The notes beneath the pieces are model-generated. The model saw only the letters and a program-made list of their open reading frames with translations. It searched no databases and was not told the DNA's origin. A stretch of DNA of 64,000 nt from contig NZ_JAAAML010000001.1 of NCBI RefSeq assembly GCF_024105735.1, positions 1 to 64,000 on the forward strand, given 5' to 3'. The translations under genes and the position numbers were made by a program. This document shows positions 1 through 64,000 of the stretch, one piece after another (positions within the stretch are counted from its first letter, which is position 1; each line of letters starts with the position of its first letter). The DNA is from Parahoeflea alexandrii (lineage in GTDB: Bacteria; Pseudomonadota; Alphaproteobacteria; Rhizobiales; Rhizobiaceae).

Positions 1-159
1 CAATATAGGATCACTGCGCTGGCGCAAAGACGTAGTCTTTGCTGGCGAAGTAGCTCGTCGTCCTTCGGACCATAACCTGAAATCCTCTCGGCGGTTGCTG
101 CGCAATCGCCTGCCAGATCAGCGGGTCCCGGCTATTCCCTAAATCAAATATGCGGGTTC

Positions 160-430
160 TTGATCGCACGGCTGGACAGCCTCGGCGTTCAACTCCTGAC
201 GTGTAACAGCTCGAACCATGGTGCGATTGTCGACTACGGAGAGCGCCACCGAGCTGGGCTCAGCGTTGCCACGACCCGCGCTGAGTCGGCAGTGAATTCC
301 CTGGTCGGTAAGCGGATGGTGAAAAGCAGCAGATGCGGTGGTCGTTGCACGGTGTGACTATGCTTATGCAGGCTTAAACTGCAGAGGCAAATGGCGACCT
401 TCGAGATCGATTGCGGGAACCTTTTAGACA
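160..430 (+). pseudogene. Decayed C-terminal end of an IS transposase
   Basis: The translation starting at 160 contains the block AESAVNSLVGKRMVK (from about 280), followed after a one-base frame slip near 322 by QQMRWSLHG and LMQ (about 324-372). After a stop, a further arginine-rich tail reads in the same frame. This order (RAGL, AES-VN, KRMVK-QQMRWS, G-H-LLQ) is the usual 3' end of a transposase type common in alphaproteobacteria. I do not assign an IS family. The frameshift, internal stop and absence of the catalytic core in view mark it as a remnant. No terminal inverted repeat was identified. The rest of 1-735 holds no gene I can support. Confidence 0.55.
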
Positions 431-655
431 GCTACAGCGAACGTGGTACCGCTATCCAAAGCAAAACCGCCCCTCCTGCGTGCCGCCTATTCCCAGTGAC
501 GTTACCGGTCTCAGTTTATCAGAACTTAGACGCCTTCATGGAGCTCTACTTCTGTCCCGGCAGTGATCACAAACGAAAAATTCCAGCTTCATACGGTACA
601 CTTTGGCGGGGGTACATCAGAATCACGCGAGAGGGCATCGCGCACTTTTATACAA

Positions 656-680
656 ATATCCTATATAATTAAGTGGATAT
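656..680. promoter_or_regulatory. Dyad ATATCC-N13-GGATAT upstream of TRAP operon
   Basis: ATATCC (656-661) and GGATAT (675-680) form a perfect inverted repeat around an A/T-rich centre, 56 bases before the TRAP small-permease start. It could be an operator for an unlinked regulator, since no regulator gene lies next to this operon. The assignment rests only on symmetry and position. Confidence 0.25.
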
Positions 681-735
681 GGTTTCATTCCGACCAGAGC
701 TTTACGGTCATTCTCATTCGCACGGAGACGGCTAG

Positions 736-1248
736 ATGAGTTTGGTATCAGCAGCAAAGTATCTGGATGTCGCCTTGTCAGGGATCGAGGACGGATTGAT
801 CGTCGTTCTTTCACTGGCCGCACTTGCACTCGGGGTGATGCAGGTCACGCTACGCTACGTCTTCAATACCGGATATGAGTGGAACGAAGCCGCGTTCGTG
901 CTCGTCACCATCACCGCCATGTTGACGGCGGGGGTGAGAGCCGTCCGTGAAGACCGTCACATCAGTGTCGACATTCTTCCCTCCATCGCCCCGAAACCCG
1001 TCGCAGCCATCATGAATGTCACGGCGGTTCTGGCATCACTCGGCCTCTGCGTGTTCCTGGCATGGTGTGGATGGCTCTATGTCGGATTTGCCAGGATGAT
1101 GGATACGGCGTCGCCCGAGACAGGGATAAAAGACTGGATCGTCTATTCGATCATGCCCACAATGATGTGCCTGTTTGCGTTGCGCTATATCATCCGGCTG
1201 ATTATCGGCGTGCAGAGCAAGCCTTCCCACAAGGAAGGTGCATCGTGA
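736..1248 (+). CDS. TRAP transporter small permease (DctQ-type)
   Basis: Small membrane subunit (170 aa) of a tripartite ATP-independent periplasmic transporter, which uses an ion gradient with a periplasmic binding protein. Four hydrophobic segments are visible (roughly residues 18-40, 48-66, 88-112 and 130-158). The family motif RYVFNTGYEWNEA follows the first segment. The start ATG has GGAGA a few bases upstream. Its stop overlaps the GTG start of the large permease, so the two are translationally coupled. The substrate cannot be read from the sequence; organic acids are typical for the family. Confidence 0.9.
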   Translation: MSLVSAAKYLDVALSGIEDGLIVVLSLAALALGVMQVTLRYVFNTGYEWNEAAFVLVTITAMLTAGVRAVREDRHISVDILPSIAPKPVAAIMNVTAVLASLGLCVFLAWCGWLYVGFARMMDTASPETGIKDWIVYSIMPTMMCLFALRYIIRLIIGVQSKPSHKEGAS

Positions 1249-2570
1249 CCATTCTCCTTCTTGTCTTCGCGTTTTTCCTGCTCATTGCCATCGGGGCGCC
1301 GGTTGCCGTTGCGCTTGGCGGATCCGTGGTCGTTACATCATTGCTGCTCGATCCGATCCCGCTAGCGATCATCGGGCAGAAGGCATTTGCCAACCTCGAC
1401 CATTTCTCGCTGATGGCGGTGCCGTTCTTCTTCCTTGCCAGTGCGTTGATGGATACGGGCGGGCTGGTTCGCCGCCTGATCGCTTTCGCGAACGCATTTG
1501 TCGGTCACTTCACCGGGGGGCTAGGCATTACCACGGTCCTGAGCTGTGTCTTCTTTGCCGCGATTTCCGGATCGAGCCCGGCGACGGTGGCAGGCGTCGG
1601 ACGGATCATGTACCCGGCGCTTATCCGGGACGGCTACACAAGCCGCTATGCGCTTGGCGCCCTGGCCACCGCCGGTTCGATCGGTATCCTGATCCCGCCA
1701 TCGATCCCGTTGATCATCTACGGCTTCGTCACCGAGACCTCGGTCACTCGCCTGTTTCTCGCCGGTGTCATCCCGGGCGTGATTTATGCGCTGGGCATGG
1801 TGTTGATGGCGGCGCTTCTGGCCCGGCACTCCGACGCTCCGCGCCACAGCCGGATGCCCTGGCCGGAGCGTGCCAGAGTGACCCGCAGCGCCCTGCCAGC
1901 CCTGATGCTGCCGGTGATGATCTTCATCGGGATCTACGGTTTGCCGGCCTTCGAGTTCGGTCCGATCTCAAGTGACGGTGGAGCCATCTTCACGCCCACC
2001 GAGGCTGCCGTCATGGCCATGTTACTGGCGATCGTCATCGGCATGTTTGTCTATCGCGAACTCTCCCCGCGCGACCTGTTCCGCACGATCGCCGATACCG
2101 CGCCGTCGGTCGGCATGATCTTCTTCATCACCACCAACGCGCTTCTGTTCGCCTTCTTCATCACCAAGATTGGCGTCCCTGCAGCCGTGACACGGATGAT
2201 CGTGGACCTTGGCCTCGAGCAATGGCAGTTCCTGCTGCTGGTCAATGTGCTGTTCCTGATCGTCGGATTCTTTCTCGAAGGTGTGCCGACCATTCTGATG
2301 TTCGTGCCCGTACTCTTTCCCACGGCCGTGGCGATGGGCGTCAATCCTGTGCATTTCGGCATCATCGTCATCGTCAACATCGAGCTTGGCCTCGTCACAC
2401 CGCCGGTCGGCCTCAACCTTTTCGTGGCGTCAGGCGTTTCCGGCAGGCCGGTCCTTGAGGTTTTCAGAGGCGCTCTGCCCTGGATGGCCGTGACCATCTG
2501 CGTGCTGATGCTGGTGACGTTCATACCGCAACTCTCACTGTTTCTGCCCGAGCTGGTGTTCGGCAAGTAG
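1245..2570 (+). CDS. TRAP transporter large permease (DctM-type)
   Basis: Main ion-coupled membrane subunit of the TRAP transporter (441 aa, the normal length for DctM). I place the start at the GTG at 1245, which overlaps the stop of the small permease (GTGA). Upstream in-frame codons would lie inside that gene. The protein begins TILLLVFAFFLLIAIGAP and contains the family blocks GSIGILIPPSIPLIIYG and TPPVGLNLFVASG in a long series of hydrophobic helices. It is followed after 24 bases by the binding-protein gene. Confidence 0.92.
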   Translation: MTILLLVFAFFLLIAIGAPVAVALGGSVVVTSLLLDPIPLAIIGQKAFANLDHFSLMAVPFFFLASALMDTGGLVRRLIAFANAFVGHFTGGLGITTVLSCVFFAAISGSSPATVAGVGRIMYPALIRDGYTSRYALGALATAGSIGILIPPSIPLIIYGFVTETSVTRLFLAGVIPGVIYALGMVLMAALLARHSDAPRHSRMPWPERARVTRSALPALMLPVMIFIGIYGLPAFEFGPISSDGGAIFTPTEAAVMAMLLAIVIGMFVYRELSPRDLFRTIADTAPSVGMIFFITTNALLFAFFITKIGVPAAVTRMIVDLGLEQWQFLLLVNVLFLIVGFFLEGVPTILMFVPVLFPTAVAMGVNPVHFGIIVIVNIELGLVTPPVGLNLFVASGVSGRPVLEVFRGALPWMAVTICVLMLVTFIPQLSLFLPELVFGK

Positions 2571-2594
2571 AGATCAATTGAAGGAGGAGATACC

Positions 2595-3596
2595 ATGAGA
2601 AAACTGTTGCTATCGATCATGTGCAGCGCCGCCATGCTGGTCGGTGTTCATCAAGCCAACGCTGCCGACAGGATCATCCTGTCCAATGATACCAGCGCGC
2701 TGAACCTGAAAGGCCAGACCTTCGAAGTTCTGGCAAAGGAACTCAAGGAGCGGCTCGGTGACACGGCCGCGGTGGATGTGTTCCACTCCGGCGCACTGCT
2801 CGACCAAAAGACACAGATCCAGGGCCTTCAGCTCGGTTCAGCGACGTTCGTTGCCCCGACATCCGGCATCTATTCGCCACTGGCGGCCGGTCTCAACGCT
2901 CTCACGCTCCCATTCCTGCTGACCTCCAGCGAAATGGTCAATACAGCGTGGAACGACCCGGTCGTGCGCGAGGCCTTCGTACCGGAATTGCGCAAGAAGA
3001 ACATCGAGCCGGTCGCGATCTGGCTGTCGGGGCAGCGTGAGCTGAGCTATCGCGGAAGCAAGCCGATCCTCACGCCCGAAGACATGAAGGGTGTTAAGAT
3101 ACGGGTTCAGTCGGTGCCCTCGGATATCGAGGCATTCAAGGCGGTTGGTGCGAATGTCATCAGCATGGCATGGGGCGAGGTGGCTTCTGCCCTGCAGCAG
3201 GGCGTCATCGATGCGGTTGAACCCACGCCGATGTCGCTTGACAGTGCCGGCATGGTCGAAGTTATCGACCAGATGACCCGCATCGGCTACCAATACGCGT
3301 TCTACATCGTTGGAGCCAACAAGACCTGGTGGGATGGCCTCTCCGACGCCGATCGCGCTTCTGTCCAGGAGGCCCTGGAAGTGGCCAATGCTTTTAACTG
3401 GGAAAACGCCGCCAAGGAGAACGAGGCCGCCTATGCCAAGATCCGGGATGCGGGCAAGACGATCCACGAACTGACGCCGGAACAACTGGCCCAGTGGAAG
3501 GAAAAGATGCAGCCGGTGTGGGATGAGTTCGGAAGCGAACTTGTCGGTCAGGACGCGATGAACCGGTTGATCGAGATTTCCTCGGGCAACCAGTGA
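2595..3596 (+). CDS. TRAP transporter substrate-binding protein (DctP-type)
   Basis: Periplasmic solute receptor of the TRAP system, 333 aa. A Sec signal peptide covers about residues 1-24 and ends in ANA. The mature part has the DctP fold markers, including GVKIRVQS near residue 165 (the arginine usually grips the ligand carboxylate) and WGEVASALQQGVIDAVE. A strong AAGGAGGAGA ribosome binding site precedes the ATG. Here the receptor is the last transporter gene, unlike the other operons in this window where it comes first. Likely ligands are carboxylates; the identity is unknown. Confidence 0.92.
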   Translation: MRKLLLSIMCSAAMLVGVHQANAADRIILSNDTSALNLKGQTFEVLAKELKERLGDTAAVDVFHSGALLDQKTQIQGLQLGSATFVAPTSGIYSPLAAGLNALTLPFLLTSSEMVNTAWNDPVVREAFVPELRKKNIEPVAIWLSGQRELSYRGSKPILTPEDMKGVKIRVQSVPSDIEAFKAVGANVISMAWGEVASALQQGVIDAVEPTPMSLDSAGMVEVIDQMTRIGYQYAFYIVGANKTWWDGLSDADRASVQEALEVANAFNWENAAKENEAAYAKIRDAGKTIHELTPEQLAQWKEKMQPVWDEFGSELVGQDAMNRLIEISSGNQ

Positions 3597-3620
3597 TCCG
3601 CATGAACCGGTGAGCCTTTC

Positions 3621-4472
3621 ATGCGCTGTGACAGCCACGTTCACGTAGTTGCCCCGGTATCGGAGTACGCCCAGACCCCCGGGCGTACCTTTCTTGCCGA
3701 ACCGGCGCCGCTGCAAACTCTTGTCGAGAACGGAAGACCGCATGGCATTGATCATTTCGTGATCACCCAGCCAAGCTTCTACGGCACTGACAACAGTGTT
3801 CTGCTTGACGCGCTTGACAGGCTGGAAGGTCGCGGCAGCGGTGTGGCCACATCTGCCGCCGGCATCTCTGACGAGCAACTTGAAGACTGGCGGTCCCGGG
3901 GCGTCTCGGGGCTACGCGTCAATCTCTACAGCCCGGCTGCGAAGAATGTCGGAGAAGGCAGCGACGATCTCGAGGCGGTGGCATCGATCGCCAGACGGCA
4001 CGGGTTTCATGTCGAGATCATCGCACCCTTGCCGGTGCTCGCGGCGCGCTCCGACGCGATCGCAGGCCTGCCCGTCGCCTGCGTCATCGATCACTACGGG
4101 TTGTTCGGAAGGGCCCGCCCCGATGATGCCGAAGCACGCATTCTGTTTGATCTGATGAGGGACGAGCACCTGTGGATGAAGCTTTCCTCGCCCTACCGGC
4201 ATCCGGATCACCCCCTGAGCATCGAGCCTGACCGCGAATGGCTCGATGCCTTTCTCGACATCTGCCCGGACCGCTGTGTCTGGGGCAGCGACTGGCCGCA
4301 TCCGCCTCCCCACGATGAACACAGGGGTCCCGATGCGGTCGCTGCCTGGCGTTCGCTGTCTTATTCGGGACTGCTGGAGCGGTTCATTGATGCCGTCGGC
4401 TCGGACGCACTTGTCGATCAGATCATGTGGGAAAATCCCGCGCGCCTTTATGGGTGGTCGCGGGAAGAATAG
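3621..4472 (+). CDS. Amidohydrolase, 2-pyrone-4,6-dicarboxylate lactonase-like
   Basis: A 283-aa TIM-barrel metal-dependent hydrolase of the COG3618/LigI type. The metal-binding DSHVH lies at residues 4-8, and the late catalytic aspartate is in WGSDWPHPP. The family includes lactonases that open cyclic esters of dicarboxylic or sugar acids. It follows the TRAP receptor by 24 bases and probably belongs to the same operon, so the imported compound may be a lactone or yield one. It is convergent with the glycerate kinase gene. The exact substrate cannot be inferred. Confidence 0.75.
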   Translation: MRCDSHVHVVAPVSEYAQTPGRTFLAEPAPLQTLVENGRPHGIDHFVITQPSFYGTDNSVLLDALDRLEGRGSGVATSAAGISDEQLEDWRSRGVSGLRVNLYSPAAKNVGEGSDDLEAVASIARRHGFHVEIIAPLPVLAARSDAIAGLPVACVIDHYGLFGRARPDDAEARILFDLMRDEHLWMKLSSPYRHPDHPLSIEPDREWLDAFLDICPDRCVWGSDWPHPPPHDEHRGPDAVAAWRSLSYSGLLERFIDAVGSDALVDQIMWENPARLYGWSREE

Positions 4473-4545
4473 CCCGCAGGGTCCTGCAGCCGCAGCAGTA
4501 TGACCATACCGAAATCGGTGATCAACGCTGAAGCTGTACCCGGCT

Positions 4546-5802
4546 CTAGAATATCAGGATTGCTCTGAAATCATTCACATTGGTCATAGTCGGACCGGTC
4601 ACAACCTGATCGCCGATAGAGCCGAAGAAGCCGTGTGCGTCATTGGATGACAGTGCCGCGGACGGATCGATGCCCATCATTCGGGCCTTCGTAAGGGTTT
4701 CGGGACCGATGATCGCGCCAGCGATGTCCGCCGATCCGTCCACGCCATCGGTATCACAGGCAATCGCATGAATACCGGGTGCTCCACCGAGCGCGATCGC
4801 CAGAGCCAAACAATATTCGGCGTTGGGTCCGCCGATACCGTCACCGCGACGGGTCACGGTGAGTTCGCCGCCCGAGAGCAGCAGCACCGGCGCGCCCTCC
4901 CGGCTTCGGTCACGGGCTATGGCGGTCGCCAGTTTTGCGTGTTCCCGTCCCAGATCGCTTGCCTCGCCCTCGAGGGCATCGCCAAGCAATCGTACGTCAT
5001 AGCCTGCTGCCCGAGCCATTTCTGCTGCGGCCGAGAGGGATTGAGCAGGTGCCGCGAAGATGTGGTTTTCAGTCGTGCTCAGGCGTTTGTCTGAGGGGGC
5101 AATGACTCCGCTGCCTGCCCGCAGCGCCTCGGTGACCGAAGCCGGAACCTCGATGTTCCATTTCCTCAGGACGGCAAGAGCATCTTCTGGGCGGGAGGTG
5201 TCTCCGACTGTAGGGCCTGAACCGATATCGGCCGGGTCATCTCCGGGGACATCGGACATCAACAGCGTACGAACCCGCGCGGGAAACGCCGCGGCCGCAA
5301 GCTGCCCGCCCTTGACCCGGCTGAGGTGCTTGCGCACCACATTCATTTCTCCGATGGGCGCGCCCGAAGCCAGCAGAGCGCAATTCACCGTCTGTTTTTC
5401 GGCAAAGCCCACTCCTTCGATCGGCGCGGTCAGCAGTGCAGAGGCTCCACCGGAGATGAGAGCCAGAACAAAATCATCCGGACCAAGGCCGCCCACCAGA
5501 TCGAGCATTCTCCGGGTCGCATGAACACCCGCAGCATCCGGGACCGGATGCGCCGCCTCGATGATTTTTATGCCCTGACATGGCCGCCCATACCCATAAC
5601 GGGTGATGACCATCCCCTCGCAAGCCCCCCATGTGGCCTCGACGGCTTCCGCCATCCGGGCGCTGGCCTTGCCCGCGCCGACCACGATCAAACGTCCAGC
5701 GGGTCGCTTGGGCAGGTGATCAGCCAGGCTGCGCATCGGGTCAGCGACTTCGACGGCGCGTTCAAACAGGGAGAGCAGAAAATTCTCGGGGAATTTCAGC
5801 AC
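4546..5802 (-). CDS. gckA: Glycerate 2-kinase (GckA/TtuD, MOFRL family)
   Basis: 418 aa, the usual length for the DUF4147/MOFRL glycerate kinases. The N-terminal glycine-rich VVGAGKASARMAEAVE near residue 40 and ISGGASALLTAP near residue 115 are characteristic. The C-terminal domain carries LLSGGELTV and the DTDGVDGSADIAGA block. The enzyme phosphorylates D-glycerate to 2-phosphoglycerate. Homologues in tartrate clusters are often called hydroxypyruvate reductase (TtuD), which the kinase family membership does not support. It lies 49 bases downstream of the tartrate dehydrogenase gene on the same strand, so the pair would convert tartrate-derived glycerate into glycolysis. Confidence 0.87.
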   Translation of the reverse strand: MLKFPENFLLSLFERAVEVADPMRSLADHLPKRPAGRLIVVGAGKASARMAEAVEATWGACEGMVITRYGYGRPCQGIKIIEAAHPVPDAAGVHATRRMLDLVGGLGPDDFVLALISGGASALLTAPIEGVGFAEKQTVNCALLASGAPIGEMNVVRKHLSRVKGGQLAAAAFPARVRTLLMSDVPGDDPADIGSGPTVGDTSRPEDALAVLRKWNIEVPASVTEALRAGSGVIAPSDKRLSTTENHIFAAPAQSLSAAAEMARAAGYDVRLLGDALEGEASDLGREHAKLATAIARDRSREGAPVLLLSGGELTVTRRGDGIGGPNAEYCLALAIALGGAPGIHAIACDTDGVDGSADIAGAIIGPETLTKARMMGIDPSAALSSNDAHGFFGSIGDQVVTGPTMTNVNDFRAILIF

Positions 5803-5851
5803 GTGGCGGCTCTTTCGACGGGCAATCCGGAAGCAGGCGATACTCGCCTGT

Positions 5852-6931
5852 TCAAATGTTGGAGCCGCGGATCGCGTCGCACACAGCGTCGGTCACTTGC
5901 TGTGTATTGGCGGTTCCGCCCACATCCGGGGTCATGGTACCGTCCTCGCAGACCTTTTCCACCGCGCGCATCAGCCGGTCGGCCGCAGCATTCTCGCCCA
6001 GGTGTTCGAGCATCTGCGCTGCAGTCCAGAAGGTTGCCACGGGGTTGGCGATGCCCTTGCCGGTGATGTCGAAGGCCGAGCCGTGGATCGGTTCGAACAT
6101 CGACGGATAACGCCGCTCAGGGTCTATGTTGGCGGTCGGAGCAACGCCCAGGCTTCCCGCGAGCGCTCCTGCAAGATCGGACAGAATGTCGGCGTGCAGG
6201 TTGGTGGCAACGATTGTGTCAAGACTCTTGGGATCCCTGACCATGCGCACAGTCATGGCATCGACAAGCATCTTGTCCCATCTGACGTCGGGAAACTCCC
6301 TGGACACCTCTGCGGCGATCTCGTCCCACATGACCATGCCGAATCTCTGGGCATTGGATTTCGTCACCACTGTCAGAAATTTGCGCGGTCGCGATTGGGC
6401 CAGCTTGAAGGCATAGCGCATGATCCGGGTAACGCCGACGCGGGTAAAGATCGCGACCTCGGTACCGACTTCTTCCGGCAAGCCCTTGTGGGCACGACCG
6501 CCATGACCGGAATACTCGCCCTCGGAATTTTCGCGAACGATAACCCAGTCCAGGTCACCGGGTCCCACGCCGGCGAGCGGCGAACTGATGCCCGGAAGGA
6601 TCCTGGTCGGACGGACATTCGCATATTGGTCGAAGCCCTGGCAGATCGGCAGGCGCAAGCCCCAGAGGGTCACGTGATCGGGAACATCCGGGGCTCCCAC
6701 AGCGCCGAAAAAGATGGCGTCGAACTTCTTCAGTTGCTCGGTCCCGTCTTCGGGCATCAGGGCGCCTGTTCGTTTGTAGCGATCCGACCCCCAGTCGAAT
6801 TGGGTGACATCAAGAGTGAAGCCACCGTCACGCTTCGCCAGTGTTTCAATAGCCTGAAGTCCGGCTGCGATTACTTCCGGGCCAATTCCGTCAGCCGGTA
6901 TCGCCGCAATCCTGTATGTCTTCATAGCCAT
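5852..6931 (-). CDS. ttuC: Tartrate dehydrogenase/decarboxylase (TtuC family)
   Basis: 359-aa member of the isopropylmalate/isocitrate dehydrogenase fold. The N-terminal IPADGIGPEV, the WGLRLPICQGFDQYANVRP substrate region and the RENSEGEYSGHGG loop are those of tartrate/D-malate dehydrogenases rather than LeuB. NLHADILSDL and EPIHGSAFDITGKGIANP complete the metal and cofactor site. Expected reactions are oxidation of tartrate or decarboxylation of meso-tartrate to D-glycerate, with NAD and a divalent metal. Start codons at 6931 or 6925 are both possible. It is divergent from the LysR gene, which is the likely regulator. D-malate is an alternative substrate. Confidence 0.85.
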   Translation of the reverse strand: MAMKTYRIAAIPADGIGPEVIAAGLQAIETLAKRDGGFTLDVTQFDWGSDRYKRTGALMPEDGTEQLKKFDAIFFGAVGAPDVPDHVTLWGLRLPICQGFDQYANVRPTRILPGISSPLAGVGPGDLDWVIVRENSEGEYSGHGGRAHKGLPEEVGTEVAIFTRVGVTRIMRYAFKLAQSRPRKFLTVVTKSNAQRFGMVMWDEIAAEVSREFPDVRWDKMLVDAMTVRMVRDPKSLDTIVATNLHADILSDLAGALAGSLGVAPTANIDPERRYPSMFEPIHGSAFDITGKGIANPVATFWTAAQMLEHLGENAAADRLMRAVEKVCEDGTMTPDVGGTANTQQVTDAVCDAIRGSNI

Positions 6932-7072
6932 TTTCCGTTTTCACCCCATCAAACAGCGATCAGTACCGTTGCCACGGTGCTCGCTAGCGGCGCCAATCTC
7001 GCAAGTTGTGCTGGTTGCGGCAATGCGTCGATGATCATATAAATAAATGAAATAATGTAAGTGGACGGGTCG

Positions 7073-7987
7073 ATGGAGTTTCTTCAATTGCGCTGTTTCG
7101 TGACGGTCGCCGAGATGCTGCATTTCGGCAAAGCCGCGCAGCACCTCGAAATGTTGCCGGCATCGCTCGGGCGCCAGATCCGGCTGCTGGAAGAGCGGCT
7201 CGGCGTTCGCTTGCTATCTAGGACAACACGCAATGTAGCGCTGACGGAAGCCGGCAGCATTCTGCTCCCCGAAGCGCTGGAGATAATTTCGCGTGTGGAA
7301 CGGCTCGAAACCAGGCTTCGGGATCACAAGAATCAGAAAGCCGTCGCACTGCGTATTGGCGCGATCGACAGCGCGGCGGCCGGTTTGTTGCCGCAACTGC
7401 TGCCGCAGTTCCGAGACCTCCATCCCGAGATCGTTGTGCAGCTCATCGAACAGAAGACCATCAGACTGTTGCCGAAGATCCTGTCCGGGCATCTTGATAT
7501 TGCCATCGTACGCCCGCCAGAAACCCCTGATCGGGGGTTGGAGTTTCACCCGCTCTTCCACGAAACGGCAGTCGTAGCCTGCCCTGAAGGGCACGCCTTG
7601 GCAGAGTATGAAGAGGTAGACGTTCAGCAGTTGGCCGACCAGCCGCTCATTGTCCCGGACAGGAAATCCCGGCCGCATAGTCATGACTTGAGCATGCAGC
7701 TTTTCATCGAGGCAGGCCTCTCCGCCCGGGTTGTCCAGATTGCCGAAGAGAAGCAGACGATCGTCAACCTGGTGGGGCGTGGCATGGGTATCGCCATCGT
7801 GCCGCGCTGGGCATCGCGTCTCGGCGTTGATGGTGTCCGGTTTGTGCCGCTCAGGATGCCGGAGAGCCCGATCCGCAACAAACTCGCACTTGCAGCCTGC
7901 TGGATGCGGGATACCAAGGACCCAGCCCGCGATGCCTTCATGGAGCTGCTTATGCGCAATATCGGAACCATCGCGGAAACAGCTTAG
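7073..7987 (+). CDS. LysR-family transcriptional regulator
   Basis: 304 aa from the ATG at 7073; a GTG at 7061 would add four residues. The N-terminal winged helix-turn-helix spans about residues 1-60 (MEFLQLRCFVTVAEML, then FGKAAQHLEMLPASLGRQIRLLEERLGVRLLSR with the usual scaffold). The remainder is an effector-binding domain of the periplasmic-binding fold. It is divergent from the tartrate dehydrogenase/glycerate kinase pair and upstream of the TAXI transporter, so it probably controls both. A TCGAT-N11-ATCGA dyad lies just downstream of the gene. Confidence 0.9.
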   Translation: MEFLQLRCFVTVAEMLHFGKAAQHLEMLPASLGRQIRLLEERLGVRLLSRTTRNVALTEAGSILLPEALEIISRVERLETRLRDHKNQKAVALRIGAIDSAAAGLLPQLLPQFRDLHPEIVVQLIEQKTIRLLPKILSGHLDIAIVRPPETPDRGLEFHPLFHETAVVACPEGHALAEYEEVDVQQLADQPLIVPDRKSRPHSHDLSMQLFIEAGLSARVVQIAEEKQTIVNLVGRGMGIAIVPRWASRLGVDGVRFVPLRMPESPIRNKLALAACWMRDTKDPARDAFMELLMRNIGTIAETA

Positions 7988-7994
7988 CGATTAG

Positions 7995-8015
7995 TCGATA
8001 TTTTTATATAATCGA
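7995..8015. promoter_or_regulatory. LysR-type operator candidate (TCGAT-N11-ATCGA)
   Basis: Perfect 5-bp arms TCGAT (7995-7999) and ATCGA (8011-8015) enclose an A/T-only centre of 11 bases. This gives the T-N11-A geometry typical of LysR regulators. It stands 80 bases upstream of the TAXI receptor start. A single TCGAT half-site followed by A/T-rich sequence also occurs at 7028-7032 in the divergent ttuC/LysR promoter region. Binding by the adjacent LysR protein is inferred. Confidence 0.4.
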
Positions 8016-8095
8016 TGGTTCTTGAGGGCCTGCATCGTCAGGCGTTAGCGTCTCCTGAACGACACCATAAGGTGTATTCACGGGAGGAGTGAGCC

Positions 8096-9070
8096 ATGAA
8101 ATTCATCACCAAATCTGTCATTGCGCTGGCGGTTGCCAGCAGCTTCGCGTTCTCGGCTGCCGCACAAGACAAGACCGGCTGGCCCGAGACTGTGGCATTC
8201 GGTACCGGAAGCCAGGGCGGGTCCTACTTCGCCTATGGAAGCGGCTTTGCCGGCCTGATCAGCGAAAAGCTCGGTCTCAACGCAAGCGTGGAGGTCACCG
8301 GCGGCCCCGGACAGAACGTCACGTTGGTCCAGACAGGCGATTTGAGCATGGGCTTCGTCACCATGGGCCCGGCCTATGATGCATGGGTCGGCAAGAGCGA
8401 AGTCATGCCAGGGGTCGAGCACACTGCGGTTCGGGCAATGTTCCCGATGTATCAGACCCCGCTGCAGGCAGCGGTGCTGGCAAGTTCCGGCATCAAGTCG
8501 TTCAAGGACATGGAAGGCAAGCGGATCGGCGTCGGTCCGGCCAGCGGCACTTCAGCTGCTTACTGGCCGCGTTACTTCAAAGCGGCCGGCATGGACGTCA
8601 ACATCTCTTACGCAGGTGCCAGCGATACCGCCGGACAGTTGAAGGACGGCCTGATCGATGCATTCGTTTATGCTGCAGGCATTCCCAACGGCGCCTATAC
8701 GCAGCTCGCTGTCGAGAATGACGTTGTCTTCATAAGCATGACCGAAGAGGAACGCGCCATGTTCCTCCAGGCTGAGCCTGCCATGTCGGCCTTCACGATT
8801 CCGGCCAACACCTATGAAGACCAGCCGGATCCGGTCGAGACAGTCTCGCTTTGGAATTTCGCGATCGTTCACGAAAGTATGCCAGACAGCCTGGTGTACG
8901 AAATCACCAAGCTGGCGATGGAAGAGCATGAGCGCATGCTGCAGGCCCACAAGGCTGCAGCGGAGACCCTGCCGGAGCATTTCGACAAGAACACCTTCAT
9001 GCCGTTCCACCCTGGCGCAGCCAAGTGGTTCGAGGAGAACGGCTACAAGATCGCCGACGAACTGAAGTAG
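8096..9070 (+). CDS. TAXI-family TRAP transporter solute receptor
   Basis: 324-aa periplasmic receptor with a Sec signal peptide (about residues 1-23, ending SAAAQ). The TAXI-family block FGTGSQGGSYFAYGSGFAGL follows near residue 35, then GKRIGVGPASGTSAAYW and DAFVYAAGIPNGAYTQLA. A GGGAGGAG site precedes the ATG. TAXI receptors work with fused TRAP permeases, and one follows here. The ligand is unknown; the neighbouring tartrate genes make a dicarboxylate or hydroxy acid plausible, but this is an inference from location. Confidence 0.92.
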   Translation: MKFITKSVIALAVASSFAFSAAAQDKTGWPETVAFGTGSQGGSYFAYGSGFAGLISEKLGLNASVEVTGGPGQNVTLVQTGDLSMGFVTMGPAYDAWVGKSEVMPGVEHTAVRAMFPMYQTPLQAAVLASSGIKSFKDMEGKRIGVGPASGTSAAYWPRYFKAAGMDVNISYAGASDTAGQLKDGLIDAFVYAAGIPNGAYTQLAVENDVVFISMTEEERAMFLQAEPAMSAFTIPANTYEDQPDPVETVSLWNFAIVHESMPDSLVYEITKLAMEEHERMLQAHKAAAETLPEHFDKNTFMPFHPGAAKWFEENGYKIADELK

Positions 9071-9118
9071 GGCCTTGACGAATCCGTCCGGATAATCCGG
9101 TCGACCGGGGACCAGGAG

Positions 9119-9152
9119 CAGGGCGGGATTGCACATTCCGCCCTGTTTTTTT
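9119..9152 (+). terminator. Intrinsic terminator between TAXI receptor and permease
   Basis: CAGGGCGG (9119-9126) pairs with CCGCCCTG (9138-9145), followed directly by seven T residues. It lies inside the operon, so it probably attenuates transcription so that receptor is made in excess of permease. Confidence 0.85.
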
Positions 9153-9193
9153 GAGCCGGGACGAGACTATCACTGCCGGTGGGAGGGCACACC

Positions 9194-11383
9194 ATGTCAG
9201 ACGCAAATCCGAAGCAAACCAAAGAAGATGTTCATCACGAGGTGTCACTCGCAGAGGCCGTGTCGCACGTCGATGAAGAACCGGTAGGCTTCAACCAGCG
9301 TGTCTTTTCGGGGACGCTGTTGTGGGTGGTGGCAGTCGCTTGCGTGGCCTATTCCGCCTTCCATCTCTACGTCATGAACATCTATCCGCTCGAAACCTGG
9401 GCCTACCGCCTGTCGCATATTGGAGGCGGGTTGGCGCTCGGTTTCATGATCTACGCCGCAGGCGCCACCCGGAACGAAGACGTCTCTAAGCGCAATCTTG
9501 TCGGAGATACGGTTCTGGCCCTGGCGGCGGTCGGGGTCTTTACCGGTTTCGCCATGATGATCGCCATCTGGTACAATGTGATGCAGACCGGCATGCCTGC
9601 GGGGCAGCCCTGGGCGCTGCGCTTCTACGGCATCCCGTTGTTTGCCGGCAGCGTACTGGCCGTGATGCACGGCTGGTTCTTTACCGTACGGCTGAAAGAC
9701 CGAATCTCTCTCGCGGACGTGCTGCTGGTCGTGGCGACATTCAGCGCCATCGCCTATCTCATCCTGTTTTCGCGACAGTTGCAGTTGCGCGGCGGTATCT
9801 CGATGGCGCTGCCGTCGGACATGTGGGCGGCCGTCACCTGCGTGGTGCTGGTGGTCGAACTGACCCGCCGTCTTGCCGGCATGGCACTGGTCATCATCGC
9901 CAGCGTGTTTGTCGGCTATGCCTTTCTCGGGCCTTGGCTGCCCGGAATCCTGTACCATCGGGGCTATGATGCGAAGCGGTTCTTCACTTACATCATTACG
10001 GATAATGGCATCCTGAGCGCTCCCATCGCCATCTCGTCGACCTACATCATCCTTTTCGTGATCTTCGCGGCTTTCCTGCAGGCGACCCGCGTCGGTGAGT
10101 ATTTCGTCAATTTCGCCTTTGCGGCCGCTGGTCACAAGCGCGGTGGACCGGCCAAGGTTGCCGTGTTTGCATCCGGCCTGATGGGGATGATCAACGGAAC
10201 TTCCGCCGGCAATGTTGTCGCCACCGGCAGTCTGACCATCCCGATGATGAAAAAGGTTGGCTACAAGCCGCAGACGGCCGCCTCGGTCGAGGCCGCTGCA
10301 TCGACGGGCGGCCAGATCATGCCGCCTATCATGGGGGCGGGCGCCTTCATCATGGCCGAGATCACCGGCATCCCCTACATCAACATCGTCTATGCGGGCA
10401 TTATTCCGGCGGTCATCTATTTTCTTTCGATCTTCTTCATGGTCGATCTGGCGGCACAGAAATACGGCATGGTCGGTCTGCCTCGGGCCGACCTGCCGAA
10501 ATTCGGCAAACTCCTGAAGCAGGTCTATCTGTTCACCCCAATCATCGTGCTGATAGGCTCCCTGCTTTCGGGCTATTCGGTTATCCGATGCGGCACGCTG
10601 GCGATGGTTTCGGCTGCAGTAGTCTCCTGGCTGACGCCACATCGCATGGGGCCGAAGCAATTGTTCAGGGCGCTGGAACTGGGCGCACGCATGGCGCTGC
10701 AACTGGTTGCGGTCTGTGCGACGGCCGGCATTATTGTCGGGGTTATCGCGCTCACCGGAATCGGATCGCGGTTCTCCGCGGTGCTGCTCGGACTTGCAGA
10801 ACACAGCCAGTTCCTTGCGCTTGTCTTTGCGATGCTCGTCTCCATCGTGCTTGGCATGGGCATGCCAACGACTGCCGCCTATGTGGTTGCCGCAAGCGTC
10901 ATGGCACCCGGCCTGATCAACCTTGGGATCGAACCTCTTACGGCGCATTTCTTCATCTTCTACTTCGCGGTGATTTCGGCCATAACGCCACCGGTGGCGC
11001 TCGCGGCCTATGCAGGGGCAGCGCTTTCCGGCTCGGATCCGCTCAAGACCAGTGTGGAGAGCTTCAAGTTCGGGCTTGCGGCGTTCATTGTGCCCTACAT
11101 GTTCTACCTTTCCGACGAGATGCTGCTGCAGGGAAGCTGGGTTGACTCAATCCACGTCACGGCGACTGCGGCCGTGGGTGTCTATCTGCTGTCGGCTGCT
11201 GTCCAGGGATGGTTTTTTGGCCGTGCAAACAACGTGGCACGGATCGTTCTGCTCGCGGGAGGTTTGACGATGATTGACGCCGGCTGGCTGACCGATGTTG
11301 TTGGCGTGACCGTCGGTATCGCTGTGTATGTCTATCAGAAGGGGTTCGTGCGACCCCGCGACATGGCGCGTGGCGCGGACTGA
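9194..11383 (+). CDS. TRAP transporter fused 4TM/12TM permease
   Basis: 729-aa fused permease of the TAXI-TRAP class, in which the small and large TRAP membrane subunits are one protein. I start at ATG 9194, with GGGAGG eight bases upstream, rather than the GTG at 9179. A hydrophilic N-terminus of about 40 residues precedes the helices. Family blocks include FASGLMGMINGTSAGNVVATG, EAAASTGGQIMPPIMGAGAF and the mirrored GMGMPTTAAYVVAASVMAP with AITPPVALAAYAGA. It works with the receptor encoded upstream and is separated from it by a terminator-like hairpin. Confidence 0.92.
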   Translation: MSDANPKQTKEDVHHEVSLAEAVSHVDEEPVGFNQRVFSGTLLWVVAVACVAYSAFHLYVMNIYPLETWAYRLSHIGGGLALGFMIYAAGATRNEDVSKRNLVGDTVLALAAVGVFTGFAMMIAIWYNVMQTGMPAGQPWALRFYGIPLFAGSVLAVMHGWFFTVRLKDRISLADVLLVVATFSAIAYLILFSRQLQLRGGISMALPSDMWAAVTCVVLVVELTRRLAGMALVIIASVFVGYAFLGPWLPGILYHRGYDAKRFFTYIITDNGILSAPIAISSTYIILFVIFAAFLQATRVGEYFVNFAFAAAGHKRGGPAKVAVFASGLMGMINGTSAGNVVATGSLTIPMMKKVGYKPQTAASVEAAASTGGQIMPPIMGAGAFIMAEITGIPYINIVYAGIIPAVIYFLSIFFMVDLAAQKYGMVGLPRADLPKFGKLLKQVYLFTPIIVLIGSLLSGYSVIRCGTLAMVSAAVVSWLTPHRMGPKQLFRALELGARMALQLVAVCATAGIIVGVIALTGIGSRFSAVLLGLAEHSQFLALVFAMLVSIVLGMGMPTTAAYVVAASVMAPGLINLGIEPLTAHFFIFYFAVISAITPPVALAAYAGAALSGSDPLKTSVESFKFGLAAFIVPYMFYLSDEMLLQGSWVDSIHVTATAAVGVYLLSAAVQGWFFGRANNVARIVLLAGGLTMIDAGWLTDVVGVTVGIAVYVYQKGFVRPRDMARGAD

Positions 11384-11419
11384 GCAATAACACTGTTTGA
11401 GAGATCATGGTCACCGGCT

Positions 11420-12107
11420 TCGTCCCTAACCGGGACCGCTCAAGGGTGTAGCTGAAAGCGCGCCGTATGGCTTGCTTCCAAGTCGTGCGAACAGTATCTG
11501 CAACGTCGATTGCCATTAGTGGTTCGAAGTGGGTCCTGCGTGTGTCCGGCGGCCAGTCTTCACCAAACGCAGTGAATTCCATTGCGGCGCTGCCGAGTGC
11601 GCTGATCTCTTCGACCACTGCAATTTCCACGGAACATTGGAGCAGGTCCGCTTGCAGATGCAGGAGAGAAGCATTTGAAGAGGCTCCACCATCCGTCCTG
11701 AGGCCAAAAAGCCGCATTTGATATCAGATTGCATTGCTTCGAAGATGTCGGCGATCTGCAGAATAATGGCTTCGAAAGTCGCCCATGCGACATGCGCAGG
11801 CTTTGTGCCGTGGGTCATTCCGGCCAGTCGGTCGCGATCGTCGCGCCGGCCGTCAGGTTCCACAACAGCCAGCTGTCGACGTTGCCGGTTCGCAGGCCGC
11901 CCTGGTCAAGCAGGCGCAGGGCTTCCGGCCGGTGCTTCAGCATTCGCGCCAGTTTCGAGACGGGAAATATCGGGTTGAATCCGAGCCCCGTCGCCGTTTC
12001 GACGGTTTCAGTCCGGCCGCGATGGTTTCGCGCTGGTTCGGGATGGCGATCGCATCAATGCTGCGGCCGTTCACCTGCGCTTCTCGGGCCGTATTTCCCG
12101 GTGTCGA
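11420..12107 (-). pseudogene. FGGY carbohydrate kinase remnant (glycerol-kinase-like)
   Basis: Reading the minus strand, pieces of one FGGY kinase appear in order but in different frames: AIAIPNQRETIAA (about 12030-12065), then TGLGFNPIFPVSKLARML through GNVDSWLLWNLTAGA (about 11840-11990). After a gap come AHVAWATFEAIILQIADIFEAMQ (about 11725-11800) and DGGASSNASLLHLQADLLQC (about 11630-11695). The first 75 or so residues are absent and roughly 150 residues between the WNLT block and the AHVAWAT block are deleted. Several frameshifts and stops remain, so it cannot be functional. It was probably a neighbour of the RpiR gene. Boundaries are approximate. Confidence 0.8.
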
Positions 12108-12109
12108 CG

Positions 12110-12943
12110 TCACGGCCGGGTGATGCCCATCACAAGGGTTTGGACCAGAGCGATGGCAGCTGATATCGGTTGTAACTGAGCGGCCGTATCTGCACCCAGG
12201 AGCAAGGCAACCTCCGCATAAGTGGCCAACGGGCTTTCAGCGCTGTCTGTTATCGCCACAATGCGTCGGCCGGATACGTGAGCATCAAGCACGACATCGA
12301 CCACCGGCTGCGAGTAGGGCGGAAAGGCGATCGCAAAGAGAACGTCATCCGCTTTCATCGTGGCGATCTGCGGACCGGCCATTCCGCCGGCGAAGTCCAA
12401 CGACGAACAAGCCCTTTCCCCGCGGATCATGCCGTAATGGAAGTACTCAGCGATCGGGCGTGAGCGCCGCAATCCGGCTACATAGACGTGCCCAGCCTGC
12501 TGCATCATCTGGATCGCCCGGTTCAGCGCCTCGGTGTCACACTCGCGCGCCAAACGTTCGATCGCTTCCCCATGCGCCTTCAGACAGGCATCAAGCGTGG
12601 CACGTGTGTCTGGCCGCGCTGCAGCCTCGTCCCGTGCCAGCACCTCATTGCGGACGTTGACCTGGCCCTCGATCAGGCGCTGCCTGAAAACCCGCTGCAG
12701 ATCGGAAAAACCGGCATAGCCGAGTTCTTTTGCGAAGCGGATCAGGGTGGACGGCTGGATCCCCAGCTCGGCGGCGATAACCGGCGTGGTGTTCAGAGCA
12801 AAGGCGTTGGCTTCCTCGAGCGAGGCGCGGGCAATCCGTTGCAGATGTGGACTGAGAGTGGGGAAGCGATCACGGATTCTCTGCCTGAGGGCATCGAAAG
12901 TTTCTCCGCTTTGGGATGGTTGTGGTTCGGACTTCTTGATCAT
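12110..12943 (-). CDS. RpiR-family transcriptional regulator (HTH-SIS)
   Basis: 277 aa. An N-terminal HTH_6 domain covers about residues 15-90 (ELGIQPSTLIRFAKELGYAGFSDLQRVFRQRL is characteristic). A SIS sugar-phosphate-binding domain follows from about residue 130 (AGHVYVAGLRRSRPIAEYFHYGM). It is divergent from the sugar-acid transport and catabolism operon and is its probable regulator. Two GAAAATATTTTC-like palindromes lie between them. The protein ends abruptly at GITRP exactly where the kinase wreck begins, so its last few residues may have been altered by the deletion that destroyed the kinase. Confidence 0.88.
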   Translation of the reverse strand: MIKKSEPQPSQSGETFDALRQRIRDRFPTLSPHLQRIARASLEEANAFALNTTPVIAAELGIQPSTLIRFAKELGYAGFSDLQRVFRQRLIEGQVNVRNEVLARDEAAARPDTRATLDACLKAHGEAIERLARECDTEALNRAIQMMQQAGHVYVAGLRRSRPIAEYFHYGMIRGERACSSLDFAGGMAGPQIATMKADDVLFAIAFPPYSQPVVDVVLDAHVSGRRIVAITDSAESPLATYAEVALLLGADTAAQLQPISAAIALVQTLVMGITRP

Positions 12944-12974
12944 GCCGCATCACATAGCATGAATTGTCGGAAGA

Positions 12975-12986
12975 GAAAATATTTTC
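12975..12986. promoter_or_regulatory. Palindrome GAAAATATTTTC, probable RpiR operator 1
   Basis: Perfect 12-bp palindrome in the divergent region between the RpiR gene and the sugar-acid operon, 32 bases from the RpiR start. A near-copy lies at 13021-13032. Paired A/T-rich palindromes beside an RpiR gene are typical operators; the assignment is inferred. Confidence 0.5.
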
Positions 12987-13008
12987 GATATGTCAGAAAA
13001 AGAATTCC

Positions 13009-13037
13009 TTGACGCGAATAGAAAATATTTTTAACAA
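13009..13037 (+). promoter_or_regulatory. Candidate promoter for sugar-acid operon with overlapping operator 2
   Basis: TTGACG at 13009-13014 is followed after 17 bases by TAACAA, a weak -10 element. The second copy of the palindrome, GAAAATATTTTT (13021-13032, one mismatch), occupies the spacer. A bound RpiR protein there would block RNA polymerase. The -10 match is poor, so the exact promoter position is uncertain. Confidence 0.35.
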
Positions 13038-13127
13038 TAATGACAGGGTTTTCTATTGCTCTGAGGAGGGGGCGGGGAAGGCCTTGTTCCGCCCGCCACG
13101 ACCGGGCTCGCTCTAGGGAGGATAATC

Positions 13128-14417
13128 ATGTCCAGTTCAAAGTTTACGCGCCGCGGCATGCTGCGTTCGGCTGCCGCGGTTGGTGGCCTGGCAGCATTTT
13201 ATGGCCCATGGAAACACAATCGCGCTTACGCGCAGGCAACCGACAAGCCGATCCGGCTCGGGCTCACCTCAGATGCCAGCGGGCAATACGCCAACTCCGG
13301 CGCTTCCGATCGCCGCGGCATGCTGATGGCCGTCGCAGAGGCGAACGCCGCTGGCGGAGTTCTCGGCCGGAAGATAGAAACAGTCCACCTCGATACGGAA
13401 ACGACCGCCGCAACGGGAAGCCGCGTTGCCGAGCGCATGATCACCCGGGAAGAGTGCGGCTTCCTTGTCGGTGCCGTCAGTTCGGGCGTTGCCAACGCGA
13501 TCAGCCAGGTGGCGCAGCGCTATGGCGTGATCTACATGAACACCAATTCGTCCTCGCCGACGGAATCGGGCGAAAACTGCCACCGCGTGAAGTTCGTCTG
13601 GGACGGCAACGGAGCCAATTTCTCCAAGGCGGCGATCAAGAACTCCATCGATGCCTATGGCGGCGACTTCATGCTGCTGACCAATGACTATGTCTGGGGG
13701 CACGATACGGCGCGCGCCACCCGCGTGCTTATCGATCAGTATGGCGGATCGGTGAGCGACGAGATCCTTGTGCCGCAGGGCACGCGGGATTTCACCGCGG
13801 CGTTGCTGAAGATCCAGCAGGCCAAGCCAAACGTGGTTGCAGCAGCCGTCGGCGGTGACGACCAGATCGCCCTGCGCCAGCAGGTGGCGCAGCTTGGCAT
13901 GGGTGACAAAATCGCCTGGATCAACAACCAGCAGGACTGGCCGGATATTTACGGTCTGCCCGCCGATAACCTGTTCGGCGTTTTCGGCACCACCTGGTAC
14001 TACAAGCTGGATCTGCCGGGGGTTAAGGAGTTCGTCGGCCGCTATCAGGCGATGTACCCGGAAACATCGATGCGCGTGCCCGGCAATGTCTTCTACAATG
14101 GCTACATGGCCACGAAGAACCTGCTCGAAGCCATCGAGCGCGCCGGCACGACAAACAACATCGCCGTGATCAAGCAGCTTGAGGGTCACGTGATGTCCGC
14201 GGAAAGCCGCATGCAGCACCACGATGCGGTGGTCGATCCGAATACCCACCAGGTCCAGCAGTCGATCTACCTGGCAACGGGCAACCCTGCGCCGACGGAA
14301 GACGACGACCTCTTCAAGATCCTGACCAGTTCAGCGCCTGAAGACGTGCGTGACCAGGATAGCCTCGGCAGTTGCAAGCTGGAAAGCTACGACGATACGC
14401 CGACCTTTGACGCCTGA
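13128..14417 (+). CDS. ABC transporter substrate-binding protein (branched-chain amino acid/amide type)
   Basis: 429-aa periplasmic binding protein of the Peripla_BP_6 type used by LivHMGF-like transporters. The N-terminus has a twin-arginine-like signal (TRRGMLRSAAAVGGLAA, ending near AYAQA at residue 36). The mature start PIRLGLTSDASGQYANSG is characteristic. First gene of a 12-gene operon. Because all downstream enzymes act on sugar acids, I infer that this receptor binds a sugar acid or related polyhydroxy compound rather than an amino acid. A strong hairpin follows directly. Confidence 0.88.
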   Translation: MSSSKFTRRGMLRSAAAVGGLAAFYGPWKHNRAYAQATDKPIRLGLTSDASGQYANSGASDRRGMLMAVAEANAAGGVLGRKIETVHLDTETTAATGSRVAERMITREECGFLVGAVSSGVANAISQVAQRYGVIYMNTNSSSPTESGENCHRVKFVWDGNGANFSKAAIKNSIDAYGGDFMLLTNDYVWGHDTARATRVLIDQYGGSVSDEILVPQGTRDFTAALLKIQQAKPNVVAAAVGGDDQIALRQQVAQLGMGDKIAWINNQQDWPDIYGLPADNLFGVFGTTWYYKLDLPGVKEFVGRYQAMYPETSMRVPGNVFYNGYMATKNLLEAIERAGTTNNIAVIKQLEGHVMSAESRMQHHDAVVDPNTHQVQQSIYLATGNPAPTEDDDLFKILTSSAPEDVRDQDSLGSCKLESYDDTPTFDA

Positions 14418-14431
14418 GGCGGCTCAATACT

Positions 14432-14476
14432 GCGCGGCCGGTTGGCCCGTGGGCAAATTGCCCGGTCCGGCCGCGC
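14432..14476 (+). terminator. Strong hairpin after binding-protein gene
   Basis: GCGCGGCCGG (14432-14441) pairs with CCGGCCGCGC (14467-14476), and the loop holds a second possible stem (GGGCAAATTGCCC). There is no T tract, so it is more likely an mRNA-stabilising or attenuating structure than a full terminator. Confidence 0.55.
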
Positions 14477-14516
14477 GGATGCTCTCTGCCTGATGAAGAG
14501 GCCTGCGAGGATTTTC

Positions 14517-15437
14517 ATGATCGAACTCATACCCCACATTGTGAACGGGCTCACGCTCGGCTTGCTGTTTGCCCTGATTGCGCTTGGCTTCACGTTGATC
14601 GTGGGCGTGATGGAGGTGATCAACCTCGCCCATGGCGCTCTTTTTGCGCTCGGCGCGTATCTTGCCATGACAACCATTGGCGGCGACTGGTTTGGCTCAA
14701 GCGAATTCGGTGTCTGGTGGCGTGAACTGCCTCTCTCCACGCGCTATGCACTCGGCGTGGTGGCCGGCCCGCTTCTGGCGGCATCAGTCGGGATGGTGCT
14801 GGAACTCTGCCTGCGCCCGACCTACGGCAAGCCGCCGCTCTATGGTCTGCTTCTGACATTCGGTGCGGCGCTCGTCATAGAGGAACTGATCCGGCTGATC
14901 TGGGGTACAGGCGAGCAAAGTCTGGCTGTTCCACGGGCTCTCAACGGAGCGTTCTTCATGGGTGGTCTGATTTTCTCGACCTACAAGTTCTTTGCCGCGG
15001 GGTTTGCCATTGTCGCCATAGGCCTGGTTTGGCTGTTCCTTGAGCGGACACCTTATGGCGCCACTATCAAGGCCGGCGCCCATGACAGCGAAATGGTCCG
15101 CGCGCTGGGTTACGATCTGTCGAAGCTGCGGCTTCTGGTCTTTGGCTTCGGCGCTGCGCTTGCCGCCCTGGCCGGGGTGGTGATGGCGCCAATTTGGGGC
15201 CTGCGCCCGCATATCGGTATCGATGTCATCATTCCCGCATTCCTGATTATCGTCATCGGCGGGGTCGGCAGTTTCTGGGGTGCGGTCCTCGCCGCGCTGC
15301 TGGTCGGCCTCTCGGTCGGCATCACCGGTGCCTACGCACCTGCCTGGTCGATGCTGTCGATGTACCTGCTCCTGATCGCAATCGTCGGCTTCCGCTCCCG
15401 CGGGCTCCTGGGCCGCAAGTCCGCCTTGGAGAACTAG
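14517..15437 (+). CDS. Branched-chain-type ABC permease (LivH-like)
   Basis: 306-aa inner-membrane permease. The start at ATG 14517 follows GAGG by a short gap and gives the usual N-terminus IELIPHIVNGLTLGLLFALIALGFTLIVG. The EVINLAHGALFALGAYLA block is diagnostic of LivH. About eight hydrophobic segments are visible. The C-terminal part has the family stretch ending in VGSFWGAVLAALLVG. It pairs with the LivM-like permease that starts three bases after its stop. Confidence 0.92.
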   Translation: MIELIPHIVNGLTLGLLFALIALGFTLIVGVMEVINLAHGALFALGAYLAMTTIGGDWFGSSEFGVWWRELPLSTRYALGVVAGPLLAASVGMVLELCLRPTYGKPPLYGLLLTFGAALVIEELIRLIWGTGEQSLAVPRALNGAFFMGGLIFSTYKFFAAGFAIVAIGLVWLFLERTPYGATIKAGAHDSEMVRALGYDLSKLRLLVFGFGAALAALAGVVMAPIWGLRPHIGIDVIIPAFLIIVIGGVGSFWGAVLAALLVGLSVGITGAYAPAWSMLSMYLLLIAIVGFRSRGLLGRKSALEN

Positions 15438-15440
15438 ACC

Positions 15441-16472
15441 ATGCGCATGATCACACTCAGCGACATTCCCGCACGCGGCGGTTCGCCGATGACCCCGGCC
15501 ATGGCCCTGTTCATGCTGGCGCTGGCCACCGCGCCTTTCTGGCTGCCGGCTGTCGGTCTCTATCAGTATCTCGGCATCGAGGTGGCGATCTGGCTGATCT
15601 TCGCCCTCGGGTTCAATCTGCTCTTCGGCTACATCGGTCTGCATTCCTTCGGCCATGGCGCCTATCTCGGGATCGGGGCCTATGCCTTTGGCCTGTTTCA
15701 GCAGGAAATCATGGTCAGCCTTTGGGGCGGACTTCTGGCCGCCATTCTGGCCGCGTCCCTGGCCGGCGCCGTGGTCGGCGCCTTTCTGTCGCACCGTCGC
15801 GGGATCTATTATGCGCTGATGACCATCGGGTTCGGCCAGATCGTCTGGTTCTGCGCGATCAAGCTGCATGGTGTTACGGGCGGAGAAGATGGACTGCTGG
15901 GCATTCCGCGGCCGGATTTAGTGGTGGGCCCTATCCGCTACAGCCTCGCTGACAATTATTCGCTGTACTGGTTTGTGGCCGCGATCCTGGCGCTCGTCGT
16001 CGTCGCGCTCTGGCGCCTGGTGAATGCCCCGTTCGGGCGGGTCTTGCAGGCAATCCGCCAGAACGAGACCCGCGCGCGGTTTGTCGGTTACAATGTCTGG
16101 TTGATCAAATGGCTGACCTTCATCCTGTCGACAGCCTTTGCCGGGCTTGCCGGCGGCTTGTTCTCGATGGCCCAGGAAGGGGCGTATCCGGATGTGATGA
16201 GCCTGCACCAGTCCGGCCTGATCGTCATGATGGTGCTGGTCGGCGGAGGCCTGGTCAGCTTCTGGGGGCCGGTGCTCGGCGTGATCCTGTATTTCGTCGC
16301 TCGCGATATTATAGGCGGCGTCACGGAAACCTGGCTGCTGTGGTTCGGCCTGATGTTCGTGATCATGGTCATAACCCGCCCGGAGGGGCTTGCCGGTCTG
16401 CTCCATGTCGTCGGTGCGCGTCTTCGCAAGAAGTCTGCACCGGGCGCGGTCCCCGTTCGGAAGGAGGCTTGA
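15441..16472 (+). CDS. Branched-chain-type ABC permease (LivM-like)
   Basis: 343-aa permease. The LivM signature is seen in GFNLLFGYIGLHSFGHGAYLGIGAYA near residue 55. The cytoplasmic coupling loop AIRQNETRARFVGYNVWLIKW follows near residue 205, then AGLAGGLFSMAQEGAYPDVM. It forms the membrane channel with the preceding LivH-like protein. Its stop lies two bases before the ATPase start. Confidence 0.92.
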   Translation: MRMITLSDIPARGGSPMTPAMALFMLALATAPFWLPAVGLYQYLGIEVAIWLIFALGFNLLFGYIGLHSFGHGAYLGIGAYAFGLFQQEIMVSLWGGLLAAILAASLAGAVVGAFLSHRRGIYYALMTIGFGQIVWFCAIKLHGVTGGEDGLLGIPRPDLVVGPIRYSLADNYSLYWFVAAILALVVVALWRLVNAPFGRVLQAIRQNETRARFVGYNVWLIKWLTFILSTAFAGLAGGLFSMAQEGAYPDVMSLHQSGLIVMMVLVGGGLVSFWGPVLGVILYFVARDIIGGVTETWLLWFGLMFVIMVITRPEGLAGLLHVVGARLRKKSAPGAVPVRKEA

Positions 16473-16474
16473 GC

Positions 16475-17218
16475 ATGGCGCTCTTTGTTGCCGAAAACCT
16501 CCGCAAACGCTTCGGCGCTCGGGTGGTCCTGGAAAACATCAGTCTTTCCATCGAGGAAGGCAGCGTGCATGGGATCATGGGCCCCAACGGCGCGGGCAAG
16601 ACGACCTGCTTCCACGTTCTGACCGGTCATCACAGGCCTGACGGCGGGCGGATCACCTTCGACGGCAGGGATATCACGGGCAAGAAGCCGCACCAGATCG
16701 CGCGGCTTGGCGTTTCGCGCTCGTTCCAGATCATGAACCTGTTCGATGACACAGTGGTGATCGAAAATGTCATCCTGGCGCTGAAGCAATTCCGCAGGAA
16801 CGGCATGAACCTGCTGCGCGATGTCTTCAGTGACACGAAGCTGATCGACCAGGCGATCGATGTGCTCGACCAGGTCGGCCTTGCGCATCGTGCCTGGGAA
16901 AAGGCGGCGGAGCTTCCCTACGGCGAACGCCGGGCGCTCGAGATCGCGGTGGCCCTCGCCCCCGAGCCGCGGATCGTGTTCCTGGACGAGCCGACATCGG
17001 GTCTGGGAACGGAGGCGACGCGGGCGCTGGCGGTGCTGATCCGCAAGCTTCGCGCCCGCTACACCATCGTGCTGATCGAGCATGACATGCGTTTTCTCTT
17101 CGATCTCGCCGACCGGATCTCTGTGATCCACTGGGGCCAGGTCATCGACGAAAACACGCCCGATGAATTGCAGTCCAACAAATGGGTAGCGCGCTCGGCG
17201 TTGGGGGAGGTGGCCTGA
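16475..17218 (+). CDS. Branched-chain-type ABC ATPase (LivG-like)
   Basis: 247-aa nucleotide-binding subunit. Walker A is GPNGAGKTT near residue 36, and Walker B with the D-loop is VFLDEPTSGLG. The signature position reads LPYGERRALEIA, the LivG form of the LSGGQ helix. The LivG-specific RSFQIMNLFDDTVVIENV follows the Q-loop. A start at 16475 is supported by AAGGAGG upstream. The stop overlaps the start of the LivF-like gene (TGATG). Confidence 0.92.
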   Translation: MALFVAENLRKRFGARVVLENISLSIEEGSVHGIMGPNGAGKTTCFHVLTGHHRPDGGRITFDGRDITGKKPHQIARLGVSRSFQIMNLFDDTVVIENVILALKQFRRNGMNLLRDVFSDTKLIDQAIDVLDQVGLAHRAWEKAAELPYGERRALEIAVALAPEPRIVFLDEPTSGLGTEATRALAVLIRKLRARYTIVLIEHDMRFLFDLADRISVIHWGQVIDENTPDELQSNKWVARSALGEVA

Positions 17219-17913
17219 TGCTGAGGGTCGAAAACATCGAGACATTCTACGGCGAGACCCAGGCTCTGTTCGGCACCAGCATCGAGGTTGGCGCGGCTGA
17301 AGTTGTCACCCTTCTGGGCCCCAACGGGGCGGGCAAGACCACGACGATCCGGTCGATCCTGGGGCTATCGCATCCGCGGTCCGGCCGGATCAGCTTTGAT
17401 GGGCAGGACCTCACCCATATGCCCCCGCACCGAATATCGCGGCTCGGGATCTCCTGGGTGCCCGATGACCGCCGCGTTTTTCCTTCGCTTAACGGAAAGC
17501 GCAATCTGGCGCTCGGTACACGCAAGACCCGGTTCCGCAGCTGGACGGAAGCCGAAGTGGTCGAAATCTTCCCGGCGCTGGAACACCTGCTCAACCGCGA
17601 GTGCGAGAACATGTCGGGCGGCGAACTGCAGATGGTCGCGATCAGCCGGGCACTGCTCGGCTCTCCCGGGCTTGTCCTGTTCGATGAGCCAAGCCAGGGG
17701 CTCGCTCCGAAAATCGTGCAGGACGTGATGCGGACCGTATCGCGGTTGAAGGCTGCAGGCATTTCCAGCCTGATCGTCGAGCAAAATGCGCTGGCGGCGC
17801 TCGAGGTTTCCGACCGCGTCTACGTGATGGACCGCGGGCGGATCCTTCACGAGGGGGCCGCACAAGAGCTTTTGGACAACGCGCCGCTGCGTCGACGCCT
17901 GATCGGGATGTGA
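17218..17913 (+). CDS. Branched-chain-type ABC ATPase (LivF-like)
   Basis: 231-aa nucleotide-binding subunit from ATG 17218, which overlaps the preceding stop. Walker A is GPNGAGKTT, the signature is MSGGELQMVAISRALL, and Walker B is LVLFDEPSQGLAPKIV. The LivF-type ISWVPDDRRVFPSL sits at the Q-loop. It forms the ATPase pair with the LivG-like protein. A third, aberrant ATPase gene follows after three bases. Confidence 0.92.
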   Translation: MLRVENIETFYGETQALFGTSIEVGAAEVVTLLGPNGAGKTTTIRSILGLSHPRSGRISFDGQDLTHMPPHRISRLGISWVPDDRRVFPSLNGKRNLALGTRKTRFRSWTEAEVVEIFPALEHLLNRECENMSGGELQMVAISRALLGSPGLVLFDEPSQGLAPKIVQDVMRTVSRLKAAGISSLIVEQNALAALEVSDRVYVMDRGRILHEGAAQELLDNAPLRRRLIGM

Positions 17914-17916
17914 ACG

Positions 17917-18540
17917 ATGACCGCAATGCTTGAAGTCCGGAACCTTGAAAAGATCTACACCAAGAGCCGCTTTGACCGGACGCCGACCTTTCGACTGACG
18001 GCGGATTTCACCGTCGAAAAGCCGGGAATCGTGGGAATGATGGGTCCGAACGGATCCGGCAAGACCACCTTGTTCGAACTCATTACCGGGTCAAACGCGC
18101 CCACCTCTGGTGAGGTTGCCGTCTCGGGCCGCAACATTCACAAGGTTCGGACCGATCAGCGCGACCGCCTGGCGATTCACTATCACCAGTCCTACCAGGT
18201 GCGGCACTTCCGGTCCTGGAAACCCAATGTGATGATGGAACCCGCGGGCTCGGACTATCCGATGCTGCATCTGTTTGACGAACCGCAATTCAATACCCAG
18301 GACGGCTATATCGGCTTCATGCTCGATTTCTTTCGCCGCCTGCGCGAGGAGGGCCGTCTCGTGTTCCTCTGCGTTCACCCCAATGAGCGGTTTCACCTCG
18401 AGATTGTCGAAGAGATCTGCGAGAGCTTCGTCTTCGTCAACAAGGGCAGCGTGACATCCCTGCCGGACTACGCCTCGCTTCTCGCCCACGAGCCCGCGCG
18501 TGCCTATCTGGGCGATCTGCTGACGGAGTGCGCGGCATGA
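17917..18540 (+). CDS. Aberrant ABC ATPase lacking the signature helix
   Basis: 207 aa, short for an ABC ATPase. Walker A is intact (GPNGSGKTT, residues 43-51). A Q-loop glutamine is at about residue 91 (HYHQS), Walker B is MLHLFDEP (116-123), and an H-loop histidine is at about 154 (CVHPNE). Between Q-loop and Walker B there are only about 25 residues, so the helical subdomain with the LSGGQ signature is missing. Normal ABC dimers need that motif to complete the ATP site. It sits in frame order between a normal LivGF pair and a cupin gene, overlapping the latter by ATGA, so it is expressed. Its role (regulatory, accessory or vestigial) is unknown. Confidence 0.75.
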   Translation: MTAMLEVRNLEKIYTKSRFDRTPTFRLTADFTVEKPGIVGMMGPNGSGKTTLFELITGSNAPTSGEVAVSGRNIHKVRTDQRDRLAIHYHQSYQVRHFRSWKPNVMMEPAGSDYPMLHLFDEPQFNTQDGYIGFMLDFFRRLREEGRLVFLCVHPNERFHLEIVEEICESFVFVNKGSVTSLPDYASLLAHEPARAYLGDLLTECAA

Positions 18541-18857
18541 GCAAGGTGTTTCAAATGGGCGCCTATGTCCCTCCGGTTTCTGAGAATGCCGTGGCCGTGG
18601 ATTTCCCGGGCTTTTCTTTCGGCGTCTTCCGCGATCCGGCCGGGCAGGTGTGGGCCGATTTCATCCACGACACCGATGAATTCGTCGTCGTCGCCGAAGG
18701 CGAGATGGAGATCGAGGTTGCCGGAGAAGTTGCCCAATGCTGTCCGGGGGATCTGGTGAAGATCCCGGCCGGCGCCAGCCACAGCCTTCGGACGTCGATG
18801 AATGGCGGCAGCGTCTGGTATTACGGCTATGGCAGGTTCGGAGGCAATCATGACTGA
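18537..18857 (+). CDS. Small cupin-domain protein
   Basis: 106-aa single-domain cupin starting at the ATG that overlaps the previous stop. The two cupin motifs can be traced in WADFIHDTDEFVVVAEGEMEIEV and PGDLVKIPAGASHSLR. A metal site is possible through the His/Asp/Glu of the first motif and the His of the second. Small cupins in sugar operons can be isomerases, mutarotase-like proteins or ligand sensors; none of these can be picked out here. Its last codons overlap the start of the Gfo/Idh/MocA gene. Confidence 0.8.
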   Translation: MSKVFQMGAYVPPVSENAVAVDFPGFSFGVFRDPAGQVWADFIHDTDEFVVVAEGEMEIEVAGEVAQCCPGDLVKIPAGASHSLRTSMNGGSVWYYGYGRFGGNHD

Positions 18858-19851
18858 CGGCTTGCGCGTTGCGCTGGTGGGCTGCGGTCTCATCAGCCTT
18901 TATCATCTGAGGGCCTGGCAGGCCGCCGGCGCTGAGATCGTCGCACTCTGCGATATCGATCTGGCAAAGGCGGAAGCGCGCGGGGCGGAATTCGGGGTGA
19001 CGCGTCTCCACACGGACGCGGCGGAAATGTTCAGGCAGGGCGGTTTCGACGCGGTGGACATCGCCGCCTCGGTTGGCGCCCACGCGCCGGTTGCGCGGAT
19101 GGCGGCGGATCATGGTGTGCATATCATGTGCCAGAAACCGTTGACCGAAACGGTGGCCGAAGCGGAAGAACTGATCGCCTATGTCGGTGAGCGGGTGCGT
19201 TTCATGGTGCATGAGAACTACCGGTTCCGGCCCCACTACATGACCGTGCGGCGCTGGATTGCCGAAGATCGTATCGGCACGGTCCGGCATGTGCAGATTT
19301 CCTGCCGCGGATCGGGGCTGTGCCCGCGCGAAGACAATGTGCCCTTCCTTATCGAGCGTCAGCCCTATCTCACCGGCTTCCGCCGGAATCTGGTTTTCGA
19401 AACAATGATCCATCATCTCGATGTGCTGCGCTGTCTGTGCGGGCCGTTGAAGGTGATCGCGGCACGGCTGAACACACTGGCTGAAGGACTGCCGGGGGAG
19501 GATACGGCGGCGATCCTTCTGCAAGGACGGGACGGGCTCATCGCGACGGCGGATGGCTGTCTCGTCGCGCCGGGCTATCCTGAGCTGCATGGCGACCGGC
19601 TCGAGGTGATTGGAGCCAAGGGCACCATCGTTATGGAATTGAACAAGACGTACCTGGTTGGCGCCGAGGAAACTGCCGAAGAAGTGGATCTGCCTGGCCG
19701 CTACCAGGAGTGCTTCGACACGATCATGGCGGACTTCGTTCGGGGCCTGCGCCAGGGAACAGAATTCGAGACCGATCGGCTCGACAATCTTGAAACATTG
19801 CGGCTCATGGAAAGCGTCTATCAGGCTGCAGGCTTGGAGATCACAGAATGA
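18850..19851 (+). CDS. Gfo/Idh/MocA-family oxidoreductase
   Basis: 333-aa NAD(P)-dependent dehydrogenase from ATG 18850. The N-terminal Rossmann motif is VALVGCGLISLYHL. The catalytic lysine lies in MCQKPLTETVAEAEEL, where the usual EKP reads QKP. A C-terminal alpha/beta substrate domain follows from about residue 120 (FMVHENYRFRPHY). Family members oxidise or reduce sugars, inositols or sugar lactones. In this operon it could oxidise the imported sugar or an epimer before dehydration. It overlaps its neighbours at both ends. Confidence 0.9.
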   Translation: MTDGLRVALVGCGLISLYHLRAWQAAGAEIVALCDIDLAKAEARGAEFGVTRLHTDAAEMFRQGGFDAVDIAASVGAHAPVARMAADHGVHIMCQKPLTETVAEAEELIAYVGERVRFMVHENYRFRPHYMTVRRWIAEDRIGTVRHVQISCRGSGLCPREDNVPFLIERQPYLTGFRRNLVFETMIHHLDVLRCLCGPLKVIAARLNTLAEGLPGEDTAAILLQGRDGLIATADGCLVAPGYPELHGDRLEVIGAKGTIVMELNKTYLVGAEETAEEVDLPGRYQECFDTIMADFVRGLRQGTEFETDRLDNLETLRLMESVYQAAGLEITE

Positions 19852-20666
19852 ATCAGGCAACAAGCCTCACACCCGCAGTCGACACCGAGCGGCTTGACCG
19901 ATTGTTCGATGTGAAGGGATTGCGGGTTTTTGTGCCTGGTGGCTATGGCGCAATCGGTGAAGCGGTTGCCACTGGGATGGCGCGCCGCGGCGCCGTCGTC
20001 ACGATCGCGGGGCCGTCGCCTGACAAGGCCAGAGCACTGGCCTTGAGCCTGGGAGACAACGGTGCCACAGCACACGGAATTGCGCTCGACGCCAGCAATG
20101 TAGCCGACATCATGCGCGCCACCTCCGAGGCTGTCGGACTGATGGGCGGCATCGACGTGCTGGTCAATTGCGTCGGCATCCAGCGTGAACAATCGATTCT
20201 GGAGGTTACCGAAGAGACATTCGACGAGGTCTACGAGACCAATCTCAAATCGGCGATGTTCATGGCCCAGGCCGTGGCGCGAGACCAGATCGAACGCGGC
20301 AACGGCGGGAGGCAGATTCATCTGTTGTCGGTTCGCTCGCAACTTGCGTTGCGCAACCGGGGCTATTCCGCCTATTGCGCTACCAAGGGCGGCCTGGTGA
20401 TGCTGGTCAAGCAGCATGCCATGGAACTTGCGCCCTATGGCATCACAGTCAACGGGGTCGCGCCGACATTCATCCAGTCGGACCGCATCCGCGCGCATCT
20501 TGATGATCCGGCATTCCGCAAATTCATGCTCGAGCGAAATCCCTTGGGGCGTATCGGAGACCCGGTCGAGGTTGTCGGCCAGGTCATCACCATGGCCGCT
20601 CCGGCGGGCAGCTACATGACCGGCCAGGTGGTCTACATAGACGGCGGGGTCACGGCATCACAATGA
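19848..20666 (+). CDS. Short-chain dehydrogenase/reductase
   Basis: 272-aa SDR. The nucleotide-binding glycine motif is PGGYGAIG (residues 30-37), the NAG-like motif is NCVG, and the catalytic residues are Ser161, Tyr176 and Lys180 (YCATK). A C-terminal GQVVYIDGG motif completes the classical SDR layout. It overlaps the genes before and after by four bases. In the inferred route it would oxidise a hydroxyl of the sugar acid or its lactone precursor. The substrate is not readable from the sequence. Confidence 0.9.
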   Translation: MNQATSLTPAVDTERLDRLFDVKGLRVFVPGGYGAIGEAVATGMARRGAVVTIAGPSPDKARALALSLGDNGATAHGIALDASNVADIMRATSEAVGLMGGIDVLVNCVGIQREQSILEVTEETFDEVYETNLKSAMFMAQAVARDQIERGNGGRQIHLLSVRSQLALRNRGYSAYCATKGGLVMLVKQHAMELAPYGITVNGVAPTFIQSDRIRAHLDDPAFRKFMLERNPLGRIGDPVEVVGQVITMAAPAGSYMTGQVVYIDGGVTASQ

Positions 20667-22384
20667 AACGGAACTTGCGCTCCGCACGCTGGTTCGAACC
20701 GGACGATCTGCGCGGATTCGGGCACCGGTCCCGGCTCATGCAGATGGGGTATTCGAAGGAAGACTGGCACGGCCGGCCGGTCATAGCCATCGTCAACACC
20801 TGGTCGGATATCAATCCCTGCCATGCCCATTTCCGGAGCCGAGTGGAAGACGTAAGGCGCGGCGTGCTCCAGGCCGGCGGGTTTCCGATCGAGCTGCCGG
20901 CGCTGTCGCTGAGCGAGAATTTCGTCAAGCCGACGACGATGCTCTACCGCAATCTTCTGGCGATGGAGACGGAGGAGCTTCTGCGCTCGCACCCCGTGGA
21001 TGGGGCTGTCCTGATGGGTGGCTGCGACAAGACAACACCGGGGCTGCTGCTGGGAGCGATCAGCATGGATCTGCCCTGCATTTTCCTGCCGGCCGGCCCG
21101 ATGTTGCGGGGCAATCTGCGCGGCGAGGTGCTGGGTTCGGGCGCGGACACGTGGAAATACTGGGACGAGCGCCGTGCCGGCAAGATCGGGATCGAGGAGT
21201 GGCAGGGTGTCGAGGCAGGTATCGCCCGGAGCTATGGCCACTGCATGACGATGGGCACGGCCGCAACGATGACCGCGCTGGCGGACGCTTTGGGACTGTG
21301 CCTGACCGGTTCATCTTCCATTCCTGCGGCGGATGCGAACCACATCCGTATGGCCGCGGCCTGCGGACGCCGCGCTGTGGAAATGGTCAACGACGATCTG
21401 CGTCCCTCCAGCATTCTCACCCGGGCATCGTTTGACAATGCGCTCAATGTCGCCATGGCGATGGGATGTTCAACCAACGCCATCATTCACCTGATCGCCC
21501 TGTCGCGCCGGGCCGGGTTCCCGCTGACGCTTGTTGATTTTCACGCAGCCGGGCATCGCGTGCCGGTGCTGGCCAATATCCGCCCGTCGGGCGAGCGCTA
21601 CTTGATGGAGGATTTCTTCTATGCCGGCGGGCTGAAGGCATTGATGGCACAAATGGGGGACCTGCTGGATGGCACGGCGGCAACCGTGACGGGACAGAGC
21701 CTCGGGGCCGAAATCGCCGGCGCTGAAACCTATCTGCCCGATGTCATCCGCAGTCTCGACAACCCGGTGTCCCTGGAGCCGGCAATGGCGGTTCTGCGCG
21801 GCAATCTGGCGCCGCAGGGCGCGGTGATGAAGCCCTCAGCGGCAGATCCGCGACTGCTCAGCCATCGCGGCCCGGCGCTTGTGTTCGACAGCTATGCCGA
21901 CATGAAAGCGCGGATCGACGATCCAACTCTCAACGTGACGGCGGACACGGTGCTGATCATGCGCGGCGCCGGGCCGCAGGGCGGACCGGGCATGCCGGAA
22001 TGGGGCATGTTGCCGATCCCCAAATACCTGCTCGAGCAGGGCGTGCGCGATATGGTTCGCATCTCGGACGCCCGCATGAGCGGCACCAGCTACGGGGCCT
22101 GCATCCTGCATGTTTCGCCCGAAGCCCATGTCGGCGGGCCGCTGGCGCTGGTGCGGACCGGCGACATCATCGCAGTCGATGCCCGGGCAGGACGCATTGA
22201 CATGGAGGTGCCCGAGGACGAACTGGCCCACCGCCGCGCGGCCTGGTCCGCTCCGGCCGGAAAGGCGGGGCGCGGGTATGGCTGGGTTTATGCGCAGCAC
22301 ATCCTGCAGGCCGACCAAGGCTGTGATTTCGATTTTCTGGAAACCGGGTTCGGGGCTTCCGCGCCCGAGCCGGAAATTCTCTGA
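20663..22384 (+). CDS. IlvD/Edd-family sugar-acid dehydratase
   Basis: 573-aa Fe-S dehydratase. Cysteines at 53 (NPCH), 121 (GGCDKTTPG) and 194 (GHCMTMG) have the 68- and 73-residue spacing that I recall for the [2Fe-2S] cluster of L-arabinonate and D-xylonate dehydratases. GAGPQGGPGMPEW, RMSGTSYGACILHVSPEAHVGGPLALV and the general length also fit the pentonate dehydratase branch better than IlvD itself. It should remove water from an aldonate to give a 2-keto-3-deoxy acid, the substrate for the aldolase encoded downstream. Which aldonate is unknown. Confidence 0.88.
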   Translation: MKRNLRSARWFEPDDLRGFGHRSRLMQMGYSKEDWHGRPVIAIVNTWSDINPCHAHFRSRVEDVRRGVLQAGGFPIELPALSLSENFVKPTTMLYRNLLAMETEELLRSHPVDGAVLMGGCDKTTPGLLLGAISMDLPCIFLPAGPMLRGNLRGEVLGSGADTWKYWDERRAGKIGIEEWQGVEAGIARSYGHCMTMGTAATMTALADALGLCLTGSSSIPAADANHIRMAAACGRRAVEMVNDDLRPSSILTRASFDNALNVAMAMGCSTNAIIHLIALSRRAGFPLTLVDFHAAGHRVPVLANIRPSGERYLMEDFFYAGGLKALMAQMGDLLDGTAATVTGQSLGAEIAGAETYLPDVIRSLDNPVSLEPAMAVLRGNLAPQGAVMKPSAADPRLLSHRGPALVFDSYADMKARIDDPTLNVTADTVLIMRGAGPQGGPGMPEWGMLPIPKYLLEQGVRDMVRISDARMSGTSYGACILHVSPEAHVGGPLALVRTGDIIAVDARAGRIDMEVPEDELAHRRAAWSAPAGKAGRGYGWVYAQHILQADQGCDFDFLETGFGASAPEPEIL

Positions 22385-22399
22385 CCGACAGGTGAAAAG

Positions 22400-23839
22400 A
22401 TGACCAAGATGCAGCCGAAACTCCTGATAAACGGCGAGTTCAAAAACCGTGGCCAGGCAGATGCCATCCCGGTGATCAACCCCTGCAACGGCGAGACGCT
22501 TTGGGAGCAGCCGGCCTGCGGACCGGACGATGTGGCCGAAGCGCTGGCCCATGCCCGCGCGGCGCAGGCGAGCTGGTCGAAGGTGCACGGATGGGAGCGT
22601 GGCCGTATCCTGCGGGCTGTGGCATCCGAGATGCGCGCGCGCACGGATGCCATTGCTTCCGCGCTCTCGATGGAAATCGGGCGGCCGATTTCCCAGGCGG
22701 CCGGTGAGGTCGGGGCCGCGATCGAGCAGTTCGAGTGGTTTGCAGGCGAGGCCGAGCGGCTGTTCGGAGACGTGATCGCCTCGCGGCAGGGCGGACGGCT
22801 TCTGACCGAGCATGAGCCAGTCGGTATATGCGCTGCCTTCACGGCGTGGAACTTCCCGGTCAACCTGCCGGTGCGCAAGATCGCGCCCGCGCTGGCCGCC
22901 GGCAATGTCATTCTCGTTCGTCCCTCCGAGCAGGTGCCGATGACCTCCACGCTGATCGCTGAAGCCTGCGTCGCCGGCGGCGTGCCGGCGGGCGTCGTGC
23001 AGTTGTTGCTGGGAAGGGCAGCAGACGTGTCGGCGCCGATCATGGCGGCCAACGAGGTCCGCAAGATCTCGCTGACCGGTTCGACCCGGGTCGGGCAGAT
23101 GCTGATGGCGGAGGCTGCCAAAACCGTCAAGCGCTGCTCAATGGAACTGGGTGGGCATTCTGCCGTGGTTGTCTGTGCGGATTCGGACGTCGAGGCCGCC
23201 GCCGCCCAGTGCGCGTTGTTCAAGTTCCGCAATGCCGGACAGGTCTGCATCGCGCCAAACCGCTTCTATGTCGAGGAGAGCGTGTCGGAGAGGTTTCTCG
23301 CCAGGATGCAGGCTGACGCGGAGGCGCTGGTGCTCGGCGACAGCCAGGACCGGGCAACCACAATGGGACCTCTGACGCTGGCCTCGGGACGTGACAAGGT
23401 CGAGCGGCTGATCGCCGACGCGATCGGGCATGGCGCCCGTCTGGTCACCGGTGGCAAAAGGCCGGAAGGGCGCAACAGCGGATATTTCCTGGAGCCGACG
23501 GTTCTCGGAGATGTTCCAGATCATGCCGCCATCATGTCGGAGGAGCCGTTCGGGCCAGTCGCGCCCGTGGCGAGTTTCTCCGATCTCGATGAGGCCATCG
23601 AGCGTGCCAATTCAACCCCTTACGGCCTCGCCGCCTATGCCTTCACCTCCAGCCAAAGCAAGGCCGACACCCTGTCGCGCGGACTGCATGCGGGGATGGT
23701 CGGCATCAATACCTTCATGGTTGCCCATGCCGAAGCACCCTTCGGCGGTGTAGATCACTCCGGAATGGGCCGGGAAGGCGGGCGCGAGGCGATCCGCGAT
23801 TACCAGAATACAAAGTTAACTCACATGATGGCGGTTTGA
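22400..23839 (+). CDS. NAD(P)-dependent aldehyde dehydrogenase
   Basis: 479-aa ALDH. The catalytic residues are Glu249 in MELGGHS and Cys283 in NAGQVCIAPNRF. The conserved AWNFPVNLPVRKIAPALAAGN and LTGSTRVGQ are present. It resembles the succinate-semialdehyde/glycolaldehyde/lactaldehyde dehydrogenase group. Its place just before an HpcH aldolase suggests oxidation of the aldehyde released by that aldolase (glycolaldehyde from a pentonate, lactaldehyde from a deoxyhexonate). It follows the dehydratase by 15 bases. Confidence 0.9.
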   Translation: MTKMQPKLLINGEFKNRGQADAIPVINPCNGETLWEQPACGPDDVAEALAHARAAQASWSKVHGWERGRILRAVASEMRARTDAIASALSMEIGRPISQAAGEVGAAIEQFEWFAGEAERLFGDVIASRQGGRLLTEHEPVGICAAFTAWNFPVNLPVRKIAPALAAGNVILVRPSEQVPMTSTLIAEACVAGGVPAGVVQLLLGRAADVSAPIMAANEVRKISLTGSTRVGQMLMAEAAKTVKRCSMELGGHSAVVVCADSDVEAAAAQCALFKFRNAGQVCIAPNRFYVEESVSERFLARMQADAEALVLGDSQDRATTMGPLTLASGRDKVERLIADAIGHGARLVTGGKRPEGRNSGYFLEPTVLGDVPDHAAIMSEEPFGPVAPVASFSDLDEAIERANSTPYGLAAYAFTSSQSKADTLSRGLHAGMVGINTFMVAHAEAPFGGVDHSGMGREGGREAIRDYQNTKLTHMMAV

Positions 23840-23840
23840 G

Positions 23841-24629
23841 ATGATGACCAATTCCATCAATAAGCTGCACGGGATCTGGGCCGAGGGGCGGTGCGCTCTC
23901 AATGGCTGGATTGCCGCCCCGTCGGCGATAACGGCCCAGGCAATGGCCGCCGCCAGGTGGGACGCCCTGACCGTCGACCTGCAGCACGGGACTGCCGACT
24001 ACCACGACCTTCTGACCCTGTTGCCCATCATCGAAGCCTCCGGGTCTTCGCCGCTGGTGCGGGTGCCCTGGCTGGATGAGGCGATCATTATGCGGGTGCT
24101 CGATGCCGGCGCCATGGGCGTCATTGCGCCGATGATCGAAACCCCGGACCAGGCCGCGCGCCTCGTTGCGGCCTGCCGTTATCCGCCCGAGGGCGGGCGC
24201 AGTTTTGGCCCCGTGCGCGCGCGCCTTTCCTGGCCAGGGGATTACTCGGTCGCTTCGGCAAATGCCTCGGTGCTGGCATTTGCGATGATCGAAACCCGCG
24301 CAGCCGTAGAGGCGGTCGACGACATCGTCGCCGTGCCCGGGCTGTCGGGCATTTACATCGGACCCAGCGACCTGGCGCTGAGTTACGGCCACCCGCCCCG
24401 GTTTGATTCCGAGGTCGCTGAAATCGTGGAATTGATCGCGCTCATTCGCCGCAAGACCTCCGAGGCCGGGATCCGGTGTGGGCTTCATTGCGGATCATCT
24501 GCCTACGCGGTCAAGGCCGCAGGCTGGGGCATGGACCTGGTCACCGTTGGGTCTGATGCGCGCTTTGTGGAGGCCGGTGCCGCCGAAGCGACGACCGCCT
24601 TTCGAGCCGGTCTGGCCGTCCAGCGATGA
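23841..24629 (+). CDS. HpcH/HpaI-family 2-keto-3-deoxy acid aldolase
   Basis: 262-aa class II pyruvate aldolase. Family blocks are DALTVDLQHG near residue 40 (where DxEHG is common), LVRVPW, and the metal-binding glutamate and aspartate in FAMIETRAAVEAVDDI and GIYIGPSDLALSYG. The enzyme class cleaves 2-keto-3-deoxy sugar acids to pyruvate and an aldehyde. Located between aldehyde dehydrogenase and YjbQ, it completes the inferred dehydration and cleavage route. Two consecutive ATG codons (23841, 23844) follow the ALDH stop directly. Confidence 0.88.
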   Translation: MMTNSINKLHGIWAEGRCALNGWIAAPSAITAQAMAAARWDALTVDLQHGTADYHDLLTLLPIIEASGSSPLVRVPWLDEAIIMRVLDAGAMGVIAPMIETPDQAARLVAACRYPPEGGRSFGPVRARLSWPGDYSVASANASVLAFAMIETRAAVEAVDDIVAVPGLSGIYIGPSDLALSYGHPPRFDSEVAEIVELIALIRRKTSEAGIRCGLHCGSSAYAVKAAGWGMDLVTVGSDARFVEAGAAEATTAFRAGLAVQR

Positions 24630-24660
24630 AGCGAATTGGCCCATTTGCGAGGATGGATTG

Positions 24661-25113
24661 ATGCAACAGTTCTTTTTCGAAGTGAAAATCCAGACTCAAG
24701 GCAAGTCGCTTACGCCTATCGACGACCTGCTGGCGCAGGAGATCCAGACCCGCGGGCTTGACGCAGGACTCCTGACGATCTGGTGCAAGCATACGGGAGC
24801 GTCTCTCCTGGTACAGGCGAATGCGGACGACGATGTTAAGGCCGATATTCTCACCTTCTTCGATGATCTGGTCCCCAAGAACCCGGGGCGTTACCGTCAC
24901 AAGCCTGATCAGCCAGACAACGCACCGTCGCATCTTCGGGCGCTTCTGACGCAAACCCAGATCTCGCTCCCGGTCCGCGACGGATTGCTGCCGCTCGGCG
25001 ACGTGCAGAGCCTGTATCTCTTCGAGCACCGCGAGGCCTCGAAAACACGCCGGCTGTTGGCCCATTACATTGGTGACGCACTACCTGATGAGACTAATTT
25101 TTTGGTGATGTGA
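24661..25113 (+). CDS. YjbQ-family protein (UPF0047)
   Basis: 150 aa from the ATG at 24661; a longer frame upstream overlaps the aldolase gene and is not needed. The family core is clear: WCKHTGASLLVQANADDDV, NAPSHLRALL, LPVRDGLLPLGDVQSLYLFEHRE. YjbQ proteins form metal-binding trimers and some show weak thiamin-phosphate synthase activity; their real role is unsettled. As last gene of a sugar-acid operon it may be a lactone- or phosphate-processing enzyme, but nothing here decides that. Confidence 0.85.
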   Translation: MQQFFFEVKIQTQGKSLTPIDDLLAQEIQTRGLDAGLLTIWCKHTGASLLVQANADDDVKADILTFFDDLVPKNPGRYRHKPDQPDNAPSHLRALLTQTQISLPVRDGLLPLGDVQSLYLFEHREASKTRRLLAHYIGDALPDETNFLVM

Positions 25114-25133
25114 ATGGCTGGCATTGCCAAGAG

Positions 25134-25547
25134 CTACATCAACCGGCCGAGAATGTTGTTGAGCTTGGCCACTTCGCTTTCTCCGAGCAAGCTGCAGATC
25201 GCCTCGTCCTGGCTCTGGACGACGCCGCGGACTTGCGCCATCCGCTTGCGCCCCAGGTCGGTGAGCATCAGGTTGACCTGCCGCTGATCGGTCTTGCCGG
25301 CCTGGCGGTGAACGAGCCCCTCCATGACCATGCGGTCGACCATCTTGGTCAGCGTCGGCGGGTTCATCAGCACGATCCTGGCGAGTTCCCCCATGGTCTG
25401 GCTCGGCTCAGCGTCCAGCGTCTCGAGCACGCGCCAGACCTCCACCTGCACACCATGTTCCTTCAGCGCAGCCGTCAGCGACTGGTGCACGGCCCGGTGC
25501 GCAGCCGCCAGCGTATAGGAGATATAGGAGTCGATCGGGTTCTTCAT
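25134..25547 (-). CDS. MarR-family transcriptional regulator
   Basis: 137-aa winged-helix regulator. The DNA-binding part around residues 50-85 reads MGELARIVLMNPPTLTKMVDRMVMEGLVHRQ, followed by the wing RQVNLMLTDLGRK. Divergent from the AmiC-like gene of the amide cassette and separated by about 100 bases with A/T-rich imperfect palindromes, so it is the probable repressor of that cassette. It faces the YjbQ gene convergently, 20 bases away. The inducer may be an amide or the acid it releases, an inference from context. Confidence 0.88.
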   Translation of the reverse strand: MKNPIDSYISYTLAAAHRAVHQSLTAALKEHGVQVEVWRVLETLDAEPSQTMGELARIVLMNPPTLTKMVDRMVMEGLVHRQAGKTDQRQVNLMLTDLGRKRMAQVRGVVQSQDEAICSLLGESEVAKLNNILGRLM

Positions 25548-25581
25548 GGTTCATCCAAGTGTCAGGTTGCATAGAAAATAG

Positions 25582-25610
25582 TTGACTTGGAAAATAATTT
25601 CAATTGCAAT
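25582..25610 (+). promoter_or_regulatory. Promoter and MarR operator candidate of the amide cassette
   Basis: TTGACT (25582-25587) and TGCAAT (25605-25610) are 17 bases apart, a good spacing for a sigma-70 promoter. An imperfect inverted repeat GAAA-ATAA-TTTC lies in the spacer at 25590-25601, a natural place for a repressor. A promoter here makes the ATG at 25651 the better start for the downstream gene, since 25609 would be inside the -10 element. Confidence 0.45.
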
Positions 25611-25650
25611 GACAAAAATCCCTCAAGCACGGCTGATAGGGGACACGTGC

Positions 25651-26775
25651 ATGGAGTTTTCCCGGACCGCAGTGGCATTTCCGGCAGAGTTGAACGACCT
25701 TCGCGACTGGGCTTCGGTAAGCTCGGCGGGCTTTTATCGCGTCGCGCTGCTGATCCCGATGTGCGGTTCGGCCGGGATCTGGGCGCCGTCCTGCATTTCC
25801 TCGGCTCAGTTGGCGGTTGAAGAGATCAACCGGCGCAACGGCATCGCCGGTCGCCAGGTGCAATTGATCATGATCGATTCAGCGCTTGAGGCGAAGGTTC
25901 CGGTCGAGGAGATCGTCAACGACCTGATCGAGACCAACGCCATAGACGCGATCGTCGGCATGCACATCAGCGCCATCCGCCAGCGGCTGAGCAAGGTCGT
26001 GCGGCAGCGGGTGCCCTATGTCTACACGCCGCTTTACGAAGGCGGGGAGAACACGCCCGGGATCTTTGCCATCGGCGAGACGCCGCATGAGCAACTGGGG
26101 CCGGCGATCGAAACGTTGCAACAGCAGTTCCGGCCGAAGCGCTGGGCGTTGATCGGCAATGACTATGTCTGGCCCCACACATCGCATTCCTATGCCAAGA
26201 CCAAGCTGAAGGAACTGTCCGTCGGGCTTTGCTATGAACGGTACCTGCCGTTTGGCGTGCGCAACATGTCGCACTATATCGACGAGATTGCCCATTCCGG
26301 TGCGGAGGCGCTGCTGATCTCGCTTGTCGGCCAGGACGCAGTGACCTTCAACCGGGCATTCGGGGCGGCGGGACTGGATGGCAAGATGATCCGGCTGTCA
26401 TGCTGCATCGAGGAGAATGGCCTGCTCGCCTGCGGCGACCGCAACCTCAAGCGGTTCTTCTCATCTGCGAGCTATTTCGGGTCGCTTAGAACCGAGGGCA
26501 ACTGCGCCTTCAAGGAAAGCTATTATGGTTTGCACGGCGACAAGGCCCCGGTGCTCAATGTGATCGGGCAGTCGACCTATGAGGGTGTTCACTATCTGTC
26601 GGCGTTGATGGACGACAAATCTGGCGATTGGCGAGAGCGTAATATGCTTTCGGGGTCGGCTTTCCGCTATCGAAGCGTGAAGCGTGCTTTCTCTCTGAAA
26701 CGGCCGGTAGCACGCGCCCCGATTTATCTTGCTCGCGCTGACGGAATCATGTTCGAGGTGATAAAGCAAATATAA
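25651..26775 (+). CDS. AmiC-like ligand-binding protein without signal peptide
   Basis: 374 aa of the Peripla_BP_6 fold related to AmiC/UrtA amide-binding proteins: RVALLIPMCGSAGIWAPSC, SAQLAVEEINRRNGIAGRQV, YTPLYEGGENTPGIFAIGETP, ALIGNDYVWPHTS. The chosen ATG has AGGGGA eight bases upstream. No signal peptide or membrane anchor precedes the domain, so it should stay in the cytoplasm, as the P. aeruginosa amide sensor AmiC does. No AmiR-like partner is seen in the window; the MarR protein is the only regulator next to it. An unusual receptor with a missed signal is the alternative. Confidence 0.75.
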   Translation: MEFSRTAVAFPAELNDLRDWASVSSAGFYRVALLIPMCGSAGIWAPSCISSAQLAVEEINRRNGIAGRQVQLIMIDSALEAKVPVEEIVNDLIETNAIDAIVGMHISAIRQRLSKVVRQRVPYVYTPLYEGGENTPGIFAIGETPHEQLGPAIETLQQQFRPKRWALIGNDYVWPHTSHSYAKTKLKELSVGLCYERYLPFGVRNMSHYIDEIAHSGAEALLISLVGQDAVTFNRAFGAAGLDGKMIRLSCCIEENGLLACGDRNLKRFFSSASYFGSLRTEGNCAFKESYYGLHGDKAPVLNVIGQSTYEGVHYLSALMDDKSGDWRERNMLSGSAFRYRSVKRAFSLKRPVARAPIYLARADGIMFEVIKQI

Positions 26776-26787
26776 ATCATATAGATA

Positions 26788-26805
26788 CCAATTAATTTGA
26801 ATTGG
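26788..26805. promoter_or_regulatory. Dyad CCAATT-N6-AATTGG
   Basis: Perfect 6-bp arms in an A/T-rich stretch between the AmiC-like and flotillin-like genes, with no G/C-rich stem, so more like an operator than a terminator. Sequence around it (AATTTGAATTGG, GGAAAA) resembles the MarR promoter region at 25589-25605. A second promoter of the cassette may lie here. Confidence 0.3.
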
Positions 26806-26893
26806 AAAACAAAATACTTGAAAAGGAAAATAAAATTCTCCATGGTTGTATGACGCCGATACCCCCGGTCCAAAAAGGGGGACGGCGACCGTC

Positions 26894-28510
26894 ATGCCTC
26901 AGGGGGATTTTGCCTTGGTCTGGTTTTTTTCGCTGCTCGCTCTTGCGCTTCTGCTGATCATCGCGATCTGGTTCCTGCAGCGCTATTATGCCAAGGCGAC
27001 ACTGGACACCGCGCTTGTCCGTACCGGACTGGGGGGCAAGCGTGTCGTCATCGATGGCGGCTGTTTCGCCTTGCCGATCCTGCACCAGATCCAGCGTGTC
27101 TCGATGGGGTCGGTGACATTTCCCGTCCATCGCAAGGGCCGTGAATCGCTGTTGACGAAGGATCAGCTGCGCGCCGATGTCGAAATGGAATTCGAGCTCC
27201 GGGTCGAGCCGACGGCGGAAGGCATCGCCACCGCCGCGCAGGTTCTGGGGATGCGGATCGCTCGCGGCGGCGACGCCATCCGCGAGGTTGTCGGCGGCGC
27301 CCTGATCAACGCCATGCAGGATGCCGCCGCCCGGCGTAACCTGGCCGACATCCACCTCGACCGTTCCGGCTACACGGCGGAAGTGACACAGGCGGTGGCC
27401 GAGCATGCCGCGCGTCTGGGACTTGCCATGGTTTCGACTTCGCTGGTCAGCGTCGATCAGAGCGATCTGAGCCAGCTCAACGAAAGCAACGCCTTCAACG
27501 CGCAAGGCATGCGGCGGCTCGCCGAGATGGTTGCCGAACAGCGCAAGGCGCGGATCAAGGTCGAAACCGAGACCGAGATCGCCATCCGCGAGAGCCGGCT
27601 GGCGCAGCACCAGAAGCAGCTGGAGCTGCAGCGCGCCGAGCAGGAAGCCGAAATCGCCCAGCAGGAACATCTCAAGCGCATGCAGTCTGAAGCCCGGGCG
27701 CGGTCGGACCAGGCCGAGGCGCAGGCCGAGTTTGCCACCGAACAGGCGCGGATCGAGAAGACGCAACGGGTCAAGGCGGCCCAGGTCGCCAATGACGAGG
27801 CGCTGCGGCGCGCGGAGATGGCGGCAGTCCTCGCACTTGAGGAAACGCGGATTGAAAACGAGGTCCAGCTCGCCAAGCGGCGGATCGAGGAAGCCTCGAC
27901 CAAGGCCGCGGAAGAAGATGCGCGTGCACAGGTGCTGCTCGCAGCCGAACGAGTGCAGGTGCAGAAGGAGCGCGCCATCGTCGAGCGCGAGCAGGAGATC
28001 TCCAATCTCAGGCAGAAGAAGGATCTCGCCCTCGAAGACGCGCGCGTCCAGAGCGATGTGGGCACCATGCTGGCAAAAGCGAAGGCCGAGGCCGAGGTCG
28101 CCCGGTCCCTCGCGGAAACGGAACAGCGGCGGATGGAAGCCGAGGCTGCCGGACGCCATGCCCTCAATCAGGCCGAGAATACACTCAGCGAATCCGTGAT
28201 CCGGATGCGGCTGGAGGAGCGCAAGCTCGATCGCCTGCCGGAAATCATGACCCAGATGATGAAGCCGGTCGAAAAGATCGATTCTATACGCATCAACCAG
28301 ATCAGCGGCATGGGCAGCGGTGGTGCCTCCGGCGGCGGCAACGGCGTCGACAATGCCTTCGGCGCCGCGATGGACCAGATCCTCGGAATGGCCGTGCGGC
28401 TGCCCGCGATGAAGCAGATGGGCGAGGAAATCGGGCTGGATTTCGATGCCAACCTGGCTGGCCGCACCGCCGATTACGCCCAGAGAACCAAGCAGAAAGA
28501 CAAAGACTGA
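26894..28510 (+). CDS. Flotillin/SPFH-domain membrane protein (YqiK-like)
   Basis: 538 aa from ATG 26894, with GGGGGA upstream; a TTG 48 bases earlier is less likely. One transmembrane segment lies at about residues 8-27. An SPFH/band-7 domain covers about 30-200 (VHRKGRESLLTKDQLRADVEMEF, then REVVGGALINAMQDAAA). A long alanine/glutamate/arginine-rich coiled coil runs from about 210 to 440. The C-terminus has a glycine/serine run (MGSGGASGGGNG). Such proteins form oligomeric membrane-domain scaffolds. Its place inside a transporter-amidase cassette is unexpected and suggests it organises or protects that complex, which is inference. Confidence 0.82.
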   Translation: MPQGDFALVWFFSLLALALLLIIAIWFLQRYYAKATLDTALVRTGLGGKRVVIDGGCFALPILHQIQRVSMGSVTFPVHRKGRESLLTKDQLRADVEMEFELRVEPTAEGIATAAQVLGMRIARGGDAIREVVGGALINAMQDAAARRNLADIHLDRSGYTAEVTQAVAEHAARLGLAMVSTSLVSVDQSDLSQLNESNAFNAQGMRRLAEMVAEQRKARIKVETETEIAIRESRLAQHQKQLELQRAEQEAEIAQQEHLKRMQSEARARSDQAEAQAEFATEQARIEKTQRVKAAQVANDEALRRAEMAAVLALEETRIENEVQLAKRRIEEASTKAAEEDARAQVLLAAERVQVQKERAIVEREQEISNLRQKKDLALEDARVQSDVGTMLAKAKAEAEVARSLAETEQRRMEAEAAGRHALNQAENTLSESVIRMRLEERKLDRLPEIMTQMMKPVEKIDSIRINQISGMGSGGASGGGNGVDNAFGAAMDQILGMAVRLPAMKQMGEEIGLDFDANLAGRTADYAQRTKQKDKD

Positions 28511-28567
28511 GACCACCCGTCCCGGGTGCCCGACCGCAACTCAACCATTTCACGGAAGGAATACGAC

Positions 28568-29788
28568 ATGTCGATCAACAGACGCCATTTTCTTGCCTCC
28601 GCCGCCGCTGCAACCGGCGCTATCATGCTGCCGCGCGCCGTGATGGCCGCCGATACGATCAAGCTCGGCTCGGTGCTTGATGTTTCCGGTATCTTCGACG
28701 CCTATGGCAAGCCGATGGACATGGCGATGCGGCTTGCCGTCAGCCAGATCAACGCTGCCGGCGGGTTGCTCGGCAAGCAGGTCGAGGTCGTCGGCTACGA
28801 CACCCAGTCCGACATGGCGCTCTATTCGCAATATGCCCAGCAACTGGTCCGGGAGGACAAGGTGGACGTGGTGCACGGCGGCATCCTGTCGGCTTCGCGT
28901 GAGGCGATCCGCCAGACCCTGCACAAGAACAAGACGCTCTATTTCTACAACGTGCTTTACGAAGGCGGCGTCTGCGACCGCAACATCTTCATCAACGGCG
29001 TAACTCCGGCCCAGCAGGCCGAGGCACTGGTGCCCTATGCCATGGGCAAGTCCGGCAAGAAGGTCTACATCGTCGCCGCCGACTACAATTACGGACAGAT
29101 CACCGCACGCTGGCTGCAGAAATTCGTCGCCGACAATGGCGGCGAGACGGTGGGTGTCGACTTCTTCCCGCTCGATGTCTCGGATTTCGGCTCGACCATC
29201 GCCAAGATCCAGACCGCCGGTGCGGACCTGGTTATCGCGCCGCTGGTCGGCGGGGCGCATCTGTCGTTCTTCCGTCAATGGGCGGCAGCAGGCATGAAGG
29301 ACCGGATTGCTCTGGCGTCGACCACCATGGGTGTCGGCAATGAGCACAAGGTGCTGACCGCCGAAGAGGGCAACGGCATCATGGTTGCCTATAATTACAG
29401 CCAGGAGCTCGATACGCCTGAGAACGCTGCGTTCAAGGAAGCCTGGGTTGCAGCCGGTGGTGACGCCGGCGGTATGCACGAACTGGCGGTGTCGAACTAT
29501 CACGGTGTGCTCACCTGGGCTGAAGGTGTGCGTATTGCCGGAACACTGGAGCGCGACGCGGTTGTGGAGGCACTGGAAACCGGCGTTTCCATCACAGGTC
29601 CCGGCGGCAAGGTCACGGTCGACCCGAAGACTCATCATGCCGTTCTCGATGTTCACCTGATGGAAGTCGAGAACCAGGGGATGCGCGTCGTCGAAACGCT
29701 GCCGCAACGCCAGCCGATCGACACCCAGGCTGTCTGCGATCTTGGCGCCAATCCGGACGACAACACCCAGTACGAAATCCAGATCTGA
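28568..29788 (+). CDS. ABC transporter substrate-binding protein (amide/urea type)
   Basis: 406-aa periplasmic binding protein with a twin-arginine signal (NRRHFLASAAAATGAIMLPRAVMAA). Mature-part markers DTIKLGSVLDVSGIFDAYGKPM, FYNVLYEGGVCDRNIF and AADYNYGQI are those of the UrtA/AmiC/FmdD amide and urea receptor group. A GGAAGGA site precedes ATG 28568. A small stem (CACCCG/CGGGTG, 28514-28528) lies upstream and a strong hairpin follows the gene. Together with the downstream amidase this points to an amide ligand. Confidence 0.88.
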   Translation: MSINRRHFLASAAAATGAIMLPRAVMAADTIKLGSVLDVSGIFDAYGKPMDMAMRLAVSQINAAGGLLGKQVEVVGYDTQSDMALYSQYAQQLVREDKVDVVHGGILSASREAIRQTLHKNKTLYFYNVLYEGGVCDRNIFINGVTPAQQAEALVPYAMGKSGKKVYIVAADYNYGQITARWLQKFVADNGGETVGVDFFPLDVSDFGSTIAKIQTAGADLVIAPLVGGAHLSFFRQWAAAGMKDRIALASTTMGVGNEHKVLTAEEGNGIMVAYNYSQELDTPENAAFKEAWVAAGGDAGGMHELAVSNYHGVLTWAEGVRIAGTLERDAVVEALETGVSITGPGGKVTVDPKTHHAVLDVHLMEVENQGMRVVETLPQRQPIDTQAVCDLGANPDDNTQYEIQI

Positions 29789-29805
29789 CACCCTCCCAAG
29801 GTCAG

Positions 29806-29834
29806 GGAGGGGCCGCCGGTCGCGCGGCCCCTCC
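29806..29834 (+). terminator. Strong hairpin after binding-protein gene
   Basis: GGAGGGGCCGC (29806-29816) pairs with GCGGCCCCTCC (29824-29834). No T tract follows, so partial termination or mRNA stabilisation between receptor and permease genes is more likely than full termination. Confidence 0.55.
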
Positions 29835-29867
29835 ATTCCCATTGCGATCTTCCAAGGCCACCCGTTC

Positions 29868-30734
29868 ATGGATCTGGTATTCGTCATCATCGTCGAAATG
29901 CTCTACGCGGTCGCCTCGCTGGTGCTGATCAGTGCGGGTCTCGCCATCGTGTTCGGCATGATGAAGATCATCAATCTGGCGCATGGCGAGTTCATGATGA
30001 TGGGCGGCTATGTGACGATCACGGCGGTCACGCTGGGCGCCAATGTCTTTGTCGCCATGCTCATCATCGCCCCGGTGGTTGTCGGCCTGATCGGGCTGGT
30101 GGTCGAGCGGCTGGTGATCCGGCATCTCTATGGCCGGCTGGTCGACACGATGCTGGCGACATGGGGATTGAGCCTGTTCTTCATCGGACTGGCGACCATG
30201 ATCTTCGGCAACACGACAACGGGAATCTCCACGCCGATTTCAGGGTTCACGGTCGGAAACTACCAGGTCAACGGCTACAACTTCTTTATCATCCTGATCG
30301 CGATCGTGTTGCTCGGGCTCATGTATGCGGTGCTCAAGGGCACACGGCTGGGGCTGATCGCGCGCGGTGCGATGCAGCTGCCGGACATGGCCGCGGCACT
30401 CGGCTACTCTCCGGAACGCATCTACATGGCGACATTCTTCTGCGGCTCGGCGCTGTCGGGGCTCGCGGGCGCGATCCTGGCGCCGCTGGTCGGCCTGGTG
30501 CCGACATCGGGCGGAGCCTACATCGCCAAGGCCTTCATCACGGTGATTGCCGGCGGTCCTTCGCTGATCACCGGATTGATGGCCAGTTCAGGTCTCTTCG
30601 GCTTCATCAGCCAGATCTTCACGTTTGCGGTCTCGCCGGTGATGGGCGAAGTGGCGCTGCTGGTGGCCGCGGTGGTGCTGCTTAGGTTGCTGCCGCAGGG
30701 TGTGACCGGCAAGTTCTTCCGGGGACGTCTGTGA
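29868..30734 (+). CDS. Branched-chain/urea-type ABC permease (LivH/UrtB-like)
   Basis: 288-aa permease from ATG 29868. MMKIINLAHGEFMMMGGYVTI near residue 25 is the LivH signature. Other family blocks are RLGLIARGAMQLPDMAAALGY and the hydrophobic C-terminus. It precedes the LivM-like permease by a TGATG overlap. With the UrtA-like receptor it should form an amide importer. Confidence 0.92.
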   Translation: MDLVFVIIVEMLYAVASLVLISAGLAIVFGMMKIINLAHGEFMMMGGYVTITAVTLGANVFVAMLIIAPVVVGLIGLVVERLVIRHLYGRLVDTMLATWGLSLFFIGLATMIFGNTTTGISTPISGFTVGNYQVNGYNFFIILIAIVLLGLMYAVLKGTRLGLIARGAMQLPDMAAALGYSPERIYMATFFCGSALSGLAGAILAPLVGLVPTSGGAYIAKAFITVIAGGPSLITGLMASSGLFGFISQIFTFAVSPVMGEVALLVAAVVLLRLLPQGVTGKFFRGRL

Positions 30735-31771
30735 TGGCTTCCTTCTGGGCAAAAGAGGTTCCGGCCACCATAATCGTCGCGGCCCTGCTGATCTGGATCA
30801 TGCCGATGATGATCGGCACCTATACGCTGACAGTGCTCCTGATCTACGGCATGCTCGGTTTCAGCCTTGGCCTGATCTGGGGCTTCGGCGGGATCCTGTG
30901 CTTCGGCCAGGCGGCGTTCTTCGGGCTCGGGGCCTACACCTATGCCATCGCCGCTATCAATATCGGCGACAGCACCATTCCCATGCTGCTTGCGGTTCTG
31001 GTCCCGGCCGCTTTCGCCGCCCTGCTCGGCGCCATGATGTTCTACGGCCGTCTGACGGACGTCTATCTCGGCGTGATCACGCTGGTAGTGACGCTGATCC
31101 TGTTCAAGTTCATCAGTTCGACCGCCGGCCCGGAATACGTGATCGGCAAGGCGCGGCTCGGCGGCTTCAACGGTATCCCCGGTTTCCAGACGCTGAATGT
31201 GCCAGGGCGGCCGAATGACTACATCTACGGCGATCCGTATTTCTATTTCTGCGCCGTGCTGCTGCTGATCGTCTATCTGCTGGTCAGCTGGCTGCTGAAA
31301 TCATCCTTCGGGCGCGTGGCTGTCGGGATTCGCGAGAACGAGGTTCGCGTGGCGCTGATGGGCTATGACGTCAGTGCGCGAAAGACCGTGCTTTTCGCGA
31401 TCGGCGCCGCGATCGCCGGGCTGGCGGGCGGGCTGTTTGCCAATTGGGGCGAGATCGTTACGCCCAATCTGTTCAGTCTCGGCCAGTCTGCCGAGATCAT
31501 CATCTGGTGCATCGTTGGTGGTCTGGGCACGCGCATCGGCCCGATCGTCGGGGCAGCCGGGCTTGCCTATCTCAAGTTCCTGCTCGGCCAGCAGAGCATG
31601 ATCGACAACACGCTCCTGACCGGCATCATTCTTGTCCTGTTCGTGCTGTTCCTGCCGAAGGGCCTCGTTCCGGCTATCGCGTCTCTCTGGCGGATCAGTT
31701 TCGGGCAACGCCGCCAGCTGCCACGGCACGGTGCGCGCCGCATTCGCAGCGGGGGCGCCAGGCATGGCTGA
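30734..31771 (+). CDS. Branched-chain/urea-type ABC permease (LivM/UrtC-like)
   Basis: 345-aa permease. The start at ATG 30734 overlaps the previous stop. GFSLGLIWGFGGILCFGQAAFFGLGAYTYA is the LivM core; the coupling loop reads GIRENEVRVALMGYDVSARK. VGGLGTRIGPIVGAAG lies near the C-terminus. The gene overlaps the following ATPase start by eight bases. Confidence 0.92.
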   Translation: MASFWAKEVPATIIVAALLIWIMPMMIGTYTLTVLLIYGMLGFSLGLIWGFGGILCFGQAAFFGLGAYTYAIAAINIGDSTIPMLLAVLVPAAFAALLGAMMFYGRLTDVYLGVITLVVTLILFKFISSTAGPEYVIGKARLGGFNGIPGFQTLNVPGRPNDYIYGDPYFYFCAVLLLIVYLLVSWLLKSSFGRVAVGIRENEVRVALMGYDVSARKTVLFAIGAAIAGLAGGLFANWGEIVTPNLFSLGQSAEIIIWCIVGGLGTRIGPIVGAAGLAYLKFLLGQQSMIDNTLLTGIILVLFVLFLPKGLVPAIASLWRISFGQRRQLPRHGARRIRSGGARHG

Positions 31772-32480
31772 AATCGTACTTGAAACGGCGGGGTTGACGA
31801 TGCGGTTTGGCGGTGTGGTCGCCACCGACAATGTCGATTTCAAATTGAGGGCCGGAGAGCTGCGCTGCCTGATCGGCCCGAACGGGGCCGGGAAGTCGAC
31901 CTTTTTCAAATGCGTCACAGGGCTGCTGACGCCCACCGGCGGCCAGGTGTTCATGCGCGGGCACGAAACCACCGGCTGGAACCCGCGCCAGGTCGCAGCC
32001 CTTGGCGTGGGCATCAAGACACAGGTGCCCAACCTGATGGACGGGCTCGATGTGCACGAGAACATCTGGATGGCGGCGCGGCGGTTCCTGCCGATGCAGG
32101 ATGCGATGCGCAAGGCGTCCGAGGTGATCGAGCGACTGGCCCTTGGTCCGATCGCGCGAACGGAACTCGGACGACTGGCGCATGGCGAGCGGCAGCGGGT
32201 CGAACTGGGTCTGGTGGTTGCCGGTGATCCCTGGCTGGTGCTGCTTGATGAACCCGCAGCCGGGATGAGCGCCGACGATGTGGAACGTATGAGCGACATC
32301 ATCCGCGAAATGACCCGCACCGCGGCGGTGGTGATCGTCGAGCACGACATGCAGTTCATCCGCTCGATCGCCAGCACCGTGACCGTGTTCCATCAGGGTG
32401 CGGTGCTGATGGAGGACCACGTCGACCGGGTCATGGCGGATCCCACGGTCCGCAACGTCTACCTGGGAAAGAAAGCCTGA
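31764..32480 (+). CDS. Branched-chain/urea-type ABC ATPase (LivG/UrtD-like)
   Basis: 238-aa nucleotide-binding subunit. Walker A is GPNGAGKST, the signature helix reads LAHGERQRVELGLVV, and Walker B is LVLLDEPAAGMSADDV. ALGVGIKTQVPNLMDGLDVHENI at the Q-loop is typical of the UrtD/LivG branch. Its stop overlaps the start of the ATPase-amidase fusion gene by one base, so the two ATPase domains should be made together. Confidence 0.92.
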   Translation: MAEIVLETAGLTMRFGGVVATDNVDFKLRAGELRCLIGPNGAGKSTFFKCVTGLLTPTGGQVFMRGHETTGWNPRQVAALGVGIKTQVPNLMDGLDVHENIWMAARRFLPMQDAMRKASEVIERLALGPIARTELGRLAHGERQRVELGLVVAGDPWLVLLDEPAAGMSADDVERMSDIIREMTRTAAVVIVEHDMQFIRSIASTVTVFHQGAVLMEDHVDRVMADPTVRNVYLGKKA

Positions 32481-34846
32481 TGATGGCCGAGGAGCGGAAG
32501 ACCTGCCTGGATATCAAGAGCCTGTCGGGAGGCTACGGCAAGGTGCCGATCCTGCACGGGATCGAGTTTTCGGTGGCGGAGAACGAGGTCGTCGGCATTC
32601 TCGGCCACAATGGCATGGGCAAGTCCACCCTGCTCAAGACCATCATGGGATTCCTGCCGGCGAGTTCGGGCACGGTCCGGTTCCACGGCGTCGAGATCAC
32701 CCGCCTGTCGCCTTATGAGCGGGCAGGGCTCGGCATCGGTTATGTGCCGCAGGGCCGCGGAATTTTCCCGCAGCTGAGTGTGCGCGACAATCTCCGTTTT
32801 GCCTGGCACGACTATTCCGGCGGCGGCGAGGAGGAAGTGATCGAAGCCGTGCTCGCCGACTTCCCGCGGCTGGCGCGGCTGCTTGACCGCATGGGCGGCG
32901 CGCTGTCGGGCGGCGAACAGCAGCTCCTGGCTTTGGCCCGAAGCCTGATGGGCGATCCGGAATTCCTGCTGCTGGACGAGCCGACGGAGGGTATCCAACC
33001 TTCGATCATCGAGGAGATGTCGGAAACCCTGTTGCGCCTGCGCGAACGGCGCGGTCTGTCGATCCTGCTGGTCGAGCAGAATTTCGACTTCATCGCCGAT
33101 CTGTCGGACCGGGTCCTGGTGCTCGAACGCGGGCGGATTGCCGGTGAACTTTCCAAGGCCGAGCTGGCCGATCAGGCGAAGGTCGACCAGTTCCTGGGTT
33201 TCGGCGCCGCGCGCTCGACGCGTGGCACTGCGACGGGAACCACGCGTGCAGGACCGGCCCCGGCGCCCAGGCCCCCGAGCCAGCAGCAAATCGCCCATCC
33301 TGCTCCCATCACCCCCCAGCCCTTGGTGACAAGCATGACAATCAAACGCCCCAGTCTTTCGCAGATGCGCGCCATGGCGAGCCGTTTCGGCATGAACCTG
33401 ACGGATACGGAACTCAGCGAGTACAGCCAGATCATGGAGCCCTACATCCAGGCCTATGACCGGCTCGACGCCATTCCCGATAATCTGCCCGAAGTGCGCT
33501 ATCCGCGCTCGCCCGGGCGGTTTCCGGATCCAACGGAAAACCCGCTCAATGCCTGGTATGTCAAGACGGAAGTGCGCGGCGCACCCGACGGACCGTTGCG
33601 CGGCAAGCGCATCGCACTCAAGGACACGATCTGCCTGGCCGGCGTGCCGATGATGAACGGATCGTCGATCATGGAGGGCTATACGCCCGAGATCGACGCC
33701 ACCATCGTCACGAGGATGCTCGATGCCGGCGCCATCATTGCCGGAAAGGCGCATTGCGAGAACTTCTGCTTGTCCGGTGCCTCCCACACCAATGCCAAGG
33801 GGCCGGTGCACAATCCCTGGAAGCGTGGCTACATGGCCAACGGCTCTTCCAGCGGATCGGCAGCACTTGTCGCGACGGGTGAGGTGGATATGGCGATCGC
33901 GGGCGACCAGGGCGGCTCGATCCGACTGCCGTCCTCGGCCTGCGGCGTCTATGGCATGAAGCCGACCCATGGATTGGTGCCCTATACAGGTGTCATGCCG
34001 GTGGAGATGACCATCGATCATGTCGGTCCGGTCACGTCGACGGTTGCCGACAATGCGCTTCTGCTCGAGGTGCTGGCTGGCGAGGACGGGCTTGATCCGC
34101 GCCAGTACAATCCAAAGGTTTACCGTTACACAGAAGCCCTTGGCCGTGGCGCGCAGGGACTGCGGATCGGTATCCTGAAGGAAGGGTTTCGCCGGCCCGA
34201 GAGCGAGGCGGATGTCGACGAAAAAGTGCTGGCCGCCGCCAACCGTTTCCGGCAACTGGGCGCCATGGTCGAGGAGATTTCCGTGCCTGAGCACACTCTT
34301 GCGGTTGATTGCTGGACGGCGATCACCGTGGAAGGCATGCAGGACCAGATGATGCACGGCAACACCGGCGGCACCAATTACCGCGGCCTGTTCCTGCCAT
34401 CGATGATCGACCAGATGTCGCAATGGCGCAACCGTGCCGACGAGCTCAGCCATTCCCTGAAAACCTGCATGTTCCTCGGCGAGCATTTCCAGACCCAGTA
34501 CCGGGGCCGGTTCTATGGCAAGGCCCAGAACCTGATGCGCCGCGTCAACGAGAAATATGCGGAGGCACTCAAACGCTTCGACGTGCTGCTGATGCCGACC
34601 ATGCCGATGAAGCCGCAGGAAATTCCGCCTGCGGACTGTTCAATCAGCCTTTACGTTCAACGGGCCTTCGAGATGATCGGCAATACCGCTCCTTTCAATG
34701 GCGGTCTGCCGGCAATGAGTGTCCCTTGTGGCTTGAGTGAAGGCTTGCCAATCGGCATGATGCTGGTGGGACCGAGTTTCGGCGAGATGAAGATTTACCA
34801 GGCGGCGCACGCCTTCGAACAGAGCGAAGACTGGCGCAGCATGTGA
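32480..34846 (+). CDS. Fused LivF-type ABC ATPase and amidase
   Basis: 788 aa in one uninterrupted frame. Residues 1-243 are a complete LivF/UrtE ATPase: Walker [10 protein letters not shown] (42-50), signature [15 protein letters not shown] (from 142), Walker [11 protein letters not shown] (162-171), LLVEQNF (197-203). Residues about 245-286 form an Ala/Pro/Gly/Thr/Gln-rich linker. Residues 287-788 are a full-length amidase-signature enzyme of the enantioselective/wide-spectrum amidase type, with its N-terminal helical part, Lys381 (ALKDTI), the serine cluster GSSSGS (455-460) and the probable nucleophile Ser480 ([10 protein letters not shown]). It would hydrolyse amides to acid and ammonia at the cytoplasmic face of the importer. 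An in-frame ATG at 33335 (residue 286) could also yield free amidase. Single-base sequencing error is the main alternative to a real fusion. Confidence 0.88.
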
Positions 34847-34856
34847 GGGGGAAACG

Positions 34857-36626
34857 ATGTCGATTCTGAACGAGAGCCTTGCAGGAAAACTTTCCGAACT
34901 GGGCCGGACCACCAGCCCACAGTCGGCGGAATCGACGGCGCCGGAGAACGATCTCTCCTATGTTCGCGGCAGCACCCATCTGCCTTTGCGCTACATGACC
35001 ATTCCGCAATTGCTGCGCGAGGCCGTCTCGCTGTTCGGCCCGCGTGAGGCGATCATATGCCCGCAGCAGGATATTCGCCTCAGCTACTACGAGTTTGACC
35101 GCGCAGTTGACGAACTGGCGTCCGGCTTTCTCGCTATGGGGCTTGAGAAAGGTGACCGCATCGGTATCTGGTCGCCCAATCGCTACGAGTGGGTGCTGAC
35201 CCAGTTCGCCACGGCACGGATCGGCCTGGTGCTGGTCAACATCAACCCGGCCTACCGGCTGTCGGAGCTGGAATACGCGCTCAACAAGGTCGGCTGCAAG
35301 GCGCTGGTGACAGCGCGTGCGTTCAAGACCTCCAACTATCTCGAGATGATCACGACGCTGGCGCCCGAGATCGCCGATTGCGAACCCGGCCGGTTGCGGG
35401 CTGAAAGGCTGCCGCAGCTGCGCGCGGTGATCGTGCTTGGTGAGGTCAGCGAACCGGGCCTGTTTTCGTTTGACCGGGTGAGGACGCTTGGCGGTCCGGC
35501 GCAGCAGTTGCGGCTGCCGACGATCGAGGCGGAGCTCGGTCCGGATGACGCCATCAACATCCAGTTTACCTCTGGCACGACGGGCCACCCCAAGGGCGCG
35601 ACGCTGTCGCACTACAACATCGTCAACAATGCCCGCTACGTCACCGACCGCATTGCGCTGACGGAAAGCGACCGGCTGTGCATTCCGGTGCCGCTCTACC
35701 ATTGCTTCGGCATGGTCATGGGTGTGCTGGGCGCCGTTAGCAAGGGTGCCGCCATGGTGTTTCCGGGCGAGGCCTTCGATCCGGTGACGACGTTGTCCGC
35801 GCTCGAAGCCGAACGCTGCACCGCCGTCTATGGCGTGCCTACCATGTTTGTCGCCATGCTCGAGGAGCTCGACCGTTCACCGCGCAACCTGGCGCAGCTG
35901 CGGACGGGGATCATGGCCGGGGCGCCGTGTCCGGTGGAAGTGATGCACCGGGTGATGGAGCGGATGCACATGCGCGAGGTGACGATCTGCTACGGCATGA
36001 CCGAGACATCGCCGGTATCGTTCCAGAGTTTTACCGACGACCCGGTCGACAAGCGCTGCGAAACCGTCGGCCGCATCCATCCGCATCTCGAGGTCAAGAT
36101 CGTCAATGATGACGGCCGGATCGTGCCGGTCGGCGTTCGCGGCGAACTCTGCACCCGTGGCTATTCGGTGATGAAGGGTTACTGGGACGACCAGGAGAAG
36201 ACCGTCGAGGCAATCCGGGACGGATGGATGCACACCGGCGATCTGGCCGTGATCGACGAGCAGGGCTTCTGCGCCATCGTCGGGAGGGTCAAGGACATGA
36301 TCATTCGCGGCGGCGAGAATGTCTATCCGCGCGAAATCGAGGAGTTTCTCTTCCGCCATCCGAAGATCTCGGAGGTTCAGGTGTTCGGAGTGCCGGACGA
36401 CAAATATGGCGAGGAGGTCTGCGCCTGGGTGGTAGCCAAGCCGGGCGCCAGCCTTGACGGGGAAGAACTCAGGGCCTTCTGCAACGGCCAGATCGCGCAT
36501 TACAAGATCCCCAGATATATCCGGGTTGTCGATGCCCTGCCGATGACGATTACCGGCAAGCCGCAGAAGTTCATCATGCGCGAGCAGATGCAGGAAATGC
36601 TGAAGCAGGATGGCGTCCGAGGCTGA
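34857..36626 (+). CDS. Acyl-CoA synthetase (AMP-forming)
   Basis: 589-aa ANL-superfamily ligase. The P-loop is [11 protein letters not shown] near residue 240; YGMTETSP and the hinge [16 protein letters not shown] follow. The catalytic C-terminal lysine lies in TITGKPQK. The layout fits medium- or short-chain fatty acyl- or aryl-CoA ligases. It follows the amidase gene by ten bases with a GGGGGAAA site, so it should activate the carboxylic acid released by the amidase for catabolism. The acid itself is not identifiable. Confidence 0.9.
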
Positions 36627-36749
36627 CCCGGCATAGCAGAACCGGCCTGCAGTCTCCCGGTCGCGAGGGGCCGCTGGCGGTTAGCTTCACGTGTCCGCGG
36701 GAGATAGCGGCGGCGGGGCCAACCTTGACCGGAATCTGTTTTTGCAAGA

Positions 36750-36772
36750 GCCGGGATTTTAGCTTTCCCGGC
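36750..36772. terminator. Hairpin between convergent genes
   Basis: GCCGGGA (36750-36756) pairs with TCCCGGC (36766-36772) between the acyl-CoA synthetase and the convergent isomerase gene. The T-rich flank is weak on both sides; it may act as a bidirectional terminator. Confidence 0.45.
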
Positions 36773-36794
36773 CCCTGCTGGTTCTTTGTTGAGC

Positions 36795-37613
36795 CTACTG
36801 TCCAAGTCCGAGGGATTGCAGATAGGCAACGGAGGCCGGAATCTTGGTCTTGTCGCGGATCTCGACGATCAGGCGCGGATTGGAAGTCAGTGTGCCGAGA
36901 GCGGCAAAGAACGGATGCCAGCGGATGATGCCCTCGCCGAGGCTCCAGTGGCGGTCGGCGTAACCGTCGGCGTCCTGCAAGTGGACATGCTGCAGCAGGT
37001 TGCCCGCGGCTCCGACATAGTAGTCGACCGGCGGTGCGCCGGTGGAGCCATGGGCGTAGCAGGCATGGCCGGTATCGATCGATACGGCGATGGCCTCGGA
37101 CTGGAAGCTTTTCACCAGTTCCACCCGGGCATGCGGATCGACATCCTCGATGTTTTCCACCACCAGAACGCAGCCCATGTCTTCCGCGCGTTTGACGATC
37201 TCGCCAATGGCGTCATGGGTTCGCTCCACGACCGAGGCGCGGGCATTCGGCAGGTTGTCGAGATTGTTGTAGTCCCATGTGGAGTAGGGCGAGTGGATGA
37301 CCATCTGGTTGGCGCCGACCGCCTCGCAGACATCGAGGCCCTGGTGAAACCGCTTGCGCACGATGGCGCGGACATCGGGATCCTGCGACGCGATGTTGAA
37401 GCCCCAGAACGGGCCGTGAATGCCAATGCGGCCCTCGTGACCGTCAAGCAGCTTGCGGGCGTGCGCCGCCACGGAAGCCCAATCGCCATTGAGCAGGCTG
37501 GCGTCAAAGAAGTCCTGAATCTCGATGTCGCGCGGCAATTCACGCATGAAATCATAATGGGTTTCGTAAGTGGCGATCGTCATCGCCGCGCCGATTACAG
37601 GCAAATCACTCAT
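36795..37613 (-). CDS. Sugar phosphate isomerase/epimerase-like TIM-barrel protein
   Basis: 272 aa from the ATG at 37613, preceded by AGGAGAAGG; a longer upstream frame lacks such a site. AP-endonuclease-2/xylose-isomerase-like barrel with metal residues in VVENIEDVDP (Glu), SIDTGHACYAHG (Asp, His), LQHVHLQDADG (His) and IVEIRD (Glu). Members epimerise or isomerise sugars, inositols or hydroxy acids. Divergent from the alkaline-phosphatase-superfamily gene, with about 200 bases between, so co-regulation is possible. Substrate unknown. Confidence 0.82.
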   Translation of the reverse strand: MSDLPVIGAAMTIATYETHYDFMRELPRDIEIQDFFDASLLNGDWASVAAHARKLLDGHEGRIGIHGPFWGFNIASQDPDVRAIVRKRFHQGLDVCEAVGANQMVIHSPYSTWDYNNLDNLPNARASVVERTHDAIGEIVKRAEDMGCVLVVENIEDVDPHARVELVKSFQSEAIAVSIDTGHACYAHGSTGAPPVDYYVGAAGNLLQHVHLQDADGYADRHWSLGEGIIRWHPFFAALGTLTSNPRLIVEIRDKTKIPASVAYLQSLGLGQ

Positions 37614-37817
37614 GGCCGGACCTTCTCCTGATTGGGCGAGGGCGATCGGGCCCCGCCTGCGTGATCGGCTATAGCGCCGCGCATACGACAGGCGGATATC
37701 AGAACGGTGACGGATCGATGAAGGTTGGCGGAGATCGGGAGTTATCATGCGTCTGTAGCATGTCTGTCGCATTGCGGGTGCATGCTTGCCGGAGGTGGCA
37801 AACAGGAGACGAAGGCA

Positions 37818-39287
37818 GTGTCAACCCAGGTCGCGCGCGTGGTGATTGCCGTATTCGACGGACTTCGGCCAGACCGCATTTCAGAGCAGCTAACACCCAA
37901 CCTGCACCGCTTCGTGACCGGCGGGCTTTGGTACCGGGAAGCCCGCTCGGTGTTTCCTTCGATGACCCGTGTTGCCACCACCAGTTTTGCGACCGGATCG
38001 CACCCGAGCCAGCATGGCGTGGTCAACAACGCCTTCTTTCATCCGGCAATCAGCGGCGGAGAGCCGCTCGACACCTCGCGCGCCGCCCACATCAGGGCCG
38101 CCAATGCCTGGCATGACGGTGAATTTGTCGAGGCCAAGGGCCTCGGCTGCGCACTGGCCGCCGCCGGCAAGAGGTTGGCTGTCGTGCATTCAGGATCGGC
38201 CGGCTCGGCCTGGCTGCTCAACCATCGCGCCATGGAGCATGGTCACTGGACGTTCTCGATCCACGGTCGGGATCACACCGATACGCCTGAAGCCGTTGAC
38301 CAGTCGGTCGAGCGCTTTGGCCCGCTTCCCGGCGGCAAGGCGCCAAAGCTCGACGAGGCCTCCTACGCCACGCGGGTGCTGACGGAGCTGGTCTTGCCCG
38401 ACGTGAAGCCGGATGTCGCCATCATATGGTTTTCAGAGCCCGACACCTCCTATCACTTCCACGAGATCGGCTCTCCCGAATCCAACTTGGCGACTGCTCA
38501 TGTCGATGCCTGTTTCGGCAAGATCGTCGATGCCGTCCGCGATTCGGACCAGGCGGACGAGACGTTGGTGATCGTCATGAGCGATCATGGCCAGATCTCG
38601 ACGACGTCGGCTTTCGATCTTGTCGGCGCGCTCAGGGAAAACGGCTTTGCCGCCGGATGCCGGGCCGAACCGGGCGTCGAGGTGCTGGTGACGCCGGGAT
38701 CCGCTGCCGGGCTGAGCCTGATTGCTGAGGACATGTCGCGGCTCCAGGCTCTTGGGGCCGCGCTGATGGGCATGCCGGAAACAGGGATGTTGTTCTGTGG
38801 GGCCGACGAGAACGGAGAGCCGGTCATCAACGGTGCGTTCGATCGCGCCCTGGTTGGCGCCGATCATCCCCGTTCGCCGGACCTTTACTGGGTCGGACGG
38901 TCGTCGAACGAGGCCGATCAGCACGGGTTGGCCGGCGCCGGCATCTACACAACCGGCGTCAATGTGCCGGTCGGCGGCGGCATGCATGGCGGCCTCAATC
39001 CCTTCGAGATGAATACGCTGCTTGCCTTTGGCGGCGCCAACATGCCCGCAACCTGCGTCAGCGATCACGCCAATCTGACGGATATCGTTCCGACCGTGCT
39101 GGCTGTTCTGGGCGTTGACCGGCCCGCCACGATGACAGGCGTGCCTCTCGATCAAGTGCTTGGAAAGCAGGCTCCCGAAACACGGCAGGTCCGTCTCGAG
39201 GCTGGGACTGGCGATTTCAGGCAATATCTCGTCCTTGGCTCCGCCGAGGGACGGCAACGCATGGCGTTGAGTGGCGGTCGCATCTGA
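37818..39287 (+). CDS. Alkaline-phosphatase-superfamily phosphodiesterase/phosphatase
   Basis: 489 aa from GTG 37818, chosen because AGGAGACGAAGG lies just upstream. Metal and catalytic residues of the nucleotide pyrophosphatase/phosphodiesterase group are visible: Asp in VIAVFDGLRPDRI, nucleophile Thr in FPSMTRVATTSFATG, His/Asp in MSDHGQI and a late His in GGGMHGGLNPFEMN. It should hydrolyse phosphate mono- or diesters in the cytoplasm, since no signal peptide follows the GTG. It precedes a dipeptide-type ABC transporter that might import its substrate. A small CACCGCC/GGCGGTG stem follows the gene (39298-39314). Confidence 0.8.
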   Translation: MSTQVARVVIAVFDGLRPDRISEQLTPNLHRFVTGGLWYREARSVFPSMTRVATTSFATGSHPSQHGVVNNAFFHPAISGGEPLDTSRAAHIRAANAWHDGEFVEAKGLGCALAAAGKRLAVVHSGSAGSAWLLNHRAMEHGHWTFSIHGRDHTDTPEAVDQSVERFGPLPGGKAPKLDEASYATRVLTELVLPDVKPDVAIIWFSEPDTSYHFHEIGSPESNLATAHVDACFGKIVDAVRDSDQADETLVIVMSDHGQISTTSAFDLVGALRENGFAAGCRAEPGVEVLVTPGSAAGLSLIAEDMSRLQALGAALMGMPETGMLFCGADENGEPVINGAFDRALVGADHPRSPDLYWVGRSSNEADQHGLAGAGIYTTGVNVPVGGGMHGGLNPFEMNTLLAFGGANMPATCVSDHANLTDIVPTVLAVLGVDRPATMTGVPLDQVLGKQAPETRQVRLEAGTGDFRQYLVLGSAEGRQRMALSGGRI

Positions 39288-39466
39288 AAGCAGGGATCAC
39301 CGCCTGTGGCGGTGTCTGTGCATTGTCATCAAAAATTTACCAAGACGAATCCTGACCGTCACATCCCGCCGTTACCTGTGCCCTTGTCTTTGGGCCTGCA
39401 CGAGGGACCCCGGGCGAGATCATGAGATTTACAATCACGCACAGATGCGAAGTTGAGGAACGGAAC

Positions 39467-41134
39467 ATGACCCACAGCCGCACGCTTAAAGGCGCCATGA
39501 TGATTGGTGCATATCTCCTTGCAACGACAATGCTCACGATGCCCGGGCAGGCTTTGGCCGAGGATCGCCCAGAGATTACTGTTGCAGTCCAGCAGATCGT
39601 CAATGCCGGTGCACTCGATGTGCTGCGCGAGCAGTCCAACGTCGGAGCCCGGGTGTTCTACTCGATCTTCGAAACCCTGATCGACTACGACCGCCAGAAC
39701 GCTGACCTGCCGCAGAAGCCGGGTCTTGCCACCGAATGGAAGCGCATCGACGACAAGACCGTCGAGTTGAAGCTGCGCCCCGGCGTCAAGTTCCACAACG
39801 GCGATGTCATGACGGCAGACGATGTCGTCTTCACCTTCTCCAAGGAGCGCTTCGGTCTTCTCGACGAGCAGGACAGTGCGCGCAAGGATGGCAAGACACT
39901 GTTCACCGCGAGCGCCAGTGCCGCGGTTGGCGGCAAGGTCCCGCCAGCCGAAGTCGCAGCCGTGGCAAAGCGTGCCTGGCCCAATCTCGACCGCGTTGAA
40001 AAGGTCGACGACATGACCGTCCGCTTTGTCTCGACGGTTGCCGATCCGACGCTCGAAGGCCGCATTTCCCGCTACGGCGCGGAAATCCTCTCCAAGCGCG
40101 CCTATGAGGAGGCCGAGTCCTGGCTCGCCTTCGCCCAGAAGCCGGTCGGCACCGGGCCCTACAAGGTTGTTGAATTCAAGCCCGACAACATTCTCGTTCT
40201 CGAAGCCCATGACGATTACTGGGGTGGCACGCCGCCGGTCAAGACCCTGCGCTTTGCCGTGGTTCCCGAAGTCGCAAGCCGCGTCAACGGCCTTCTCTCC
40301 GGCGAATATGATTTCATCACCGATCTTCCGCCGGACCAGATCAACACGGTTGAATCCAATGCTGCGTTCGAAGTCGTCGGCGGTCCGATCACCAACCACC
40401 GCCTGATGGTGTTCGACAAGAACAACGGCCCGATGCAGAACGCCAAGATCCGCCAGGCAATGACCCATGCGATCGACCGGGAGACCATCGTCGAGACCCT
40501 CTGGGACGGCCGCACATCGGTCCCAGCCGGCCTGCAGTGGTCTTACTACGGTGACATGTTCCTCTCCGACTGGACCGTGCCTGAATACAACGTGGAACTG
40601 GCAAAGAAGCTGGTCCAGGAATCGGGATATAATGGCGAGGAAATCACCTTCCGCGTTCTCAACAACTACTACACCAACCAGGTCTCCACCGCGCAGATCA
40701 ATGCCGAATCCTTCCGCCAGATCGGTCTCAACGTGAAGATCGAGATGAAGGAAAACTGGCAGCAGATCTTCGACAAGGAGAGCGGCCCGCGCATGGTTCG
40801 CGACTGGTCGAACTCGGCTCCTTTCCCGGATCCGGTTTCCTCGATCGTCAACCAGCATTGCCAGAACGGCCAGCAGCAGCAGGTCGGCGAATGGACCAAT
40901 GAAGAGTTCAACGCGCTTTGCATCAAGCTCGAAACCTCGACCGATCTTGAAGAGCGCCGTGCTTCCTTCCGCCGGATGCTCGAAATCGCCGAGCGCGAAG
41001 ATCCTGCCTACACTGTTCTGCACCAGAGCGCGATCTTCTTCGGCAAACGCAAGGACATCGAGTGGAACTGGTCCGGGCTGCAGTCGATGGACTTCCGGGC
41101 GGCCAACTTCCAGGTTGTTGCGCCGGGCAACTAA
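39467..41134 (+). CDS. ABC transporter substrate-binding protein (family 5, peptide/nickel type)
   Basis: 555 aa from ATG 39467, with GAGG nine bases upstream; ATG 39422 is less likely. A signal peptide runs to about residue 31 (MPGQALA). Family 5 blocks are YDRQNADLPQKPGLATEWKR, LRPGVKFHNGDVMTADDVVFTF and NAKIRQAMTHAIDRETIV. It binds oligopeptides, sugars or other bulky solutes. A very strong terminator follows, then the ATPases and permeases. The neighbouring phosphodiesterase hints at a phosphorylated ligand, a weak inference. Confidence 0.88.
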   Translation: MTHSRTLKGAMMIGAYLLATTMLTMPGQALAEDRPEITVAVQQIVNAGALDVLREQSNVGARVFYSIFETLIDYDRQNADLPQKPGLATEWKRIDDKTVELKLRPGVKFHNGDVMTADDVVFTFSKERFGLLDEQDSARKDGKTLFTASASAAVGGKVPPAEVAAVAKRAWPNLDRVEKVDDMTVRFVSTVADPTLEGRISRYGAEILSKRAYEEAESWLAFAQKPVGTGPYKVVEFKPDNILVLEAHDDYWGGTPPVKTLRFAVVPEVASRVNGLLSGEYDFITDLPPDQINTVESNAAFEVVGGPITNHRLMVFDKNNGPMQNAKIRQAMTHAIDRETIVETLWDGRTSVPAGLQWSYYGDMFLSDWTVPEYNVELAKKLVQESGYNGEEITFRVLNNYYTNQVSTAQINAESFRQIGLNVKIEMKENWQQIFDKESGPRMVRDWSNSAPFPDPVSSIVNQHCQNGQQQQVGEWTNEEFNALCIKLETSTDLEERRASFRRMLEIAEREDPAYTVLHQSAIFFGKRKDIEWNWSGLQSMDFRAANFQVVAPGN

Positions 41135-41140
41135 AGCCAA

Positions 41141-41176
41141 GGGCCGGGGCGCGAACTGCGCGCCCCGGCCCTTTTT
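41141..41176 (+). terminator. Strong intrinsic terminator after peptide-type receptor
   Basis: GGGCCGGGGCGCG (41141-41153) and CGCGCCCCGGCCC (41159-41171) form a perfect 13-bp stem with a five-base loop followed by five T residues. It lies within the operon between receptor and ATPase genes and should limit read-through. Confidence 0.9.
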
Positions 41177-41197
41177 GTTGCAACGGAGAACCGGCCC

Positions 41198-42223
41198 ATG
41201 GAAACGCTTCTTTCAATCAAGGACCTGACGATCGATTTCGACCAGGGAAAGCGCTTCGTCAGGGCGCTGCACGGTGTCAGCCTGAATGTTGCCAGGGGCG
41301 AGGTTCTGGGTGTTGTCGGCGAATCCGGTTGCGGCAAGTCGATCACCTGGCTGGCGGCGCTGGGGCTGCTCGGCAGCAAGGCACGCATCTCCGGCTCCGT
41401 CCGGCTCAACGGGCAGGAGATAGCCGGAGCTCCGGAAAACGATCTTGCGGGCTTACGTGGCGGTCGCATCGCCATGATCTTCCAGGATCCATCGAGTTCC
41501 CTCAATCCGGTGCACCGCATCGGACGGCAGATCGCTGAAGCGCTGAAGCTGCACCGGGGCATGACCGGAGCCTCGGCCAATGCGGAGGCGGCGCGTCTTC
41601 TCGACCGGGTCGGCATCGCCAACGCCACCCGGCGTCTGCGCGAATATCCGCACGAAATGTCGGGCGGCATGAACCAGCGCATCATGATTGCCATGGCGCT
41701 TGCGGGTGAGCCCGACCTGCTGATCGCCGATGAGCCGACCACGGCGCTTGACGCCACCATCCAGGCGCAGATCCTTGATCTGCTGACTGAATTGCGTCGC
41801 GATAGCGGGATGGCGCTAGTCCTGATTTCCCATGATTTGGGCGTCGTTGCCGACATGAGCGACCGGGTGGCGGTGATGTATGGCGGCCGTGTGATTGAGG
41901 AAGCCGACACCGGTTCGCTGTTTGACAGCCCGGCGCATCCCTACACCAGGGGGCTCATCGCGGCGCTTCCGGACATTGACGGTCCGCGCCGGCGTCTCGA
42001 ATCCATTCCCGGAACCGTGCCGGCTCCCGACCAGCTGCCTCCGGGCTGCAGCTTTGCACCCCGCTGCGCAATCGCCAGCAAGATCTGCGATGCCAGGGTG
42101 CCGGCATTCCTGCCCTATGGCGAGAAGCAAAGCCATTTTGCCGCCTGCATCAAATGCAGGGGAGGCGCACCGACCGAAACGGCGTCGATGCCCGGCAACA
42201 AGAGCGCGCTGGTGCCGGCATGA
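41198..42223 (+). CDS. Dipeptide-type ABC ATPase (DppD-like)
   Basis: 341-aa ATPase. Walker A is GESGCGKSI, with I where T is usual. The signature region reads MSGGMNQRIMIAMALA, and Walker B is LLIADEPTTALDATIQAQ. The C-terminal oligopeptide-transporter domain carries a cysteine motif (CSFAPRCAIASKICD) that often binds an Fe-S cluster in this family. ATPase genes come before the permease genes here, the reverse of the common order. Its stop overlaps the next start. Confidence 0.9.
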   Translation: METLLSIKDLTIDFDQGKRFVRALHGVSLNVARGEVLGVVGESGCGKSITWLAALGLLGSKARISGSVRLNGQEIAGAPENDLAGLRGGRIAMIFQDPSSSLNPVHRIGRQIAEALKLHRGMTGASANAEAARLLDRVGIANATRRLREYPHEMSGGMNQRIMIAMALAGEPDLLIADEPTTALDATIQAQILDLLTELRRDSGMALVLISHDLGVVADMSDRVAVMYGGRVIEEADTGSLFDSPAHPYTRGLIAALPDIDGPRRRLESIPGTVPAPDQLPPGCSFAPRCAIASKICDARVPAFLPYGEKQSHFAACIKCRGGAPTETASMPGNKSALVPA

Positions 42224-43221
42224 CCGACCTGCTGCGGGTAAACGATCTCAAGCGGCACTACGAGGTCCATGTTCCGGAGGGCCTGTTTGGCCGGAAGGCC
42301 TCGCTCAAGGCTGTCGATGGCGTTTCCTTTTCCATCGAGAAGGGCCGTACCCTGGGTCTGGTCGGGGAGTCTGGTTGCGGCAAGTCGACCACGGCCAAGC
42401 TGGTGCTCGGTCTGATACCGGCGACATCAGGAACGGTTGAGTTCGCCGGGACACCGGTGACGGCCAGGCACGATGCACAGTGGCGGGCGATGCGGCGACG
42501 CATGCAGATGATCTATCAGGATCCGCTTGGCGCGCTCGACCGGCGACTGCCGGTGATCACCCAGATCGCCGAACCGTTCGAGATCCACTATGCGCAAATG
42601 CCTGCCGCCGAGCGAACTGACCGCGCTGCAGTTTTGATGGACTCCGTCGGGCTCAGGCCGGATATGGCCATGCGTTATCCACACGAACTTTCCGGCGGGC
42701 AACGCCAGCGCGTGGTTATCGCGCGGGCGCTGGCGCTGGAACCGGACCTCTTGGTCTGCGACGAGCCGGTTTCGGCGCTTGATGTTTCGATCCAGGCCCA
42801 GGTTCTCAACCTGCTCGACGATCTGCGCGAGCGCACCGGATTTGCCGCCCTGTTCATCAGCCATGACCTGAAGGTTGTTCGCCAGATGTCGGACCAGGTC
42901 GCGGTGATGTATCTCGGACGCATCGTCGAATCCGGGCTGCCGGAAGAAGTGTTCCGGCGCCCACAGCACCCCTACACCAAGGCCCTTGTCTCGGCCATTC
43001 CGACACCTGCACGGCGGGGAAAGCGTGAGCGGATCGTGCTCGAAGGTGATCCACCCAGCCCTGTTGATGTGCCCTCCGGCTGCAGCTTTCACACCCGCTG
43101 CCCGATTGCTCAGGCTTCCTGCCGAAACGCGGTTCCGCAGCTGGTGGCAAGTGGCGGCCATGCGGTGGCGTGCCACCTCGTCAATGCTGGTGCCACCCCG
43201 GCTGTTCAGGCGGCGGAGTAG
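42220..43221 (+). CDS. Dipeptide-type ABC ATPase (DppF-like)
   Basis: 333 aa from ATG 42220, overlapping the previous stop (ATGA). Walker A is GESGCGKSTT, the signature is LSGGQRQRVVIARALA, and Walker B is LLVCDEPVSALDVSIQAQ. The C-terminal CSFHTRCPIAQASC cysteine motif is present. It pairs with the DppD-like ATPase to drive the transporter. Confidence 0.92.
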   Translation: MTDLLRVNDLKRHYEVHVPEGLFGRKASLKAVDGVSFSIEKGRTLGLVGESGCGKSTTAKLVLGLIPATSGTVEFAGTPVTARHDAQWRAMRRRMQMIYQDPLGALDRRLPVITQIAEPFEIHYAQMPAAERTDRAAVLMDSVGLRPDMAMRYPHELSGGQRQRVVIARALALEPDLLVCDEPVSALDVSIQAQVLNLLDDLRERTGFAALFISHDLKVVRQMSDQVAVMYLGRIVESGLPEEVFRRPQHPYTKALVSAIPTPARRGKRERIVLEGDPPSPVDVPSGCSFHTRCPIAQASCRNAVPQLVASGGHAVACHLVNAGATPAVQAAE

Positions 43222-43226
43222 GGATC

Positions 43227-44162
43227 ATGGTTCAGTATTTGTTGATGAAGATTTTCCGCGCTCTGGTGACAGTAACACTGATTGTCTCAGCGGCCTTCGT
43301 TGTGCTCAGGCTGTCGGGCGATCCGGCGATCATCATTCTGGGACCGGAAGCGCCGCCGGAAGCCTTTGAAGCGTTCCGGCGGAACTGGGGCCTCGACCAG
43401 CCGATCTGGGTTCAGTACTTCAAGTATTTCGCGGCCGTGTTCCAGGGCGATCTGGGCAACTCGATGCGGGACGGGCGCTCGGCGCTGGTCGTCGTCGGTG
43501 AGCGGATCCCGCTCACTCTCGCTATCACCTTGCCGGCGCTCTTCATCAAGCTTGCCATCGGTCTGCCGGCCGGCGTGATGGCGGCGCTCTATCGCAATAC
43601 CTGGGTGGACAGGCTGATCATGATGCTGTCGGTGGCCGGATTTACTGTGCCGAGTTTCGTCCTCGGACTGGTGTTGGCGATGATCTTCGCGGTCTGGCTC
43701 GGATGGCTTCCATCCGGCGGTTCGGACACCTGGGCGCATGCGGTGCTGCCGACGGTGACCATGGGCCTGGTAGGGGCAGCCGTCATCGCCCGCTTCACAC
43801 GCTCGGCCATGCTCGAAGTACTGGGGCAGCCCTACATCCGGACGGCCTCGGCCAAGGGATTGCTGTGGCGCGATGTTGTGCGCAACCATGCGCTGCCGAA
43901 TGCAGCGATCCCGACACTGACGATCATCGGTTTTCTGGTCGGTTCGCTGGTGGCCGGTGCGGTGGTGGTGGAAAGCGTCTTTTCCTGGCCGGGCGTCGGG
44001 CGGCTTCTGGTCAATGCGGTGGCCAACCGGGACCTGGCGGTTGTCCAGGTGATCCTGCTTCTCGTCGGCCTGACCATGGTCGGCGCCAATCTTGCCGTCG
44101 ACATCCTCTATGGGATCGTCGATCCGCGTCTTCGCATCAAGCGGCTTCAGGCCGGGAGCTGA
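43227..44162 (+). CDS. Dipeptide-type ABC permease (DppB-like)
   Basis: 311 aa from ATG 43227. The N-terminal helix and RLSGDPAIIILGPEAPPEAFEAFRRNWGLDQP, the periplasmic loop preceding the permease domain, are typical of DppB. The coupling motif is near RTASAKGLLWRDVVRNHALPNA. About six membrane segments are visible. It pairs with the DppC-like permease that begins two bases after its stop. Confidence 0.92.
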   Translation: MVQYLLMKIFRALVTVTLIVSAAFVVLRLSGDPAIIILGPEAPPEAFEAFRRNWGLDQPIWVQYFKYFAAVFQGDLGNSMRDGRSALVVVGERIPLTLAITLPALFIKLAIGLPAGVMAALYRNTWVDRLIMMLSVAGFTVPSFVLGLVLAMIFAVWLGWLPSGGSDTWAHAVLPTVTMGLVGAAVIARFTRSAMLEVLGQPYIRTASAKGLLWRDVVRNHALPNAAIPTLTIIGFLVGSLVAGAVVVESVFSWPGVGRLLVNAVANRDLAVVQVILLLVGLTMVGANLAVDILYGIVDPRLRIKRLQAGS

Positions 44163-44164
44163 CA

Positions 44165-45082
44165 ATGACAATCGACACCACGCCGGACCTTGAACCGGCC
44201 TCTCCAACCCATGCAAGCGGCAGCGTATTCACGTCGAAAAGCCGGCTTAGGGCCTTCTTCGAAGCCTGGCCGCCGCTGGTCCTGATTGCGCTGTTCTGGG
44301 TCGGGGTGATTGCAGTCGTGGTTGTTGGCGCAAAGTGGATCGCGCCCTACGACTTCATGGCGCTTGATCTGAGAGCCCGGTTGATCCCCCCAGTCTTCAT
44401 GGGGGGCGACTGGACTCATCCGCTGGGAACGGATGAGCTGGGCCGGGACGTGCTGTCCCGGCTGATTGTCTCGATCCAGATTTCGATGGTCATCGCGTTC
44501 CTGTCGACGCTGATCGCCGCCATTGTCGGGGTGTCGCTCGGGTTCATTGCTGCCTATTTCAGGGGGCGTATCGAACAGGTCATCCTGATGCTGATCGACG
44601 CCCAGGCCGCCATGCCGTTCATGATCATCGCTCTGGCCGTGCTTGCCTTTCTCGGCAGTTCTCTGTTCTTGTTCACGATCCTCATGGGCTTTTACGGCTG
44701 GGAGCGGATCGCGCGTATCTCCAGAGGATTGGCGATTTCCGCCAATGAGCGCGGCTATGCCACAGCCGTGCGCGACCTCGGCGCGACGCCCTTCCGGATC
44801 TACTCACGGCATATCCTGCCCAACATCGCCTCGACGCTGATCGTCTCGCTGACGCTGAACTTCCCGGAAGTGATCCTGCTGGAGTCAGGTTTGTCGTTCC
44901 TGGGCCTCGGCGTACAGCCGCCGATGACCTCGCTTGGCAACATGGTCGGGTATGGTCGCGACTACATCCAGTCCGCGCCATGGATCATGCTGGCGCCGAG
45001 TGCCGCAATCGTGCTGACAACCCTGTCGATCTCGATCCTCGGGGACTGGATGCGCGACAAGTTTGATCCGACCCTCGATTGA
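44165..45082 (+). CDS. Dipeptide-type ABC permease (DppC-like)
   Basis: 305 aa from ATG 44165. The DppC hallmark HPLGTDELGRDVLSRLIVSIQIS follows the first helix and loop. The coupling motif reads ATAVRDLGATPFRIYSRHILPN. ESGLSFLGLGVQPPMTSLGNM lies near the C-terminus. It is the last gene of the operon. The following 275 bases, up to the convergent Crp/Fnr gene, hold no gene I can support. Confidence 0.92.
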   Translation: MTIDTTPDLEPASPTHASGSVFTSKSRLRAFFEAWPPLVLIALFWVGVIAVVVVGAKWIAPYDFMALDLRARLIPPVFMGGDWTHPLGTDELGRDVLSRLIVSIQISMVIAFLSTLIAAIVGVSLGFIAAYFRGRIEQVILMLIDAQAAMPFMIIALAVLAFLGSSLFLFTILMGFYGWERIARISRGLAISANERGYATAVRDLGATPFRIYSRHILPNIASTLIVSLTLNFPEVILLESGLSFLGLGVQPPMTSLGNMVGYGRDYIQSAPWIMLAPSAAIVLTTLSISILGDWMRDKFDPTLD

Positions 45083-45357
45083 GGCGCGTTACTCCCCTCT
45101 CGCCTTGTGCTTGGAAGCGTCGCAACAAGGGCTAGCATTCCGGGCGCGGGACTGTTTCTTATCCGGCTCTGATGGCCCCTGATTGAGGATCCGGAGGCAT
45201 TCTCAGGTAGCATTTGATGTCCGGGGAAAGGCGAACGGAGCCAAGGTCTTGTTTCACGGGCTTGTAATCCGGTGCGCCGGTTGCCGGCAATCCTGCCAAG
45301 AGTGCCGGTGATCTGGTGGCCTGGCTCAGGCCTTCTTTCGCCGAAGCGTCTGGATCT

Positions 45358-46065
45358 TTACGACTTGCGTCCCGCCTGGCCGCTGGCGACCATGACCAGC
45401 TTGTGCCCTTCCATAAGTGTCACCTTCTGACGGCTCGATTTCACCCATCCGGCATGTTCCCAGCCACTAAGAAGGCGGGACACCGTGTGAAGAGTAGTGC
45501 CGGTCATTTCCGAGATGTCCTGACGGGAAATCGGAAAATCGATGAGTGTGCCCTCTTCGGTCTTGCGTCCTGACTGGTTGGCCAGTTTGAGGACCGCGTT
45601 GGCCACGCGCTGCTCGACCCGCTCGGTCGCAAGCTCAACCACCTTGTCCTGTGTTTCGAGCAGGCGCTCACCGAGCATTGCATAGGTATTGGTGGCGAAG
45701 CCCGGGTGGGCCGAGACAATGCTCTCCCACAAGTGCGATGGCCAGGCGAGCAGCACACAGTCAGCTGCCGCAACGGCGTTTGCCGGATAGCTGTCCCTGC
45801 CGATTGCCTTGGCAATGCCCAGCAATTCGCCGCTGGCTATAAATCGGACAATCACCTGCTCGCCGTCCGGAGCCAGCTTGACCACCCGCACATAACCGTC
45901 CAGCAGCAGATAAAACGAATGAGCTTCCTCTCCCTGACGAAAAACGTGGGCATTTTTCGGCTGTCGAAGTGGTTTTGCACCTTCGAGAATGTGTTCGAGC
46001 GCAGGCTGATCCATACCCATGAACGGCGGCAGGCCCGCGAGCAGGGAAGGATCGAGACGGCTCAT
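45358..46065 (-). CDS. Crp/Fnr-family regulator, NnrR/Dnr type
   Basis: 235 aa from ATG 46065; a TTG three bases earlier is also possible. A cyclic-nucleotide-binding-like sensor domain covers about residues 15-130, a dimer helix follows, and the HTH is near 185-215 (ISRQDISEMTGTTLHTVSRLLSGWE). The cysteine cluster of true FNR is absent, as in nitric-oxide-responsive NnrR/Dnr proteins. The recognition helix reads HTVSR where FNR has ETISR, which fits a less strict TTG-N8-CAA target. Divergent from nnrS and near the nos genes, it probably senses NO and controls both. NO binding is inferred. Confidence 0.87.
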   Translation of the reverse strand: MSRLDPSLLAGLPPFMGMDQPALEHILEGAKPLRQPKNAHVFRQGEEAHSFYLLLDGYVRVVKLAPDGEQVIVRFIASGELLGIAKAIGRDSYPANAVAAADCVLLAWPSHLWESIVSAHPGFATNTYAMLGERLLETQDKVVELATERVEQRVANAVLKLANQSGRKTEEGTLIDFPISRQDISEMTGTTLHTVSRLLSGWEHAGWVKSSRQKVTLMEGHKLVMVASGQAGRKS

Positions 46066-46079
46066 CAAGTTTCTCCAGT

Positions 46080-46093
46080 TTGTGCAATTGCAA
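46080..46093. promoter_or_regulatory. FNR/Dnr-type box TTGTGCAATTGCAA
   Basis: TTG-N8-CAA symmetry, 14 bases, in the divergent region between the Crp/Fnr gene and nnrS, 14 bases from the regulator start. It matches the box at 47588-47601 in its GCAA end. It may serve nnrS and regulator autocontrol. Confidence 0.55.
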
Positions 46094-46227
46094 AGAACCC
46101 GGCTTCCAACTTGATAGGGTCATAGTCAAGCCAATGCAATCGCGCCGGGGGAGGCGGACGCGCCGGTGGCACAGCGGTGCGACCTGCAGACGGCAGATAT
46201 GCGCAAAGACCGAAGCAGAGTCCCATC

Positions 46228-47421
46228 ATGGCAATTCCGAGAACCCGCCCCTACAAGGGGCCAGCACTCCTGAGTTACGGGTTTCGCCCGTTTTTCCTGT
46301 TCGGGGCTCTGTATTCAGGGCTCTCAATCCTGCTGTGGCTGCCGCAGCTTTACGGTCAGCTCAGCCTCTCAACTCTGTTTGCGCCAACCGACTGGCATGT
46401 TCACGAGCTCTATTTCGGCTTCCTTCCGGCCATCGTGACGGGTTTTCTGTTTACCGCGGTTCCCAACTGGACTGGCCGCATGCCGCTGCAGGGGATGGGT
46501 CTTCTGATGCTGCTGCTGATCTGGATTGCCGGGCGGGTGGCTGTCACGTTCTCGAGCCATATCGGCTGGCAGGCGGCACTGGGTATCGACGCCGCTTTTC
46601 TGATCGCGGTGGCCATGACCATCGCCCGCGAAATCATTGCCGGTTCCAACTGGCGCAACCTCAAAGTGTTGTTGCCTCTTCTGATTTTGACCGCTGCCAA
46701 CATCACCTTCCATCTGGAAGCCCATAACAGCGGTGTGTCCGATATCAGCAGGAGGCTCGCGGCGCTTGCAGCGATCACACTGATCATGCTGATTGGTGGC
46801 CGCATCGTCCCGAGCTTCACCCGGAACTGGCTTGTGCGCGAAAATCCCGGGCGGCTGCCGGCTGCTTTCTCCAGCTTTGATGTTGTCTCGATCGCAATTG
46901 CAGTTGTTGCTCTGGCTGCGTGGGCTGCATGGCCGGACTCGGTGACAACGTCGGCTCTCATGGCACTTGCGGCCATGGTACAGCTTCTCAGGCTGGCCCG
47001 CTGGGCAGGGCACCGGACGCTGCGCGACCCATTGGTCTGGATGCTGCATGCCTCCTACCTGTTCGTGCCTGTCGGTTTCGGCCTTATCGCCGCTTCCGGG
47101 TTCTGGCCGGTGTGGTTGTCTCCGCTTGCGGGAATTCATGCATTGGGTGCCGGTGCGGTCGGCGGCATGACGCTCGCCGTGATGATCCGGGCTTCGCTCG
47201 GCCACACGGGTCAGCCCCTAAGAGCCGGCCTATCGGGAACCCTGATTTTTTCCGCCTTGCTGGTCGCAACTCTCGCCCGAATCGTGGCGGTGGTAAGTGA
47301 CGCCAATGCTGACCTTGGCCTGCAGGTAGCCGCATTCGCCTGGATGGTAGCCTTCATCGGTTTCGCGGTTGCCTTCGGACCTGCGCTTTGCCGCAGGCGC
47401 AAAACCAGGGCTGCTCAGTAG
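46228..47421 (+). CDS. nnrS: NnrS family haem-copper membrane protein
   Basis: 397 aa from ATG 46228 (an upstream frame adds 17 unlikely residues). The N-terminal PALLSYGFRPFFLFGALYSGLSI and WHVHELYFGFLPAIVTGFLFTAVPNW are diagnostic of NnrS. About twelve hydrophobic segments follow, with conserved histidines such as FHLEAH. NnrS is associated with denitrification and relief of nitric oxide stress. It is divergent from the NnrR-type regulator and upstream of the nos operon. Confidence 0.9.
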   Translation: MAIPRTRPYKGPALLSYGFRPFFLFGALYSGLSILLWLPQLYGQLSLSTLFAPTDWHVHELYFGFLPAIVTGFLFTAVPNWTGRMPLQGMGLLMLLLIWIAGRVAVTFSSHIGWQAALGIDAAFLIAVAMTIAREIIAGSNWRNLKVLLPLLILTAANITFHLEAHNSGVSDISRRLAALAAITLIMLIGGRIVPSFTRNWLVRENPGRLPAAFSSFDVVSIAIAVVALAAWAAWPDSVTTSALMALAAMVQLLRLARWAGHRTLRDPLVWMLHASYLFVPVGFGLIAASGFWPVWLSPLAGIHALGAGAVGGMTLAVMIRASLGHTGQPLRAGLSGTLIFSALLVATLARIVAVVSDANADLGLQVAAFAWMVAFIGFAVAFGPALCRRRKTRAAQ

Positions 47422-47587
47422 AGCCATGCCAACCGAGAGAGCCAGTGGTGTCATCGATGATGATGGCAAGACATTGTCGCGGCAACGATCAATCCGGGAT
47501 GGAACCCGAGGGGATCGGTTCGTACGGTAATAGATAGCATATCCAACATACAACATATTGAAATCAGGCTGCATTTCGTTCCGGAGA

Positions 47588-47601
47588 TTGCATTTTCGCA
47601 A
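47588..47601. promoter_or_regulatory. FNR/Dnr-type box TTGCATTTTCGCAA upstream of nosR
   Basis: TTG-N8-CAA palindrome with 5-bp arms (TTGCA/CGCAA, one mismatch), ending 60 bases before the nosR ATG, a normal distance for an activator site. Probable target of the NnrR-type protein encoded at 45358-46065. Confidence 0.6.
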
Positions 47602-47661
47602 AGAGCGGAATCCGTCGCCACAGTAGTTTCGCGTTGAAAAAACCGGATGAAGTGACGCGAA

Positions 47662-49905
47662 ATGATGAAGCCCGATAAAGGCCGATCCTGGGTAATTGCA
47701 GCGCTTGCGATTGTCATCGGATTTTTGGCAGGCACTGCCCAGGCTGAGCCGCTGGTCATGAAATTCCTGGACAAGGCAAATGTCGGCGACATCGTCCCCG
47801 GCGCCACGGAGTATGGCCAATTGCGGCCGGACATTCCCGTGGTCGAGGCGCTCAAAGACGGCAAGGTCGTCGGCTACGTCTTCCTGACATCGGACTTCGT
47901 GACGACAACCGGCTATTCCGGCAAGCCGATCCACACCCTCATGGGTGTCGATGACAATGCAAGGGTGACCGGCGTCCGTCTGGTCAAGCATTCCGAACCG
48001 ATCGTGCTGATCGGCATTCCCGAATCCAAGATCACCGCGGTGACGGAAAAATACGCCGGACTGGATCTCATCGCCGAGGCCTCCGCCGGCGGCTCGGCGC
48101 ATGATCTCGACATCGTCTCGGGCGCCACCGTGACCATCATCGTCATCGACGATTCCATCGTTCGCGCCGGGCTGAAAGTGGCGCGGTCTCTTGGCCTTGG
48201 CGGACTGGAGCCCGAACTGGCTAGCGCCGGGCCAACGAGATCGCTTGCGATGCCGAGCGGTGCCGACGTCAAGATATCCGACTGGCAGACGCTTGCCGGA
48301 GACGGGTCGATCCGCAGCCTGCGGCTTGATATCGGTCAGGTGAACACGGCATTCGAGGAGACCGGTGACGCCCGCGCCATCAAGCGCCCGGAAAAAGGCG
48401 CGCCCGATGATACGTTCATCGACATGCAGATGGCGCTGGTCAGCGCGCCTGAAATCGGCCGCACGCTGCTTGGCGGCGATGAATACGCCAACCTACTCGA
48501 ATGGCTCGATGAAGGCGAGCAGGCCATTCTGGTGGCTGGCCGCGGCAAATATTCCTTCAAGGGATCGGGCTATGTGCGCGGCGGCATCTTCGACCGCATC
48601 CAGCTGATCCAGGGCGATACCGCCGTTCGCTTCCACGACAAGCAGCACAAGCGTCTCGGCAAGCTCGCGGCAGAGGATGCGCCGTCGTTTACCGAACTTG
48701 ATATCTTCAAGATCAAGGCCGGCAGCGGCTTTGATCCGGCGGAACCGTTCAGGCTGCAGCTCTTGGTGCAGCGCGCCGTCGGCGCCATCGACAAGGCCTT
48801 CATCACCTTTGATCTCGGCTACCGCATTCCAGACCGCCACACCGAGAAACTCGCGGTCGAAACGGCTGAGGTCGCAAACCCGCAGATCCGGAGCAAGGTG
48901 GCGGTGTCCGACACCAGTGAACTGAGCCATTTGTGGAAGCGCATCTGGCTGCAGAAGCGCGTCGAGGTCGTGGTCCTGATTGCGGCCCTGGTCATCCTGA
49001 CCGCTGTGTTCTTCTTCCAGATGCAGGTGACCCGGCATGAGCGTTTTACCTATTGGTTCCGTATAGGCTTCCTGGTGTTCACGCTGGTGGGACTCGGCTG
49101 GTACGCCAATGCACAATTGTCGGTGGTCAATGTGCTGGCATTCTTCTCGGCGGTTATGGCTGACTTCTCCTGGTCGGCTTTCCTGATGGACCCGCTGGTC
49201 TTCGTCCTGTGGTTTTCGGTGGCGGCGTCGCTGCTTTTCTGGGGCCGCGGCGTGTATTGCGGCTGGCTTTGCCCGTTCGGCGCGCTGCAGGAGCTGACCA
49301 ACAAGATCGCGCGCTTTTTCAGGATACCGCAATACACAGTACCCTGGGGCCTGCATGAACGGCTGTGGCCGATCAAGTACATGGTCTTTCTCGGCCTGTT
49401 CGGCCTGTCGCTGTACTCCCTGGAAATGGCTGAGCGCTATGCGGAGATCGAACCGTTCAAGACGGCGATCATACTCAAGTTCCAGCGTGGCTGGCCCTAC
49501 ATCCTGTTCGTGGTCGTGCTCATAGGTGCAGGGCTGTTCATCGAGCGGTTCTACTGCCGCTATCTGTGTCCGCTCGGCGCGGCGCTGGCGATCCCGTCGC
49601 GGCTGCGGATGTTCGACTGGCTCAAGCGCTACAAGGAATGCGGCGATCCGTGCCAGCGCTGCGCCAAGGAGTGCATGGTCCAGGCCATCCACCCGGAAGG
49701 CAATATCAATCCCAACGAATGCCTGCAGTGCCTGCACTGCCAGGTGCTCTACCAGAGCGCCACCAAGTGCCCGGTTTGCATCAAGACTGAAGCCAAGCGC
49801 GCAAAATTCCGCAAGCAGAACGGTCTCGATCCCATCGCTCCGGCATCGACCGGCATCGGGCAGCCGCGCGTGGGAAACAATTCAACACCACAACCATCAA
49901 CCTGA
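47662..49905 (+). CDS. nosR: NosR, membrane flavo-iron-sulfur protein for N2O reductase
   Basis: 747 aa. A signal peptide covers about residues 1-28. The periplasmic FMN-binding domain has SGAT at 153-156, where the threonine carries covalent FMN. Several membrane segments begin near residue 430, with two CxxxCP motifs (CGWLCPFGALQ, CRYLCPLGAAL). The C-terminal cytoplasmic part carries cysteine groups of ferredoxin type (CGDPCQRCAKEC, CLQCLHCQ, CPVC). NosR passes electrons to and is needed for expression or maturation of NosZ. First gene of nosRZDFYLX, preceded by an FNR-type box. Confidence 0.96.
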   Translation: MMKPDKGRSWVIAALAIVIGFLAGTAQAEPLVMKFLDKANVGDIVPGATEYGQLRPDIPVVEALKDGKVVGYVFLTSDFVTTTGYSGKPIHTLMGVDDNARVTGVRLVKHSEPIVLIGIPESKITAVTEKYAGLDLIAEASAGGSAHDLDIVSGATVTIIVIDDSIVRAGLKVARSLGLGGLEPELASAGPTRSLAMPSGADVKISDWQTLAGDGSIRSLRLDIGQVNTAFEETGDARAIKRPEKGAPDDTFIDMQMALVSAPEIGRTLLGGDEYANLLEWLDEGEQAILVAGRGKYSFKGSGYVRGGIFDRIQLIQGDTAVRFHDKQHKRLGKLAAEDAPSFTELDIFKIKAGSGFDPAEPFRLQLLVQRAVGAIDKAFITFDLGYRIPDRHTEKLAVETAEVANPQIRSKVAVSDTSELSHLWKRIWLQKRVEVVVLIAALVILTAVFFFQMQVTRHERFTYWFRIGFLVFTLVGLGWYANAQLSVVNVLAFFSAVMADFSWSAFLMDPLVFVLWFSVAASLLFWGRGVYCGWLCPFGALQELTNKIARFFRIPQYTVPWGLHERLWPIKYMVFLGLFGLSLYSLEMAERYAEIEPFKTAIILKFQRGWPYILFVVVLIGAGLFIERFYCRYLCPLGAALAIPSRLRMFDWLKRYKECGDPCQRCAKECMVQAIHPEGNINPNECLQCLHCQVLYQSATKCPVCIKTEAKRAKFRKQNGLDPIAPASTGIGQPRVGNNSTPQPST

Positions 49906-49917
49906 AGGAGACTGCAA

Positions 49918-51837
49918 ATGTCAGCCGAAGAAACCAAACAGAAAGGCCTGTCACGGCGATCCCTCATGTCCGCCACGGCAGGAGGAGCCTTCCTCGCCGG
50001 ATCCGGAATGGGATCCGAACTGCTCAGCGGCGCGCTTATCAGCAAGGCGCATGCTTCGACGCCGAAACTGAACTTCGAGCCGGGTGAGCTTGACCCCTAT
50101 TACGGCTTCTGGTCGTCGGGCCAGAGCGGCGAGTTGCGCATTCTCGGTTTTCCGTCGATGCGCGAGCTGATGCGGGTTCCGGTGTTCAATCGCTGCTCTG
50201 CCACCGGCTGGGGCCAGACCAATGAGAGCCTGAAGATCCTCACCGAAGGCCTGACCGAGGAGACCAAGGCGTTTCTCGCAGCCAAGGGCATGAAGACCTA
50301 CGACAATGGCGACCTTCACCATCCGCACATGTCGTTCACCGAAGGCACCTATGACGGCCGTTACATCTTCGCCAACGACAAGGCCAACACCAGGGTCGCA
50401 CGCATTCGCTGCGACGTGATGAAATGCGACAAGATCATCGAGATCCCGAACGCGCATGACATCCACGGCATGCGGCCGCAGAAGTATCCGCGCACCGGCT
50501 ATGTCTTCGCCAATGGCGAACATGAAGCGCCGTTGGTCAATGACGGCAAGATCCTTGATGATCCGTCGCAGTATGTGAACATCTTCACCGCCATCGATGG
50601 CGACGAGATGAAGGTCGCCTGGCAGGTCATGGTGTCGGGAAATCTCGACAACACCGATTGCGACTATCAGGGCAAGTATGCCTTCTCATCGAGCTACAAC
50701 TCGGAAATGGGCATGAATCTGGCCGAGATGACCGAGAGCGAACTCGACCATGTGGTGGTGTTCAACCTGAAAGCCATTGAGGACGGCGTTGCCGCCGGCG
50801 ATGTGCAGATGCTCAACGGCGTGCCGGTCATCGACGGGCGCAAGGGCCAGAACAAGAAATACACCCGCTACATCCCCATCCCGAACAGCCCGCACGGCGT
50901 CAATGCCGCGCCGGACAAGAAGCACATCATGATCAATGGCAAGCTGTCGCCGACCGTCTCGATCATCGACGTGACAAAGCTCGACGCCCTGTTCGACGAG
51001 GATGCCGATCCGCGCTCGTGCATTGTTGCCGAGCCCGAACTGGGACTCGGTCCGCTTCACACGGCCTTTGACGGCAAGGGATTTGCCTACACGACGCTGT
51101 TCCTCGACAGCCAGATCGTCAAGTGGGACATCGACAAGGCCATTCGCGCCTTTGCCGGCGAGGATGTCGACCCGATCGTCTCAAAGGTCGATGTCCACTA
51201 CCAGCCGGGTCACAACTCGACCTCAATGGGCGAAACCGCGGAAGCCGACGGCGCATGGCTGATCTCGATGAACAAGTTCTCCAAGGACCGGTTCCTCAAT
51301 GTCGGTCCGCTGAAGCCGGAGAACGAACAGCTCATCGACATCTCGACCGATGACATGAAGGTGGTTCACGACGGACCGACTTTTGCCGAGCCGCACGACA
51401 GCATCATCGTGCGGGCGGACATCGTCAATCCGGTCAATGTGTGGTCGCGCGAAGACCCGGTGTTTGCCGATGCCTACGCCCAGGCGAAAGCCGATGGCGT
51501 GGATCTCGATTACGACGACGTCGTCATCGAGGACGGCAACAAGGTGCGCGTCTACATGACTTCGGTCGCCCCGCAGTTCGGCCTTGAGAAGTTCACCGTC
51601 AAGCAGGGACAGGAAGTCACGGTCTATGTGACCAACCTTGATGACGTGGACGATGTCACCCACGGCTTCTGCATCTCCAACTACGGCATTGCGATGGAAG
51701 TCGCTCCGCAGGCGACCGCGTCGATCACGTTCACGGCTGATCGCCCCGGCGTTCACTGGTTCTACTGCCAGTGGTTCTGCCATGCCCTGCACATGGAAAT
51801 GCGCGGCCGCATGTTTGTCGAACCGCGCAACAGCTGA
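49918..51837 (+). CDS. nosZ: NosZ, nitrous oxide reductase (clade I)
   Basis: 639-aa copper enzyme reducing N2O to N2 in the periplasm. A twin-arginine signal ([15 protein letters not shown]) places it in clade I. The CuZ domain is a seven-bladed propeller whose histidines include [12 protein letters not shown] and HDIHGM. The C-terminal cupredoxin domain holds the CuA site with Cys617, Cys621, His625 and Met628 ([12 protein letters not shown]). Length and motifs are complete, so it should be active. An AAGGAG site precedes the ATG. Copper maturation genes nosDFYL follow. Confidence 0.97.
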
Positions 51838-51849
51838 GGCCATGAGACC

Positions 51850-53118
51850 ATGAAACTGACCGCCCGCACATTCGCAGTGCTTCTCGGAACCGCCCTTCTC
51901 ACCGGATCGGCGAACGCCGCCGATATCCGCGTCGAACCGGGTCCTGAGGCACTGGTGCGGGCGGTCGTATTGGCCCGGCCAGGTGACAGACTTGTGTTGT
52001 CGCCGGGGGCCTACAACGGCGGGATTGTCCTGACCAAGCCGGTTGAGCTGATGGGCGACGGAAAGGCCCATGTTGTCGGCACGGGCAGCGGCTCCGTCAT
52101 CACCATCGATGCGCCGGATGTGGTGATAGACGGTTTAAGGCTGACCGGGTCGGGCTCCTCGCACGAGACGATCGACAGCGGTGTGCAGATGACCAGGAAT
52201 GCAACCCGCGCCATCGTCCGCAACAGCCATATCGAAGGCAATCTCTACGGGGTCGACATCCATGGCGCCCGCGATGCCCGTGTCGAAGGCAACACCATCA
52301 TTGGCGGCGACGACAGGCTGATGAGCCGTCGCGGCAATGGCGTTTATGTCTGGAACGCGCCCGGAGCGACGGTATCGGGCAACACGATCCGGCAAGGCCG
52401 GGACGGCATTTTCGTCAACACCAGCCGCAAGAACACATTCACCGACAACCGCTTCGAGGGTTTGCGTTTTGCCATTCACTACATGAATGCCGATGACAGC
52501 GAAGTCTCCGGCAACATCTCGATCGGCAACCATCTTGGCTATGCCATCATGTTTTCGAAGCGCGTAACCATTCGTGACAATATCTCGCTGGATGACCGCG
52601 ATCACGGCATCATGCTCAATTACGCCAACAACGCCGTCATCGAAGGCAACGCGGTGGTCGGCGGCGGCGAAAAATGCCTGTTCGTCTACAATGCCAACAA
52701 GAACATGATCAGGGGCAACCGCATCGAAGGTTGCGAGATCGGTATTCATTTCACCGGCGGCTCGGCGCGCAACGAAATCACCGGCAACGCCTTTGTCGGC
52801 AACCGCACCCAGATCAAGTTCGTCAGCACCAGGGATCACGTCTGGTCCGGAAATTACTGGAGCGATCATGCCGCTTATGACGTCAATGGCGACGGCATTG
52901 CCGACCAGGCCTTCCGCCCCAATGACGCGATGGATCAGGTGCTTTGGACTCAACCATCGGCGAAACTTCTGCTGGGAAGCCCGGCGGTGCAACTGGTGCG
53001 CTGGGCGCAAAGCGAATTTCCGGCGCTGCTGCCAGGCGGCATCGTCGATGACCAACCCTTGATGAAACCGCATGCGCTGCCCGAGACCGCGCGCAAATGG
53101 AAAGAATCGCTGCAATGA
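51850..53118 (+). CDS. nosD: NosD, periplasmic copper-maturation protein
   Basis: 422 aa with a Sec signal (ending SANAAD near residue 24). The rest is a right-handed parallel beta-helix made of repeated units such as GNTIIGG, GNTIRQG, DNRFEG, GNISIGN, DNISLDD and GNAVVGG. NosD works with the NosFY ABC transporter in assembling the CuZ cluster of NosZ. It overlaps nosF by four bases. Confidence 0.95.
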   Translation: MKLTARTFAVLLGTALLTGSANAADIRVEPGPEALVRAVVLARPGDRLVLSPGAYNGGIVLTKPVELMGDGKAHVVGTGSGSVITIDAPDVVIDGLRLTGSGSSHETIDSGVQMTRNATRAIVRNSHIEGNLYGVDIHGARDARVEGNTIIGGDDRLMSRRGNGVYVWNAPGATVSGNTIRQGRDGIFVNTSRKNTFTDNRFEGLRFAIHYMNADDSEVSGNISIGNHLGYAIMFSKRVTIRDNISLDDRDHGIMLNYANNAVIEGNAVVGGGEKCLFVYNANKNMIRGNRIEGCEIGIHFTGGSARNEITGNAFVGNRTQIKFVSTRDHVWSGNYWSDHAAYDVNGDGIADQAFRPNDAMDQVLWTQPSAKLLLGSPAVQLVRWAQSEFPALLPGGIVDDQPLMKPHALPETARKWKESLQ

Positions 53119-54044
53119 CCGAGATCGTCAAAGCCCTGAATGTGCGCATGAAATTCAAGGCCGTCGAGGCGCTGACCGATGTCTCGCTAGGCGTGGCGCC
53201 GGGTGAACAGGTTGCCTTGCTCGGCCACAATGGTGCCGGCAAGACCACATTGTTCCGCCTGATCCTCGGCTTCATCAAGCCAACCGCCGGTTCCATTTCC
53301 ATTGCCGGTTTCACGCCGGGCAGCGATGCGGCGCGGCGGGTTGTCTCCTACCTGCCCGAGCAGGTGGCGTTTCCGAAAATGCTGACCGGCCGCGAAGTTG
53401 TCCGTTTCTACGCCAGGCTCAAGGGCGCAGCGCCCGGGGATGTGCAGGCGGTGCTCGACAAGGTCGAACTCGTTGAAGCAGCCGACCGCCGGGTGGACAC
53501 CTATTCAAAGGGGATGCGGCAACGGCTGGGGCTGGCGCAGGCGCTGGTCGGAAACCCCCGGCTGCTGTTGCTCGACGAGCCGACCTCCGGCCTCGACCCG
53601 CTTTCAAGGCAGCATTTCTACGAGTTGATCGCCGATGTCAGCCGGCGGGGCTGCTCGGTACTGTTGTCCTCGCACGGGCTCAGCGAACTCGAAGCCAGGA
53701 CCGACCGCGTGGCCATCCTGCGCAAGGGGCGGCTGGTTGCCGACGGGCCATTGGCCGAACTGCAGCATCAGGCCGATCTTCCGATCCGGATTCGGGTGCG
53801 CGCCGCTTCCGGTGCCGTCGATACGGTCCATGCGGAGATCGGTGGTGGTCGCATCAATTGCGCCTCGGTGGAGCTCTACTGCGCCAGGCGAGACAAGATG
53901 CGCATCCTGTCAAAAATCAGTGGACTAGGCGCACAGGTGGAGGACGTCGATGTCGCTTCCCCGACGCTGGACGAGGTCTACCGGTATTTCTCCAACAACG
54001 GGATTGAACAAACCCGGAGAGGTGACATCCAATGCACGGCGTAA
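53115..54044 (+). CDS. nosF: NosF, ABC ATPase for NosZ maturation
   Basis: 309-aa ATPase from ATG 53115, which overlaps the nosD stop. Walker A is GHNGAGKTT, the signature reads YSKGMRQRLGLAQAL, and Walker B is LLLLDEPTSGLDPLS. It energises the NosDFY complex. Its 3' end overlaps the nosY start by 13 bases, so the two are coupled. Confidence 0.95.
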   Translation: MTEIVKALNVRMKFKAVEALTDVSLGVAPGEQVALLGHNGAGKTTLFRLILGFIKPTAGSISIAGFTPGSDAARRVVSYLPEQVAFPKMLTGREVVRFYARLKGAAPGDVQAVLDKVELVEAADRRVDTYSKGMRQRLGLAQALVGNPRLLLLDEPTSGLDPLSRQHFYELIADVSRRGCSVLLSSHGLSELEARTDRVAILRKGRLVADGPLAELQHQADLPIRIRVRAASGAVDTVHAEIGGGRINCASVELYCARRDKMRILSKISGLGAQVEDVDVASPTLDEVYRYFSNNGIEQTRRGDIQCTA

Positions 54045-54862
54045 TCACCATCGCTGCAACGGAAATCCGGATCGGTCTTCGCAACCGCTGGATCATCCTG
54101 TCGTCGCTCATTCTTCTGGCTTTCGCACTCATCCTCGTGCTCCTCGGCAGCGCACCGGGCGGCGAAGTCAAGACCGATGCGGTCACCGTTGTCGTTGCCA
54201 GCCTGTCGACGCTGTCGGTCTATCTGGTCCCGCTGATTGCCTTGCTGCTGGCCTTTGACGCCATTGCCGGCGAGATCGACCGGGGCACGTTGCAACTGGT
54301 GCTCGCCAGCCCGGTCTCTCGCGGCGCTGTGCTTGTCGGCAAGTTTTTGGGCCATGTTGCCGTTCTCGCCATCGCAGTCAGTTTTGGCTACGGCATTGCC
54401 GGTCTCGTGGCTTTCTTCGCCAGTGGTGGAGGTGACGCCGTTGCACTGATTGGCGTCGGTCGCCTGATCGCAAGCTCGATCATACTCGGCGCCACCTTCA
54501 TCGCCATCGGCTATATCGCCAGCGCAAGCGTGCGCCAGACCGGGACGGCGGCAGCACTTGCGATCGCGATCTGGCTGTTTGCCGTGGTGCTCTTTGATCT
54601 GGCGCTTCTGGGCGGATTGCTGGCCAGCCAGGATGGCGTCTTCGCCCGTGTCGTGTTTCCATGGTTGCTGGTGTTCAATCCGGCAGATGCGTTCCGGCTC
54701 TATAACATGAGCGCGATTGATGCGGTCGTCGTCGGCAGCAATCTGGGCGGCGCTGGTTCGGCTCTCCCGCTCTCCGGTCTTGCAACCATGCTCAGCCCGG
54801 TTGCCTGGACCGCCATCACCTTGGGACTTTCAACCTTCATTCTCAAAAGGGTCAGGCCATGA
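54032..54862 (+). CDS. nosY: NosY, ABC-2 type permease for NosZ maturation
   Basis: 276 aa, six hydrophobic segments. The N-terminal IAATEIRIGLRNRWIILSSL and IAGEIDRGTLQLVLASPVSRGAVLVGKFLG are characteristic of NosY and ABC-2 permeases. It partners NosF in the membrane. The last codon overlaps the nosL start (ATGA). Confidence 0.95.
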   Translation: MHGVITIAATEIRIGLRNRWIILSSLILLAFALILVLLGSAPGGEVKTDAVTVVVASLSTLSVYLVPLIALLLAFDAIAGEIDRGTLQLVLASPVSRGAVLVGKFLGHVAVLAIAVSFGYGIAGLVAFFASGGGDAVALIGVGRLIASSIILGATFIAIGYIASASVRQTGTAAALAIAIWLFAVVLFDLALLGGLLASQDGVFARVVFPWLLVFNPADAFRLYNMSAIDAVVVGSNLGGAGSALPLSGLATMLSPVAWTAITLGLSTFILKRVRP

Positions 54863-55410
54863 ACATCTTCGCGCGGCTGTCAGCCATTGCTGCAATGGCG
54901 ATCACCATTTCGGCATGCAGCGAACAAGGCGCTTACATCGAGATGCCGCTACCGGTGGCCCTGGGCGAAGACTCGGTCGGGCACTACTGCAACATGACCA
55001 TTCTCGAGCACACCGGACCCAAGGCGCAGATTCACCTGGTCAACAATCCCCACCCGATCTGGTTCAGCCAGGTGCGGGACGGCATCGCCTTCCTCCGCTC
55101 GCCCGAAGAAAATTATGAAACGGTCGCGGTCTATGTCAACGACATGGGCAAGGCTGAGGACTGGGATTTTCCAGGAGACGACACCTGGATTGACGCACAG
55201 AAGGCCTGGTTTGTCATTGGCTCAGCCAAGACCGGCGGCATGGGGACACCGGAAGCCATTCCGTTTGGCGAGGAACAAAGTGCATCCGCCTTTGTGACCG
55301 AAAATGGCGGTGTTGTGGTTCGGCTGGCTGAGATCCCCGATGCCTATGTTCTCGGTCCCGTCGGTATTGATCAGAAGCAGGAAGTCTCGATGACCGGAGC
55401 AAACCAATGA
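54859..55410 (+). CDS. nosL: NosL, copper chaperone lipoprotein
   Basis: 183 aa. The lipobox ends at Cys20 (TISACS), so it is anchored to a membrane by lipid. HYCNMTILEH carries the conserved Cys and Met of the Cu(I) site. NosL delivers copper for NosZ. It overlaps nosY and nosX by four bases each. Confidence 0.94.
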   Translation: MNIFARLSAIAAMAITISACSEQGAYIEMPLPVALGEDSVGHYCNMTILEHTGPKAQIHLVNNPHPIWFSQVRDGIAFLRSPEENYETVAVYVNDMGKAEDWDFPGDDTWIDAQKAWFVIGSAKTGGMGTPEAIPFGEEQSASAFVTENGGVVVRLAEIPDAYVLGPVGIDQKQEVSMTGANQ

Positions 55411-56351
55411 GTTTTTCCCGCCGCCGTTTCATCGCAATTGCGGCAGGCTGTGTGCTGGCCGCCAAGCCCGGCAGCGCCGCACCCGTGGACGGTGCACGCT
55501 GGCGCGGGGTCGCCCTTGGCGCCGAGACGGATTTGCGCATTGTCGGCATGCCGCGCGCGCAAGCCGAGTACCTTATCGGCGTAGCGCGCGCTGAAATCGA
55601 ACGCCTGGAAAAGCAGTTCAGTCTCTACCGGCAAGACAGCGCGCTTGTTTCGCTGAACGGAGACGGTTTTCTGCGCGATCCTTCACCAGATATGCTCGAG
55701 TTGCTCAGCCTGGCGGGATCCGTGCACGAGGCAAGTGACGGCATGTTTGACCCGACCATTCAGCCATTGTGGAAGGCCTATGCGGAGAGCGGCGGGTGGC
55801 CTGGTCGTGCTTCGATCCGCAGGGCCCTTGAGCGGGTCGGCTGGAACATGGTCGAAGTGTCGCCGGCGCTTGTCCGGCTGCCGCGTGGCGGTGCGATGAC
55901 GCTGAATGGCATTGCGCAAGGGTTCATTACCGACAAGGTCGTCGCGCTGCTCAAATCGTTTGGACTGGAGCATGCGCTGGTCAATGTTGGCGAGATCAGC
56001 GCAGTTGGCAGACCGGCAGGATTTGAGGCATGGCCGGTGCAGCTGGATGCAGCGGGCACGTCGCGCAAGACGGTTGGACTGAGGGACCGTTCGGTGGCAA
56101 CGTCGGGCGCGCTGGGAACCACGCTGGATGCGTCTCAGTCTGTCAGCCATATTGTTGATCCGCGCAACGGAAACCCTGCTCCCGTTTTATGGCGCAGAAT
56201 GAGCGTCATGCACCGCTCCGCCGCGTTGGCCGACGGGATTTCCACAGCCGCGGTCTTGATGGAGGCAGGCCAATTGACCGCCATGGCGCATCAGTTTGAT
56301 GGTCTGTCTATCGACGCCATATCCCGGAACGGCTCTTCATTTCTGCTTTGA
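55407..56351 (+). CDS. nosX: NosX, FAD:protein FMN transferase (ApbE family)
   Basis: 314 aa with a twin-arginine-like signal (FSRRRFIAIAAGCVLAAKPGSA). The ApbE fold is seen in GMFDPTIQPLWKAY, LNGIAQGFITDKV and VNVGEISAVG, with HIVDPRNG near the C-terminus. It attaches FMN to the periplasmic domain of NosR. The nosRZDFYLX order ending in nosX is typical of alphaproteobacteria. The following 175 bases show no gene. Confidence 0.93.
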   Translation: MSFSRRRFIAIAAGCVLAAKPGSAAPVDGARWRGVALGAETDLRIVGMPRAQAEYLIGVARAEIERLEKQFSLYRQDSALVSLNGDGFLRDPSPDMLELLSLAGSVHEASDGMFDPTIQPLWKAYAESGGWPGRASIRRALERVGWNMVEVSPALVRLPRGGAMTLNGIAQGFITDKVVALLKSFGLEHALVNVGEISAVGRPAGFEAWPVQLDAAGTSRKTVGLRDRSVATSGALGTTLDASQSVSHIVDPRNGNPAPVLWRRMSVMHRSAALADGISTAAVLMEAGQLTAMAHQFDGLSIDAISRNGSSFLL

Positions 56352-56526
56352 CACGATATCCCTGATTTCCGTCCGATCCGCGCACTGGCAAGCCAGAGCC
56401 GATCTGACTGGCCGCCTGGTGCTCATTTGACCCGGTGGCAGAAGACGATATGAGTGTGTTCAAAATCGATTGGCGGGAACGGCCCAGGCGCGCCTGATCC
56501 GGAAGTGGTGAAATTGGAATTCGTTC

Positions 56527-57420
56527 TTGGCTGGTAGCGGACATTCGAAGATAGACTCCAATTCGGCCTGGTGGCTGCTACTGCCCGCATTGCTCGTCCT
56601 GGCATTTGTCGGCGTTCTGCCGCTTTTGACCATCTTCAACTACTCGTTCTTCGATATTTTCACGCTGGAAGACCGGTACTGGGTCGGAACGGAATGGTAC
56701 CGCGAGATCCTCGCCTCAGAACGCTTCCTGCATAGTCTGGGGCGAAGCCTGCTGTTTTCCGCCATTGTCCTGTCGATCCAGATTCCGCTGGGGGTCTACA
56801 TCGCGCTGCTTCTACCGAGGGAAGGCCGTGTCAAAACGGCGATCCTGATGGTGCTTGCGCTTCCGTTGATGGTGCCGTGGAACACAGTGCCGTCGATGTG
56901 GGTCAGTTTCATGGATGAGCAATCCGGTTTTGGAGGTCAGGCGGTTTCGCTTCTGGGGTTCGATTTCGACTACAAGTTCAATGCCGTTCACACTTGGATC
57001 CTGCTTGTGGCGATGGACACCTGGCACTGGATCGGACTGGTCGTCATCCTCTGCTATTCCGGTCTGTCGACGATCTCCCCTGCCTACTATCAGGCCGCAG
57101 CAATCGACGGAGCGTCGCGGTTGCAGGTCTTCCGGTATGTGGAACTGCCGAAAATGAGCGGTGTGCTTATGATGGCGGTGCTGCTGAGGTTCATGGACAG
57201 CTTCATGATCTACACGGAGGCGTTCCGGGTCAATGCCGGTGGGCCGAACCATGCCACAAGCTTCCTGTCCCTGGACCTGGGGGAGGAAATCGCGGCATTT
57301 GACTATGGACCTGCAGCAGCGCGATCGATCATCTATTTCGTTATCATTCTGACGGTGGCCTGGGCCTTCAAGACGATCATGAACATCCGCCAGGGCGAGA
57401 GCCGCCGGGTGGGTGCCTGA
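56527..57420 (+). CDS. GlpP-like ABC sugar/glycerol permease
   Basis: 297 aa. It resembles the rhizobial glycerol permease GlpP throughout, e.g. WVGTEWYREIL, MDTWHWIGLVVILCYSGL, YYQAAAIDGASRLQVFRYVELPKM and LLRFMDSFMIYTEAFRV. The only available start is a TTG at 56527 just after an in-frame stop, with no clear ribosome site. A normal glp operon would have two ATPase genes upstream, and none is present. Likely remnant of a larger transporter operon; it may be poorly translated or work with ATPases encoded elsewhere. Confidence 0.8.
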   Translation: MAGSGHSKIDSNSAWWLLLPALLVLAFVGVLPLLTIFNYSFFDIFTLEDRYWVGTEWYREILASERFLHSLGRSLLFSAIVLSIQIPLGVYIALLLPREGRVKTAILMVLALPLMVPWNTVPSMWVSFMDEQSGFGGQAVSLLGFDFDYKFNAVHTWILLVAMDTWHWIGLVVILCYSGLSTISPAYYQAAAIDGASRLQVFRYVELPKMSGVLMMAVLLRFMDSFMIYTEAFRVNAGGPNHATSFLSLDLGEEIAAFDYGPAAARSIIYFVIILTVAWAFKTIMNIRQGESRRVGA

Positions 57421-58238
57421 TGGTGCGCGCCAGATCAACAGCCAGCAGACTGAAGACCTTGATGGTGTATGTCTTGCTGACCGCGCTTGTGGGTTTCGTG
57501 CTTTTGCCATTCGTGCAGATGCTTGTGCTCAGCTTCACCTCTACCCTGCCGAGAGACGGCATTGCCCAATGGCAGTTCAGCACCATCAATTTTCAGAGCA
57601 TCATCGCGTCACCGCTGCTTTCAGGCTCGATTGTCAACTCGATCATCTATGTCAGCCTGAATGTCATCGTAACACTGCTGGTTGCAATTCCGGCGGCCTA
57701 TGCCATTGCGCGCTATCGGTTTACCGGCGACAAGCATGTCTTCCTGCTTCTGATTGCCTTCCGGATAACACCACCCGTTGTCCTGACCCTTCCGGTCTTC
57801 ATCCTGTTTGCCAAGGTCGGGCTGGTGAACACTCCGGTGGGCATCGCGTTGGTGCATTGTGTCTTCAACATCCCGATCGCCATATGGATTCTTGAAAGCT
57901 TCATTTCGGCGGTACCCAGAGAGCTTGATGAAACGGCATTTCTCGACGGCTACTCGCTGCCGCGGTTCTTCGTCCGGCAATTGTTGCCGCTGATTGCGCC
58001 CGGTGTCGGAGTGGCGGCGTTCTTCTGTTTCATGTTCTCGTGGGTGGAAGTGGTGTTTGCGCGGATACTGACGGTGACCGGTGGCAAGCCCATCACCATG
58101 GCCATCAACACGCTTTACGGCTTCAGAACGGATATCGGGCTGGTCATGGCCATGACGCTTGTGTCTCTCATCCCCGGACTGGCCGTCATCTATTTCGTCA
58201 GGAACCATATTGCCAAGGGGTTCATCGTCAGGACCTGA
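57420..58238 (+). CDS. GlpQ-like ABC sugar/glycerol permease
   Basis: 272 aa, starting at an ATG that overlaps the previous stop (TGATG). MalG-type features are RFTGDKHVFLLLIAFRITPPVVLTLP and the coupling motif ELDETAFLDGYSLPRFFVRQLLPLIAPG. It is the partner of the preceding GlpP-like permease. No binding-protein gene follows, although one normally does in glp-type operons. The frame is intact, so any decay would be recent. Confidence 0.82.
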   Translation: MVRARSTASRLKTLMVYVLLTALVGFVLLPFVQMLVLSFTSTLPRDGIAQWQFSTINFQSIIASPLLSGSIVNSIIYVSLNVIVTLLVAIPAAYAIARYRFTGDKHVFLLLIAFRITPPVVLTLPVFILFAKVGLVNTPVGIALVHCVFNIPIAIWILESFISAVPRELDETAFLDGYSLPRFFVRQLLPLIAPGVGVAAFFCFMFSWVEVVFARILTVTGGKPITMAINTLYGFRTDIGLVMAMTLVSLIPGLAVIYFVRNHIAKGFIVRT

Positions 58239-58366
58239 AGCAATCGCATGTCCTCGCCGGTTCAGGCTGCTTGTTTGTTTCGCTGTCGGGTTGAGTTGAA
58301 CTCCGACTGTGGCTATCTGGTGCCAAACACGGGCGGGACTGCGGCCAAATACAAGGCATTTTTGCA

Positions 58367-59299
58367 ATGAAACCAGATTACCTCGTTACCCATTCCGGCG
58401 GCTTTCATGCCGATGAGTTGCTGTCCAGCGCGGTGCTGACGCGGCTGTTCCCGAATGCGGAGATCGTCCGCAGCCGGGCGCCGGAATGGATCACACCCGG
58501 GGCAAACCGGATCATCTATGATGTCGGTGGCGCCTATGACGCCGAAGCGGGGATCTTCGACCACCACCAGCGCGGTGCGCCGCTGCGTGATGATGGGCAA
58601 CCCTTCAGCTCGTTCGGCCTGATCTGGAAGCATTTCGGCCATGACTATCTTGCCGCGATCGGACTGCCGGATGCCCATATCCACCCTGTGTATGCGGGTC
58701 TTGACGAAAGCTTCGTCCTGCCGATCGATCTGCTCGACAACGGGGCGATGAGCCCGGCGGTGGCAGGCCCCCTGGCCGTGCTGACCTTGCCGGTCTTGCT
58801 TGAAACCCTCAAGCCCGTCTTCGACGAGCCGGATCCGGAGGCGCTGCGACGGGCATTCGATCAAGCGCTGACAATCGCGCGGAGTTTTCTCGAAGCCCGG
58901 ATCGCCGGAAGTGCTGCAAAGCTGCGGGCCGAAGATCTTGTGCTGCAGGCAATTGCGACTTCGGGCGAAAACCGGGTTCTGGAACTTCCGATGGGAATGC
59001 CTTTCCGCCCGGCGATCATGAAGGCTGGCGCGGATCATCTGCTGTTCGTGGTTCACCCGCGCGACAAGGATTGGTGCCTGACCGGCATTCGCCAGTCGGA
59101 CGAGGGGTTCGAGCAGCGCGCCGATCTGCCCGCCGCCTGGGCTGGCCTGACAAATGGCGATCTCGAGGCTGCGTGCGGCGTTGAGGGAGCAAGTTTCTGC
59201 CACAATGGCCGCTTCATTGCTGCAGCAAAGACCCGTGCGGCGGCTCTGGCCATGGCAGATATTGCGGTAAGAGAAGCAATCGCGGCCGGGCAAGTCTGA
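58367..59299 (+). CDS. MYG1-family (UPF0160) DHH-superfamily hydrolase
   Basis: 310 aa. The N-terminal THSGGFHADELLSSAVL and FDHHQRGAP are the metal-binding motifs of the MYG1 family. FALIWK-like FGLIWKHFGHDYL and LPIDLLDNG also match. Eukaryotic MYG1 is a nuclease of RNA; the bacterial role is unclear. It stands alone, 128 bases after the permease pair and convergent with the nitrilase gene. Confidence 0.88.
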   Translation: MKPDYLVTHSGGFHADELLSSAVLTRLFPNAEIVRSRAPEWITPGANRIIYDVGGAYDAEAGIFDHHQRGAPLRDDGQPFSSFGLIWKHFGHDYLAAIGLPDAHIHPVYAGLDESFVLPIDLLDNGAMSPAVAGPLAVLTLPVLLETLKPVFDEPDPEALRRAFDQALTIARSFLEARIAGSAAKLRAEDLVLQAIATSGENRVLELPMGMPFRPAIMKAGADHLLFVVHPRDKDWCLTGIRQSDEGFEQRADLPAAWAGLTNGDLEAACGVEGASFCHNGRFIAAAKTRAAALAMADIAVREAIAAGQV

Positions 59300-59339
59300 A
59301 AGAACGCAGATATCCGGGCCGGTTGGCGCTGCAGCTTGC

Positions 59340-60107
59340 CTACAGGTCCTTGAGGTAGGTGTTTTCGCTTCTGGAGCGGGCGTACAGACCAGGCTCGATA
59401 CCCGCTGTCAGAAATTCCTCCGCCAATCCCGCAGTCGCCAGAGCCGTGCCGTCGGGTGCTACGATCACGGACCGTCCCGCATAGTCGAAGTCGCCGTCCC
59501 GGCCGATGTTGTTAATATAGGCGATGAAGACCTGGTTCTCGAAGGCGCGTACCGGAATCATTTTCTCGGCGATGAAGGTGCCCGAGGCGCCCTTCGGTGT
59601 GGCCGTCGGCACGAGGATCATCTCGGCGCCGGCCTTGGCTAGGCGCCGGACATTCTCCGGGAACTCGACATCGTAGCAGATCAGCATTCCGAGCGTCATG
59701 CCGCGATGGCTGAACAGGCAGGTCGATGGCTTCTCCGGCGTAAACAGGTTGCGCTCGTAATCACCGTAGAGATGCGACTTGCGATAGACGGAGGGCTTGC
59801 CGCTGCCATCGGTGTAGACGGCTGAATTGTAGACCGCATCCCCGGCCTTTTCGGCGAAACCGGCCACGAGGGCGACGCCGGTCTCGCGGGCGATCTCAGC
59901 GAGCCGGGTCACGAGCGCGCCATCTGCCGGTTCGGCCAGTGCCAGGATCTTTTCGCCGCCGCCATAGCTGGTGATTCCGAGCTCCGGAGTGACCAGAAGC
60001 GTCGCTCCGGCTCGGGCGGCCTCATGGGCGGCGGCTTCGATGCGGGCGAGATTGGCGGTCGTATCAGCGCCTGCCGTCTGCATCTGCAGGGCCGAAAGAC
60101 GGATCAT
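59340..60107 (-). CDS. Nitrilase-superfamily amidase (carbon-nitrogen hydrolase)
   Basis: 255 aa with the catalytic triad Glu42 (TPELGITSY), Lys110 (VYRKSHLYG) and Cys144 (MLICYDVEFPE). The family hydrolyses amides, N-carbamoyl compounds or nitriles. It overlaps the upstream permease gene by four bases and so is co-transcribed with a polyamine-type importer. The natural reading is that it hydrolyses the imported amine or amide, for example an N-carbamoyl polyamine, but the substrate is not shown by the sequence. Confidence 0.88.
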   Translation of the reverse strand: MIRLSALQMQTAGADTTANLARIEAAAHEAARAGATLLVTPELGITSYGGGEKILALAEPADGALVTRLAEIARETGVALVAGFAEKAGDAVYNSAVYTDGSGKPSVYRKSHLYGDYERNLFTPEKPSTCLFSHRGMTLGMLICYDVEFPENVRRLAKAGAEMILVPTATPKGASGTFIAEKMIPVRAFENQVFIAYINNIGRDGDFDYAGRSVIVAPDGTALATAGLAEEFLTAGIEPGLYARSRSENTYLKDL

Positions 60108-60904
60108 GGTTTTTCCTCCGAATTGGCGCCGAGCAGCTTCAACAGATCGCCATAGCGGGCGATCAGCGAATAGATGACGGCGGCCAGTACCACAAACAGG
60201 ACGGTGACCGAGGCCATGGTCGGCGTGTAGCCGTACCTGAGAGCGTTGAAGATCTTGATCGGCAGCGTTTCCATGGTGAAGCCGACGGTCATGTAGGCAA
60301 CGATGTATTCGTTGAGCGACAGCACGAAGGCAAAAGCATAGCCGGATACCAGGTAGGGCGTGATCAGCGGCAGCACGACGGTGCGGAAGATGGTCCGGTC
60401 ATCGGCGCCCATGGTGGCCGCGGCTTCCACCAGAGAGCGGTCGATGGCGGAAAAGCCGAGCGAGAGCGTGACCAGCGGCAGGGTGACGAAAAAGATCGCG
60501 TGGCTGATCACCGCCGTCCAGGGCTGGCCGTAAAAGCCGGTGGTGGCCCAGAAGGTGAGCAATCCCAGCGCGGTGATCACCGGCGGCAATGTGAAGGGAG
60601 CGATACCGAGCAGCTGGAAGACGTTGGCCCAGGGCGCGATCCGCCGCCACAGGAACCACGCCAGCGGCAGTGCGATGGCCACGGCAAGTGCCGCGGACAG
60701 CGTTGCCAGTGTCAGCGAGGCAAACAGCGCATTGCGCCAGCCGGTGTCGGCGAAGATCTCGATGTACCAGTCCAGCGAGAAGCCCTGTGGAGGAAAGGCC
60801 AGCGTCTGCCTGGCATTGACCGAGACCCCGGCGACCACGATCAGCGGCGCGGCGAGGAACAGGCCGACGAGGACGAAATAGAAGCGGCGCAGGAAGACGC
60901 TCAT
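60104..60904 (-). CDS. Polyamine-type ABC permease (PotC-like)
   Basis: 266-aa permease with about six membrane segments. The coupling motif is LVEAAATMGADDRTIFRTVVLPLITP near residue 170. The N-terminal FLAAPLIVVAGVSVNARQTLAFPPQGFSLDWY is typical of PotC/PotI. It overlaps both neighbours by four bases. Confidence 0.9.
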   Translation of the reverse strand: MSVFLRRFYFVLVGLFLAAPLIVVAGVSVNARQTLAFPPQGFSLDWYIEIFADTGWRNALFASLTLATLSAALAVAIALPLAWFLWRRIAPWANVFQLLGIAPFTLPPVITALGLLTFWATTGFYGQPWTAVISHAIFFVTLPLVTLSLGFSAIDRSLVEAAATMGADDRTIFRTVVLPLITPYLVSGYAFAFVLSLNEYIVAYMTVGFTMETLPIKIFNALRYGYTPTMASVTVLFVVLAAVIYSLIARYGDLLKLLGANSEEKP

Positions 60905-61758
60905 GCGGCTGCCTCCCGCTTGCGCCCGGCAAACAGCGTCAGCGCGACCATGGCGAGCGTGACCAGCACAAGGAACACGGCCATGGCTGCTGCGAACGGC
61001 ATGTTGGACTGGTAGATGGCCTGGTCGGTGATCAGCACCGACAGCGTCCAGTGCTGCGGCCGGCCGAGGATCTGCGGCAGCAGGTAGGAGCCGAGCGCGA
61101 AGATGAAGACCATGATCAGCGTGGCGAGAATGGTGGCTCTCAGCGCCGGTACGACCACGGTGAAAAAGGCCCTGAGCGGTGAGGCGCCGAGCGTTCGGGC
61201 GGCTTCGGTCAGCGTCGGATCAAGCCGCACCAATGCCGGGTAGAGGACAAGAATCGTATAGGGCAGGGCTTGGTAGACCATGGCGGTGAGCACCGCGGGA
61301 AACCCCGGTGACAGCGCCACTGCCTTTTCCATCAGCCCCAGGGCCACCAAGAGGTTGGTGATGCCGGCGGTGCGGGAAAACAGCGTCGACCAGGCAAAGC
61401 CGATGATCACTTCCGACAGGGACAGAACCGAAAGCAGGGCCACCATCCAGACGATCTGTGCCCGTCTGCTCATCCGGGTCAGGAGATAGGTGAACGGGAC
61501 GCCGATGGCAACGCAGCAGATGGCGACGAGAACCGCCAGCATCAGCGAGAACCCGAGCACATTGGCGAAGAACAGGCTGGCGAAGCGCTCGTAATTGGAG
61601 AGCACGAAGGCGGGCGTGTAGAAGCCGCCCTGCTGGCGCTGGAAGAAGCTGACAGCGATCATGGTTCCGAACGGAATGACGAAGAACAGCGTCAGCATGA
61701 TCGCCGGGAAGGCGAGCGGAGCGTAATCGGTCAGCTTTTGCGGCGCCTCGCGTCTCAT
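60901..61758 (-). CDS. Polyamine-type ABC permease (PotB-like)
   Basis: 285 aa from the ATG at 61758, which overlaps the end of the ATPase gene; a longer upstream frame lies within that gene. The coupling motif reads LTEAARTLGASPLRAFFTVVVPALR. The hydrophobic pattern and PFGTMIAVSFFQ fit PotB/PotH. It forms the channel with the PotC-like protein. Confidence 0.9.
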   Translation of the reverse strand: MRREAPQKLTDYAPLAFPAIMLTLFFVIPFGTMIAVSFFQRQQGGFYTPAFVLSNYERFASLFFANVLGFSLMLAVLVAICCVAIGVPFTYLLTRMSRRAQIVWMVALLSVLSLSEVIIGFAWSTLFSRTAGITNLLVALGLMEKAVALSPGFPAVLTAMVYQALPYTILVLYPALVRLDPTLTEAARTLGASPLRAFFTVVVPALRATILATLIMVFIFALGSYLLPQILGRPQHWTLSVLITDQAIYQSNMPFAAAMAVFLVLVTLAMVALTLFAGRKREAAA

Positions 61759-62792
61759 CTGTCGAGCACCACGCAGACACCCGGATCCAGCACCACGCCG
61801 ACCGGCTGGCCGACGGAGACTTCCGGACGGGCGCGCGGCGTCGAGACCGCAATCAGCGGCCTGCCGGAGCAATCGATGAAGGTTTCGATGGTGCCGCCGA
61901 GATCGCGGACGAAGGTCACTGTTCCGGTGATGGCGCCGTCGCCGCCGGGCGCTGTCAGCTGCACGTCTTCCGGGCGGACCGACAGGATTGCCTTGCCGCC
62001 ACTGGGCGCGGACAGGCCGGGAATCGCCTGGCCCAGCACGACGGCGCGGCCGGCGCTGTCGGTTTCCATGTCGATGAGATTGGTCGAGCCGATGAAGTCG
62101 GCGACGAAGGTGTCGGCGGGCCGACGATAGATTTCCATCGGGCTTGCCGCCTGGCGGATCTCGCCCTGGTTCATCACGACAACAGTGTCGGCCATGGTCA
62201 TGGCCTCGCGCTGGTCGTGGGTGACGACGATGGTGGTGATGCCGAGCTGCTGCTGCAACTGTCTCAGTTCCACCTGCATGGCTTCGCGTAGCTTGGCATC
62301 AAGCGCGGAGAGCGGTTCGTCGAGCAGGAACAGCTTGGGCGAACGGGTCAGCGCACGGGCGATGGCCACGCGCTGGCGCTGGCCCCCGGACAGCTTTGCC
62401 ACCGGGCGGTCGGCATAGCCGGGGAGATGGATCATTGCCAGCAATTCATCGACGCGGCGCTTCTGCTCCTCGCGCGGTGCGCCGCGGATTCTGAGCGGAT
62501 AGGCGATATTCTCTCCGACGGTGAGATGCGGGAACAGCGCCAGCGACTGGAACACCATGCCGAGATTGCGCTTGTGGGTGGGTACGGCGGTGATGTCCTC
62601 GCCGTCGAGCCGGATCTCGCCGCTGGTTGGCAGGTCGAGTCCGGCGATCATCCGGAGCAGCGTGGTCTTGCCGCATCCCGATGGGCCCAGCATGCAAACG
62701 AAAGTGCCGTGCGGAACGGTCAGTTGCACGTCATTGACCGCGGTGAAGCCGCCGAAGTCCTTGCGGACGGAATTGAGGGTCAAACCAGACAT
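61755..62792 (-). CDS. Polyamine-type ABC ATPase (PotA-like)
   Basis: 345 aa from the ATG at 62792. Walker A is GPSGCGKTT, the signature is LSGGQRQRVAIARALT, and Walker B is LFLLDEPLSALDAKL. A C-terminal TOBE domain follows from about residue 265 (KAILSVRPEDVQLT). It energises the PotBC-like permease. Confidence 0.93.
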   Translation of the reverse strand: MSGLTLNSVRKDFGGFTAVNDVQLTVPHGTFVCMLGPSGCGKTTLLRMIAGLDLPTSGEIRLDGEDITAVPTHKRNLGMVFQSLALFPHLTVGENIAYPLRIRGAPREEQKRRVDELLAMIHLPGYADRPVAKLSGGQRQRVAIARALTRSPKLFLLDEPLSALDAKLREAMQVELRQLQQQLGITTIVVTHDQREAMTMADTVVVMNQGEIRQAASPMEIYRRPADTFVADFIGSTNLIDMETDSAGRAVVLGQAIPGLSAPSGGKAILSVRPEDVQLTAPGGDGAITGTVTFVRDLGGTIETFIDCSGRPLIAVSTPRARPEVSVGQPVGVVLDPGVCVVLDR

Positions 62793-62830
62793 CGCGTCCC
62801 CATGGGTCTTGCCCCGGATTTGCCGGGGTG

Positions 62831-62855
62831 GGGAGGGCGGCGAAACTGCCCTCCC
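62831..62855 (-). terminator. Hairpin after polyamine-type receptor gene
   Basis: GGGAGGGC (62831-62838) pairs with GCCCTCCC (62848-62855). A second stem, CGTCCC/GGGACG, lies at 62871-62887. Neither has a T tract on the minus strand. They sit between the receptor and ATPase genes and probably limit or protect the transcript. Confidence 0.55.
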
Positions 62856-62897
62856 GCTTTCAGGCAATCACGTCCCCGTGCGGGACGCAAGCAGACG

Positions 62898-63986
62898 TCA
62901 GCCGACGATCATTTCGGTCCACTTCTGGTTCAGCCAGTCCGATTTGGTCTGGTAGAGGTCGTAGCGCGGGATGATCGGATCGATGTCCGAGGAGACGCTG
63001 GCGAACTCTTCGGCGGTCAGATCAAGCAGATCACGCTTCAGTGTGGGCGCGGTGCCGACCTTGCGCGACAGGGTCGCCTGGATTTCCGGCTGGCTCATGT
63101 AATCAATGAAGACATGGGCTTCCTCGACCTTGCCGGAAGCGCGCGACAGCGCCCAGCAGCCCGAATCCTGAATGCCGCCTTCCTTGGGGAAGGTCGAGCG
63201 GACCGGATTGCCGTCGGCGGCGGCGAGGCCGGTGACGTCATGGTAGTACTGGCCCATCGGGATTTCGCCTGATTTCAGCGCCTGTTCGAACTGGGCCTCG
63301 TCGCGGTACCACAGACGGACGTTTGGCTTGACCTCGGCAAGCTTCTCGAATGCCTTGTTGAGGCCTTCTTCCGTGTCGAGCGCTTTGGTGCCGCCCAGGT
63401 AAGTCTTGGCGGTGACTTCGAGCAGGAAGGAATTCGAGACCAGCGCCAGCAGACCGAGCTTGTCGGCGTTGGCCGGATCCCAGAGTGCTGCCCAGCTGTC
63501 GGGGGCTTCCGGGTAGGCATCGGTGTTGGTGACCAGGGTGATGTACCAGGCCACCGCGCCGATGCCGGCAACGCGGCCATCGGGGTACTTGTTGACGAAC
63601 TGGCCAAGCAGGTCGTCATAGTTCCTGATCTTCGAGGTATCGATCGGCGCCCAGAGGTCGGTGGACTGGCCCTTGAGCATGGCGACCTGTGACATCATCG
63701 AGACATCGGCGGGCGCGACGCCGGCCTTGGCCGCCTGCTCGAGCTGGACCAGCCAGGCTTCGCCCGTCGGTTCGGCAATCGATTCCACCGCAATGCCTGT
63801 GGCTGAGGTGAAGTCCGGGAAGATGTTGGCGTCGAACGAATCCTTGAAGTAGCCGCCATAGACGCCGACCTTCAGGGAGCGGTCCTGGGCGCGCAGGATC
63901 GACGGCATCGACAGGGCGCCGATGGCTGCTGCCGTGCCGCCGAGGACTGCCCGGCGGCTGATGGGGCTGTTGAGAAACTTGGTCAT
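62898..63986 (-). CDS. Polyamine-type ABC substrate-binding protein (PotD-like)
   Basis: 362 aa with a twin-arginine signal (ISRRAVLGGTAAAIGALSMPSILRAQ). The mature part LKVGVYGGYFKDSF, PADVSMMSQVAMLKGQ and AVAWYITLVTNTDAYPEAPDSWAALWDP matches the PotD/PotF/AfuA receptor class. AGGAGAAG lies seven bases before the ATG. First gene of the five-gene minus-strand operon at the window edge. The ligand may be a polyamine or carbamoylated amine given the nitrilase at the operon end. Confidence 0.9.
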   Translation of the reverse strand: MTKFLNSPISRRAVLGGTAAAIGALSMPSILRAQDRSLKVGVYGGYFKDSFDANIFPDFTSATGIAVESIAEPTGEAWLVQLEQAAKAGVAPADVSMMSQVAMLKGQSTDLWAPIDTSKIRNYDDLLGQFVNKYPDGRVAGIGAVAWYITLVTNTDAYPEAPDSWAALWDPANADKLGLLALVSNSFLLEVTAKTYLGGTKALDTEEGLNKAFEKLAEVKPNVRLWYRDEAQFEQALKSGEIPMGQYYHDVTGLAAADGNPVRSTFPKEGGIQDSGCWALSRASGKVEEAHVFIDYMSQPEIQATLSRKVGTAPTLKRDLLDLTAEEFASVSSDIDPIIPRYDLYQTKSDWLNQKWTEMIVG

Positions 63987-64000
63987 GAACTTCTCCTTTG

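Follow-up and report, generated by a model that had tools for sequence, protein, structure and literature searches.

The 64 000-nucleotide stretch of Parahoeflea alexandrii DNA that was analysed (the window) contains a gene on the forward strand (32480..34846, +) that encodes an ABC ATPase and an amidase in a single open frame of 788 codons. No internal stop was present, the first stop read from position 32480 being at 34844, and the start of the gene overlaps the livG stop as TGATG. Pfam searches placed ABC_tran at residues 25-169 (110.7 bits, cut-off 25) and Amidase (PF01425) at residues 364-770 (299.5 bits, cut-off 27). Based on Pfam and NCBIfam profiles, motifs and a Foldseek match to 1ji0 (36% identity), residues 1-243 (32480..33208, +) form a UrtE/LivF-like nucleotide-binding domain. 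An alignment of 49 fused representatives showed the Walker A residues G42, N44, G45, M46, G47 and K48, the ABC signature L142-S143-G144-G145-E146-Q147 and the Walker B residues L165-D166-E167 to be invariant; with these three motifs and PF00005 over its cut-off, the domain belongs to the ABC importer ATPases. Its match to the UrtE profile TIGR03410 (residues 10-239, 262.9 bits) lay under the cut-off of 285.8, and it was not assigned to UrtE.

The amidase comprises residues 286-788 (33335..34846, +) and begins with an internal ATG of its own. NCBIfam NF005565 (PRK07235 amidase) matched residues 286-787 over profile positions 1-505 of 506, with 766.4 bits and a cut-off of 545. K381, S456 and S480 were invariant in the 49 representatives; the Lys and the two Ser residues have catalytic roles in amidases. 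Both amidase profiles being over cut-off and the K/S/S residues being kept, the protein is a member of the amidase signature family and of PRK07235. The stretch with these residues aligned to 3a1k free of gaps, and the first amidase residues (M-T-I/V-K/R-R-P; M-T-I-K-R-P from residue 286 in the window) were also kept as protein. Foldseek related the amidase part to the Rhodococcus N-771 amidase (46% identity, target TM 0.86), and none of the 50 Foldseek matches listed was a chain described with both domains. AlphaFold2 modelling on the 49-row alignment (mean pLDDT 79.7) gave a model in which a disordered linker joins two folded domains, residues 240-283 having pLDDT values below 50, as did four shorter stretches of the amidase. 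These data confirmed that the gene is an intact importer ATPase fused to a complete amidase related to the Rhodococcus N-771 enzyme. The original prediction of one frame of 788 codons holding a full LivF/UrtE ATPase, an Ala/Pro-rich linker and an amidase with Lys381 and Ser480 was borne out in each of these respects, and the serine cluster that it placed at 455-460 reads GSSSGS.

The fusion gene lies in an operon that encodes an importer resembling those for urea and branched-chain amino acids. Upstream on the same strand are genes for a UrtD/LivG-like partner ATPase (31764..32480), a UrtC/LivM-like permease (30731..31771) and a UrtB/LivH-like permease (29868..30734), all identified by Pfam and NCBIfam profiles, a substrate-binding protein of the urea/amide type (28568..29788; Peripla_BP_6) with a Tat-like signal for which TAT_signal was under cut-off, a flotillin-like protein (26894..28510) and a second UrtA/AmiC-like protein of the periplasmic-binding fold (25582..26775), which is perhaps an amide sensor. 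A divergent gene (25140..25544, -) encodes a MarR-family regulator that matched the MarR beside the Sulfitobacter copy at 52.6%, its MarR-type NCBIfam matches being below cut-offs, and an acyl-CoA ligase gene (AMP-binding; 34857..36626, +; Pfam and NCBIfam) follows the fusion. Gene order was compared in 82 loci, consisting of 80 named loci and two Sulfitobacter plasmids, and was constant: AmiC/UrtA-like protein (71 of 82), flotillin (76), binding protein (79), two permeases (81 each), LivG-like ATPase (adjoining the fusion in all 82), fusion and CoA ligase (80). Neither the window operon nor either of the two annotated Sulfitobacter operons contained a second UrtE-type ATPase, and the importer would thus need to rely on the ATPase of the fusion. 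As the importer would depend on the fusion and no stop precedes 34844, any cell making the importer should also make the tethered product.

The flotillin-like SPFH protein has one N-terminal hydrophobic stretch, a 19-mer at residues 7-25, and its membership of the SPFH family follows from matches to Flot (PF15975, 112.2 bits, cut-off 27) and Band_7 (PF01145, 52.7 bits, cut-off 23.6); it also matched Flotillin-1 (9bq2, E 1.3e-6). Five of the six loci that lacked a match (L096, L111, L163, L167 and L168) end before the place of the flotillin gene, and the sixth, L104, has only a 34-residue piece on the opposite strand near a contig end, which may point to faulty assembly or to a genuine disruption. 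The 76 include L141, L154 and L162, in which the gene is partial and lies at a contig end. Seventy flotillin frames were found in relatives, and 33 rows entered the alignment after L227 and L155 (frames with a stop), L235 and other rows were omitted. In wider stretches, the flotillin gene was present in 20 of 20 fused loci (one of which, L238, repeats L164) and in none of 24 separate-gene loci, which amount to 22 different ones because L198/L216 and L200/L213 are the same stretches; in the same sets, the CoA ligase was found in 17 of 20 fused loci compared with one of the 24, the latter at 32% identity.

Loci with related amidases were gathered and their amidase frames classed by script as fused (131), separate (45) or cut off (7), the last running off the locus ends and belonging to neither class. 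Loci without a strong amidase, L025-L038, had been dropped before counting, identical amidase sequences were merged, and L241-L244 were left out of the classification. The fused loci came from the genome search (48, window included), a scan of named genomes (80) and plasmids or a repeat (3), some genomes occurring in both the genome-search and the named-genome sets. All 80 named loci kept by the scan were fused, a proportion biased toward fused genes by retention of the best matches to a full-length query. Among the separate frames, 29 of 45 had a separate ABC frame ending no more than 600 bases upstream and three further ones sat behind a fused gene (manual count, repeats included). The architecture that the original prediction had proposed seeking in other genomes was thus found in a single frame across 115 distinct amidase sequences, that of the window among them, mostly alphaproteobacterial. 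Full-length fused relatives were present in the relatives, family, order and class samples, and record titles named more than two dozen genera, including Hoeflea, Nitratireductor, Sulfitobacter, Ruegeria, Phaeobacter, Shimia and Sneathiella. Two complete plasmids of Sulfitobacter each carry the fusion as a single annotated CDS named only 'amidase'; under such a name it is easily overlooked.

A wide spread beyond the alphaproteobacteria was rejected on the basis of a phylum sample of 398 genomes, in which the window was the only full-length match without stops among the matches listed (E up to 1e-150); G1453, G1468 and G647 had stops between or within the two parts, and G846 had an open frame of 1072 residues. 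One fused Arenicellales record, L174, is an exception outside the class, while the record L122 bears the title Halieaceae but is probably a contig binned wrongly, its linker being almost the same as in L119 and L114. For phylogenetic analysis of the amidase, matches of fewer than 440 residues and repeats were omitted and representatives chosen at 88% identity, giving 81 rows (49 fused, 32 separate). The resulting tree required one change of state (branch support 85, quick method), with none of the 32 separate rows among the 49 fused ones and six long branches flagged, all of them separate rows. A single origin of the fusion suffices on this tree, and several independent fusions were rejected for this reason. 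Homologs that always have separate genes, which the original prediction had named as grounds for doubting it, were not what was found: fused and separate states lie on two sides of one branch. The fusion being one event, the link between flotillin and fusion counts once, as a single association retained across many genomes, and not as a set of independent cases.

The linker (residues 244-285, 33209..33334, +) is predicted from pLDDT to be disordered and is rich in Ala, Pro, Ser and Thr. The conservation that the original prediction had proposed checking was not seen, since the linker is hypervariable and ranges from 27 to 103 residues in the 115 distinct fused sequences. In 21 close pairs, some with a sequence in common, pN/pS was 0.45 for the linker, compared with 0.08 for the ABC domain and 0.05 for the amidase, so the linker behaves as translated, weakly constrained protein. 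With this length, variability and predicted disorder, it would keep the amidase near the membrane without positioning it. The direct importer-amidase link originally proposed therefore stands in so far as an old, conserved fusion lies in an importer operon, but the placement of the amidase at the channel exit goes beyond these data. A tether this long need not accelerate hydrolysis of a small diffusing molecule.

Codon 286 was ATG in 113 of the 115 distinct fused genes, GTG in one and ATC in one (L135). In the window the ATG at 33335 is preceded by GGTGA (33325..33329, +), a Shine-Dalgarno-like site within the linker that was recognised by its sequence and by a conserved wobble position at -10. 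Matches of at least 4 bases to AAGGAGGTG were found at 95 of 115 internal sites, compared with 8.1% of 4112 linker control codons; the match was only 3 bases long at the other 20 sites. A search for 16S rRNA gave no match in the window's own assembly, and duplex energies were hence calculated with an anti-Shine-Dalgarno tail that we presume to apply. The mean energy was -6.8 kcal/mol at the internal start versus -1.9 kcal/mol at linker codons (115 genes). ATGs inside the domains averaged -1.9 (ABC) and -3.3 kcal/mol (amidase), and all codons of the domains -3.3 and -3.1 kcal/mol, respectively, which makes the linkers a low background. The 49 fused representatives averaged -6.5 kcal/mol compared with -7.8 for the 32 starts of separate amidases, and the starts of five other operon genes (52-96 starts each) ranged from -4.4 (perm1, 96 starts) to -9.7 (CoA ligase, 83 starts). 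Ten of the 49 representatives were weaker than -4 kcal/mol, and clade A was weak, with four of seven at or under -4.

The strongest evidence for an internal start came from synonymous positions. The wobble position at -10 was G in 98 of 115 genes while the two preceding bases vary freely, and pairwise identity was 0.75 at -10 compared with 0.26-0.33 at linker third positions from -60 to -13. Where codon -4 was fourfold degenerate, its third base was G in 59 of 64 cases (1300 of 4041 in linkers), or 21 of 24 among representatives only (536 of 1714); Val at -3 was encoded by GTG in 60 of 64 cases (61 of 175 in linkers) and Lys at amidase codon 4 by AAA in 24 of 28 (269 of 798), Fisher tests on the codon counts at the internal start ignoring relatedness and thus giving inflated values. 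Synonymous resampling gene by gene gave P<0.05 in only 7 of 49 genes taken alone, and the site was more stable than its own resampled mean in 44 of 49. The Shine-Dalgarno-like sequence itself differed by clade, being GGTGA in 21 of 32 members of one and GGAGG, GGGAG or AGGAGG in 7 of 10 of another. Predicted mRNA structure was weakest around the internal start (-4.2 at the codon and -2.2 at +12, with a mean of -8.7 elsewhere from -150 to +234), with further dips of lesser depth, such as -4.8 at +216. As in internal starts of the SctQ/CcmM type, a start codon and a ribosome-binding site are thus present and conserved at the nucleotide level. Comparison of these genes demonstrates nucleotide-level selection on the internal start site, and the gene very probably also yields a free amidase of ~55 kDa beside the ~85-kDa ABC-amidase. 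The internal start has the look of a device for fixing how much enzyme is tethered and how much is free. A smaller amidase product, regarded in the original prediction as evidence against the fusion, is predicted by the conserved internal start even where the fusion is real. Both the internal start at codon 286 and the flotillin gene accompanying the fused form had been overlooked in that earlier reading.

The binding proteins resemble proteins of the UrtA and AmiC types, including PDB relatives, with scores below the UrtA cut-offs (TIGR03407, 237.4 of 492.75 bits; TIGR03669, 340.2 of 494.8 bits), so urea itself is not supported as the substrate. The nearest solved relatives of the amidase are 3a1k and 3a1i, one entry containing benzamide. 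Genes for nitrile hydratase were identified near two of the 24 separate-gene loci, L197 (Agrobacterium plasmid), which is also near an aldoxime dehydratase gene, and L198 (Tistrella plasmid); none was found within the stretch examined in the other 22, making this a thin link to the substrate. An organic amide would be the best-fitting cargo; its hydrolysis would yield an acid for activation by the CoA ligase.

We consider it probable that this fusion gene gives two products and belongs to an operon for uptake and use of organic amides, and that free and tethered amidases co-assemble. Translation from 32480 would produce the ABC-amidase, the ATPase half of which would pair with the LivG-like subunit on the importer, leaving the amidase hanging from the importer-bound ATPase by a flexible tether that may aid capture of the cargo. 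Translation from the ATG at 33335, for which the linker supplies a separate Shine-Dalgarno-like site, would give the free amidase. Amidases of this type are dimers, and the literature searched yielded nothing on subunit structure of the amidase; the two forms would most likely assemble via amidase subunit contacts. Since free subunits would complete the tethered amidases, the importer would carry a complete enzyme without cross-linking of two importers. The CoA ligase, whose gene comes next in the operon, would then activate the acid that is released.

The presence of the flotillin gene hints, by analogy, that importer and amidase may lie within an ordered patch of membrane. In mammals, flotillins assemble on the membrane into a closed cage that might keep reactions apart from their surroundings (PMC11260169). 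Of the flotillin and HflK/C cages, it is flotillin-1 that the operon SPFH protein matches; that this bacterial protein would likewise form a cage, or hold the importer, is a hypothesis. A membrane nanocompartment, in which a flotillin cage surrounds the importer, the ABC-amidase is anchored inside, the free amidase fills the complex and the amide is hydrolysed before leaking, is a tentative and rather unlikely extension of this analogy; if true, it would explain together why fusion, flotillin and CoA ligase are found on one side of a single branch.

Other explanations of the fusion were considered. That only the fusion is made, GGTGA or GGAGG in the linker being a translational pause for folding of the ATPase or a remnant of separate genes, would agree with the weak sites in some members, with L135 having no ATG and with the first amidase residues being conserved as protein too. 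A remnant should have drifted, however, which matches neither the contrast in identity between -10 and the linker positions upstream nor the difference in Shine-Dalgarno-like sequence between clades. A pause would have no need of a correctly spaced start codon, or of the AAA and weak structure that follow it. We regard this explanation as improbable. It is also conceivable that the fusion serves to co-produce two proteins, with proteases cutting the linker so that ATPase and amidase act apart and tethering has no role; the disorder and weak constraint of the linker would suit such cleavage, and relatives with the same importer manage with separate genes. Yet a stop codon would suffice for this, and none of the 32 separate rows fell among the 49 fused ones (the seven cut-off frames being unjudged); moreover, the flotillin gene was found only alongside the fused form, and we think co-production quite doubtful. 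An artefact of sequencing or assembly at the join, of negligible probability, was refuted by the 115 distinct one-frame sequences, including the single CDSs on the two complete Sulfitobacter plasmids.

The stand-alone amidase of Rhodococcus sp. N-771 (PRK07235) resembles the amidase of the fusion from the first residues and has the catalytic K/S/S in common with it, but in the window the enzyme is joined to an importer ATPase. As in UrtABCDE and LivFGHMJ importers, the operon encodes a binding protein, two permeases and two ATPases, in the Urt order; unlike in Urt, all five subunits are below curated Urt cut-offs and the second ATPase carries an enzyme. The Fmd system is a related ABC importer, for short-chain amides. 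The separate-gene operons (for example, L197, L198 and L200, a Pleomorphomonas plasmid) have the same order of binding protein, two permeases, two ATPases and amidase as the window, but in the 24 loci (22 different) they are without fusion or flotillin, with a CoA ligase once and nitrile hydratase near two. Fusions of ABC subunits are a known kind of protein, and CcmM58 and CcmM35 are dual products of the CcmM gene. YscQ is made as a full-length and a C-terminal product by an internal start, the short form being required for assembly of the long form (PMC4295842), and an internal start in HrcQ gives the C-terminal part beside the full-length protein (PMC8553256). SctQ/SctQC and CcmM are unrelated to the proteins described here, whose short form would by itself constitute a whole metabolic enzyme. 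ABC-subunit fusions and internal-start genes are therefore already known kinds, and it is their combination that is new; no description of an importer ATPase-amidase fusion was found in the open PMC literature, which is mostly without subscription papers.

Hand-over of cargo from an importer to an enzyme is hard to test when the link between them is transient, and here the link is covalent. The fused genes and their separate-gene sisters provide a natural experiment, and the constant company of the flotillin gene makes the ABC-amidase a concrete candidate client for bacterial flotillins.

Several irregularities were identified among the relatives of the fused gene, in which a UrtE/LivF-like ATPase is joined to an amidase in one frame (window 32480-34846, forward strand). 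At two fused loci, L065 (genome G558) and L068 (G640), the fused gene was immediately followed by another amidase of the same family, and no CoA ligase was found beside the fused genes of these two genomes in the stretches L230 and L239. At locus L087 (G846), an amidase of 61% identity was located within an open frame of 1072 residues extending to the edge of the locus. The version in L122, a locus labelled Halieaceae, was a near copy of that of Rhodobacteraceae, with a linker resembling those of L119 and L114; this locus is probably a mis-binned contig.

Of the upstream flotillin-like gene, L104 contained only a 34-residue end on the opposite strand (703-804), close to the contig end, representing either an assembly fault or a real rearrangement. 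The flotillin frames as delimited in L155 and L227 contained a stop, which may be due either to where their boundaries were set or to a genuine interruption of the genes. The window itself additionally encodes two components of a dipeptide-type ABC importer, an SBP_bac_5 binding protein and an oligo_HPY ATPase (39422-42223).

At codon 286, the proposed internal start of a free amidase, ATG was present in 113 of 115 distinct fused sequences, window included. In L135, from Pseudosulfitobacter koreensis, it was replaced by ATC despite retention of the Shine-Dalgarno-like GGTGA site, and this locus offers a naturally occurring test of a fused gene lacking the internal start.
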